A DNA stretch of 37,937 nt from Microcaldota archaeon (GTDB lineage Archaea; Micrarchaeota; Micrarchaeia; Micrarchaeales; CABMGC01): positions 1 to 37,937 of the forward strand of contig JAJZJQ010000014.1 in NCBI GenBank assembly GCA_021851065.1, in the 5' to 3' direction. Positions within the stretch are counted from its first letter, which is position 1. The number at the start of each line of letters is the position of its first letter. Both the position numbers and the translations under genes were made by a program. The notes under the pieces were generated by a model that saw nothing but the letters and a program-made list of their open reading frames with translations, was not told the DNA's origin and searched no databases. Shown in pieces: positions 1-37,937 of the stretch.

Positions 1-89
1 AGAACTACATCAGGAGGCAGGATGTCTCGTACGAACCGTTCATGCCAGGCAGAGAAGAGGGTAAACAGACAAAGTTGCAGTTCAATTGA
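1..89 (+). CDS. tnpB: C-terminal end of a TnpB-like protein (partial)
   Basis: Only the last 28 codons are present, in the frame beginning at base 3 and ending in TGA at 87-89; the tail reads ...EPFMPGREEGKQTKLQFN. The tail is too short to assign by itself. I call it TnpB because a highly structured, GC-rich RNA-like segment ending in TTCAA follows directly, as expected for an omega-RNA overlapping the 3' end of an IS200/IS605-type tnpB, and because a clear TnpB N-terminus lies at the other end of the window. It is the 5'-truncated edge of the window, not a real pseudogene as far as can be seen. Other GC-rich 3' structures could mimic this arrangement. Confidence 0.5.
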   Translation, partial: NYIRRQDVSYEPFMPGREEGKQTKLQFN

Positions 90-155
90 AACTGCAGCGA
101 GGGGTGAGATACCCCCGACGTAGTCGGGGAGGAACCCCTCGTGCCGGAGGTTCAA
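76..155 (+). ncRNA. Putative TnpB omega-RNA (reRNA) scaffold at transposon right end
   Basis: An inverted repeat TGCAGTT (76-82)/AACTGCA (90-96) spans the tnpB stop codon. It is followed by a nested stem-loop: outer stem GAGGGGT (99-105) with ACCCCTC (134-140), inner stem CCCCGAC (113-119) with GTCGGGG (123-129) and a GTA loop. The segment ends in GGAGGTTCAA (146-155). In IS200/IS605 elements the omega-RNA comes from the 3' end of tnpB, ends near a TTCAA-like right end, and continues into the flanking DNA as the guide. If this is right, the guide starts near 156. The exact end and the guide boundary are inferred. Confidence 0.5.
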
Positions 156-157
156 AC

Positions 158-184
158 GGGGCCAAAGCCCCTTTTCTCATTTTT
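158..184 (+). terminator. GC hairpin followed by T-rich tract
   Basis: GGGGC (158-162) pairs with GCCCC (167-171) across a CAAA loop and is followed by TTTTCTCATTTTT. It could terminate the tnpB/omega-RNA transcript, or be the sub-terminal palindrome used by the transposase. Which of the two cannot be settled here. Confidence 0.45.
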
Positions 185-348
185 AACTCTACATGTATTC
201 TATTTTGTTGTAACATTAGACTAAGTTCTTCTTTTCGTATTCGTTTCATTACTGCTCACTAAGTTTAGCTAATTACTAGAAATTCCCACACAATATCTTT
301 TCAATTTTTCATATTTAAAGCTAATGTACGCTTTATAAATAGATATAA

Positions 349-540
349 CCGGAACTAATCCTGCAAGCAATTGCCTGCATTTATAACAACGCACGAAAAT
401 GCATTGGCAGATTGGATATTAACGACGAAGAGGTTTGGGCTCTTTCACTGGCAATAAGCAGATTTCACCGCAAAGCGGCTGTTCCAACAAAGCATAGCAA
501 ACCTCATATCCTGGATGAATGGCAGCGATATCCCGCATGA
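349..540 (+). CDS. Possible short orphan reading frame or gene remnant
   Basis: An open frame of 63 codons runs from just after an in-frame TAA (346-348) to TGA at 538-540. It has a protein-like composition (for example DEEVWALSLAISRF) but no ATG; the first conventional start is TTG at 412, which would leave 42 residues. A TATA-like TTTATAAAT lies near 333-341. It converges on the pth2 gene. I do not recognise a family. It may be a small gene with an unusual start, or a 5'-decayed remnant left beside the transposon. The rest of the 90-557 gap is AT-rich with no other signal I can support. Confidence 0.3.
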   Translation, partial: PELILQAIACIYNNARKCIGRLDINDEEVWALSLAISRFHRKAAVPTKHSKPHILDEWQRYPA

Positions 541-557
541 AATGGCGTCTGCCTTGC

Positions 558-920
558 CTAAAGCAGCTTAAGCCCTCCTGTAAGCATATCTATCTCATCC
601 TTCCTCCACGGCCCTGCGCCAAGCGCTGTCATAGTCCCAGGAGCCAGCTGGGTAAGCCCTGCATCGTTCACAAGGGCGCACGGTATCTTCTTGAACTTGA
701 GGGCCTCATACAGCCTCTTCATGGCCTTGTCGTCATCCACCTTGAGGACTATCTTCTTCTGCCCCTGCCTAAGCCACTGCTCTGCCACTTCACCGCCGGC
801 CTTCACCGTCTCAAGGTAGCTCATTATCGATGCATGCGAAGCCTGGGCGGCAGTCTTGCCGACCCCCATGCCAAGATCCTTCCTTATTATTATGACCTGC
901 TTTACCTCGTCCAATCTCAC
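558..920 (-). CDS. pth2: Peptidyl-tRNA hydrolase, PTH2 family
   Basis: PTH2 hydrolyses the ester bond of peptidyl-tRNAs released from ribosomes, recycling tRNA in the cytoplasm. The sequence shows the family core from its start: KQVIIIRKDLGMGVGK, then AAQASHAS, a central KIVLKVDD strand, CALVNDAG and the TALGAGPW end. Length of about 120 residues is normal for archaeal PTH2. The start is uncertain. The frame reaches a TTG at 947, overlapping the upstream gene by 14 bases, but GTG at 918-920 gives a more usual N-terminus (VRLDEVKQ...), so I chose it. It lies just downstream of the 934-1179 gene and is probably co-transcribed with it. Confidence 0.9.
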   Translation of the reverse strand: MRLDEVKQVIIIRKDLGMGVGKTAAQASHASIMSYLETVKAGGEVAEQWLRQGQKKIVLKVDDDKAMKRLYEALKFKKIPCALVNDAGLTQLAPGTMTALGAGPWRKDEIDMLTGGLKLL

Positions 921-933
921 ACCGCATGCAAAA

Positions 934-1179
934 CTATATGCGCTCAAGCTTCATCCTGGCCCTGTCAAGCTCCCTCTGCGCCTTTGTAAGGTGCCCGAAT
1001 ATGTCCTCAAGGTCGTCTATCGTGCCCTCGCCTATGTCGCTCTTCCTGCTTACGGCGGCAACCTTCGCCTCAAGCTTCTTTACATTTTTCCTAAAGCTCC
1101 TCAGTTCACCAGACATCTTCCCCATTACCATATAATCCTTGAGCAGCCTGCGCGGCGATATGCGTATCCTTTTCTTCAT
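934..1179 (-). CDS. Small basic coiled-coil protein, function unknown
   Basis: About 81 residues from the internal Met (MKKRIRISPRRLL). The frame extends upstream to 1293, but that extension reads through a TATA-like ATTATAAAT at 1209-1217, which sits about 30 bases before the chosen ATG, so the short form fits a leaderless transcript. The N-terminus is strongly basic (KKRIRISPRR). The rest is predicted helical with heptad-like leucines and charged residues (KKLEAKVAAV, KAQRELDRARMKLERI). I do not recognise a family. It directly precedes pth2 on the same strand, so an RNA- or ribosome-linked role is possible but not shown. Confidence 0.65.
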   Translation of the reverse strand: MKKRIRISPRRLLKDYMVMGKMSGELRSFRKNVKKLEAKVAAVSRKSDIGEGTIDDLEDIFGHLTKAQRELDRARMKLERI

Positions 1180-1208
1180 CGATGCACCGCATAGACATTG
1201 CATCGAAC

Positions 1209-1217
1209 ATTTATAAT
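1209..1217 (-). promoter_or_regulatory. TATA box for the small gene and pth2
   Basis: On the minus strand this reads ATTTATAAT-like (ATTATAAAT) about 30 bases before the ATG at 1179, a leaderless spacing for archaeal promoters. Confidence 0.45.
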
Positions 1218-1353
1218 ACAGGGTAGGTTGGGAGCCAGGAGAAAACCGCCAGGCCTCCGGCCAGTAGACGGATCCCTCTATTTTCAATGCCACAGTAGGA
1301 AACCCCTGGGGGCAAAGCGCTGCGATGCCGCTAACGGCAAGCCTTCCGGCAAG

Positions 1354-1363
1354 CTATTTATTG
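1354..1363 (+). promoter_or_regulatory. TATA box for priS
   Basis: CTATTTATTG lies about 25 bases before the priS ATG at 1385, and no Shine-Dalgarno sequence is seen. This suits a leaderless mRNA. Confidence 0.45.
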
Positions 1364-1384
1364 ATTCCAAGGCATATCTAGTGC

Positions 1385-2569
1385 ATGGCAGCTACCGGGG
1401 TGCAGGACAGCGCAACCATAGTAAACAACCTGATCTCTGACTACTACCGCAGCGCTGCGGACCTTGCCCCTGACAGAATCTCAGAGCGAGAGTTCGGAGT
1501 GGGCAATTACGACATAAAGATAGCGCAAAGGCATATGTCCTTCCCATCAGAGCGCGAGCTCAGGAACTACCTGTCTGCCAATTCTGTGCCTTACGTCTCA
1601 GCATCTGCTGCCTACTACAGGTTCCCAAGCGCAAGACCTATGGACAGGAAGGGGTGGCTTGGATCCGAACTGGTCTTCGACCTGGATGTCACCGACATGG
1701 ACCTTGCATGCCAGCGCTCCCACGGCAAGTCCTGGGTGTGCGCAATCTGCTTTGACGAGGTTAGAAAGGAGACCGCAAGGCTTATCTACGATTTTCTCAT
1801 ACCAGACTTCGGGTTTTCGGAGAGCGAGATAAAGGTAAATTTCAGCGGCAATCGCGGCTACCACGTTCATGTATCAAGCGCCGACATCCTCAAGCTTGGC
1901 GCTGCAGCAAGAAGGGAGATAACCGCATACATATCCGGAAGCGGCATAGAGTTTGGCGACCTCTTTCGCGTGGGCAGCTATGCCACGGCATCGGACAGGG
2001 CGGGAAAGAAGCTTCTTGGGCCAAGGCCCACTGACCTTGGATGGAAGGGCAAGGTGGCTAAAAAGTTCACCGAGAGCCTGAATGCAGGGATCGATTCCCT
2101 GGTGCAGATAGGCCTTGATCGGGAGATTGCAACTAAGATATACCGAAAGAAGGAGCTCATGAAGCTGGGGCTTAACAGCGGCAACTGGGACATGATCGCA
2201 GGGATAAAGTCAAAGGAGCAGGTGTGGAAGCGCATGCTTGAAACCATGGCCATAGCCCAGGGCGATCGGATAGACAGCAACGTGACCAACGATCCATCAC
2301 ACCTGCTAAGGCTGGCAAACTCCATACATGGCGGCACCGGCCTTATAGCAAAAAAACTGCGCTCCCCAAGGGAGCTCTATCGGTTCGATCCTACGAAGGA
2401 TGCAATAGCATTCAGGAAGGGCTTTGCCACTATAGATGCAAACACCACATTCGAGCTGCGCATGAATGGCCAGAAGTTCGGCCCATACGGCGGCAGGATA
2501 AGGGTGCCGATATATGTTGCAGCCTATCTCTATCTTAAGGGATACGCAAAAATAGCCGCTGTCGAGTGA
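1385..2569 (+). CDS. priS: DNA primase small (catalytic) subunit PriS
   Basis: Catalytic subunit of the archaeal/eukaryotic primase that makes RNA primers for replication with PriL. The protein has 394 residues, slightly longer than many PriS. The metal-binding acidic pair is visible as FDLD (D99 and D101), followed by a zinc-knuckle-like set C109, H113, C119, C122, and the nucleotide-binding SGNRGYH at 154-160. A third acidic site is plausible in the C-terminal part but I did not place it. The ATG at 1385 follows a TATA box at leaderless distance. No priL gene is next to it; the downstream neighbour is rpl15e. Confidence 0.95.
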   Translation: MAATGVQDSATIVNNLISDYYRSAADLAPDRISEREFGVGNYDIKIAQRHMSFPSERELRNYLSANSVPYVSASAAYYRFPSARPMDRKGWLGSELVFDLDVTDMDLACQRSHGKSWVCAICFDEVRKETARLIYDFLIPDFGFSESEIKVNFSGNRGYHVHVSSADILKLGAAARREITAYISGSGIEFGDLFRVGSYATASDRAGKKLLGPRPTDLGWKGKVAKKFTESLNAGIDSLVQIGLDREIATKIYRKKELMKLGLNSGNWDMIAGIKSKEQVWKRMLETMAIAQGDRIDSNVTNDPSHLLRLANSIHGGTGLIAKKLRSPRELYRFDPTKDAIAFRKGFATIDANTTFELRMNGQKFGPYGGRIRVPIYVAAYLYLKGYAKIAAVE

Positions 2570-2661
2570 CCAGGCATGCCAGACCCATGCCGGGATGGGC
2601 AATCATAAGCCTTATTTAGTTTTCTATCGATTATTAAGCTGTATTTTAATACGGTGAATCT

Positions 2662-3177
2662 ATGGCAGCTTACAGGCATATGGCAGACACGTATAGGCAG
2701 GAATACAGGGAGAGGAATGACGCGTTCAAGTCACGGCTAACCAAGTGGAGGTCAGAGCCGCCAATAGTCAAGATAGACGGGCCGACCAACATCTCCCGGG
2801 CAAGAGAGCTTGGATACAAGGCAAAACAGGGAGTTGTAGTGGCAAGAGTGAGGGTGCCAAAGGGGCTCAGGAAGAGGGAGAAGGCCAGGAAAGGGAGAAA
2901 ACCATCAAAGAGCGGAAGGTTCTTTGCAAGGTCAAAGTCGCTCCAGTCAATTGCCGAGGAGCGCGCGGCAAGGAAGTTCATAAACTGCGAAGTACTCAAC
3001 TCCTATTATGTAGGGGAGGATGGGTCATACAAATTCTTCGAAACCATACTTATAGACGCATCGCATCCTGCCATAATGGCATACAAACCCTATGCCGATG
3101 CCCTTAACAGGAAGGGCAGGGTGTTCAGGGCGCTGACCCATGCCGGGAGGGAGCACAGGGGAACAGTGCAGAGGTAA
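2662..3177 (+). CDS. rpl15e: Large-subunit ribosomal protein L15e
   Basis: Archaeal/eukaryotic-specific protein of the 50S subunit that binds 23S rRNA. The 171-residue chain starts with AAYRHMADTYRQEYRER, and contains the basic linker VPKGLRKREKARKGRKPSKSGRF and the late EVLNSYYVGEDG and RKGRVFRALT segments typical of L15e. It is a little shorter than the usual 180-195 residues. GGTGA lies 6-10 bases before the ATG. The next gene, a Pcc1-like frame, starts 11 bases after its stop, so the two are probably co-transcribed. Confidence 0.93.
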   Translation: MAAYRHMADTYRQEYRERNDAFKSRLTKWRSEPPIVKIDGPTNISRARELGYKAKQGVVVARVRVPKGLRKREKARKGRKPSKSGRFFARSKSLQSIAEERAARKFINCEVLNSYYVGEDGSYKFFETILIDASHPAIMAYKPYADALNRKGRVFRALTHAGREHRGTVQR

Positions 3178-3188
3178 AGGGTAATCTA

Positions 3189-3410
3189 TTGCCAGTGGCA
3201 AAGGCGGACATAAGGCTCGATAACCCAAAGGAGTATCTGCGCATACTGGAAGGATGCAGCTTCAAGGGCGCCAGTATAAAACTAACTGCAAAGGACGGCA
3301 TTCTGCATGTCAAGGCACAAGCGGCTGACAGAACAACCGCTGACTGCGCTGTAAGCGCGCTCAGAAAGCAGGCAGAAATTGTTTCCCGCATAATTGGTCT
3401 GCTGCAGTGA
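3189..3410 (+). CDS. Small Pcc1/KEOPS-like subunit (probable)
   Basis: A 73-residue protein with a TTG start, 11 bases downstream of rpl15e. Pcc1 is the dimerising subunit of the KEOPS complex, which makes the universal t6A modification of tRNA. The size, the early strand AKADIRLD, the central SIKLTAKDGILHVKAQAADRTT and the C-terminal helix ALRKQAEIVSRI match the beta-alpha layout of Pcc1 (CTAG/Pcc1 family), where the phrase before the last helix usually reads A.D.T.LRA. The match is by pattern, not by strong conserved residues, so another small alpha-beta protein is possible. A purine-rich stretch overlaps the end of rpl15e. Confidence 0.55.
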   Translation: MPVAKADIRLDNPKEYLRILEGCSFKGASIKLTAKDGILHVKAQAADRTTADCAVSALRKQAEIVSRIIGLLQ

Positions 3411-3501
3411 GCCGCCTTCCAATTCAGCCATGCATCTTGTACCTGCCACCAACGCAACCCTGCAATAGTATTTTATTCGATTGCACTGAAAAGGCGTAAT
3501 T

Positions 3502-4215
3502 ATGATAGTCAACAAGCCGTACATACTGTCGGGGGCGGAGAAGACGACTCCTGAGGTAACCACGTTCACGTTCAAGGCCCAGGACAGCACCACTGTAGAC
3601 TTCATGCCAGGCATGTTTGCAATGCTGGCATACCACGAGGACGGCACCGGGCAGAAGATAAGCAGGGCATATTCGATAGCAAATACCCCAAACTCCGACT
3701 GCCTGAAATTTTTCATATCGATGATAGGCGGGCAGCTGACATCAAAGCTTGCCGGCGCCAAGGTTGGCGACTTATACTACATATCCGCGCCTTATGGCCA
3801 GTTCAAGTTCGACATAAACTCTGGGAACAGGCTCCTGTTCCTGGCAGGAGGAACAGGCCTTGCGCCTTTCTACTCAATGCTGGAGTTCATAATAAGCAAG
3901 GGAGCAAAGCCGGACATCGTGCTGATATACAGCGTGAAATACTCTGACGAGATAATAGAAAAGGAGAAGCTAGAGGGCATGATAGCCCAGCTCGGCGGCA
4001 AGCTGACCGTCACGGTCACAAGGCCAAAGCCAGATGATGTGTGGAAGGGCGATACCGGCCACGTCAATGCGCAGATGATATCAAAGTACGCTCCGGATGT
4101 CAAGGAGCGCATAAGCTACATCTGCGGACCGCCAGAGTTCGTAAAGGCCCTCAAGCAGGCCCTTGCGGGCCTTGGGGTCCCTGAGCGAGAGATACGCGCG
4201 GAGATGTGGGGCTAA
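3502..4215 (+). CDS. FAD/NAD(P)H oxidoreductase, ferredoxin-NADP reductase fold
   Basis: A 237-residue one-piece flavoprotein reductase. The N-terminal beta-barrel carries the FAD-binding RAYS motif (R55, Y57, S58) followed by IAN. The C-terminal Rossmann half has GGTGLAPF (116-123) for NAD(P)H and ICGPPEF (about 207-212). The chain ends in EMWG, where an aromatic residue often stacks on the flavin. No iron-sulfur cysteine cluster is seen, so it should pass electrons from NAD(P)H to a separate partner such as a ferredoxin or flavodoxin, or to oxygen-related acceptors. The partner cannot be read from the sequence. It stands alone before sodN; a link to redox stress is only suggested by position. 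Confidence 0.85.
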   Translation: MIVNKPYILSGAEKTTPEVTTFTFKAQDSTTVDFMPGMFAMLAYHEDGTGQKISRAYSIANTPNSDCLKFFISMIGGQLTSKLAGAKVGDLYYISAPYGQFKFDINSGNRLLFLAGGTGLAPFYSMLEFIISKGAKPDIVLIYSVKYSDEIIEKEKLEGMIAQLGGKLTVTVTRPKPDDVWKGDTGHVNAQMISKYAPDVKERISYICGPPEFVKALKQALAGLGVPEREIRAEMWG

Positions 4216-4251
4216 AACTTACTGCTCCAAAGCGCGCCAACATCCACGCAA

Positions 4252-4288
4252 CTTTATTTAACCTTTAATGCGTAATTATTCAGGTGAT
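4252..4288 (+). promoter_or_regulatory. TATA box and Shine-Dalgarno for sodN
   Basis: CTTTATTTAA at 4252-4261 is followed at 4282-4288 by AGGTGAT, matching the extended anti-Shine-Dalgarno complement, just before the GTG at 4292. This supports the GTG start. Confidence 0.5.
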
Positions 4289-4291
4289 TGA

Positions 4292-4795
4292 GTGAAAACT
4301 GCAAGAGTATTATTGGAGAAGCTGGATTCAGTGATGGGGTTCCCTGTTGCTTACGCGCACTGCGACGTACCATGCGGCATATACGACCCCCATGCTGCGC
4401 AGGTGGCGGCGCATACTGTTGTCAGGATGGACATGCTGATAGCCGATCTTGCCAAGGCAGACGGCTCAAGCCCTGAGACAAGGAACAAGATGATAAGATA
4501 CGTCAAGGTCAAGGAGGAGCATGCCGAGATAGCAAAGCACGAGGTTGCCGTGATATGGGGCGACTACATGAAGCCGGAGCATGCCAAGGAGAACCCTGGG
4601 TTAAATGACCTTGTGTGGGACACCCTCAAGCTTGCAGGCAAGGCCAAGCAGAGCACAGACCTAAAGGATGCCGAGGCGCTTCTTGAGAGCGTGCAGAAGT
4701 TCGCAGAGGCCTTCTGGAAGACCAAGAATGTGCAGACTGTAAGGGTAAAGTCCTTTTATCCGACGGAGAGGACCTTCGTCTATCCGAAGGCATGA
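4292..4795 (+). CDS. sodN: Nickel superoxide dismutase precursor
   Basis: NiSOD converts superoxide to oxygen and peroxide. The diagnostic nickel hook HCDVPCGIY is at residues 23-31; the first His, Cys24 and Cys28 would bind nickel once the 22-residue leader is cut off, making His23 the new N-terminus. Further family phrases are AKHEVAVIWGDYMKPEH, DTLKLAGKA and the late FWKTKN. The mature chain of about 145 residues is longer than the 117 of Streptomyces NiSOD, mainly by a C-terminal tail (VRVKSFYPTERTFVYPKA). The start is GTG. The stop overlaps the start of sodX (ATGA), so the two are translationally coupled. The leader lacks a secretion-type hydrophobic core, so the enzyme is likely cytoplasmic. 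Confidence 0.95.
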   Translation: MKTARVLLEKLDSVMGFPVAYAHCDVPCGIYDPHAAQVAAHTVVRMDMLIADLAKADGSSPETRNKMIRYVKVKEEHAEIAKHEVAVIWGDYMKPEHAKENPGLNDLVWDTLKLAGKAKQSTDLKDAEALLESVQKFAEAFWKTKNVQTVRVKSFYPTERTFVYPKA

Positions 4796-5085
4796 AGATG
4801 AAGCTTCCCATAGCGATATACAGGGTAGCCGAGCGAAGCATGGAGCCGACCCTAATGGAGGGCGACTACATACTCGTATGGGCGGCGCAGTGCAGGCTAG
4901 CGCCGCGCGACATGGTGGTAATGAAGCATCCGGCAAGTGGCATTACGCTGGTAAAGAGGGTGCGCTTGATAGAAGGCGCCAGGATATATGTAGAGGGGGA
5001 CAACGGTCCAGAGAGCGAGGACAGCAGGGATTTTGGCGCAGTGGAGCAAAGCAGCATACTTGGCAAAGTAATATTCAAGGTGTAA
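4792..5085 (+). CDS. sodX: NiSOD maturation protease SodX (S24/S26 peptidase)
   Basis: A 97-residue signal-peptidase-like serine protease, expected to remove the NiSOD leader. The Ser/Lys dyad is visible: RSMEPTL with Ser16, and VKR with Lys55, followed by the YVEGDNGPESEDSRDFGAV segment typical of S26 enzymes. It has no N-terminal membrane anchor, unlike signal peptidase I, in keeping with a soluble maturation protease. It begins inside the sodN stop (ATGA overlap at 4792-4795). Pairing of sodN with such a protease is well known in bacteria; the function here is inferred from context. Confidence 0.9.
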   Translation: MKMKLPIAIYRVAERSMEPTLMEGDYILVWAAQCRLAPRDMVVMKHPASGITLVKRVRLIEGARIYVEGDNGPESEDSRDFGAVEQSSILGKVIFKV

Positions 5086-5209
5086 GGGTTCAACCTGCCG
5101 CAATACTGCAGCTGGGCCCTGGCATACCATAAAAACCAGCAGCCACAAAAAGCCTTTTAATCTTAACCATGCATATATCTGCTGCTATTTCGCTAGTGTT
5201 AGTGATATT

Positions 5210-5743
5210 ATGAAACTTAGGCCAGCAAGATCAGTGAGGTACATACTCAGCCAGTCATGGGCAAGGTACTCGGTGAAAAAGCCCAGAAAGAACTATGTCA
5301 AGTCGCTTCCGCACACAAGCCTGCTAATATTCAACATGGGCGTGAACAAGCCAAACTACGACCTTGAGCTCACTCTGAACTCAAACCAGGACGTGCAGCT
5401 AAGGAGCAATGCCCTTGAGGCAGCACGGCAGGTGGCCAACAAGCACCTTGAGAGGGAGCTTATAAACAACTATTACTTCACAGTTGTCACATATCCCCAC
5501 AATGTTGTGAGGGAGAAGAAGAGGGCAACAGGCGCAGGCGCAGACAGGCTTTCACAGGGAATGTCCCTTTCGTTTGGCACCCCATCTTCTATTGCAGCAA
5601 GGGTGCACAAGAACCAGACTGTCCTAAGGCTAAAGACGGTAAGCTCGGCGAAGACTGTGGCAAGGGATGCCATGAGGCGCGCAGCATCAAAGCTCTCCGG
5701 CACATACACGATAACCATGTCGCAGATAGGCAAGGCAGCCTAA
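5210..5743 (+). CDS. rpl10e: Large-subunit ribosomal protein L10e (uL16)
   Basis: A 177-residue protein of the 50S subunit that sits near the peptidyl-transferase region and helps place tRNA. It shows the L10e opening MKLRPARSVRY, the central ALEAARQVANKHLER helix, YFTVVTYPHNVVREKK, and the GAGADRLSQGMSLSFG loop conserved in this family. A TATA-like CTTTTAATC lies at 5154-5162. It appears to be a single-gene unit between sodX and a secreted protein. Confidence 0.93.
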   Translation: MKLRPARSVRYILSQSWARYSVKKPRKNYVKSLPHTSLLIFNMGVNKPNYDLELTLNSNQDVQLRSNALEAARQVANKHLERELINNYYFTVVTYPHNVVREKKRATGAGADRLSQGMSLSFGTPSSIAARVHKNQTVLRLKTVSSAKTVARDAMRRAASKLSGTYTITMSQIGKAA

Positions 5744-5788
5744 ATCCATGCGCATGCTTTATAATGCTTCATCTCCAACATTCCGCTT

Positions 5789-6397
5789 ATGAAACGATGG
5801 AACCCTGCAGTGATATTGCTGGCATCTATAGTGGTTGCCATAATCGCATTCTCACTCGGCCTGCTGGTCGGGGAGAATATGGCACCGCATGCCACGACAA
5901 CGCAGCAGTACGTCTCTCATAATACTTCTGTGTCAACATCGAGCACAACTGCTGCAACCACTGCTCTTACGACGTTATCCACTCAGACTACAACTGCCAA
6001 TGCAACTAGGCCTTCAGGCTCTAGCAACGCAACGCCTGCATATACCGTGAAGCTGGCTGCAAACGCATCGGTGCATGTCGGCACATACCTAACAAATGCA
6101 ACCGGCTACGCCCTGTATCTCCATGCCCAGGACATCCCCTACAGCAACAAGAGCACGTGCTATGGCCAGTGCGAGGTATACTGGAAGCCGGTCTACATCT
6201 CAAACCTCATACTTCCCCAAGGCATAAGCGCGTCCAAGTTCGGTACCATAACCAGGACAAATGGCACCGAGCAGACCACTTACTACGGATATCCTCTTTA
6301 CCACTATGTGGGAGACCAGTATCCTGGCCAGGTAAACGGCCAGGGATACGGGGCAGGGAGCTGGCTTGTGGTCACCTACCCCAACCTCACTACGTAG
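5789..6397 (+). CDS. Membrane-anchored extracytoplasmic protein with PF03640-type repeats
   Basis: 202 residues. A hydrophobic segment at about 8-28 (VILLASIVVAIIAFSLGLLVG) is a signal anchor. It is followed by a Thr/Ser/Asn-rich spacer of about 50 residues, likely glycosylated, and a C-terminal domain (about 85-200). The domain carries the paired motifs of the secreted repeat family COG4315/PF03640: GYALYLHAQDIP with a nearby TCYGQCEVYWKP, and GYPLYHYVGDQYPGQVNGQG. The family is common in extracytoplasmic proteins; its biochemical role is not established. The two cysteines could form a disulfide outside the cell. No lipobox is seen in the anchor. Confidence 0.8.
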   Translation: MKRWNPAVILLASIVVAIIAFSLGLLVGENMAPHATTTQQYVSHNTSVSTSSTTAATTALTTLSTQTTTANATRPSGSSNATPAYTVKLAANASVHVGTYLTNATGYALYLHAQDIPYSNKSTCYGQCEVYWKPVYISNLILPQGISASKFGTITRTNGTEQTTYYGYPLYHYVGDQYPGQVNGQGYGAGSWLVVTYPNLTT

Positions 6398-6428
6398 AAT
6401 CAGCGCACAATAGCCGCAACGTACTCCT

Positions 6429-6569
6429 ATGAAGGTCGCGTCGCCAAATCCAGCTACAGAGACGGCAAACTCACAATTCAAGATCTTACAGGGCGTGAGG
6501 GCCATTGAAGCATTCAAAATCCCAAAAGAAGCCTTGCCAGTGCTTGGGGATGCGGGGAATTCTCAGTGA
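6429..6569 (+). CDS. Possible 46-residue small protein
   Basis: An ATG-initiated frame of 46 codons (MKVASPNPATETANSQ...) lies in the 211-base gap between the secreted protein and idi. Its middle (FKILQGVRAIEAFKIPKEALPVL) could form amphipathic helices. No recognised family, no clear ribosome-binding site and no nearby TATA at the right distance, so it may be chance. Confidence 0.2.
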   Translation: MKVASPNPATETANSQFKILQGVRAIEAFKIPKEALPVLGDAGNSQ

Positions 6570-6608
6570 TACGGGGCGTTCTGGTCTCCTATATAAAACC
6601 CGCAATAG

Positions 6609-7157
6609 TCAGGTGGAAACAGGCTCTGCATCTGCCGCGCTCCTTTTCTTATAGTAATCAATGACCCTGTCAATAACCATCTTGGCCCATGGCGTATACT
6701 CCTTTGGGTGTGCCATCATCCCATCCCGCAGCTCGTCAAGGCCCACCCATTTCCAGTCCTGCACCTCATTGCGGTTAAGCCTGGGGGTGCCTTCGTAAGT
6801 GCCAATGACTACATGGTCGTATTCATGCTCAGTGAGCCCGTTGCCCATCTCGGCTCTGTATTCGAATGCGAAGGCTTCGTGCATATCGCAGTCAAATCCC
6901 ATCTCCTCCCTAAGCCTGCGGTGCGCAGCGTCAAGGGTGGACTCGCCCTTCCTCTGGTGGCTGCATACTGTGTTTGACCACAATCCACCTCCGTGGTACT
7001 TGGACGCGGCTCTTTGCTGCAGCATTGTCTCTCCCCTGCTGTTGAATATGAATATCGAGAACGCACGGTGCAGCTTCGCCCCGTTCTCGTGTGCCTTTAT
7101 CTTCTCCTCCGTCCCGATCTCGTTGTCGCTGTGGTCTACGAGTATTACCTGCTCCAT
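6609..7157 (-). CDS. idi: Isopentenyl-diphosphate delta-isomerase, type I
   Basis: Interconverts isopentenyl and dimethylallyl diphosphate, the step that allows archaeal lipid chains to be built. At 182 residues it matches the Nudix-type (type I) enzyme. The metal ligands are all present (H23, H30, H67, E110, E112), as are the catalytic Cys in NTVCSH (C65) and the Nudix-like helix RRLREEMGF. Most archaea use the unrelated flavin-dependent type II enzyme; type I is known in some, such as haloarchaea. It is divergent from dph2, with a TATA-like AATATATATG between them. Confidence 0.95.
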   Translation of the reverse strand: MEQVILVDHSDNEIGTEEKIKAHENGAKLHRAFSIFIFNSRGETMLQQRAASKYHGGGLWSNTVCSHQRKGESTLDAAHRRLREEMGFDCDMHEAFAFEYRAEMGNGLTEHEYDHVVIGTYEGTPRLNRNEVQDWKWVGLDELRDGMMAHPKEYTPWAKMVIDRVIDYYKKRSAADAEPVST

Positions 7158-7186
7158 CGAATACCAGATGGATATGTATGGAAAAC

Positions 7187-7196
7187 AATATATATG
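7187..7196. promoter_or_regulatory. Shared TATA-like element between idi and dph2
   Basis: AATATATATG is nearly self-complementary and lies about 33 bases before the idi ATG (leaderless spacing) and about 55 bases before the dph2 ATG. It may serve both directions. Confidence 0.4.
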
Positions 7197-7247
7197 TGGG
7201 ATGCCTTAAAGGCTACTGACGTAATCCTGATTGTAAAAGCTGACGCA

Positions 7248-8183
7248 ATGAAGATACTTCTTCAATTTCCAGAGGGGCTAAAGCAGCAGGCGCTCATGCA
7301 CGCAAAGAAACTTGAGGCCGAGGGAAACGAGGTTGTGGTGTCGGCAACTCCCACCTTCGGCGCATGCGACCTTGCAATCGACGAGGCGCGCAACGTGAAG
7401 GCGGACAAGATAGTGCACTTTGGCCATGCGGAGTTCCACCACGTAGACTTCAACGTCGAATATGTCCCATACGACATAGACGCCGACATGCAGATACTTG
7501 ACAGGGCGCTTGAGCCTCTCAAGCCGTATTCCCGCATAGGCCTTGTGACAACGATACAGCACATGCACCAGCTGCCCAAGGTGGCAGATTTTTTCAGGGA
7601 GAATGGAAAGACGGTGGTTATGGGCAAGCCTTACGGCTTCGCCAAGCAGCGCGGCCAGATACTGGGATGCGACGTTGGAAGCGCAACCAGCATAGACCGC
7701 GATGTGGATGCGTTCGTCTATTTTGGCGGCGGAATGTTCCATCCGCTAGGCGCTCTACTCATGACTACAAAACCATTCCTTGTAGTAGAGCCTTTCCAAG
7801 GCTCTGTCGAGTTCATTGACAAATACAGGGATGTGTACCGCAAGAGGAGCCGTGGCAAGATGCTCGCTTCAGCCGATGCCAAGAATTTCGGCATACTTGT
7901 GACAACAAAGAACGGCCAGGCCAACATGGCCATGGCAAGGATACTAAAGGCCAAGATAGAAGGATCGGGGCTTAGTGCCGCTATCCTGGTATCTAACACA
8001 TTCGACTTCGACTCGATAAACAACATGCTAGAGTTCGATGCCTTCGTTAACACTGCATGCCCGAGGATATCGATAGACGACATAGACCGCACGCGAAAGC
8101 CACTCCTCAGCGCCAACGAGCTCAACGAGGTGCTCGCCATCAAAAAGGAGCTTGCAGCAAGCCCAGGCAAAACGCTAGCATAG
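7248..8183 (+). CDS. dph2: Diphthamide biosynthesis enzyme Dph2
   Basis: Archaeal Dph2 is a radical-SAM-like [4Fe-4S] homodimer that transfers the aminocarboxypropyl group to a histidine of elongation factor 2. The three cluster cysteines are visible in the expected spread: FGACD (C40), LGCDVG (C141) and TACPR (C271), numbering from the ATG at 7248. The frame is open far upstream (to 6993), overlapping idi, but MKILLQFPEGLKQQA is the usual family N-terminus, so I start there. At 311 residues it has normal size. A purine-poor leader precedes it. Confidence 0.93.
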   Translation: MKILLQFPEGLKQQALMHAKKLEAEGNEVVVSATPTFGACDLAIDEARNVKADKIVHFGHAEFHHVDFNVEYVPYDIDADMQILDRALEPLKPYSRIGLVTTIQHMHQLPKVADFFRENGKTVVMGKPYGFAKQRGQILGCDVGSATSIDRDVDAFVYFGGGMFHPLGALLMTTKPFLVVEPFQGSVEFIDKYRDVYRKRSRGKMLASADAKNFGILVTTKNGQANMAMARILKAKIEGSGLSAAILVSNTFDFDSINNMLEFDAFVNTACPRISIDDIDRTRKPLLSANELNEVLAIKKELAASPGKTLA

Positions 8184-8190
8184 TCTGTTC

Positions 8191-8697
8191 CTACACTGCA
8201 GTGGCCAGGGCCTTTGCCATCATCACATAATAAGGCCCTCCGCTTGCCGTGGTGTACTGGGCCCATATCTCAGCGCTTGTCTGGTATGCCGGCGGAACCC
8301 TGCCTATCACATGGCCCTGCTGGCTGAGCAGGGGCATTGCGACTGTGTCGGGCTGGTTGTCCCCAATATTGGTTGCCACTGCATCCTTGCCTGATATGAA
8401 ATAGCTTGCGTTAGGGGTCTCCCCGGAGTAGCCGTTCCATTCTATGGCAATTATATTTGCGCTAATCCAGGTATTCTGCGTAACCTGCACAAGGGTAGCT
8501 GTTATGTCTCCAGTCGAATTGCTGTAAACCAGCCCCTGGCATCTGAATCCCGGCTGCGTGAGACACTCAGTGCTCTCAGCGCGCGAGTTCATCAGGCCAA
8601 AAGAATAGACCACCAGCACTATAATTATTACAGCTGCTAGAAGTGCGATGAATATTCCTGTCATCTTGCGCTCCATGATGACTTGCAGTTTAGCCAT
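8191..8697 (-). CDS. Pilin-like secreted protein, diverged member of tandem trio
   Basis: 168 residues from the ATG at 8697, chosen because GGGGAGT sits just upstream; the frame extends to a TTG at 8712. The N-terminal hydrophobic helix (GIFIALLAAVIIIVLVVYSFGL) is preceded by a basic stretch (MERKM). It is followed by CLTQPGFRC, the CxxxxGFxC pattern shared with the next two genes, and then a beta-rich body ending in an EIWAQYT segment also found in them. Unlike its neighbours it lacks the AMEYLMTYGWAIL helix start. Probably a surface or pilus-type subunit; the exact role is unknown. Confidence 0.7.
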   Translation of the reverse strand: MAKLQVIMERKMTGIFIALLAAVIIIVLVVYSFGLMNSRAESTECLTQPGFRCQGLVYSNSTGDITATLVQVTQNTWISANIIAIEWNGYSGETPNASYFISGKDAVATNIGDNQPDTVAMPLLSQQGHVIGRVPPAYQTSAEIWAQYTTASGGPYYVMMAKALATAV

Positions 8698-8739
8698 TGT
8701 AAAACTCCCCAATAGAGAATCGAATAGATATCATGTTCA

Positions 8740-9300
8740 TTATGTTGCCTTTAGACTCACTGTAGCAACCTCTGCATATAAGAATCCAGCGTTTCCGTTT
8801 ATGGTATACTGCGCCCATATCTCTCCAGCAGCATTTGTCCCTAGGTTTAGCGGGGTGTTCAGCCCAAGCGGCGCAGCCACCGGTATGGCGCTAGCTCCAG
8901 AAAGCGTAATAACAGACCCACTCTGCACTGCTCCTATTGCTACATAATTGCCTGGGGTAAAGACCTGCGGTATCGCGCTTGATTGCTCGATTACCTGCGG
9001 TATGAACATTATATTTGCAGAGACCCAGTCTGCCCCTGTCTCCTGCCCCATCTGAATGCTCAGTGTGCCAGTCTGGTGGCTGAACTGCGGGCTGCCGCAC
9101 TGGAATCCTACCTGGGCTCTGCATGTACTTCCAAGGGGAGATCCACTGAATAAGCCAAGCGAGAATAAGGCTATAATCACTATTGCTATGAATAGGATGG
9201 CCCAACCGTAGGTCATCAGGTACTCCATTGCAGCCTGAAGTTTGTACACTTTCTTTATGCTGGCAGCAATCCCGATAGAATCTTTGGTTCCTGCTGCCAA
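8740..9300 (-). CDS. Class III signal-peptide pilin-like protein
   Basis: 186 residues. The motif KLQAAMEYLMTYGWAIL is the class III (type IV prepilin-like) signal, where a peptidase cuts before the conserved Gln and the hydrophobic helix drives assembly. It is followed by CRAQVGFQC and a beta-rich domain with EIWAQYT and a late LYAEVATVSLKA. The frame starts with TTG at 9300, which a TATA-like TTTAAATTT near 9330 supports as a leaderless start; GTG at 9249 (VYKLQAAMEYL) gives a shorter leader. Second of three paralogues in a row; likely subunits of one cell-surface filament. Confidence 0.75.
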   Translation of the reverse strand: MAAGTKDSIGIAASIKKVYKLQAAMEYLMTYGWAILFIAIVIIALFSLGLFSGSPLGSTCRAQVGFQCGSPQFSHQTGTLSIQMGQETGADWVSANIMFIPQVIEQSSAIPQVFTPGNYVAIGAVQSGSVITLSGASAIPVAAPLGLNTPLNLGTNAAGEIWAQYTINGNAGFLYAEVATVSLKAT

Positions 9301-9411
9301 TGTCTCATCCTATCCATACCTTAAAATGGTAAAAATTTAAAGCCCAATGCTTCCATAGCACAAGCTAAATTATCTATGAAAAAATAAAGAAAAAGAAGAA
9401 AGCAGCACTAT

Positions 9412-9930
9412 TTATGCTGCCTTCAGAGTTGCTGTTGCCATCTCTGCGTAGTAGAAAGCAGAGCTGCCTGCTACAGTGTACTGCACCCAAATGGTTCCTG
9501 CAGCTGTGTATCCCACTGCCGGCATAGTGGTAAGTACTATGGGGTAGCCTGCAATAGTGTTTACTACTGGTATTGTAGCTGTAATGATCTGGCCGTTATT
9601 CACTGCGCCTGCTACAAAATCATTCTGGGCGCTGAATATAGATCCGGATATCTGTGTGGTAGAAACACCTTGCGGTACGAATATTATATTGGCGCTAGTC
9701 CACCCAGTTCCACTGTTCTGACCCATTGTTACTGAAAGTTGGCCAGTGCTGTGGCTGAAGACCGGGCTTGTGCACTCAAAACCTGACTGTGGCAGGCATG
9801 TGGTGCCTAGCGGAGATCCGCCTAGTATTCCTAATGAGAACAGTGCAACCATAACGACTGCTATAATCAATATGGCCCAACCGTAGGTCATCAGGTATTC
9901 CATTGCGCTTTGCAGCTTCATATTCTTCAT
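9412..9930 (-). CDS. Class III signal-peptide pilin-like protein
   Basis: 172 residues, with an ATG and a short basic leader (MKNMKLQ) before AMEYLMTYGWAILIIAVVMV, the class III prepilin-like signal and assembly helix. It also has CLPQSGFEC and a late IWVQYTV and YYAEMATATLKA, closely matching the gene at 8740. An AT-rich TTTAAATAC lies about 40 bases before the start. The last genes of the trio may be transcribed from their own promoters because gaps of 43 to 111 bases separate them. No pilus ATPase or prepilin peptidase is in the window. Confidence 0.78.
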   Translation of the reverse strand: MKNMKLQSAMEYLMTYGWAILIIAVVMVALFSLGILGGSPLGTTCLPQSGFECTSPVFSHSTGQLSVTMGQNSGTGWTSANIIFVPQGVSTTQISGSIFSAQNDFVAGAVNNGQIITATIPVVNTIAGYPIVLTTMPAVGYTAAGTIWVQYTVAGSSAFYYAEMATATLKAA

Positions 9931-9974
9931 GGAGATTCCCTATAACTAGTAAACCATAACCATGGATTAAGTAT

Positions 9975-10565
9975 TTAAACCTTGCTGCCACGTCCCTCGT
10001 GCGAAAGATGCGCAAGTTCGTTCATGACTCCCTCAAGCTGTATGCGTGCGGAGTCCTGCTTGCGCCTGAAATCAGGGAGAATGGATCCAGAAAAGCGCAT
10101 ATGCAGCGTGGAATCATATATATCCGCCATTATATCGTAATAAGACCTTGCATTATCGTATCTGCCTTTCCTTATCGACTCTATGGCCTCCCGTTTAAGC
10201 TCTCCAACCACATCCATGAGGCCTAGCAGGTACGGCACCTCGGTCTCACCGATCTCAGCCATCCTTGGCATCTTCATTCCTGCCAGTATCCCGTGCAGCA
10301 CCATGGCCTCTGTATATTCCTGGTGCGCCTGCAGCGAGTAGTACTCGAAACCTTTCTGGGCATCAGAAAGAGCATTTTTCATTTTTTTGAGATCCAAAAG
10401 CATGGCGTCAGCGCTGCGCGGTCCCTTGGCGTGCATAAGCGCAATGGCCTTGCCTGCGGTTCTTATGAGCTCCCGCGACAGTTGCATCACCCTGTCCCTG
10501 CTGGATTCGAGATCTGCAACCTTCTCCTCTATCTTCCTAAGGTCTGCAAGCATCTTATCAGCCAA
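9975..10565 (-). CDS. Translin-family protein
   Basis: 196 residues, all-helical. Translins form ring-shaped oligomers that bind and in some cases cut single-stranded nucleic acids. Family marks are the N-terminal helix with ESSRDRVMQLSRELIR, the central GYYSL/HQEYTEAMVLHGIL region, EVPYLLGLMDVVGELKREAIESIRKG, and the C-terminal YYDIMADIYDS segment with LPDFRRKQDSARI. Catalytic acidic residues of the Trax type are not clearly seen, so a plain binding translin is more likely. The start overlaps the end of the glycosylase gene by 8 bases (10558-10565), indicating translational coupling. Confidence 0.85.
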   Translation of the reverse strand: MADKMLADLRKIEEKVADLESSRDRVMQLSRELIRTAGKAIALMHAKGPRSADAMLLDLKKMKNALSDAQKGFEYYSLQAHQEYTEAMVLHGILAGMKMPRMAEIGETEVPYLLGLMDVVGELKREAIESIRKGRYDNARSYYDIMADIYDSTLHMRFSGSILPDFRRKQDSARIQLEGVMNELAHLSHEGRGSKV

Positions 10566-11403
10566 TGCTATTCATTCTCCCGAAGTGGTATATATACTGC
10601 TGCGCATATCCCTGCCATCCTGGCCATGTCAAGTCTGCAAATTCATGTATCCTTGCAACGCTCTTCTTCCTGCCCTTGAAGTATACCTGCTCAATTGTGC
10701 GCTTTATCCAAACGTCTATCGGAAAAGCCTCCATCTTGCCATATCCGAAAAGCAGTATGCAGTCTGCAACCTTGTCGCCTACGCCGTCAAGCTCCATAAG
10801 GGCATCCTTAGCGCCATCGTATCCCATGCTGTAAAGCCTTTCAGGCTCAAAGCTGTATGCGAACTGCTCTGCAGCGTTTTTTATGTACTTATCCCTAAAA
10901 CCGGTGCCGCATGCCCGTATACTGCCCAGATCTGCCGCGGCTATTGCCTCAGGCCCTGGAAAGAGCCTTGTGCCTCCAAATTCCTCCCCGAACTGGCCCA
11001 TAAGCCTTCCAATTATGCCTCTTATCCTCTTTATGTTGTTGAACTGAGAGATTACGAAACAAAGCGCAGTCTCCCATGGGTCATTGGCAGTAACGCGCAT
11101 GCCCCTGCATCTGCCTATTGCGTCCAACATGAACTTATCTGTTCCTATGGCTGCATACGCCTTATCCATGTTGGTTTCGATTCCAAGCCTGCGCACAACT
11201 TCCTTGCCTGCGCTTGCCTTCGTGTAATTCCCCTCAAAAAAGTAGCGCAATCCAGTGCCGCTAAACCTGACGTCGATCCTGCCCTTTTGGGTCGTGTAAA
11301 CCAGCTTCTCGATCCCATTGCCCGCAGAGTATCTGGAATGAAAAGTAAGCGGCTGCCCGCTTTCCACGGTGTGCCTAAGGCTGAAATCAGCAACTCGCAG
11401 CAT
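10558..11403 (-). CDS. ogg: 8-oxoguanine DNA glycosylase, OGG1 type
   Basis: Bifunctional glycosylase/AP lyase that removes oxidised guanine. 281 residues from the ATG at 11403 (a TTG two codons earlier extends the frame). Seen: SQFNNIKRI, matching the substrate-contact region of OGG1; the helix-hairpin-helix LDGVGDKVAD with the catalytic Lys (about 211); and FPIDVWIKR with the active-site Asp (about 230). The N-terminal domain (about 1-95) is the OGG-type beta fold. The start shares a palindromic TATA box with the divergent glycosyltransferase. It is coupled to translin downstream; an oxidative-damage role fits the sodN gene elsewhere in the window. Confidence 0.92.
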   Translation of the reverse strand: MLRVADFSLRHTVESGQPLTFHSRYSAGNGIEKLVYTTQKGRIDVRFSGTGLRYFFEGNYTKASAGKEVVRRLGIETNMDKAYAAIGTDKFMLDAIGRCRGMRVTANDPWETALCFVISQFNNIKRIRGIIGRLMGQFGEEFGGTRLFPGPEAIAAADLGSIRACGTGFRDKYIKNAAEQFAYSFEPERLYSMGYDGAKDALMELDGVGDKVADCILLFGYGKMEAFPIDVWIKRTIEQVYFKGRKKSVARIHEFADLTWPGWQGYAQQYIYHFGRMNSIG

Positions 11404-11437
11404 AAGCAAATCCTCAAAGCACTACTCTACTTCAAAC

Positions 11438-11445
11438 TTTATAAA
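11438..11445. promoter_or_regulatory. Palindromic TATA box between ogg and the glycan locus
   Basis: TTTATAAA is self-complementary, 35 bases from the ogg ATG and 33 from the TTG of the GT2 gene, so it may serve both directions. Confidence 0.45.
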
Positions 11446-11477
11446 CATCCATCTACGATAACTATCCGGGTCATACA

Positions 11478-12536
11478 TTGGCAAAGAGGCTCTCGGTGCT
11501 CATATTCTCAAGGGACGACGCCGCAAAGGCCATTGCGCTGGCAAAAGACATATACGAAATAGCAGACGAAATTGTCCTTATAGATTCGAGCATGAAAACA
11601 ATCCACAGCAAGCTGGTATCTGCGAAAGCCAGGATGGGTCTTGCGAAACTCAGGATATATTATGCCATACCGCTAGGCTACCCTGACCCGCTTCGCATGT
11701 GGGCGCTTAAGAAATGCACAAACGGCTGGGTTATGCTTCTTGACACTGACGAGAGGCTTAGCCCAGCCCTCAAATCCGACCTTCATAAGATCATAAACAA
11801 AGCAGGATCCCAGGCGCTGTCCATAAGGCGGTACGAGGAAGTCGGCAGGGGATTTCGCGGGTCGTTCACCAACTGGCAGACAAGGCTATTCAAGAAAGGC
11901 AGTGTTACTTTCAAAGGCATAATACACGAAGAGCCTGCGATTAACGGCCATATAGAGAAAATAACGGGCAGCGAATACTACATAGACCATGTTGCCGAGC
12001 TGCGGGGCAATGCCGCATTCGGATACTCCAACATGGAGAAATTCCTGCGGATGTCGTACAAGGATTACAACCTAAGGCTGATAGACTATTTCTATAAAGT
12101 TACAGTACCGGACAGGCAGGACCGCGCAGGTGCAGGAGGCGCAAGCCTAAAGACGCTGCTTACCCTATACGAGAAGCTGGGGCTAAAGCACGCAGGGGAA
12201 GAGGCGAGCCATTTTGACTATTTCATGTTCTATTACCTCATGGCAGTTGCAATGTACCTGAAGAAGCGCAGGATAAGCGGCGTATTCAGTGGTCTTGTTG
12301 ATGCAGGCAAGGCTCTTGCAAAGGTCAAGGCATGGCAGAGGGAAGAAGACGCCACTGAAAGTTTTGAAATATCGAAGATACTGTACAAAGAAGGCCTTAT
12401 AAAGTTCCTTGAGCTTGACAAGGATAGCACGATAAAGTGGCTCAACAAAAGATACTCTGCACAGAGGGGCGGAATAGGCCTTTTAATCGGGCTTCTGAAG
12501 CTCAGGTACGAGAGGGGAAAGAGATGGATGGAGTGA
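11478..12536 (+). CDS. Glycosyltransferase family 2
   Basis: 352 residues with a TTG start just after the shared TATA box. The GT-A fold is shown by the opening LSVLIFSRDD, the IVLIDSS strand and the nucleotide-sugar/metal motif LLDTDER (about 89-95), with FTNWQTRLFKKGSVTFKGIIHEEP afterwards, a phrase found in WaaE/KdtX-like transferases. The C-terminal third (from about 200) is helical and of unknown role. First gene of the glycan locus; acceptor and donor are not readable from the sequence. The following GT4 gene starts 25 bases after its stop. Confidence 0.82.
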   Translation: MAKRLSVLIFSRDDAAKAIALAKDIYEIADEIVLIDSSMKTIHSKLVSAKARMGLAKLRIYYAIPLGYPDPLRMWALKKCTNGWVMLLDTDERLSPALKSDLHKIINKAGSQALSIRRYEEVGRGFRGSFTNWQTRLFKKGSVTFKGIIHEEPAINGHIEKITGSEYYIDHVAELRGNAAFGYSNMEKFLRMSYKDYNLRLIDYFYKVTVPDRQDRAGAGGASLKTLLTLYEKLGLKHAGEEASHFDYFMFYYLMAVAMYLKKRRISGVFSGLVDAGKALAKVKAWQREEDATESFEISKILYKEGLIKFLELDKDSTIKWLNKRYSAQRGGIGLLIGLLKLRYERGKRWME

Positions 12537-12561
12537 GGATACTAACACGGGTCAGACTAGT

Positions 12562-13626
12562 ATGGATATAGCTCTGGTCAACGGGATAAGGCCGATGCCT
12601 GGCAGCGGCGACGGCATAACCGAGTATGCGTACAACATGTACCTGCAGCTTAGCAGGAAGAACCGCGTCAAGCAGGTGTACTCGATAAGCCGCTCAAAGA
12701 AGAACGACATCTCAGGCCTGCTTAAAATTAACTCAGAGCTCAGTGCAAAGGTAAGGAATGCAGTTCATATGAGTCCTGACATTGTTCACATAGTCAACCA
12801 GGAGGTCGGTTTTGCCGCTGCGGTTTCAAAGTCTTCAAACAAAAAAACGCCAGTAATAACAACTATACACGATGTATCTCGATTTGGGAAAGGTCTCCAT
12901 CGCGGTCTTATGCAGAGGGCATACAATGCGATGGTACAGCGTAGCATACTGCAGGCAGTCATACGCTCAGATTTCATCATCTTTGATTCCAGCCAGACAA
13001 TGCTTGAGGCAAGGAAACTATTTGACCTAGGCGATCACTCTGTGGTCAACATAGGGATAAGCAAGAGATACTCCATTCCTATCACTGCAAAGAAGCGCAA
13101 TACCTTTACTGTGGGATATATCGGCTCTTTCGCATACCATAAGAACGTGATAATGCTTCTTAGGGCAGCCAAGGCGATGGGTAATTCAGGTACAAAGTTT
13201 CTAATATATGGGGTAGGGAACGAAGCGAGAACCCTTTCAGCGTACAAACAAAACCATAGTCTCTCGTGGGTGAATCTAAGCGGATTTGCCAAGGAGAGCA
13301 AAAAAATTGCAATATATGATAATTTTGACGTGCTAGTCTTCCCAAGCCTATACGAAGGTTTCGGACTGCCGATACTGGAAGCCCAAGCACGAGGATTGCC
13401 AGTTATAGTCTACAAGTACGGTAAAATACCAAAGGAAGTAAAGAGGTTCTGTTTAGAAGCCAAGGATGAATTTGAAATGGCACACCTGATAGGAGATATT
13501 AAGCTGAATGGGTACAATAAAGCGCTGAGAAGCAGATCCATGGCATACGCGCGCAGCTTTACTTGGGAAAAATGCACGAAAGAGACAATGAATGCCTACA
13601 CCATGGCAAGAGAAGGGATACAATGA
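12562..13626 (+). CDS. Glycosyltransferase family 4
   Basis: 354 residues, GT-B fold. The N-terminal half binds the acceptor; the C-terminal half has VGYIGSFAYHKN and the donor-binding PSLYEGFGLPILEAQARGLPV, containing the EX7E motif typical of GT4. It sits second in the glycan locus and its stop overlaps the ATG of the acetyltransferase (ATGA), so the two are coupled. It resembles the GT4 gene at 26789 in the last domain, including the closing RSFTWEKC, suggesting related acceptors. The sugar is not identifiable. Confidence 0.88.
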   Translation: MDIALVNGIRPMPGSGDGITEYAYNMYLQLSRKNRVKQVYSISRSKKNDISGLLKINSELSAKVRNAVHMSPDIVHIVNQEVGFAAAVSKSSNKKTPVITTIHDVSRFGKGLHRGLMQRAYNAMVQRSILQAVIRSDFIIFDSSQTMLEARKLFDLGDHSVVNIGISKRYSIPITAKKRNTFTVGYIGSFAYHKNVIMLLRAAKAMGNSGTKFLIYGVGNEARTLSAYKQNHSLSWVNLSGFAKESKKIAIYDNFDVLVFPSLYEGFGLPILEAQARGLPVIVYKYGKIPKEVKRFCLEAKDEFEMAHLIGDIKLNGYNKALRSRSMAYARSFTWEKCTKETMNAYTMAREGIQ

Positions 13627-14288
13627 ACCTTGAAGACCTGGCATATTCTGTGTATGCCGATGTGTGCATGATATTTGGCGGATTCGTCGACTTCATCTAT
13701 AAAGTGCTATATGGCATAAATTATCCGAAGTCCCACTTATATCTGAGGATGCCTCCATCCGCATTCAAAAGCCTGTGTTTAGGCGAATATTCAGTATCCA
13801 ACAGTATAATAGAGGTACAGAACGTCAGGGATAACAATTTCTCATTATATATTGGGAAATATACCCACATAGGCCGCAACCTGCAGATATTGCCAAGCGG
13901 GGTGCACACCCCAGAAATGGTCTCTAATAACATAAGCCCGCATCCGAATCCTGCCGCCAAATCAGTATGGATAGGTCATGATGTTTGGGTTGGTAACGAC
14001 GTCAAGATTATAGGTAACAAGGTAATAGCGTCTGGAGCGGTCATAGGCGCTGGCGCGATAGTCACAAAGGATGTAAAGCCCTACGAGATAGTTGCAGGAA
14101 CTCCAGCAAGGCACAAACGCTACCGATTTGGCGAGTCAATTATCAAAGACCTATTAGTGATAAAGTGGTGGGACTGGGATGAAGAAACAATAAAATCTAG
14201 GCAGAGCAAATTCTGCAATCCAGCGCTCTTCTGCAAAGAGTATTCGGCTAGAACCGCCGGCAGACCACACGTGCGAAGCAGACGATAG
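13623..14288 (+). CDS. Left-handed beta-helix acyltransferase
   Basis: 221 residues starting at the ATG overlapping the upstream stop; an upstream in-frame Met at 13563 lies within the GT4 gene and is rejected. Hexapeptide repeats form a left-handed beta helix (IGKYTHIGRN, VWIGHDVWVGNDVKI, VIASGAVIGAGAIVTKDV) and the chain ends with the IVAGTPARHKR cap seen in CatB/xenobiotic-type acetyltransferases. H in PSGVHTP is the likely catalytic His. In a glycan locus it most likely O- or N-acetylates a sugar residue or sugar nucleotide. It lacks a membrane segment, so it acts in the cytoplasm. Confidence 0.83.
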   Translation: MNLEDLAYSVYADVCMIFGGFVDFIYKVLYGINYPKSHLYLRMPPSAFKSLCLGEYSVSNSIIEVQNVRDNNFSLYIGKYTHIGRNLQILPSGVHTPEMVSNNISPHPNPAAKSVWIGHDVWVGNDVKIIGNKVIASGAVIGAGAIVTKDVKPYEIVAGTPARHKRYRFGESIIKDLLVIKWWDWDEETIKSRQSKFCNPALFCKEYSARTAGRPHVRSRR

Positions 14289-14386
14289 TATATCTATATA
14301 TATTCGGGGCAGTTATTGCTAATATTGCATATTCATGCAAATCAAATCTGCGCTATCTAAGGCAAACGCAGCTAGATTGTGATAAT

Positions 14387-14953
14387 ATGGACAAGCAGCA
14401 GGTCGGGAACTACATCGCCGAAGGGGTTAGGATACGTAAGCTAGTTAACGTGGATGAGATCTATGAGATAGGGCTTGAGATGGCGCAGCGCATGATAAAT
14501 GGCAGGGGCACCTTGCTGATATTCGGCAACGGGGGAAGCGCAGCAGACGCGCAGCACATAGCAGCCGAATTCTCCGGCATGTGCGAGAGGAAAGACCGCG
14601 GACCGCTATCTGCAGTTGCTCTTACAACCAATACCTCATCGCTTACGGCTCTCTCAAACGATTTTGGATATGACGAGGTATTTGCAAGGCAGATGCGCGG
14701 AACAGCCGCAGAGAAGGACGTAGTTATAGGCATATCCACAAGCGGCAACGCCATGAGCGTGATCAAGGGCATGGAAGAGGCCAATAAGATAGGATGCTTC
14801 ACAATAGCGCTTACTGGAAAGACTGCCGGAAATTTGCGCGGCAAGGCGGATAGGATAATAAGGGTTGACAGCACAAGCACACCATTGATACAGGAAGTGC
14901 ACATAACAATAGGGCACATCCTCTCGAAGATAGTGGAGGATCTGATAGAATAA
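14387..14953 (+). CDS. gmhA: Sedoheptulose-7-phosphate isomerase GmhA
   Basis: First step of heptose nucleotide synthesis: sedoheptulose 7-phosphate to D-glycero-D-manno-heptose 7-phosphate. 188 residues, one SIS domain. The phosphate loop GNGGSAADAQH (47-57) and E61 in AAEF, and the later STSGNAMSV, are followed by IQEVHITIGHIL with the catalytic His, as in GmhA of Gram-negative bacteria. This pattern separates it from other SIS isomerases. It is the first of a pair with hddA (10-base gap). A 98-base AT-rich gap with TATATATA-like runs separates it from the acyltransferase. Confidence 0.9.
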   Translation: MDKQQVGNYIAEGVRIRKLVNVDEIYEIGLEMAQRMINGRGTLLIFGNGGSAADAQHIAAEFSGMCERKDRGPLSAVALTTNTSSLTALSNDFGYDEVFARQMRGTAAEKDVVIGISTSGNAMSVIKGMEEANKIGCFTIALTGKTAGNLRGKADRIIRVDSTSTPLIQEVHITIGHILSKIVEDLIE

Positions 14954-14963
14954 TGTTGATTTT

Positions 14964-15980
14964 ATGGCAGGGGAAAACAGGGTTGTCATTACAAGGACAC
15001 CTTTTAGGATAAGTTTTGCAGGAGGAGGCACTGACATACCCGAATACTACAAGAACTACGGCACCGGGGCCGTTGTAAGCGGGGCCATGAACAGGCATGT
15101 GTTCCTTGGCGTACACAAATATTTCTTCGAGAACAGCATAAGGCTGCACTATGCCAAAGTGGAGACCGATGTTACAAACATAAACGAGCTTCATCATCCA
15201 TCTGCCAGGGAGAGCCTAAGGATGCTTGGCATAAGCAAGGGCATAGAGATCTCCACCATAGCAGACATGCCTTCGCATGGGACTGGGATAGGATCAAGCA
15301 GCTCATTTGCCGTGGGGCTGCTCCACGCCCTGCACGTATGGAAGGGAGAAAAAGTCACGCAGAGCCAGCTTGCCGAGGAAGCCATACACATAGAGCGCGA
15401 GGTGCTAAAGGAAGCTGGAGGCAGGCAGGACCAGTATGTTGCAGCTTACGGCGGTCTTCTGCTAATGGAATTCTTCAAGGATGACACGGCAAAGGCAAGG
15501 CGCATAGAGATAAATCAAAAAGACTTCAGGGAGCTTGAACGCCACCTGTTGTTCATGTATACCGGAAAGGAGCGCAGCTCAAGCGCTATACACGCAAAGC
15601 AGGCATCTGCTGCGCCGGATCACATGGATTCCTACAAGAAAATGGCGCAGCTGGCATACGATCAGTGCGAAGCCCTGGAAAATGGGAAATGGCAGGAAAC
15701 AGGGAGACTACTGCATGAGAACTGGATGCTCAAGAAGACCCTGGCAGGGGGCATAAGCGACCCTTATCTTGACAGAATATACGATACCGCAAGGAAGAAC
15801 GGGGCCCAAGGGGGCAAAATCATGGGAGCCGGGGGCGGCGGATTCTTCCTGTTCTTCGCAGAGCCTGAAAAACACCAGCAGATAATAGACTCTGTTCCCG
15901 AGCTAAAGCACGAACCTGTAGGCATTGATCCCGAAGGGAGCAAAGTGATCTATAGCCAGGGTAATCCTGCAAGCCTATAG
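14964..15980 (+). CDS. hddA: D-glycero-D-manno-heptose 7-phosphate kinase HddA
   Basis: Second step: phosphorylation to heptose 1,7-bisphosphate. 338 residues, like bacterial HddA (about 340). GHMP kinase features in order: ITRTPFRISFAGGGTD at the start, the ATP loop MPSHGTGIGSSSSF (about 94-107), GGRQDQYVAAYGG, and the C-terminal MGAGGGGFFLF. The GRQDQY phrase and the companion gmhA favour heptose over mevalonate or galactose. Its stop overlaps the convergent gmhB stop by 6 bases (15975-15980). Confidence 0.88.
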   Translation: MAGENRVVITRTPFRISFAGGGTDIPEYYKNYGTGAVVSGAMNRHVFLGVHKYFFENSIRLHYAKVETDVTNINELHHPSARESLRMLGISKGIEISTIADMPSHGTGIGSSSSFAVGLLHALHVWKGEKVTQSQLAEEAIHIEREVLKEAGGRQDQYVAAYGGLLLMEFFKDDTAKARRIEINQKDFRELERHLLFMYTGKERSSSAIHAKQASAAPDHMDSYKKMAQLAYDQCEALENGKWQETGRLLHENWMLKKTLAGGISDPYLDRIYDTARKNGAQGGKIMGAGGGGFFLFFAEPEKHQQIIDSVPELKHEPVGIDPEGSKVIYSQGNPASL

Positions 15981-16643
15981 CCTGCATTCCTCTCGCTTGG
16001 CTATGCTATCTACGGCAGAATAAAGGCTTCTTGCTTCAATGTCCTGGGATATCTTACGATTGCCTACTATCATGTACGTCCTTTCCTCTGACTGTTCTCC
16101 ATACCTCCAATTCAGAAATACAGTGACGATCCTATCCCTCGATATCCCCAGTGGCTTTAGGGTTTCATGATAATAATTCTCCAGCGCCTCAAGATCAGTG
16201 AACTTGTCACCTACAATATACACTTTGAGTGACCTTGGGTTAAGTCTGAAATGGCCAACTACCTGTTCCACGAGCCCTGCCTTTGGTTTCCTGCAACTGC
16301 ATCTGTCTTCAACTGTATGCGGGCATACCTTTACCGTAAAATCAGACCTTCTGATTCCTGCAGCAATCGCCTCATCAATCACCTTCTTGTTTACCCTGGC
16401 CAACTCGGCAACAGATAGAAGCCCTCTCGAAACATCCGGCTGGTTAGTGATTATGCCTACTCTGACCCCCATCTTTCCAAGTTTCTGCATTGCCCTATGC
16501 AGTCCAGGCACAGGTTTAAAATTCGCAAGGCCGTGCATGCCAGCCGGCATGTTCTTGCACAGTACCCCGTCTCTGTCCAGCAGAACCAGAACTTCAGCAT
16601 CACCGGGCGCACTTTCATTCCCGGAGTTTCCATAATGCCTCAT
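15975..16643 (-). CDS. gmhB: D,D-heptose 1,7-bisphosphate phosphatase GmhB
   Basis: Third step: removal of the 7-phosphate to give heptose 1-phosphate. From the ATG at 16643 it has about 222 residues; the longer frame (to 16706) runs past a TATA box at leaderless distance and overlaps the next gene. HAD motifs: LLDRDGV with D23 and D25, ITNQPDVSRG, and the later GDKFTD. The zinc loop CPH...CSCRKP (C-x-H and C-x-C) is diagnostic for GmhB. It is encoded opposite to the rest of the pathway and ends into hddA. Confidence 0.88.
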   Translation of the reverse strand: MRHYGNSGNESAPGDAEVLVLLDRDGVLCKNMPAGMHGLANFKPVPGLHRAMQKLGKMGVRVGIITNQPDVSRGLLSVAELARVNKKVIDEAIAAGIRRSDFTVKVCPHTVEDRCSCRKPKAGLVEQVVGHFRLNPRSLKVYIVGDKFTDLEALENYYHETLKPLGISRDRIVTVFLNWRYGEQSEERTYMIVGNRKISQDIEARSLYSAVDSIAKREECRL

Positions 16644-16656
16644 ATAATCAATAATG

Positions 16657-16682
16657 TTATTAAGACTAGATAGGTAATAAAT
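16657..16682. promoter_or_regulatory. Divergent promoter between gmhB and the SDR gene
   Basis: GGTAATAAAT at 16673-16682 reads ATTTATTACC on the minus strand, about 30 bases before the gmhB ATG. TTATTAAG at 16657-16664 is a weaker plus-strand candidate for the SDR gene at 16697. Confidence 0.35.
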
Positions 16683-16696
16683 CCCTAGGCGTATGC

Positions 16697-17689
16697 ATGA
16701 CAACACTTAGCGGCAAGAACATAATAGTTACAGGTGGTGCAGGATTCATCGGTAGCACGCTGGTAGACCGGCTGTGCACCAACAACAAGATACTGGTTGT
16801 AGACAATATGCACACGGGCTCAATAGGGAACCTCTCCAAGGCAATGAAATCCGGCAATGTGACCCTGAAAAGGTCATCATCTGCAGATATCTCAAAACCA
16901 AGGTTCGATGCCGATATTGTATACCATCTGGGCATGTACTCATCGACCCCTATGTACAAGAAAGACCCCAGGCTTCTGGGCAAAGTCGCAAGCGACATGA
17001 TAAATGTACTGGAATACGTACGCGAGCATCGTGTGCCACTTGTATTTGCATCAACCTCGTCAATATACAACGGCGTGAAGCCTCCTCACAGAGAGGATGC
17101 GCAGTACAAGGTTACCGACTACTACACCGAGGGGCGCATATTTGCAGAGCGTGCATCAGAGCTCTATGGCTTGCTTTACGACTCCGATATAGCTGCCATG
17201 AGGTTCTTTTCCGTGTACGGTCCAAAGGAGAGGGCCAAGCGGGAGTACGCAAACCTTATCTCCCAGTTCATGTGGCTAATGGAGAAGGGCCACAGGCCTG
17301 TGATATATGGCGACGGCACTCAGAAGCGCGATTTCATACACGTAGATGATGTGGTTGAGGCCTTGGTGAGAGCTCATGCCGTAAAGGGCTTTAAGGTATA
17401 CAATGTGGGCACAGGCAGCAGCCATACTGTCAATAGCATGGTTGGGGTGCTAAACGAGAAACTCGGCACCGCCATAAAGCCAAAATACATAAAGATGCCC
17501 ATAAGCAATTACGTGCGCGAGACGCTGGCTGACACATCCAAGGCAAAAAGAGAGCTTGGGTTCAGTGCACGGATACCACTGGACAAGGGGATATCGATGC
17601 TTACAGGCAGCAAGAGCGCAGGTCGAAGACAGGGCGATCCAAATTCCCATACACTTCTCAAAAGAACTACAAAGCCGATAATAACATGA
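16697..17689 (+). CDS. Extended-SDR NAD-dependent sugar epimerase/dehydratase
   Basis: 330 residues. The nucleotide motif TGGAGFIG is near the start and the SDR body continues with VYHLGMYSS, FASTSSIYNG, RFFSVYGP and DFIHVDDV, as in UDP-glucose 4-epimerase-type enzymes. Oddly, the usual Y-x-x-x-K catalytic pair reads Y143-T-E-G-R147 (YYTEGRIFAE), with Arg in place of Lys. The other key residue, Ser in the STSS segment, is present. The stop overlaps the start of the FkbM gene (ATGA). Substrate unknown; activity could be altered. The last 30 residues are basic and not SDR-like. Confidence 0.8.
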   Translation: MTTLSGKNIIVTGGAGFIGSTLVDRLCTNNKILVVDNMHTGSIGNLSKAMKSGNVTLKRSSSADISKPRFDADIVYHLGMYSSTPMYKKDPRLLGKVASDMINVLEYVREHRVPLVFASTSSIYNGVKPPHREDAQYKVTDYYTEGRIFAERASELYGLLYDSDIAAMRFFSVYGPKERAKREYANLISQFMWLMEKGHRPVIYGDGTQKRDFIHVDDVVEALVRAHAVKGFKVYNVGTGSSHTVNSMVGVLNEKLGTAIKPKYIKMPISNYVRETLADTSKAKRELGFSARIPLDKGISMLTGSKSAGRRQGDPNSHTLLKRTTKPIIT

Positions 17690-18480
17690 CAACTTCGCAC
17701 GATAACTCGAGTAAAAGGAAGCTCTACAGGTATGCTTACAAAATAGGCAGCATGACTGGCATAGGCCGCTTCACATTAGTTAAGAAGATACGCAAGATGC
17801 TTCTAGGCGGTAACAATGAAGCCGCATACTTTCCAGACCTGAATTGTTTCATGTATAGTGACGAGTTTGATACTGGCGATATTCATGTGGGCACACCATA
17901 TGAGCCAGCAGTAATGCGTACTCTCAAATCCATAATCAAACCAAATGACATCTGCCTCGATCTTGGCGCGAATGTGGGGATATACGCGGTACTCTTCGGC
18001 TTACACACCGCACATACTTATGCATTCGAGCCTGCATCAAGGACCTATGCAGTCCTCCAGCACAATATACAGCTCAACAACCTCGAATCAAAGGTGACAG
18101 CGAATTGTGCTGCCGTATCTAACAGTTCCAAGAAATTGAACCTGAATATAAGTTATTACAGTTCAGCGAGCAGCAGCTTTGTTCAGGAGGCAGAAGGAAC
18201 TGAGACTGTAGATTGTGTAAGACTTGATGACTATTTCAAGGGAAAGAAGTATCCCACCGTGATAAAAATGGACGTCGAGGGTTGGGAGAGCGAAGCCATC
18301 GAAGGGGGGCGTCAGGTATTCGCATCAGCCTCTCACATCATCTTCGAGAATAACGAGAAGCTCCTGAAGAAGAGAGGCCGCTCGTTCACCACAGTCCCAG
18401 GAGAATTTGCTTCAATGGGATTCGAGATAGAGGCCATAGACAGTCTCAACATGCACGCTTATAAGAAAAAGGAGGGATAA
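17686..18480 (+). CDS. FkbM-family methyltransferase
   Basis: 264 residues. SAM-binding motif CLDLGANVGIYA (90-101), then the acidic-loop FEP, and VIKMDVEGWESEAIEGG, the late FkbM signature. The family mainly O-methylates sugars or polyketides; in a glycan locus, methylation of a sugar hydroxyl is likely. The N-terminal 70 residues, with YRYAYKIGSMTGIG, are outside the core. It is coupled to the upstream SDR and followed directly by a small membrane peptide. Confidence 0.85.
   Translation: MTTSHDNSSKRKLYRYAYKIGSMTGIGRFTLVKKIRKMLLGGNNEAAYFPDLNCFMYSDEFDTGDIHVGTPYEPAVMRTLKSIIKPNDICLDLGANVGIYAVLFGLHTAHTYAFEPASRTYAVLQHNIQLNNLESKVTANCAAVSNSSKKLNLNISYYSSASSSFVQEAEGTETVDCVRLDDYFKGKKYPTVIKMDVEGWESEAIEGGRQVFASASHIIFENNEKLLKKRGRSFTTVPGEFASMGFEIEAIDSLNMHAYKKKEG
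18471..18476 (+). promoter_or_regulatory. Strong Shine-Dalgarno before the 42-residue peptide
   Basis: GGAGGG lies 5 bases before the ATG at 18482, at ideal spacing, within the end of the fkbM gene. It supports translation of the small frame. Confidence 0.55.
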
Positions 18481-18481
18481 G

Positions 18482-18610
18482 ATGGACAAGGCTAGATTAT
18501 GGCATTTTATAGCTGCATTTTTATTCTTCTCGATAGCTTATGCCTGCTTCATCACCATCCAAATCGACTTCTTGGCATGCTATTCATTGCCAGACGCTAT
18601 AAGGGGGTAG
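18482..18610 (+). CDS. Small single-pass membrane peptide (42 aa)
   Basis: 42 codons, too short to be found by ordinary cut-offs. The ATG follows a GGAGGG Shine-Dalgarno, and the TAG is followed after one base by the ATG of the nucleotidyltransferase. The sequence starts MDKARLWHF and has a hydrophobic run IAAFLFFSIAYACFITIQIDFL (about 10-31), consistent with one membrane helix, then two Cys. I do not recognise it. Tight spacing on both sides suggests a real operon member, perhaps a membrane anchor or regulator of the glycan machinery. Confidence 0.55.
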   Translation: MDKARLWHFIAAFLFFSIAYACFITIQIDFLACYSLPDAIRG

Positions 18611-18611
18611 C

Positions 18612-19298
18612 ATGAAAGCCCTGATACTTGCAGGCGGGATGGGAAAGAGACTACGCCCTCTGACCAACAGCATTCCAAAACCCATGGTCAAAGTAGGCGG
18701 CAAGCCAATAATATTCTGGCAGATACGGTGGCTAATGGCAAATGGCATAGACCGATTCGTGCTTCTTGGGGGATACCGTGCAAGCAAACTCGTTTCGTAC
18801 ATAAAGTCAATGGGCATGTCCGGCAGCTTCGAGTTCTCAATAGAAGACAGGCAGCTAGGCAGCGCAGGCGCCATATCAAACGCACGCAAATTTGTTGAGC
18901 ACGAGAAGGAGTTCCTTATAGTTAACGGCGACAATATCACCGACCTGAATATTGCAAGGCTCAGGCTAAATGGGAGGGAGCTCGCATGCCTTGCAGTTGT
19001 ACCGTATCGCAGCAGCAAGAGCCTTGTGTCAATAAAGAATCGCAGGATAATCGGATTCGAGGACAGGCCCTTTATTGGCGGATACTGGTATAACGCAGGC
19101 GTGCTGCTTATGGGCTCTAAAGCACTCAAGTCTCTTCCAGGATCCGGAAGGCTTGAGGAAGACGTATTTCCAAAACTTGCCAGCGGCGGAAGGCTCTCAT
19201 GCGCAAAATTCACCGGATCCTATTTCAATTCCATAGACTCGATAAAGGACGCCGAGGAAGTTGACAAGGATATCAGGTCGGGGAAAGTAAGACTGTGA
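18612..19298 (+). CDS. hddC: Sugar-1-phosphate nucleotidyltransferase, probable heptose guanylyltransferase HddC
   Basis: 228 residues, like bacterial HddC (about 230). The start LILAGGMGKRLRPLT is the pyrophosphorylase signature, KPMVKVGGKPI holds the sugar-phosphate Lys, and VNGDNITD holds the metal Asp. Short nucleotidyltransferases of this kind also activate glucose or mannose, so the donor (GTP) and sugar (heptose 1-phosphate) are inferred from gmhA, hddA and gmhB nearby. If right, it completes GDP-D-glycero-alpha-D-manno-heptose synthesis. Confidence 0.72.
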   Translation: MKALILAGGMGKRLRPLTNSIPKPMVKVGGKPIIFWQIRWLMANGIDRFVLLGGYRASKLVSYIKSMGMSGSFEFSIEDRQLGSAGAISNARKFVEHEKEFLIVNGDNITDLNIARLRLNGRELACLAVVPYRSSKSLVSIKNRRIIGFEDRPFIGGYWYNAGVLLMGSKALKSLPGSGRLEEDVFPKLASGGRLSCAKFTGSYFNSIDSIKDAEEVDKDIRSGKVRL

Positions 19299-19447
19299 GA
19301 ATACTGCCAGTTTCTTGATCCATCTGTCCTGATGCCATTGTACACATGCCAAAGCACCATTTCAATCATGCACCAGATGCATTTCCCTAATCCGCGACAG
19401 CAAGGTTATTATATTCTTAACGCATAGCCACAGTTAGTTGTGATTAT

Positions 19448-20443
19448 ATGAAGGCCGAATTCGGAGAAACTGAGGAGGCACAGCTTGCCAAGCTCGGAAA
19501 GGGCACCAGCGTCCTCATAACAGGGGGCTCAGGCTATCTTGGATCTATACTGACAGAGATGCTGATAGAGCGCGGTTTTAGCGTTACTGTTGTGGACAAC
19601 CTATCCTACGCACAAAATACACTATTCAACCTCTTCTCGAATGACAGATTGCACTTCGTATACGGCGATGTCACAAACGAGAAATTCATGCAGAAGGTTA
19701 TGGATGGCAGCAAGTACGACTTCATAATCCCTCTTGCTGCGATAGTGGGATTCCCTGTGTCGGAGCAAAAACCCGAGGTGACATGGCTGATAAACTACAA
19801 TTCAATTCTGACCCTGCTAAAAAGCAGGAAGCCTGGGCAGAGGATGATATTCCCTACTACAAACAGCGGATATGGCACAACAGACGGCAAGACTGAATGT
19901 ACAGAAGACAGCCCCCTGACTCCCATCTCAACCTACGGAAAGAGCAAGGTGGCTGCAGAGAAGGCCATACTCGAAGCCGGGGATTCCGTATGTTTTAGGC
20001 TTGCCACTCTGTTTGGCTTCTCTCCAAGGATGCGCACGGATCTGCTCGTCAACAACTTCGTTAACAAGGCTGTCAGCGACAAGACTATAGTGCTGTTCGA
20101 GAGGACCTTCAAGAGAAATTTCCTTCACGTAAGGGATGCTGCGCGAGCCTTCCTATGGACGATGCTAAACTGGGAGAGGATGAACGGCAAGACATACAAT
20201 GTCGGCCATCCGGACTACAACATCACCAAGGAAGAGCTATGCAATATGATAAAAGAGAAAGTTCCCGATCTCAACATCTTCTATTCGGAGATTGGCCAGG
20301 ATCCTGACAAGCGCAACTATGTCGTTTCCAACGCGCGCATACTAGCAACAGGATTCACCTTTAATTACGACCTAAAGGAAGGGATTGCTGAGCTTGCGCG
20401 CGGCTACGAGGCCCTGCGCGATTACAGGTTCAAGAACTACTAG
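19448..20443 (+). CDS. Extended-SDR sugar-nucleotide epimerase/dehydratase
   Basis: 331 residues, with about 18 extra N-terminal residues before VLITGGSGYLGS (22-33). PTTNSGYG (136-143) and the catalytic pair Y163/K167 in TYGKSK are intact, and NFLHVRDAARAFL follows. The substrate group cannot be decided: C4-epimerase and C4-reductase folds look alike, and the TNS segment differs from the T-D/S-E triad of 4,6-dehydratases. It has its own promoter region: AT-rich TTATTATATTC about 40 bases before the start. It is followed 26 bases on by a GT2 gene. Confidence 0.82.
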   Translation: MKAEFGETEEAQLAKLGKGTSVLITGGSGYLGSILTEMLIERGFSVTVVDNLSYAQNTLFNLFSNDRLHFVYGDVTNEKFMQKVMDGSKYDFIIPLAAIVGFPVSEQKPEVTWLINYNSILTLLKSRKPGQRMIFPTTNSGYGTTDGKTECTEDSPLTPISTYGKSKVAAEKAILEAGDSVCFRLATLFGFSPRMRTDLLVNNFVNKAVSDKTIVLFERTFKRNFLHVRDAARAFLWTMLNWERMNGKTYNVGHPDYNITKEELCNMIKEKVPDLNIFYSEIGQDPDKRNYVVSNARILATGFTFNYDLKEGIAELARGYEALRDYRFKNY

Positions 20444-20469
20444 ACGAGCACAAGTCAATCTGAAGTGGC

Positions 20470-21429
20470 ATGATGAAAGGTTACCCAAAAGTAGTCGCTG
20501 CAATATTGAACTGGAATGGCATTGCTATAGAATACGAGGGCAAGCCGATACTCAAGACGTGCATCAAATCCCTGATGAAGGTTGACTATCCCAACCTTGA
20601 ATTCGTCTTTGTTGATGCTAGCAGCAGTGACGGCTCCATGGGGTATGTTCGCAAAAATTTTCCCGATATCCCTGCAAAGACGGCTCTGGACGAGGGAAGC
20701 GCGTCCTTGCAGAATAACGGGATAAAATTCGCATTGAATAAATATCCCGATGCAGAATATGTGCTGCTAGTCACCAACGACATGGTGTTCAACGACGGCC
20801 TCTGGCTCAAAAAGATGGCGGATGCGGCTGAAAAGGACGGATCCATAGGCATGGTTAACTGCAGGCTTAGGTACCCCAACGGCCAGATCCAGCATGGCGG
20901 CACCAAGCTGTCTGCAATCGGGGTGATAATGATAAAGGACAGGGAATTAAGCAGTACCTCGAGATACCAGGACATTGCATGCTCATCATTGGCCCTAATG
21001 AAAAAGGAGGCGCTGCTTAAGGTGGGCTGTTTCGATGAGATCTACTCGCCTTTCAGCTGGGAGGACATCGACCTCTCCTCCAGGCTACGGCGTAACGGGT
21101 ACAAGCTGTATTACGTCGGGAATACAAACATCACCCATCTAGAATCGTATTCCACCCTCAATAGAAAAGTAAAGAAGAAATGGACGCCAAGCGACATAGA
21201 GTTTTGCATGCGCAGGAATGCATACATGTGCTATCTGAGGTATGCAAGGGGCACGCTCCCATTTTATTTCGCTACCGATGTGCTGTCTGATTTCGTAAGC
21301 TTCAAAAACGACAAGTTGGCAATAAGGCCAAACATCTGGTCCAGGCTCAGAATGCAGGCTCCGGCTATCAGGGAGGCCGTAAATCTATATAAAAAGAACA
21401 AAATAATGAAAGTTAACGGTCGATATTAA
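20470..21429 (+). CDS. Glycosyltransferase family 2 (rhamnosyltransferase-like)
   Basis: 319 residues with a double Met start. VVAAILNWNG opens the GT-A fold, TNDMVF carries the metal-binding acid, and FSWEDIDLSSRLRRNGYKLYYVGN is the ED-motif region typical of family 2 transferases resembling rhamnosyltransferases. The C-terminus is basic (KKNKIMKVNGRY) and may touch the membrane. It starts 26 bases after the upstream SDR and lies 18 bases before the RmlC-like gene. Confidence 0.86.
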   Translation: MMKGYPKVVAAILNWNGIAIEYEGKPILKTCIKSLMKVDYPNLEFVFVDASSSDGSMGYVRKNFPDIPAKTALDEGSASLQNNGIKFALNKYPDAEYVLLVTNDMVFNDGLWLKKMADAAEKDGSIGMVNCRLRYPNGQIQHGGTKLSAIGVIMIKDRELSSTSRYQDIACSSLALMKKEALLKVGCFDEIYSPFSWEDIDLSSRLRRNGYKLYYVGNTNITHLESYSTLNRKVKKKWTPSDIEFCMRRNAYMCYLRYARGTLPFYFATDVLSDFVSFKNDKLAIRPNIWSRLRMQAPAIREAVNLYKKNKIMKVNGRY

Positions 21430-21447
21430 ATTATCCGGTGTACAAAA

Positions 21448-21993
21448 ATGGCGCACAAGTTCACTGACATTGGAATGGGGGTTATCCTAATACAGAATGA
21501 CCTATACGAGGACGATAGGGGATTTATGGCCGAATGGTACAATAAAGACATATTCTTCAGTAACGGCATAACAAACAACTTTGTCCAGCATAAGTCTTCC
21601 AGGTCCAAAAAAGGCGTTCTGAGGGGATTCCATTTCCAGCAGCATCCATACGAGCAGGCAAAAATAATACGTTGCCTGTCAGGTGAGATATTCAATGTAG
21701 TTGTGGACGTGCGCAAAGAATCTGCAACTTTCAAGAAACACGTTGAGATAAATCTGAAAGGAGACGGAAAGAGCGCACTATTTCTGCCCAAAGGCTTTGC
21801 AAATGGATTTATCGTAACTAGCAATGAAGATGCAATAATCCTGTATTATATCGATGGGGAATGGGCTCCTGGCAAGGAACGCGGGATTATCTGGGACGAC
21901 CCCGACCTTGCCATCAAATGGCCCATGGTTCCATCAACCATATCAAAAAAGGACGCGCAGCTGCCCAAAATAAATGACATAAAGTGGGAATAA
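21448..21993 (+). CDS. rfbC: RmlC-like NDP-4-keto-sugar 3,5-epimerase
   Basis: 181 residues, cupin fold. H62 in GVLRGFHFQ, K72, Y133 in ILYYIDGEW and D151 in WDDPDLAIKWP match the RmlC active site. One conserved phrase differs: GFAHGF reads GFANGF, so the His (residue 119) is Asn. The substrate in this locus may be a 4-keto heptose or deoxyhexose rather than dTDP-4-keto-rhamnose; no RmlA or RmlB partner is seen, although a 4,6-dehydratase gene lies at 30838. The stop overlaps the start of the RmlD-like gene (TAATG). Confidence 0.85.
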   Translation: MAHKFTDIGMGVILIQNDLYEDDRGFMAEWYNKDIFFSNGITNNFVQHKSSRSKKGVLRGFHFQQHPYEQAKIIRCLSGEIFNVVVDVRKESATFKKHVEINLKGDGKSALFLPKGFANGFIVTSNEDAIILYYIDGEWAPGKERGIIWDDPDLAIKWPMVPSTISKKDAQLPKINDIKWE

Positions 21994-22880
21994 TGGAAAA
22001 GATGCTCATAATAGGTGCCAACGGCCTTCTTGGCTCAAAGGCGTTTGAGATAGGCAGCTCATCGTATAAGGTATACGGCACGTACAGCAAGAACCATTCC
22101 AGAGACCTCACGCAGCTTGATGCTACTGACAAAGCCGCCGTGTCAAAGCTAATCGGCAGGGTAAAACCCGATCTGGTACTCGACACGCACGCCCTAAACA
22201 ACTTGGATTACTGCGAGTCGCACAGGGACCTGGCCTGGGAAATAAACGTTGATGGCTCAAGGAACATAGCACAGGAATGCCAGGCAGTCGGTGCCAAGTA
22301 CATATTTATCTCCTCCGACTACGTCTTCGATGGCAGAAAGCCAATATACACTGAAAACGACAAGCCCAACCCTCTAAACTACTACGGCAAAACAAAATGG
22401 GCTACAGAAGAGGTGCTAAAAGTGCTAGATATAGATATGATAGCCATACGGACCTCGGCAATCTACGGGGCAGTGAGCAGCACAGGAAAACAGAGCTTTG
22501 TACAGTGGCTTATAGAAAGCCTGGGAAAAGGCTCCAGGGTTGATATAATCTCCGATATGTTCAACAGCCCAACATTAAACAGCGATATAGTGTATGCCGC
22601 ATTAAGGCTGTATGGGTCTGACTCAAATGGCATATTCCATGTGGTCGGCGGAGACAACATCTCCAAATACGAATTCGCTATGCACATAAGCGAGGAATTC
22701 GACCTTGACAGCAGCCTAATAAATCCGGTAAAGATGTCACAGCTGTACAAAGACTCAATAAGGCCAAAGAAGATCAACCTGTCCACTGTCAAGCTCAAGA
22801 AACTTACCGGCCAAGTGCCAGTTGGTGTAAACGAAGGACTCAGGCTGCTGCACCACGACATAGATGCACGCAAGGTATAG
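21993..22880 (+). CDS. rfbD: RmlD-like NDP-4-keto-sugar reductase
   Basis: 295 residues from the ATG at 21993, inside the rfbC stop; a GTG at 21984 is rejected. IIGANGLLGS binds NAD(P)H, FISSDYVFDG carries the Ser and Tyr region, and the catalytic pair Y131 and K135 (YYGKTK) is intact. Reduces a 4-keto sugar nucleotide after 3,5-epimerisation, as in deoxy-sugar pathways. It aligns without gaps over residues 1-135 to the gene at 24168, its paralogue. Confidence 0.85.
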   Translation: MEKMLIIGANGLLGSKAFEIGSSSYKVYGTYSKNHSRDLTQLDATDKAAVSKLIGRVKPDLVLDTHALNNLDYCESHRDLAWEINVDGSRNIAQECQAVGAKYIFISSDYVFDGRKPIYTENDKPNPLNYYGKTKWATEEVLKVLDIDMIAIRTSAIYGAVSSTGKQSFVQWLIESLGKGSRVDIISDMFNSPTLNSDIVYAALRLYGSDSNGIFHVVGGDNISKYEFAMHISEEFDLDSSLINPVKMSQLYKDSIRPKKINLSTVKLKKLTGQVPVGVNEGLRLLHHDIDARKV

Positions 22881-22907
22881 CTGCGGCCTCAATGGCAGGA
22901 GCACAGC

Positions 22908-24131
22908 TCATTTCACTAGTTTTACTCGTGGTATGGGCACGATGAAAGATCCCTTATACCCCCGTTTACGGAATGACTTCATTATCCTGCCAGCGACATC
23001 CCAGGAAAGTATAAGGCATGCATCTGGATTGTCCCTAAATACTCTTGATTCATCGACTACCTTTATGTGGGTCCCTGGGGTGTATGTGCCAATCTTGAGC
23101 TGGTTAAGTTCGGTTATATATGCAAGCACGTCGCTGCCAATCCCGCAGTAATTTAGCAGCGTAGATGATTTCATTGGCGCACCTATACCTGCTATAACCT
23201 TGCCATCTTTCCGTAACCTCTGCAACATGCGCCTTAATGCCTCCCTGCTTCTTTTGACTTCATCGGAGAACAGCCTATATGTCTTGATATTCTGCAGCAC
23301 ATCCTCTTTCTTTAGTAGCATGGCAAGCCTTTTGGTCTTTGCAGTGGGGCGGTTCCTTGCATACACCAGTATCGAGCCTCCATACAGGCTGATCTTTTCT
23401 GCATCGTATATGAACAACCCATGCTTTTTGAAAAGATAGTCAAGGGACGAGAGCGAATAATACCTTGCGTGCTCATGGTAGATTGTATCATATTCGCGCC
23501 CATATATCATATTTGGCAAATAATGCGATACACTTACAAACACTGCATCATTTCCGTTGACCAGTTTTGTTACTGTATCAAGAAACTCGTGCACGGTATC
23601 GGTATGTGCCAGCACGTTAAGTGCCATTACGACCTTCATCCTGTTCTTCGTCCTTTTCAGTATGTCAGCTGCAGCCGTCTCGAACTTGCTGTTTATGGTC
23701 TCCACACCCATCTGGTTAGCAAGGCGGCATGGCTCTGGGGCAGGATCTACGCCAAGTACGCTGTTTATGCCATAATCCTTGAACTGTTTTAGCAAGGTTC
23801 CATCGTTCGATCCTATGTCAAGGACGAACTCGCCATCTTTTAGGTTGAATTTTCTTAGTATGCGCCCTGCCAAGCGGTTGAAATATGCGACTCTGTCAGG
23901 GGTTGCGCCGCTAAGGTAATTGAAGCTCTTGCCGAAAACTACGTTAGATGGTGGCACGGAATCAAGCTGCACTAGCTTGCAGTTCCTGCAAAATGTCAAT
24001 TCCATGGGATAAAACTGCTCCCCTACAAACTCATCTTCGGATCTCAAAAATTTGTTGCATAGCGGCTGCATCCCAAGATCCAGTATCGGAACGCAAGAGT
24101 TGCTATTGCATGATTGGCATCTATTTACCAT
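22908..24131 (-). CDS. NDP-sugar C-methyltransferase
   Basis: 407 residues with the three-part layout of C-3 methyltransferases of branched sugars. First, an N-terminal zinc site (C5, C8, C48, C51). Second, the SAM domain with VLDIGSNDGT (103-112) and the catalytic-region YHEHARYY. Third, the C-terminal Methyltransf_14 domain with GIGAPMKSSTLLNYCGI. These enzymes methylate a carbon of a 4-keto NDP-sugar. It lies in opposite orientation to rfbC/rfbD and next to the second RmlD-like gene. It predicts a branched sugar in the glycan. The substrate is unknown. Confidence 0.86.
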   Translation of the reverse strand: MVNRCQSCNSNSCVPILDLGMQPLCNKFLRSEDEFVGEQFYPMELTFCRNCKLVQLDSVPPSNVVFGKSFNYLSGATPDRVAYFNRLAGRILRKFNLKDGEFVLDIGSNDGTLLKQFKDYGINSVLGVDPAPEPCRLANQMGVETINSKFETAAADILKRTKNRMKVVMALNVLAHTDTVHEFLDTVTKLVNGNDAVFVSVSHYLPNMIYGREYDTIYHEHARYYSLSSLDYLFKKHGLFIYDAEKISLYGGSILVYARNRPTAKTKRLAMLLKKEDVLQNIKTYRLFSDEVKRSREALRRMLQRLRKDGKVIAGIGAPMKSSTLLNYCGIGSDVLAYITELNQLKIGTYTPGTHIKVVDESRVFRDNPDACLILSWDVAGRIMKSFRKRGYKGSFIVPIPRVKLVK

Positions 24132-24167
24132 TGTGGCACCAAGTTCGATTATTACTTTCCTAACGAC

Positions 24168-25058
24168 CTAAAAATATTCGCTGGACGAAAGCATTCCATG
24201 TAGAATCCTTAGCCCTTTCTTCATCCCAACAGGTTTCTCAGTAACGTATTTCCCGAGTTTCCCAGTGCTGAACTTCACCCTCAACGGGCGCCTTACCAGC
24301 TGTTGCAGGTCTGAAAATCCACAGGGTTCTATCAATCCATCATCCAACTCGAATTCCCTGCATACTGCCTTGGCGAAATCATACTTGCTTATGCAATCCT
24401 TCCCGGCTATGTTGAAAATTCCCTTGGCGTTAGCGCTGATAAGTACAAAAACTGACCTCACAAGATCGTCTACAAGTGTGGGTGTCGCATACTGGTCAGT
24501 GGCGGCTTTCACCTTCACTCCTTTGTGCAGATTCTCTATTATAAACTGCGGGAAACCTTTCTTTCCTGTCCTGCTCATTCTTCCATACGTTCCTGAAGTC
24601 CTTGCTATGATGTGGTCTATGTCGAATATATCCATCATTGTCTCTACGGCCCACTTCGTCCTGCCAAGATAATTGACTGGGTCAGGCCGGTCTCTTTCAG
24701 TATACACTGCCTTTGTGCCTGAAAATACGAGGTCAGAGGATATGAATATGTATTTGGCCCCGGATTGCCTGCTGGCATCCATCAAATTCCTAGAACCTTC
24801 AAAATCTATGGCCCACGCATCATCCTTGTGTGACTCTGCGCGTTCAACGCTGTTTATCCCATGCGCATCGAAAACCACATCCGGTCTGATCTTCCCAAAA
24901 AGCCCAAATACCGCGCGCCTGTCCACAACATCAAGCTGCAATAATCCTTCTTTCTTGTTTTTAGCATATGTGCCGTATGTCTCATACTTCTGAAGGCCCA
25001 ACTCGAATGCCTTGGCTCCTATGAGCCCGGTGGCACCTATTACAAGCAATCTATCCAT
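24168..25058 (-). CDS. RmlD-like paralogue without the catalytic Tyr
   Basis: 296 residues, clearly paralogous to the gene at 21993, with IGATGLIG and FISSDLVFSG. The YxxxK catalytic Tyr, at position 131 in the paralogue, is Leu here (NYLGRTK); K135 remains, and the Tyr of the SSDYVF phrase is also Leu. It therefore may not be a normal reductase. RmlD-fold proteins without activity exist (for example the MAT2B regulatory subunit), so a binding or regulatory role, or a shifted reaction, is possible. It is the downstream neighbour of the C-methyltransferase on the same strand (36-base gap). Confidence 0.8.
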   Translation of the reverse strand: MDRLLVIGATGLIGAKAFELGLQKYETYGTYAKNKKEGLLQLDVVDRRAVFGLFGKIRPDVVFDAHGINSVERAESHKDDAWAIDFEGSRNLMDASRQSGAKYIFISSDLVFSGTKAVYTERDRPDPVNYLGRTKWAVETMMDIFDIDHIIARTSGTYGRMSRTGKKGFPQFIIENLHKGVKVKAATDQYATPTLVDDLVRSVFVLISANAKGIFNIAGKDCISKYDFAKAVCREFELDDGLIEPCGFSDLQQLVRRPLRVKFSTGKLGKYVTEKPVGMKKGLRILHGMLSSSEYF

Positions 25059-25084
25059 GGGGTCACTGCGTGCAGATTATCGAG

Positions 25085-25108
25085 CCGTCCGTATCCTATA
25101 TCGGACGG
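25085..25108. repeat. Inverted repeat between divergent genes
   Basis: CCGTCCG (25085-25091) and CGGACGG (25102-25108) form an exact 7-base dyad around a 10-base AT-rich centre, 27 bases before the RmlD-like paralogue and 72 before the flippase. Centre-to-centre spacing is about 17 bases, near two helical turns, which suits a dimeric regulator. It is not followed by a T-tract. It could be an operator. Confidence 0.5.
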
Positions 25109-25179
25109 AAATGTATTTATACACGATACCGCGCAGATACGAAACTACCATGCATTATTAATAAACCCCTAAAAAAGTA

Positions 25180-26739
25180 ATGATACTGATGAAGCGAAGC
25201 ATGGATGTGGGCTCCAGGGCAGTGCATGTGGCTAGTTACGTTCTGTTTGGCAAGATATTCAATTTCATAGTGCTCGGCATTGCACTTATACTTGTCACGC
25301 GCCTTCTGGGCCCTGGCCAATACGGGTACTACACCCTCGCCACAGCTTTTGCATCAATCTTTAGCGTAATCGGCTATTTCGGAGTAGGTTCTGCTCTCCA
25401 GAAATTCATGGCCCAGTACCAGCAGGAAAAGAAGAAAGATGAAATGGACCTACTAATATCAAATGCCCTTGTCTTAGTGGTCATATCTGGGCTTGTGATG
25501 GGTGCCATCTTCATTATGTTCGATCAGGCAATAGCATCCTATGTCTATCCCCACTCGCAGGGCATGGGCTATCTCATAGAAGCCATCACGGCCTGGATAA
25601 TAATAGTGATGTTCTTCGGCACATTTTACGATGCCCTCGTGGGACTTGGAAACGGCAAAGCCGTAGCAATAGTGGTTTCTGTGCAGGCTCTTTTCCAGGC
25701 AGCAATAAGCATAGGGCTCTCGTATGAGTGGCATAGTGCGATAGCTCCTATATACGGGCTCATCTTCGGCTACCTACTGGGCTTCTTTGCTGGTCTGTGG
25801 ATCGTATTCAAGCAGGATCAGTTCTCATTTCGCATGCCCTCCTACAAGTACATCAAAAGAATACTTGGGTTTTCAGCCCCTCTGGCACTGTCCTCTGCGA
25901 TAGGCGGGTTCGTAGGGAATCTTGGACTGATCTACCTTGGCTACTTTGTGCTTACCTCAGTCATAGGCAACATGGGCGTAGCCGCGCGCACAAATTCCCT
26001 TCTGTCAGTAATCTTCGACTCCATAAGTGTTTCCATACTGCCGGCATTCTCCGCGGCATTAGCAAACAGAGGCACTGCGAACAAGATGGGCAAGATTTAC
26101 AGCTACACTGTCTATCTTGCTATTCTGCTTGTTTCGCCGCTGTTATTCTACATAGCTGCACTAGCAACTCCGTTCTCCTACTCTATATTTGGCAGCGGAT
26201 ATGCATACGCGCCGCTATACATATCCATAGCTGCCATAGGTCTTTTGATAGGGATAGCCGGCTCTTATGCAAGCACCCTGCTAATCAGCTCTGGCAAGGT
26301 AAAGCCAGTGCTGACATCCAACGTCATCGTGTACCTTATCGCGCTAGTCCTATTCATCATGCTGCTGCCAACGTTCAAAGGCATGGGTTATGCGCTCATA
26401 ACCTTCATACTACTTCCATTCATGCTAGACGTAGCCTTCATCAGGAATCTGAGCAGACTCTACCGTCTGGACTTTAGGATCAGGAAGATGATTGGGATTC
26501 TCATTTCAAATGCCATCCTATTTATTGCCCTGATCCTGCTAGGTACCGTTATAGGCGGCATAGGGCTTCTAGCTGTTGGCGCAGCCTTGGTTCTGGCAGC
26601 ATACCCTCTGCTTGCTGTATTTACCGGAGGAGCCGATATCGGCGATATAAATACCTTGAAGGAGCTATCCCATAGCATACCGAGTTTAGGCATAGTGCTC
26701 AGAATGCTGGCCGATTATGCCTCCATTGCAATACGGTGA
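25180..26739 (+). CDS. Wzx-type polysaccharide flippase
   Basis: 519 residues with many hydrophobic helices (about 14 by eye), in the MATE-like oligosaccharide flippase family. It opens VLFGKIFNFIVLGIALILVTRLLGPGQYG, the typical Wzx start. Charged loops such as KKKDEMD and HSQG separate segments. It should move lipid-linked sugar units across the cytoplasmic membrane, linking the synthesis genes to the cell surface. Starts at 25180 or 25189 are both possible. No polymerase or oligosaccharyltransferase is seen in the window. Confidence 0.87.
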   Translation: MILMKRSMDVGSRAVHVASYVLFGKIFNFIVLGIALILVTRLLGPGQYGYYTLATAFASIFSVIGYFGVGSALQKFMAQYQQEKKKDEMDLLISNALVLVVISGLVMGAIFIMFDQAIASYVYPHSQGMGYLIEAITAWIIIVMFFGTFYDALVGLGNGKAVAIVVSVQALFQAAISIGLSYEWHSAIAPIYGLIFGYLLGFFAGLWIVFKQDQFSFRMPSYKYIKRILGFSAPLALSSAIGGFVGNLGLIYLGYFVLTSVIGNMGVAARTNSLLSVIFDSISVSILPAFSAALANRGTANKMGKIYSYTVYLAILLVSPLLFYIAALATPFSYSIFGSGYAYAPLYISIAAIGLLIGIAGSYASTLLISSGKVKPVLTSNVIVYLIALVLFIMLLPTFKGMGYALITFILLPFMLDVAFIRNLSRLYRLDFRIRKMIGILISNAILFIALILLGTVIGGIGLLAVGAALVLAAYPLLAVFTGGADIGDINTLKELSHSIPSLGIVLRMLADYASIAIR

Positions 26740-26788
26740 TCTCTGCGCCAGCAGTTGCCTTGGCTACTGCCACTAAGTGCCCTATATG

Positions 26789-27868
26789 CTATTCTGCTAT
26801 CTTTTTGTAGAATTCGATGGTCTTCAAAGCGCACCTGTGCCAGGTAAACCTCCTTGCATAATCTACTTCTTTCTTGAGTTCCCTGCTGCTAATGCCATTA
26901 TGCCTTAGATCAGTTATTAGCTGCGCCATATGCCCTGGCGATCTGGCCTCGATGCAGTGCTCCCTGTTCTCCTGTGAGAGATTCCCGGACTTATTTAATA
27001 TAACCGGAAGACCCCGCGCCCTTGCCTCCAGTATCGACTGGCTATGGCTCTCGTAAACGCTAGGAAACAGGAAAACATCAAACCTGTCATAGATGTCTAC
27101 CAGAGCATCTTCAGGGGCAAATCCCATGAATCGTATCCTCCTGTCACCTGCCGCCATGGCAGCGAGATTGCCATATTCTCCGGATTTTTTCCCCCATATC
27201 TCAAATATCATGTCGGGATCCTTGATGGCTCTGAAAGCCTCTATTGCAAACTTTACATTCTTCCTCGCGTTGAGAGCGCCTATATAGCCAGCCACAAATT
27301 TCTTTCCGTGCTTCTTGTGAGCAATGGGTTTCGATATAAAGATGCCGTTGACTCCTATATTTATCACAGATATCCTTCTCCCGTCATAGCCAAGCTTGAT
27401 GGCCTCTTCCTTCGCCTGTTTTGAGACTGCTATAAGATAATCCGAGGACATCATTTGCCTCCTTATCAAACTGCCAATAACTTCTCTGGGGTGTATTTTA
27501 TCATAGAGCGACCGTTTTCTAGCTGAATACAGCATGTGCCCCTCAGGCACAATCACGAGTTCATGCACGGTGGTTACAATGGGCCCTCTTGCCAAAAATG
27601 GATTTAGCATTATCGGCGCAGGGCAGTGTATTACGTCATATTTCCTCAGGTTCTTTACTGACGAATGCATTGTAAAGGAGGCCTTGCGCAAAAAATCCCC
27701 ACTTGCAAATCCCAGCTCCAGCTTATCTACGCATATGCCGCTCTCGGCGGCTATCTGCGAAAGATGGGTATACAGCTCATATGCGTATTTTTGCGGACCC
27801 TTCCCTAACGTTTTATCGAAATTTCCTGCCATACTTAACAATCCAACATCGAGTATCTTACCGTGCAT
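26789..27868 (-). CDS. Glycosyltransferase family 4
   Basis: 359 residues, GT-B fold. The C-terminal half has AGYIGALNARKN, IYDRFDVFLFPSVYES and ILEARARGLPVIL with the EX7E acids. TATAAA-like sequence on the minus strand at 27894-27905 sits about 30 bases before the ATG, so the gene has its own leaderless promoter. It resembles the GT4 at 12562 in overall layout and in its closing FTWHRC. Sugar and acceptor are unknown. Confidence 0.86.
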   Translation of the reverse strand: MHGKILDVGLLSMAGNFDKTLGKGPQKYAYELYTHLSQIAAESGICVDKLELGFASGDFLRKASFTMHSSVKNLRKYDVIHCPAPIMLNPFLARGPIVTTVHELVIVPEGHMLYSARKRSLYDKIHPREVIGSLIRRQMMSSDYLIAVSKQAKEEAIKLGYDGRRISVINIGVNGIFISKPIAHKKHGKKFVAGYIGALNARKNVKFAIEAFRAIKDPDMIFEIWGKKSGEYGNLAAMAAGDRRIRFMGFAPEDALVDIYDRFDVFLFPSVYESHSQSILEARARGLPVILNKSGNLSQENREHCIEARSPGHMAQLITDLRHNGISSRELKKEVDYARRFTWHRCALKTIEFYKKIAE

Positions 27869-27893
27869 ATGGTCTACCCTTCAATCTCACAAC

Positions 27894-27905
27894 GTTTTAT
27901 ATCCC
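27894..27905 (-). promoter_or_regulatory. TATA box for the GT4 gene
   Basis: Minus-strand reading GGGATATAAAAC, about 30 bases before the ATG at 27868. Confidence 0.5.
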
Positions 27906-27995
27906 AATTAGTTATATTAGTGTCTCATTCATTACCTATAAAATCTCCGGACTTCTATCAATATCAGTAATGTTTCATCGAACCATCAAAAATAC

Positions 27996-28826
27996 CTATC
28001 CAGTCTGGTCATTCCGTGTAGCATAAAAGTTTGAACTTATTGCAATTGCATCTCTGTAATCATTTATTGTTCTTCCAGTTTCCGCATCGTACACGTCGAA
28101 TCCCTGCTCTCTAACCTGGTTTATCACTGAATTGAGCGGAACCTTCCGTTCAATTAGTCTCCTTAGATGCTGCTCAAATATGATGTGCTTTACACTCTTA
28201 AGCGATCTTTTTGCACCTTCCAATACTTCAAATTCATATCCTTCAACATCTATTTTTATTACATCGGGCTTCTCGCATATGGTATCCAACGTAACGGCTT
28301 TAACTTCCTCATAGCCAACAGAGTCGTGGTAGTCTATACTGGTTTCTGCATCTCCCCATCTAGCTATTCCTATCTTTACTATCGTGTCTTTTGAGAATGC
28401 TGCATTGTGCAGCAAGTTCACATTCTTTATATTGTTTATTTTTACGTTGTTTTCCAGCCTCTTGTAAACCTTACTCTGCGGTTCAAGTGCAGTTATCGAG
28501 CCTGTTCCATTAAGTAAACTTGCAGCTAATAAGGTATAGTATCCTGAATTTGCCCCTACATCTACAAAATTAGTCCCCTTTGTTATTACCCTAGATAGAA
28601 TCTTTGTCACACCAGGTTCATATCCAATTCCATTGGCTAGGCATTCATATATCAATTCATCCTGGCTGCTATATGGGTCAAACACCATTGTCATATTGTT
28701 TATCTTTAATTCAGGATTAGCCCTTATCTTTCTTGCAGTGGCTTCTATTGCCTTCTGACTTGGCCTACTGCGTGCCCCTAACCTTATAAGAAGCTTGTAC
28801 AACTCCAAATGCTTGACCCAGTCCAT
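27996..28826 (-). CDS. FkbM-family methyltransferase
   Basis: 276 residues with NFVDVGANSGYYTLLAA for SAM, ALEPQ and IKIDVEGYEFEVLEGA. Codon use and base composition are more AT-rich than most neighbours, suggesting a different origin. Divergent from the next FkbM gene, with 165 AT-rich bases between them. The likely role is O-methylation of a glycan sugar. Confidence 0.85.
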   Translation of the reverse strand: MDWVKHLELYKLLIRLGARSRPSQKAIEATARKIRANPELKINNMTMVFDPYSSQDELIYECLANGIGYEPGVTKILSRVITKGTNFVDVGANSGYYTLLAASLLNGTGSITALEPQSKVYKRLENNVKINNIKNVNLLHNAAFSKDTIVKIGIARWGDAETSIDYHDSVGYEEVKAVTLDTICEKPDVIKIDVEGYEFEVLEGAKRSLKSVKHIIFEQHLRRLIERKVPLNSVINQVREQGFDVYDAETGRTINDYRDAIAISSNFYATRNDQTG

Positions 28827-28963
28827 AGGATAATCATCTAATAGTTAGTTTCATGCAATGATCTAATAAAAACATCGACTATCTCCAAATTTCGGCTCTT
28901 ATGTATCTGGCCTACGAAAACCACTAAATATAGGTTCCTTGTATTCATTTAATGCAGCAGATT

Positions 28964-28972
28964 TTTAAATTA
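28964..28972 (+). promoter_or_regulatory. TATA-like box for the third FkbM gene
   Basis: TTTTTAAAT lies about 24 bases before the ATG at 28992, a leaderless spacing. The whole divergent gap is AT-rich, which lowers the weight. Confidence 0.35.
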
Positions 28973-28991
28973 TCTCTAAGAATAAAAATCC

Positions 28992-29954
28992 ATGATCAAT
29001 TTCGAACCAAGAAGCAATATCAGAGCAACAGACATTACCAAAATCTACTATACCTATTTTCTAAACGGCATTACTTTTACACACCTGATAGGAATCCGTA
29101 ATATGGTACTAGTAACTCTCTTCAGGTTGAACCTGGTTAAGAAGTTCAAGATCAATTTCAAGGGGAATGAGTACAATATAACCTCGATGCAAGATTATTA
29201 TGAATTCTGGCATAAAGGTCCTGGCAACATGGACCGCTACAAGGGCCTCAAAATAAGTGGCAATTCCATAAGCTTGACATTTAAAGGAAAACGACTCAGG
29301 TTCTTTATACAAAACTCAAGCCCAAGAGCGATATACAACTACTCTAACCTACTATTCGAGCAATTCACTAGTAATCAATATAAAGTCGATGTCCGTGGCA
29401 AGATCGTAGTTGATATTGGCGCTTACCTTGGCGAAACAGCAGTTTACTTTACTTTAAACGGGGCTAAAAAGGTCATATCTCTTGAGCCCTACCCAAGCGC
29501 TTATGACTTAGCAAAAAAGAATCTGGCAATAAACCACGTAACAAACAAGGTTAAACTCTTCAATTACGGGATAAGTGGCAGGGAAAATATTATCAAGATA
29601 GATCCAAAAGTAGAAACTAGTACAACAAGCGATCTAAAATATTTCTCAAAAGGAAAGTCAGTGAAGTTGGTACCACTAAGCACTCTTGTAAAAGACCACA
29701 ACCTTGATAATGCGGTACTTAAAGCAGATTGTGAAGGAGCAGAATACGACATGATACTCGGATGCAGCGACGAGATATTGAGGAAATTTAGCCATATGGT
29801 GCTCGAATATACCTACGGGTATATCAACTTGGAGAAGAGGCTCAAAAAAGCAGGCTTTAAGGTATCACACACTGGCCCTGGAGCCATGTATTCTGGAGAT
29901 GCAGATCCACATAATCAGTTAATAGGCCTGATCTGCGCGACTCGCATAGACTAA
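28992..29954 (+). CDS. FkbM-family methyltransferase, divergent
   Basis: 320 residues; a long N-terminal part (1-120) precedes the SAM motif VVDIGAYLGETAVYF, with Tyr where most FkbM proteins have Asn. SLEPYPSAYDLAKKN and LKADCEGAEYDMI follow, the latter with Cys in place of Val in DVEG. Strongly AT-rich and weakly like the other two FkbM proteins, so it may be a recent transfer. Role: sugar O-methylation, by family only. Confidence 0.78.
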   Translation: MINFEPRSNIRATDITKIYYTYFLNGITFTHLIGIRNMVLVTLFRLNLVKKFKINFKGNEYNITSMQDYYEFWHKGPGNMDRYKGLKISGNSISLTFKGKRLRFFIQNSSPRAIYNYSNLLFEQFTSNQYKVDVRGKIVVDIGAYLGETAVYFTLNGAKKVISLEPYPSAYDLAKKNLAINHVTNKVKLFNYGISGRENIIKIDPKVETSTTSDLKYFSKGKSVKLVPLSTLVKDHNLDNAVLKADCEGAEYDMILGCSDEILRKFSHMVLEYTYGYINLEKRLKKAGFKVSHTGPGAMYSGDADPHNQLIGLICATRID

Positions 29955-29961
29955 TCTGCAG

Positions 29962-29983
29962 TAGTGGTTTAACCAAGCCACTT
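29962..29983 (+). terminator. Hairpin after the FkbM gene
   Basis: AGTGG (29963-29967) pairs with CCACT (29978-29982), followed by TTCATTTAAAA. It fits a transcript end just after the stop at 29954. Confidence 0.4.
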
Positions 29984-30277
29984 TCATTTAAAAACAGCAA
30001 TAAATTTATATCATAGGAAAAGTTTAACTTCATCTGTCATGCAATATGTGCTGACATTAGCTTATTAAGACTGCTTAATGTTATTCCAGATTAGCAACCA
30101 CGCTATCAAATTAATTACACTAAGAGCCCAATTTGTTATAGATCTAAGGATTTGATATAGCTTTGTTGGGTTAAAGATAAAAACTGTTGCACACCCACTA
30201 TACTCGATAATAATGAAGTGGGCCCATGCACGGTGTTTTGGTCTCGTAATCCGGCACAAAGGCCCCAAGGTGATTGG
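29984..30277. other. AT-rich gap with small inverted repeats
   Basis: About 300 bases without a supported gene. It holds ATTAAG/CTTAAT (near 30064-30079) and, close to the next gene, GGGCC/GGCCC arms about 30 bases apart (near 30223-30265). The latter could fold into a leader in front of the kinase gene. No tRNA-like cloverleaf was found. Confidence 0.35.
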
Positions 30278-30799
30278 ATGAGTTTCAATCCAACTAATGT
30301 AATGAGAATAGATCGTAAGCTGCGAACAGAACTGTCAAAACCATTCGGCGAAGTCATGACTGCCTCGCGTACTGGAAAGACAATAACTGCGAAGGATACG
30401 ATCTACGCAGTAGGTGATGTCACGGTCTCGACCGTGCTGGGCCTTGGCCTGAATCCAAAGCTTGCTATATTCGACTACAGGTCAGGTCGCAGCAGACGCA
30501 ACTTCCCTGCAATACGCCGCACATACCGAATGCCTGTCGAAGTAACAAACCCTAGGGGAGAACTTAGCCTGGATTTATGGTCTGCAATCAGGAAGGCATC
30601 TAAATCAAAACTGCGCAGCAGCATAAGGGTGCATGGCGAAGAGGACCTGGCTTCGCTGGCGTGCATACATTTCTCAAAAAACGGTTCAATAGTGATGTAC
30701 GGACTAAGGGGCAAGGGCATAGCGATCATACATGTCGATGACAAGATAAAGGCCTACGTGGACGGCGTATTGAAAAGAATGTCAAAAATCTCGCAATAG
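30278..30799 (+). CDS. GTP-dependent dephospho-CoA kinase (DUF359)
   Basis: Last step of archaeal coenzyme A synthesis, phosphorylating dephospho-CoA with GTP. About 173 residues from the ATG at 30278, supported by AAGGTGATT just upstream; the frame is open back to 30218. Family marks: ELSKPFGEV, the VGDVTVSTVL strand, IFDYRSGR and the later GEEDLASL and YGLRGKGIAII. It is a housekeeping gene placed inside the glycan locus. The dehydratase gene follows after 38 bases. Confidence 0.87.
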   Translation: MSFNPTNVMRIDRKLRTELSKPFGEVMTASRTGKTITAKDTIYAVGDVTVSTVLGLGLNPKLAIFDYRSGRSRRNFPAIRRTYRMPVEVTNPRGELSLDLWSAIRKASKSKLRSSIRVHGEEDLASLACIHFSKNGSIVMYGLRGKGIAIIHVDDKIKAYVDGVLKRMSKISQ

Positions 30800-30837
30800 T
30801 TATTAACCTTCATTATACAACATAAGCAGTGATCTTC

Positions 30838-31797
30838 ATGGATAAAGTTCTTGTCACAGGCACTACGGGCTTCATAGGCAACGAGCTTGCACAAAGGCTG
30901 GTAGAGAAAGGGTACGAAGTACATGTACTGGAAAGATACATGACGGGCCGCTACTCTTTCGACCGCGGTGCAAATGTTATAACCCACTATGCAACTCTCA
31001 CCGATTATCCTGCCATAAGAAACATAATAAGGGAGGTCCAGCCTGACTACGTGGCCCATTTGGCTGCAATAAGCCCTGTATCATTCTCCTACGATCACTT
31101 TATAGAAGTAACTGAGGCCAACTACCTGGGCACCATCAACCTTGCCGAGGCATGTTACAGGGAGGTTCCGCATTTCAAGCAGCTGGTAGCGGCCGGAACT
31201 TCGGAAGAGTACGGTATGACGCTCTCGGACAAGGGCCACAAGCTTACTGAGGAGTCGCCCCTGCACCCAAACAGCCCGTATGCCGTCTCAAAGGTGGCGT
31301 GCGATCTCTATTTGCGCTACATGCATGAAGCGTATAACTTCCCATCCACCCTGCTGCGCGCTTTCAATACCTATGGCAGAAAGCACAACTCGCACTTCTT
31401 CGTAGAAAGGACCATAACACAGATGCTCAAAGGAGGAAAGGTATACCTGGGGGACAAGAGCACTGTCAGGGACTGGATATATGTGGATGACCATGTCGAC
31501 CTGTACGTAAAGGCTCTTGGGAATCCAAAGGCTGTGGGGCAGGTGATACAGGGATGCAGCGGGAAGGGCTACACTACAGAGGAGACTGCAGAAATCATAG
31601 CAAAACTCACCGGCTTCAAAGGCGATATTGTGTGGAACGCGACCCCGAAAAGGCCGCTTGACGCGCGCATACTTATAGGCGACAATTCCAAGGCGAAAAA
31701 ACTGCTTGGATGGGAGCCCAGATACACGCTTGAGGAGGGTCTTAAGAAGACCATAGACTACTGGAAGAAGGCCAAGACTGCACATGCGCAAAGCTGA
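30838..31797 (+). CDS. NDP-sugar 4,6-dehydratase (GDP-mannose dehydratase-like)
   Basis: 319 residues from the ATG at 30838 (a GTG at 30829 is in frame). VTGTTGFIGN binds NAD. The triad Thr121-Ser122-Glu123 (GTSEEYG) plus Y148 and K152 (YAVSK) is the 4,6-dehydratase signature, in the T-S-E form of GDP-mannose dehydratases, not the T-D-E of RmlB. It should remove the 6-hydroxyl of an NDP-sugar and leave a 4-keto group. Given the GDP-heptose genes, GDP-heptose is a candidate substrate, as for WcbK/DmhA-type enzymes, but GDP-mannose is equally possible. DWIYVDDHVD is the NDP-side region. Confidence 0.85.
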   Translation: MDKVLVTGTTGFIGNELAQRLVEKGYEVHVLERYMTGRYSFDRGANVITHYATLTDYPAIRNIIREVQPDYVAHLAAISPVSFSYDHFIEVTEANYLGTINLAEACYREVPHFKQLVAAGTSEEYGMTLSDKGHKLTEESPLHPNSPYAVSKVACDLYLRYMHEAYNFPSTLLRAFNTYGRKHNSHFFVERTITQMLKGGKVYLGDKSTVRDWIYVDDHVDLYVKALGNPKAVGQVIQGCSGKGYTTEETAEIIAKLTGFKGDIVWNATPKRPLDARILIGDNSKAKKLLGWEPRYTLEEGLKKTIDYWKKAKTAHAQS

Positions 31798-31891
31798 CCT
31801 GCAGCAACTGTCTAATATTGCACACGCATCTGCCATTTAATGCAGTTTCCATTCGCATCATCAGAATCCGCCTAAAGCCCATTGCATGGCA

Positions 31892-34800
31892 TCATCTCCT
31901 CCAGTAATCCTTCATCTCATTGCAGTCTATGTCTGCCTTGCTAATGAAAAGGGACCTGGCAAGAGCCTTCCCAAGCCGTGCATTGAGCACAAGCGGCACA
32001 TTCATGTCAGCCGCCCTCCTTCTTATCTGGTAATCTACTTCTGGCATGCTGTTGCTTGTTATCACAATGTCTATTGCCCTCTCGTTCATGAGCCTTAGGG
32101 CCTTATCGGTGTCAATCGTAGCATGCCCATGCATGGGGGCGAGGTCAAGCGTGCTCACTGCCACATTCTGCGCGAACATGTCGGCAACTTCCTTGAGCAT
32201 GCTCCTGTCCACGTCTCCGTAGATCAGCGCAGTTGTGCGGGGTATCCTGTTTGGCTGAGCCCCAAGCCAGCTCTTTAGCAGCGCGCTCTCAAGGCTCTTG
32301 CCAAATGCCGCGCTCTCCCCAGTGCTGCGCATCTCCGGCCCAAGGTGCGGATAAGCTCCCTTAAGCGCGCCCCAGGAGAACTGGGCGCTCTTAACTGCAA
32401 ATGCGCCGTGCTCAGGCTCCATGAACCCGTTCCATCCGTACTTCTCCATGCACCCCTTAACCGCATAGTCCATTATGCTTACCCCAACGGCCTTGGATGC
32501 GAATGGCATGGACCTGCTTGCCCTCATGTTAAGCTCTATCACAAGAGGCTCCCCCTTCCTTATTATGAACTGCAAATTGAACGGGCCTTTTATGCCAAGC
32601 TCGTTCACAAGCCTAAGCGCAATCTCCTTCATCTTGTCCACAGCTGGCTTGTCAAGGTATGGCGTAGCTATAGTAGCGTCGCCGCTGTGCACACCGGCTT
32701 CCTCTATGTGGCATAGCGGCACCCCTACAACATTCCCCCCATCGCTGCCGCAGTCAAGCTCAGCCTCCACTGCCTCCCTTATGAAGCTCGATATTATTAT
32801 GGGGTACTCCGGGGATATCCTTGTTGCCGCGGCTACGTATGCCATAAGCTCGCGCATGTTGTTTGCTATCTTCATTGACGAGCCGCTTATGACATAGCTT
32901 GGGCGTATGATCACCGGGAAGCCGAACTTCTCTATGAATGCCTTTATGTCGTCAATAGAGGCTGCGCTGGTCCAGTCTGCCTGCCTGATCGAGAGCTTCT
33001 CGAGAAGACTGGAGAACTTGTCGCGGTTCTCAGCCATGTCTATGCTGCTGGCGCTGCTGCCAAGGAGCCTCATTCCCCTCTTCTCAAGGGCCAGTGACAG
33101 GTTATTGCCTATCTGGCCAGCGGCGAAGGTGGCTATGCTGTCGAATCTTTCCTTTTTGTGTATGCCAAGTACGGTCTCCTCGGTCAGCTCATCGAAATAG
33201 AGCTTGTCCACCCTGTCCCAGTCCGTAGATACTGTCTCGGGGTTGTAGTTGAGCATGGACACCTCGTCAAAGTACTTCTTGGCGCTCTCCGCCAGCGCCA
33301 CTGCACCGAAGTCAAATTCAACAGATACGCCTATCCTGAACACCCCTGCGCCAAGCACCAGCAGCTTCTTCTTTACCTGTTTTGTGTCCACGTCGTCCTC
33401 GCTGCCTGCATATGTTGTGTAAAGGTAGTTGGTCTGGGCAGGCCATTCCCCTGCAAGGGTGTCTATCTGCTTTATGCACATGCCTGCCTGACCGGATGCG
33501 TCTTTGCCAAGCTGTCTGTCGCTAAATCCAAGCCTCTTCATATCGGCGTACCCGGCGCCTCCTTTGCCATTCCTAGCCTCTTCGTACCTGTCCACCACCT
33601 CCTTTATCTTGGAGAGGAAGAACCTGTCCACCCTGGTTATGCCGTAAAGATCTTCAACTCCCATTCCCTCCTTGAATGCCTTGGCAACGTAGAGGAACCA
33701 GTATGGCCTGTGCTCCCCAAGGAACCCTGCAAGCTCCTCTTTGCCCATCCCTGAGTTGTATATGCTGCCCCCTACCAGGCCGGGCTCTCCTATGTCGAGC
33801 ATGCGCACTGCCTTTTGAATCGCCTCCTCGAAGTTCCTGCCTATGGCCATGACCTCGCCTATGCTCTTCATCTCAGTGCCCACGGTTGTTGCTGCTCCGT
33901 CGAACTTGCCAAGGTCCCATCGCGGCATCTTTATGGTTATGTAATCCAGGCTTGGCTCGAAGAATGCAGTAGTCGACTTGGACACGTTGTTCTTTATGTC
34001 GTAAAGCGCATGGCCCAGGGAAAGCTTGGCGCTCACATAAGCAAGCGGATATCCTGTAGCCTTGCTTGCAAGGGCGCTGGATCTGGACATCCTGGGGTTT
34101 GTTTCTATCACGTAGAATTCGTACCCTCCAGGCGCCAGGGCGAACTGCACATTGCACTCCCCCAGGAGCTTTATGGCCTCTGCAACGCGTATCGACATCG
34201 TGCGCATCTGCTGGAACTCGTAGTTGTCCAGCGTCTGCGCAGGAGTCACCACGACGGAGTCCCCTGTATGCACTCCCATGGGGTCCAGGTTCTCTATGCA
34301 TGCGGTCACTACGCAGTTGCCTATGGCGTCCCTGACCACCTCGTACTCTATCTCCTTCCATCCCTGCAGGTACTTCTCCAAAAGCACTTCGCCCGTAGTG
34401 CTCTGCGCGAAGGCGCGCTCAAGCTCAGCCTCGAGCTCCTTTGTGCTGTGCAGTATTGCAGAGCCCCTTCCTGCCAGGTTGAAGCTTACGCGCATCATCA
34501 CCGGGTATCCTATCTCCTCGGCAGTCTTTATCGCCACTTCGCGGCTCCTTGCGCTGCCGCTTGGCGGCACCGGTATTCCATGCTCCTTCATGGTCTCCCG
34601 GAACTTCTCCCTGCTTAGCGCAGTCTCTATGCCCTCTATGCCTGTGCCAAGCACCTTCACCGCGTATTTTTCCAGCACTGCCGCCTTCTGCAGCTCTATT
34701 CCTACGTTAAGGGCTGTCTGCCCCCCGAAACCAATCATTATGCCCCACGGCCTCTCCTTCCTGATGACCTGTTCAGCAAAATCCTTTGTCACCGGAAGAA

Positions 34801-34990
34801 GATAGACTCTGTCTGCCATACCGTAGCTTGTCTGCACCGTGGCCACATTCGAGTTTATCAGCACGCTCTCCATGCCTTCCTCCTTAAGCGCACGCAGCGC
34901 CTGGCTTGTGCTGTAGTCAAATTCGGCAGCCTCTCCTATCTTCACCGGCCCTGACCCTAGCACAAGTACCTTGCGTTGTTCATTTGCCAT
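31892..34990 (-). CDS. carB: Carbamoyl-phosphate synthase large subunit
   Basis: About 1,032 residues, full length. Two ATP-grasp halves are seen: first with LVLGSGPVKIGEAAEFDY and FGGQTALN, second with LVLGAGVFRIGVSVEFD and FAAGQIGNN. FNLAGRGSAI and PSYVISGSSM mark the nucleotide loops, and a C-terminal allosteric (MGS-like) domain closes the chain. Makes carbamoyl phosphate for pyrimidines and arginine from glutamine-derived ammonia, bicarbonate and two ATP. The first ATG is at 34999, a second at 34990 with a more usual start (MANEQRK); it overlaps the carA stop. It is last in a carA-carB operon. Confidence 0.96.
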   Translation of the reverse strand: MANEQRKVLVLGSGPVKIGEAAEFDYSTSQALRALKEEGMESVLINSNVATVQTSYGMADRVYLLPVTKDFAEQVIRKERPWGIMIGFGGQTALNVGIELQKAAVLEKYAVKVLGTGIEGIETALSREKFRETMKEHGIPVPPSGSARSREVAIKTAEEIGYPVMMRVSFNLAGRGSAILHSTKELEAELERAFAQSTTGEVLLEKYLQGWKEIEYEVVRDAIGNCVVTACIENLDPMGVHTGDSVVVTPAQTLDNYEFQQMRTMSIRVAEAIKLLGECNVQFALAPGGYEFYVIETNPRMSRSSALASKATGYPLAYVSAKLSLGHALYDIKNNVSKSTTAFFEPSLDYITIKMPRWDLGKFDGAATTVGTEMKSIGEVMAIGRNFEEAIQKAVRMLDIGEPGLVGGSIYNSGMGKEELAGFLGEHRPYWFLYVAKAFKEGMGVEDLYGITRVDRFFLSKIKEVVDRYEEARNGKGGAGYADMKRLGFSDRQLGKDASGQAGMCIKQIDTLAGEWPAQTNYLYTTYAGSEDDVDTKQVKKKLLVLGAGVFRIGVSVEFDFGAVALAESAKKYFDEVSMLNYNPETVSTDWDRVDKLYFDELTEETVLGIHKKERFDSIATFAAGQIGNNLSLALEKRGMRLLGSSASSIDMAENRDKFSSLLEKLSIRQADWTSAASIDDIKAFIEKFGFPVIIRPSYVISGSSMKIANNMRELMAYVAAATRISPEYPIIISSFIREAVEAELDCGSDGGNVVGVPLCHIEEAGVHSGDATIATPYLDKPAVDKMKEIALRLVNELGIKGPFNLQFIIRKGEPLVIELNMRASRSMPFASKAVGVSIMDYAVKGCMEKYGWNGFMEPEHGAFAVKSAQFSWGALKGAYPHLGPEMRSTGESAAFGKSLESALLKSWLGAQPNRIPRTTALIYGDVDRSMLKEVADMFAQNVAVSTLDLAPMHGHATIDTDKALRLMNERAIDIVITSNSMPEVDYQIRRRAADMNVPLVLNARLGKALARSLFISKADIDCNEMKDYWRR

Positions 34991-36098
34991 TCCAAGCACC
35001 TTCCCTGCCTTCCTTTATCATCCTGTCAAACATGCCGAATATGAAAGCTGCATCGTTTGTGCCGGGGAGCCCTTCAGGGTGGAACTGGGTAGTTATCATG
35101 TTCCTATCCTTGTACATGATGCCCTCTACAACGCCATCGTCAGGGCTCATGAACCATGCCTTCCCCTCCTCTGGCACCCCATCCCCGAATACAGCATAGC
35201 CGTGGTTGTGGCTTGTTATGTATGCCTTCCTGCTGATCATGTCCACCGCTGCCTTGTTTATGGCCCTATGGCCGAACTTCATCTTCCTGACACTGCCCCC
35301 TAGGGCAATTGCAGCTATCTGGTGCCCAAGGCATATGCCAAATACGGGCAGCTTGTATTCAAGGATGCCGCGCATCGAATCCACGACAGGCCCGAGCATG
35401 TTCGGGTTTCCCGGCCCATTGCTGTATACTATCCCAAGCGGGCTGAACTGCATTATCTGGTCTGCTGTATAATTGTACGGGACCCTAACCACGTTGTACC
35501 CAAGCGCGGCAATGCTCTTTAGTATCCCGTGTTTCACTCCGCAGTCAACAACTACGACGTTCCTGTTGTTGCGCTCCTGTACTATGGGCTCTTTTGGCGA
35601 TACCTTATCAACGAAATTTATCTCAGTGTACTTCTCCCCAATGGCCTTGCCAACATCGCTCACCTTGCCATCTGTCGACACAACGCACATCATCGCCCCC
35701 ATCTCCCTGACCTTCTTTGTCAGAAGGCGCGTGTCCACCCCGGATATCCCCGGCACTCCCTCCTCCTTGAGCCAGTCGTCCAGATCCAGCCTGCTATTCC
35801 ATTTGCTGCTGCTGGTAAGCTCGCTCACCATGAGGCTTGTGACGTGTATGTTTTCAGATTCGAATGTAGAGAGTATGCCGCTGTCGTATTTCTTGTGCGG
35901 CACCCCATAGTTGCCAACAAGCGGATGGGTTATTATCAGCGCCTGGCCTGCATAGGACGGGTCTGTCAGGCTTTCCGGATACCCGTTCATAGACGTCGTG
36001 AACGCGAGCTCACCGGCCCTTACCGCGCAGGAGCCAAATCCTTCTCCCTCAAACACCGTGCCGTCTTCAAGGTACAGGTAAGAGATATTATCTGCCAT
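34980..36098 (-). CDS. carA: Carbamoyl-phosphate synthase small (glutaminase) subunit
   Basis: 372 residues from the ATG at 36098, which gives MADNISYLYLEDG and lies 33 bases after a minus-strand TATA; the longer frame (to 36128) would read into the TATA. Glutamine amidotransferase motifs: FGICLGHQ (nucleophile Cys), the His-region FHPEG and IVYSNGPGNP. The N-terminal CarA domain has AFTTSMNGYPESLTDPSYAGQ. Provides ammonia to CarB. The overlap with carB suggests coupled translation. Confidence 0.96.
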   Translation of the reverse strand: MADNISYLYLEDGTVFEGEGFGSCAVRAGELAFTTSMNGYPESLTDPSYAGQALIITHPLVGNYGVPHKKYDSGILSTFESENIHVTSLMVSELTSSSKWNSRLDLDDWLKEEGVPGISGVDTRLLTKKVREMGAMMCVVSTDGKVSDVGKAIGEKYTEINFVDKVSPKEPIVQERNNRNVVVVDCGVKHGILKSIAALGYNVVRVPYNYTADQIMQFSPLGIVYSNGPGNPNMLGPVVDSMRGILEYKLPVFGICLGHQIAAIALGGSVRKMKFGHRAINKAAVDMISRKAYITSHNHGYAVFGDGVPEEGKAWFMSPDDGVVEGIMYKDRNMITTQFHPEGLPGTNDAAFIFGMFDRMIKEGREGAWNGK

Positions 36099-36130
36099 CA
36101 GGAATAACCATCCTAAGTGATGTAGCAATC

Positions 36131-36140
36131 TATATAAGCG
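36131..36140 (-). promoter_or_regulatory. TATA box for the carAB operon
   Basis: Minus-strand CGCTTATATA lies about 33 bases before the carA ATG. Confidence 0.5.
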
Positions 36141-36230
36141 TTATTTGCGTGCACCAAGCGACATCCGCGCAAGCGCAAGATTATTATAAACGAAGCTAGA
36201 AATTAGTCTTATTCGCTTATCCTTTCACGA

Positions 36231-36246
36231 CGCAGCACTTGCTGCG
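36231..36246. repeat. Perfect 7-base hairpin after the PH-domain gene
   Basis: CGCAGCA and TGCTGCG are exact complements around a CT loop, four bases past the stop of the minus-strand gene at 36250. No T-tract follows on the minus strand, so it may stabilise the mRNA end rather than terminate. Confidence 0.4.
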
Positions 36247-36249
36247 GCT

Positions 36250-37020
36250 TCACACCGCGCGCTGCCCGGGCTTCCCAAACCACCTTGTGAGCTGGTTTTG
36301 GCGCGCCACTTCCTTGGTGGAAATCTCGATCTCCCTTGTGCCTCCCTTTAGGACGAACGTGTTTATGCCATATGTCTTCTTCAGATATCTTGACATTATC
36401 GGTGACAACGCGCCATAGTTGTCCACAAGTATGCCTCCCTTCACTTCCTCAAGCTCCGTGGCCCACAGTGTGCTTGCTGTTCCTGGGTCTACGGTGACTA
36501 TGTGTCTCTCATCCACTCCAAGGACTCTGGCGACTTCGCGCCTGGATCCTCTCCCCAGCCATACATACCTGGAGCCATCCTCGTAAACTATGCGCCTGGC
36601 CTCTTCGAGGGTGACTTCCCTTGTGGCTATGCTCTTAAGGTTCTCATTCTTGTATCCCTGCACGAAGCTCACAAGTATGCCTGCATCATTGTGCCACAGC
36701 CCTTCGATTCCAAGGGTGTTCTTCAGGAAGTCGCTTTGCCCGAATCCGGCTATCTTTATTGTTACTGTGGTAAAGAACCTGCCCTTGTCTATCAGCAGCC
36801 CTGCTATCCTGTCATATGGCACCAGGGTGGACTCGGTCATTTCAAGTATGTTCCTTTTCGCATAAAGCCCCCAGAAAGAGTAATGTATCAGCATCAGGTT
36901 TCTGTCTGTGACTACTATGCTGTCAGGAGCTATGTTCGAGAAGCGGCTCTGTTTTAGTATCATCAGTACCGTTTCCCCAGGCGAAAGCAATTCGGCGATT
37001 TCCTCTCGCAGCTTCTGCAC
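36250..37020 (-). CDS. PH-domain and rhodanese-like fusion protein
   Basis: 256 residues with a GTG start preceded by GGGTGAG. The N-terminal half (about 1-125), LSPGETVLMILKQSRF with SIVVTDRNLMLIHYSFWG and TLVPYDRI, looks like a bacterial PH domain (bPH/YokE-like). The C-terminal half (about 140-235) has EARRIVYEDGS, VDPGTAST and a helix after VDNYGALSPIMSRYLKKTYGINTFVLKGG resembling a rhodanese fold. There is Gly at the place of the active-site Cys, so no sulfur transfer is expected. Function unknown; it stands between carAB and the tRNA. Confidence 0.55.
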   Translation of the reverse strand: MQKLREEIAELLSPGETVLMILKQSRFSNIAPDSIVVTDRNLMLIHYSFWGLYAKRNILEMTESTLVPYDRIAGLLIDKGRFFTTVTIKIAGFGQSDFLKNTLGIEGLWHNDAGILVSFVQGYKNENLKSIATREVTLEEARRIVYEDGSRYVWLGRGSRREVARVLGVDERHIVTVDPGTASTLWATELEEVKGGILVDNYGALSPIMSRYLKKTYGINTFVLKGGTREIEISTKEVARQNQLTRWFGKPGQRAV

Positions 37021-37213
37021 GCACTCACCCTACCATGTGGCCTAGCAGGGACGGCGCCTTTTGCGCAGGCGAGCAGCTCCGAAGGCCACAATCCCCTCAC
37101 ATTATATCATCGCTGCTCAGCTATATACGCCTTGCCGTATGCCACGTGCATCTGCGTATCACACTTCCTCGATGCTGCATGCCAGCATGCGCAGGGCAGC
37201 CCGGCCGATGGTT

Positions 37214-37233
37214 TACCGGCATGTCAACCGGTA
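37214..37233. repeat. Hairpin downstream of the tRNA gene
   Basis: TACCGG (37214-37219) and CCGGTA (37228-37233) are exact complements around an 8-base loop, starting 16 bases after the tRNA 3' end on its strand. Possible processing or termination signal. The rest of the 228-base gap (37021-37248) shows no supported gene. Confidence 0.35.
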
Positions 37234-37248
37234 CGCAGTAACAGTACA

Positions 37249-37360
37249 TGGGCCCGGAGGGATTTGAACCCGCGACTTCTGGCTTTCCTAAAACCCTTTA
37301 GAAGGATCTTCAAAAAGTTTGTATAAGACCAGCGCTCTAACCAGGCTGAGCTACGAGCCC
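37249..37360 (-). tRNA. tRNA-Ile(UAU), intron-containing
   Basis: Minus strand. Exons fold into a 75-nt cloverleaf: acceptor GGGCTCG/CGGGCCC with discriminator A, D arm GCTC...GAGC, anticodon stem CTGGT/GCCAG and T loop TTCAAAT. The T stem GCGGG/CCCTC has one C-U mismatch. Removing the 37-nt intron between positions 37 and 38 leaves loop CTTATAA, anticodon UAU, which reads the Ile codon ATA. The body resembles archaeal tRNA-Ile (GGGCCCGTAGCTCAG... with A73). No CCA is encoded. A TATA box lies upstream at 37388-37399. Confidence 0.88.
37285..37321 (-). other. Bulge-helix-bulge intron in tRNA-Ile
   Basis: 37 nt after A37. The splice site fits a full hBHBh' motif: central helix CTTA/TAGG (with G-U), 5' bulge TAC cut after TA, 3' bulge AAA, and outer helix AAAC/GTTT, with a GAAG/CTTC hairpin inside the intron. 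Confidence 0.8.
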
Positions 37361-37387
37361 AATGCAGACATATTACTATAGGAACTA

Positions 37388-37399
37388 TTTTATTTATAG
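37388..37399 (-). promoter_or_regulatory. TATA box for the tRNA gene
   Basis: Minus strand CTATAAATAAAA lies 28-39 bases before the tRNA 5' end. Its plus strand could also serve the small membrane gene at 37436. Confidence 0.55.
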
Positions 37400-37435
37400 C
37401 TGAATCTTATTGTACTGGTTTCAAAGGCTGATAAT

Positions 37436-37642
37436 TTGGATATCCGACCACTTTTCTACGAGTACGGTGGCTTTGCCATAGCTCTGCTTTTCATAATAAG
37501 CGTAGTGCTGCTAACGGCGCACGGCCTTGAGCTCCTTGGGGGATTTCTGATATCCATAGACCTGCTGGCGATCTTCGCACTGCTTGCAGAGGACTGGATA
37601 ATGCCTTCGGCGCAAGGCAGCGGTGCACAGCAGTCCCCATGA
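37436..37642 (+). CDS. Small two-helix membrane protein
   Basis: 68 residues, TTG start after AAGGCTGAT. Two hydrophobic segments, AIALLFIISVVLLTA (about 14-28) and LGGFLISIDLLAIFALLAE (about 34-52), suggest two membrane helices with short loops and a polar tail of Gln, Ser and Gly. I do not recognise a family. It is divergent from the tRNA gene and precedes the second TnpB element. Confidence 0.5.
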   Translation: MDIRPLFYEYGGFAIALLFIISVVLLTAHGLELLGGFLISIDLLAIFALLAEDWIMPSAQGSGAQQSP

Positions 37643-37692
37643 ACTGCCAGCCGCGCATCCAGCCTGCTTATCTATGTAGGCGTAAAACTCAA

Positions 37693-37721
37693 CGCCCTTC
37701 AGGGGCGGGATATAATCCGCC
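37693..37721. repeat. Overlapping hairpins before TnpB (possible left end)
   Basis: CGCCC/GGGCG (37693-37697/37703-37707) and GGCGG/CCGCC (37704-37708/37717-37721) form two overlapping hairpins 32-60 bases before the TnpB ATG. They may be the left-end palindrome of the IS200/IS605-type element. Confidence 0.4.
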
Positions 37722-37752
37722 GCAACATATATAGATAAATTTTGCTGGTGCA

Positions 37753-37937
37753 ATGAATATGGTCATCTTGAAAAGAACATACAGATTCCGTGCATATCCT
37801 TCAAAGGGGCATCAGGCTGAGATTAATCGCCAAATGTTCCTTGCAAAGCAACTATACAACAAACTCCTTGAAAAATCCATAGAGCACTTCAAGGACACAG
37901 GAAAGACATTCACCAGGTTCGACATGAACAAATGGAT
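37753..37937 (+). CDS. tnpB: N-terminal part of a TnpB protein (partial)
   Basis: 61 codons to the window edge. The opening ILKRTYRFRAYPSKGHQAEINRQ with LAKQLYNKLLEKSIEHF is the helix-turn-helix start of IS200/IS605 OrfB/TnpB, the RNA-guided nuclease of these elements. The catalytic RuvC part lies outside. The ATG at 37753 is followed by another Met two codons on. A TATA-like ATATATAG lies at 37727-37734. No tnpA transposase lies upstream, so it may be an IS1341-like element carrying tnpB alone. Confidence 0.9.
   Translation, partial: MNMVILKRTYRFRAYPSKGHQAEINRQMFLAKQLYNKLLEKSIEHFKDTGKTFTRFDMNKW

Follow-up and report, generated by a model that had tools for sequence, protein, structure and literature searches.

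The stretch analysed here, the window, comprises 37,937 nucleotides of contig JAJZJQ010000014.1 from a Microcaldota archaeon and encodes two RmlD-like proteins, P0001 and P0002, on opposite strands with a sugar C-methyltransferase gene between them. Its features, numbered from the first base of the window, are listed below; numbers beginning with G denote genomes.

14387 to 16706: GmhA and HddA (both forward strand) and a GmhB-type phosphatase (reverse strand), GDP-heptose precursor genes, the GmhB label being based on the ORF sequence and a match to relatives rather than on a family search
16697 to 17689, forward strand: P0007, heptose-epimerase-like SDR, a conserved cluster neighbour, motif YTEGR
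18612 to 19298, forward strand: HddC-like nucleotidyltransferase; best NCBIfam match HddC at 94.6 bits, below the curated cut-off of 300
19448 to 20443, forward strand: P0006, epimerase/dehydratase-type SDR related to the cassette SDR of G052, G246, G177 and G009
21448 to 21993, forward strand: RmlC-like 3,5-epimerase, overlapping the start of P0002; TIGR01221 at 185.5 bits, above the cut-off of 155.75
21993 to 22880, forward strand: P0002, Tyr-type RmlD-like paralogue, 295 residues
22908 to 24131, reverse strand: P0003, sugar C-methyltransferase (PF08421/PF13489/PF08484), 36 bases downstream of the P0001 gene and on the same strand
24168 to 25058, reverse strand: P0001, extended SDR of RmlD-like type, Leu replacing the catalytic Tyr, 296 residues
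24654 to 24656, reverse strand: codon 135 of P0001, the Lys of the YxxxK motif, retained
24666 to 24668, reverse strand: codon 131 of P0001, CTT (Leu); Tyr in 28 of 28 aligned Tyr-type relatives
24729 to 24731, reverse strand: codon 110 of P0001, CTC (Leu), two residues after Ser108; Tyr in both Leu131 orthologues
24732 to 24740, reverse strand: Ser107-Ser108-Asp109 of P0001, the active-site Ser/Asp, retained; by analogy with PglF and MAT2B a proposed stand-in proton relay
25017 to 25037, reverse strand: GxxGxxG dinucleotide-binding motif of P0001, G8 to G14, intact

P0001 and P0002 are 46-47% identical (137 identities over 296 residues, 71 of them within residues 1-135), and the gapless alignment that the preliminary description had claimed for residues 1-135 was borne out and extends to about residue 293. 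The motif of P0001 reads N-Y130-L131-G-R-T-K135 and that of P0002 N-Y130-Y131-G-K-T-K135, with TAC at codon 131; alignment and codons both confirmed the earlier reading of Leu131 against Tyr131 with Lys135 retained. With respect to the Ser/Thr-Tyr-Lys triad, P0001 thus carries the Ser and the Lys with Leu131 in place of the Tyr, and the initial picture of an RmlD-fold paralogue which lacks the general-acid Tyr of SDRs and adjoins a C-methyltransferase gene is supported. Residue 110 is likewise Leu in P0001 and Tyr in P0002.

P0001 was matched by the RmlD domain model PF04321 with 156.3 bits (E 1.1e-45, cut-off 27) but reached only 146.3 bits against the RmlD equivalog TIGR01214 (cut-off 224.05), and P0002 also fell below that cut-off with 203.2 bits. 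The GDP-L-fucose synthase model NF047922 was absent among the model matches of P0001, the best of which were RmlD models. Nor is P0001 of the MxxxK type, since Leu rather than Met stands at the Tyr position and the TDK motif of those SDRs is replaced by S-S-D-L/Y in the Leu-type proteins. AlphaFold2 models of both paralogues were of high confidence (mean pLDDT 94.2 for P0001) and had equal secondary structure near the site, with a helix starting at residue 130. When the P0001 model was searched with Foldseek, the closest solved folds were RmlD and MAT2B, with TM about 0.83-0.94 to the nearest solved RmlD and human MAT2B among the top structural matches. Tyr was kept in all five RmlD/MAT2B alignments examined from the PDB search.

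Distribution and ancestry of the Leu131 form

The window genome encodes eIF-6, which among 14 control genomes was detected in the four archaea only, and the host is accordingly archaeal. A survey of 301 genomes of one phylum yielded 31 proteins that were aligned. Leu131 was found in three of these, from the window, G052 and G246, and Tyr in the other 28. P0001 is 56-58% identical to the Leu131 proteins of G052 and G246, two genomes of one genus which belongs to the same order as the window genome but to a different family; the Leu131 sample is therefore three sequences from one phylum, two of them from one genus, in draft genomes (G246 60% complete, the window genome 87.5%). Since a change from Tyr to Leu requires two base changes, and since Leu131 is encoded by CTT and CTC in the independently assembled genomes G052 and G246, the residue is no sequencing slip, and its presence in two other genomes rules out both sequencing error and private decay. 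To judge from these sequences, Leu131 looks like a real, maintained variant rather than an error or the mark of a decaying gene. No relatives of P0001 were found in viral contigs, a single-sequence scan of genome contigs returned only bacterial proteins (22-25% identical), and no report of a Leu-type RmlD was found in the open-access literature.

Two further residues had been singled out at the outset. The reading of SSDYVF as SSDLVF in P0001 is real (CTC at codon 110) but is confined to the window: the other two Leu131 proteins keep Tyr110, and SSDLVF is unsupported as part of the Leu131 change. Taken alone Leu110 says little, because 7 of the 28 relatives with Tyr131 also have a residue other than Tyr at 110. 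Tyr130, named as a residue that might take over the catalytic role, is no new gain, as it is present in 19 of these 28 proteins; a newly acquired stand-in at this position is unsupported.

In a tree built without the trait columns 110, 113, 126, 131 and 172, the three Leu proteins formed one clade (support 98/93), while P0002 grouped with G177. Forcing the two window paralogues together was rejected (AU p 0.019). Recent duplication of the adjacent gene is ruled out by the tree and this test, and P0001, which had been presented as a duplicated reductase, is no fresh copy of its neighbor but an old sister lineage shared with another archaeal family. The substitution appears to have arisen once before the window and G052/G246 copies separated, or to have moved by transfer, and then to have been kept.

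Of the 20 columns that do not vary among the 28 Tyr-type proteins, three are changed in every Leu protein (C74 to A/G, D113 to S and Y131 to L), compared with 0-2 in held-out Tyr proteins, and the window protein alone has an additional N85D. Solved bacterial RmlD alignments have Ala at 74 and Gln at 113, so that Tyr131 is the one Leu-clade change at a broadly conserved site. GxxGxxG, Ser107, Asp109 and Lys135 are retained across the clade. From the common node the P0001 branch measures 0.64, as against about 0.25-0.38 for G052/G246. Between the Leu proteins of G052 and G246 dN was 0.15 with dS saturated, similar to the adjoining RmlC and SDR. P0001 is conserved between the window and G052 to a degree (56% identity) comparable to HddA (52%), GmhA (54%) and the P0007-like SDR (58%), which indicates that P0001 is about as constrained as the cluster enzymes.

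Gene neighbourhoods

The genes surrounding the RmlD-like proteins fall into two settings. In the dTDP-rhamnose setting, Tyr-type genes (G034, G049, G223, G247, G016, G008 and G038) adjoin RmlB-like and mostly RmlA-like genes, and RmlB was found above cut-off in G034, G174, G182 and G223. In the heptose-type setting (G009, G177, G052, G246 and the window), RmlC is followed by an RmlD-like gene with an epimerase-type SDR close by. RmlB above cut-off was absent from the four of these that were tested, namely the window, G177, G052 and G246: the best TIGR01181 match in the window genome (G000) scored 159.8 against a cut-off of 365.1, and no match reached E 1e-40 in G052 or G246 (genomes tested 60-92% complete). 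The RmlD-like proteins of all five heptose-type genomes form one clade (95/93), the long G009 branch included. The settings of the window, G009, G052 and G246 come with GmhA, HddA and a P0007-like SDR, indicative of GDP-heptose precursor synthesis; in G177 only a distant HddA match was found.

No RmlD match other than the Leu protein was found in G052 or G246 (G246 being 60% complete). The gene of the Leu protein lies directly after RmlC there, with overlapping ORFs, and is followed by another SDR in an RmlC-RmlD-SDR cassette, with the HddA/GmhA heptose genes 9-15 kb away and no C-methyltransferase gene adjoining it; other Tyr-bearing SDRs lie near the heptose genes of G052. In the window, GmhA, HddA, the HddC-like gene and RmlC are all present, but it is the Tyr paralogue P0002 that occupies the RmlC-coupled slot, and the P0001 gene is inverted.

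Several other features of these neighbourhoods were recorded. The genes of GDP-D-glycero-D-manno-heptose type in the window (GmhA, HddA, GmhB and HddC-like, 14387-19298) reside in a small archaeal genome, and a LegB/GMD-like dehydratase lies beyond them at 30829-31797. The SDR after the RmlD-like gene has Asn for the Lys of YxxxK in G052, G246, G177 and G009 (L042:14651-15643, L072:9395-10387, L073:11741-12733 and L049:11247-12233; motifs YTVAN, YTISN, YAKAN and YAKAN); in P0006, the relative in the window, the motif is an ordinary YGKSK. YTEGR, a YxxxR motif, occurs in the P0007-like SDR of four out of four heptose-cluster genomes (window 16697-17689, L043:3916-4836, L092:4081-5055 and L049:7017-7931). 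The RmlC-like protein of the window has Trp at residue 139, the second active-site Tyr position, and G052/G246 have His. Loss of this Tyr together with that of RmlD was perfect in 13 sequences and failed on 30, where Trp, His or Val also occurred in genomes with a Tyr-type RmlD relative. Two long ORFs (10387-11562 and 11478-12536) had no Pfam match.

The best solved relative of P0003 was D-mycarose 3-C-methyltransferase 4rv9 (E 4.6e-69, 236 bits), followed by TcaB9 at 190 bits; 4rv9 is presumably MtmC, which is said to be a bifunctional ketoreductase-methyltransferase. P0003 is closer to the bacterial antibiotic-sugar 3-C-methyltransferases than to the C-methyltransferases adjoining rhamnose genes in G174, G034 and G223, to which it is 27-29% identical and which lack the IYHEH motif that P0003 keeps. 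No relative of P0003 was matched in G052 and only a weak partial one in G246 (E 3e-5, genome 60% complete). The suggested link to C-methylation therefore stands insofar as the gene adjoins P0001 in the window, but a tie to Leu131 itself is unsupported, as neither G052 nor G246, despite having the Leu protein, has a confident P0003 relative; a P0003 partner is probably not what the Leu change evolved for.

Proposed role of the Leu-type protein

By analogy with known systems, we give about even credence to P0001 being an NAD(P)-binding RmlD-like SDR of a GDP-heptose modification lineage, rather than of dTDP-rhamnose synthesis, and acting as a reductase with Tyr-free proton transfer. The canonical Tyr general acid would have been lost a single time, ahead of the split between the window copy and those of G052/G246, and the lineage would have persisted without it. 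In its ancestral role, still carried out in G052/G246, the protein most likely acts after the RmlC-like epimerase and reduces a nucleotide-linked 4-keto-heptose at the C4 ketone; NAD(P)H would supply the hydride and the remaining Ser108/Asp109/Lys135 set the proton, Tyr110 (Ser108+2) standing in wherever it occurs. In the window, a Tyr paralogue would have come to hold the RmlC-coupled slot while P0001 moved beside the C-methyltransferase and lost Tyr110 as well; its most likely activity there would be slow or substrate-assisted reduction of a C-methylated 4-keto sugar, or it would have shifted to binding. Lacking both tyrosines and accompanied by a Tyr paralogue, the window protein may be slow, specialised or non-catalytic. 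Removal of the Tyr abolishes or cripples most SDRs. Counted against a reductase are also the absence from P0001 of Tyr110, the most obvious stand-in, its longer branch, the number of Leu sequences (three) and the Tyr-bearing SDRs near the heptose genes of G052, which could do the reduction instead.

It is somewhat unlikely, if credible, that P0001 is a non-catalytic partner which binds NAD(P)H and/or a nucleotide sugar and serves P0002, RmlC or the C-methyltransferase as a binding or regulatory subunit, in the manner of MAT2B. That the window protein alone has lost both tyrosines, 131 and 110, and has a full Tyr-type paralogue at its side would fit such a role, as would the structural match to MAT2B, which acts as a regulatory subunit (PMC3793261). 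A regulatory or binding subunit, as put forward in the preliminary description, is nevertheless argued against as the original function by G052 and G246, where the sole RmlD match is the Leu protein in the reductase slot; moreover, MAT2B itself retains Ser-Tyr-Lys, and P0001 retains Lys135. In SDRs the Lys of YxxxK mainly serves the cofactor and the Tyr.

Rather improbable is a different chemistry on a 4-keto sugar nucleotide for which the Tyr acid is unneeded (e.g., tautomerisation, ring contraction or a redox-neutral rearrangement), although the earlier suggestion that P0001 does something other than canonical reduction is upheld as a possibility. Coordinated changes at C74, D113 and Y131 and a cassette SDR with Asn replacing Lys are consistent with this, and ring contraction has been proposed for RmlD paralogues in the streptose and DHHS pathways (PMC9095892). 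However, C74 and D113 are unconserved in solved bacterial RmlD, and the Tyr-type G177 shares the gene order, which suggests that it carries out the same step. That the window copy is a relic, a redundant inactive reductase awaiting deletion, is very improbable: the added L110 and N85D substitutions, the longer branch and the Tyr-type paralogue would agree with it, but the 296-residue frame is intact, all other family-invariant residues are retained, the predicted fold is confident, identity to G052 is within the range of the cluster enzymes and Leu131 is conserved elsewhere.

Returning to the Tyr-free reductase, we tentatively advance a wider proposal, which we think possible but on the doubtful side: that an archaeal heptose-pathway lineage of RmlD fold works without the SDR tyrosine, the window protein performing hydride transfer with protonation by Ser-Asp, water or the substrate, or acting as a dedicated partner of the C-methyltransferase. 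We know of no RmlD-family member with such a partner role. Active SDRs are conventionally recognised by the Tyr of YxxxK, and P0001 would be annotated as a rhamnose reductase or written off as inactive. With a conserved Leu form next to a Tyr paralogue, nature itself provides a test of how far SDR catalysis depends on this Tyr. The Leu form also suggests that small archaea have a GDP-heptose branch in which RmlC- and RmlD-like names are misleading.

Comparison with known systems

P0001 shares with RmlD (PF04321) the fold, GxxGxxG, Ser-Asp and Lys, and differs in the replacement of the catalytic Tyr by Leu, a score below the TIGR01214 cut-off, a genome without RmlB above cut-off and a neighbourhood of heptose genes. 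MAT2B, the regulatory subunit of methionine adenosyltransferase, offers an RmlD fold in a non-reductase role, and its Ser-Asp equivalent to Ser108-Asp109 contacts the bound ligand (PMC3793261); unlike P0001 it is eukaryotic and retains Ser136-Tyr159-Lys163.

Active SDRs that lack the Tyr are known from other subfamilies. The polyketide ketoreductase SimC7 (IxxxH) is active with Ile at the Tyr position (PMC5039031) and resembles P0001 in SDR reduction without Tyr and in the retained Ser, but its Lys is replaced too and its substrate-assisted phenolate mechanism is specific to an aromatic substrate. The MxxxK UDP-GlcNAc 4,6-dehydratases WbpM, PglF and CapE are likewise active without Tyr; PglF and WbpM have Met in its place, and PglF transfers the proton via a Thr-Asp pair (PMC8987622) that matches Ser108-Asp109 of P0001. 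These enzymes differ from P0001 in subfamily, in catalysing dehydration and in having Met rather than Leu.

The closest functional precedent is MlghC of Campylobacter jejuni, a GDP-heptose C4-reductase of the MlghC/DdahC kind. The C. jejuni pathway converts GDP-heptose by oxidation or dehydration into a 4-keto intermediate, on which an RmlC-like epimerase and then an SDR acting as C4-reductase work in turn (PMC10680097). MlghC is active with Ser107-Phe136-Lys140, and its Tyr109 points into the active site (PMC7949155, where Table 4 numbers this residue 108). This Tyr, at Ser+2, corresponds to residue 110 of P0001, which is Tyr in G052/G246 and Leu in the window protein, the latter thus differing from MlghC in this respect. 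MlghC and the Leu proteins have in common the RmlC-like epimerase partner, the GDP-heptose pathway and the lack of the catalytic Tyr with Ser and Lys kept; MlghC is, however, of the GDP-fucose-synthase type and has Phe rather than Leu, so that the likeness is functional only.
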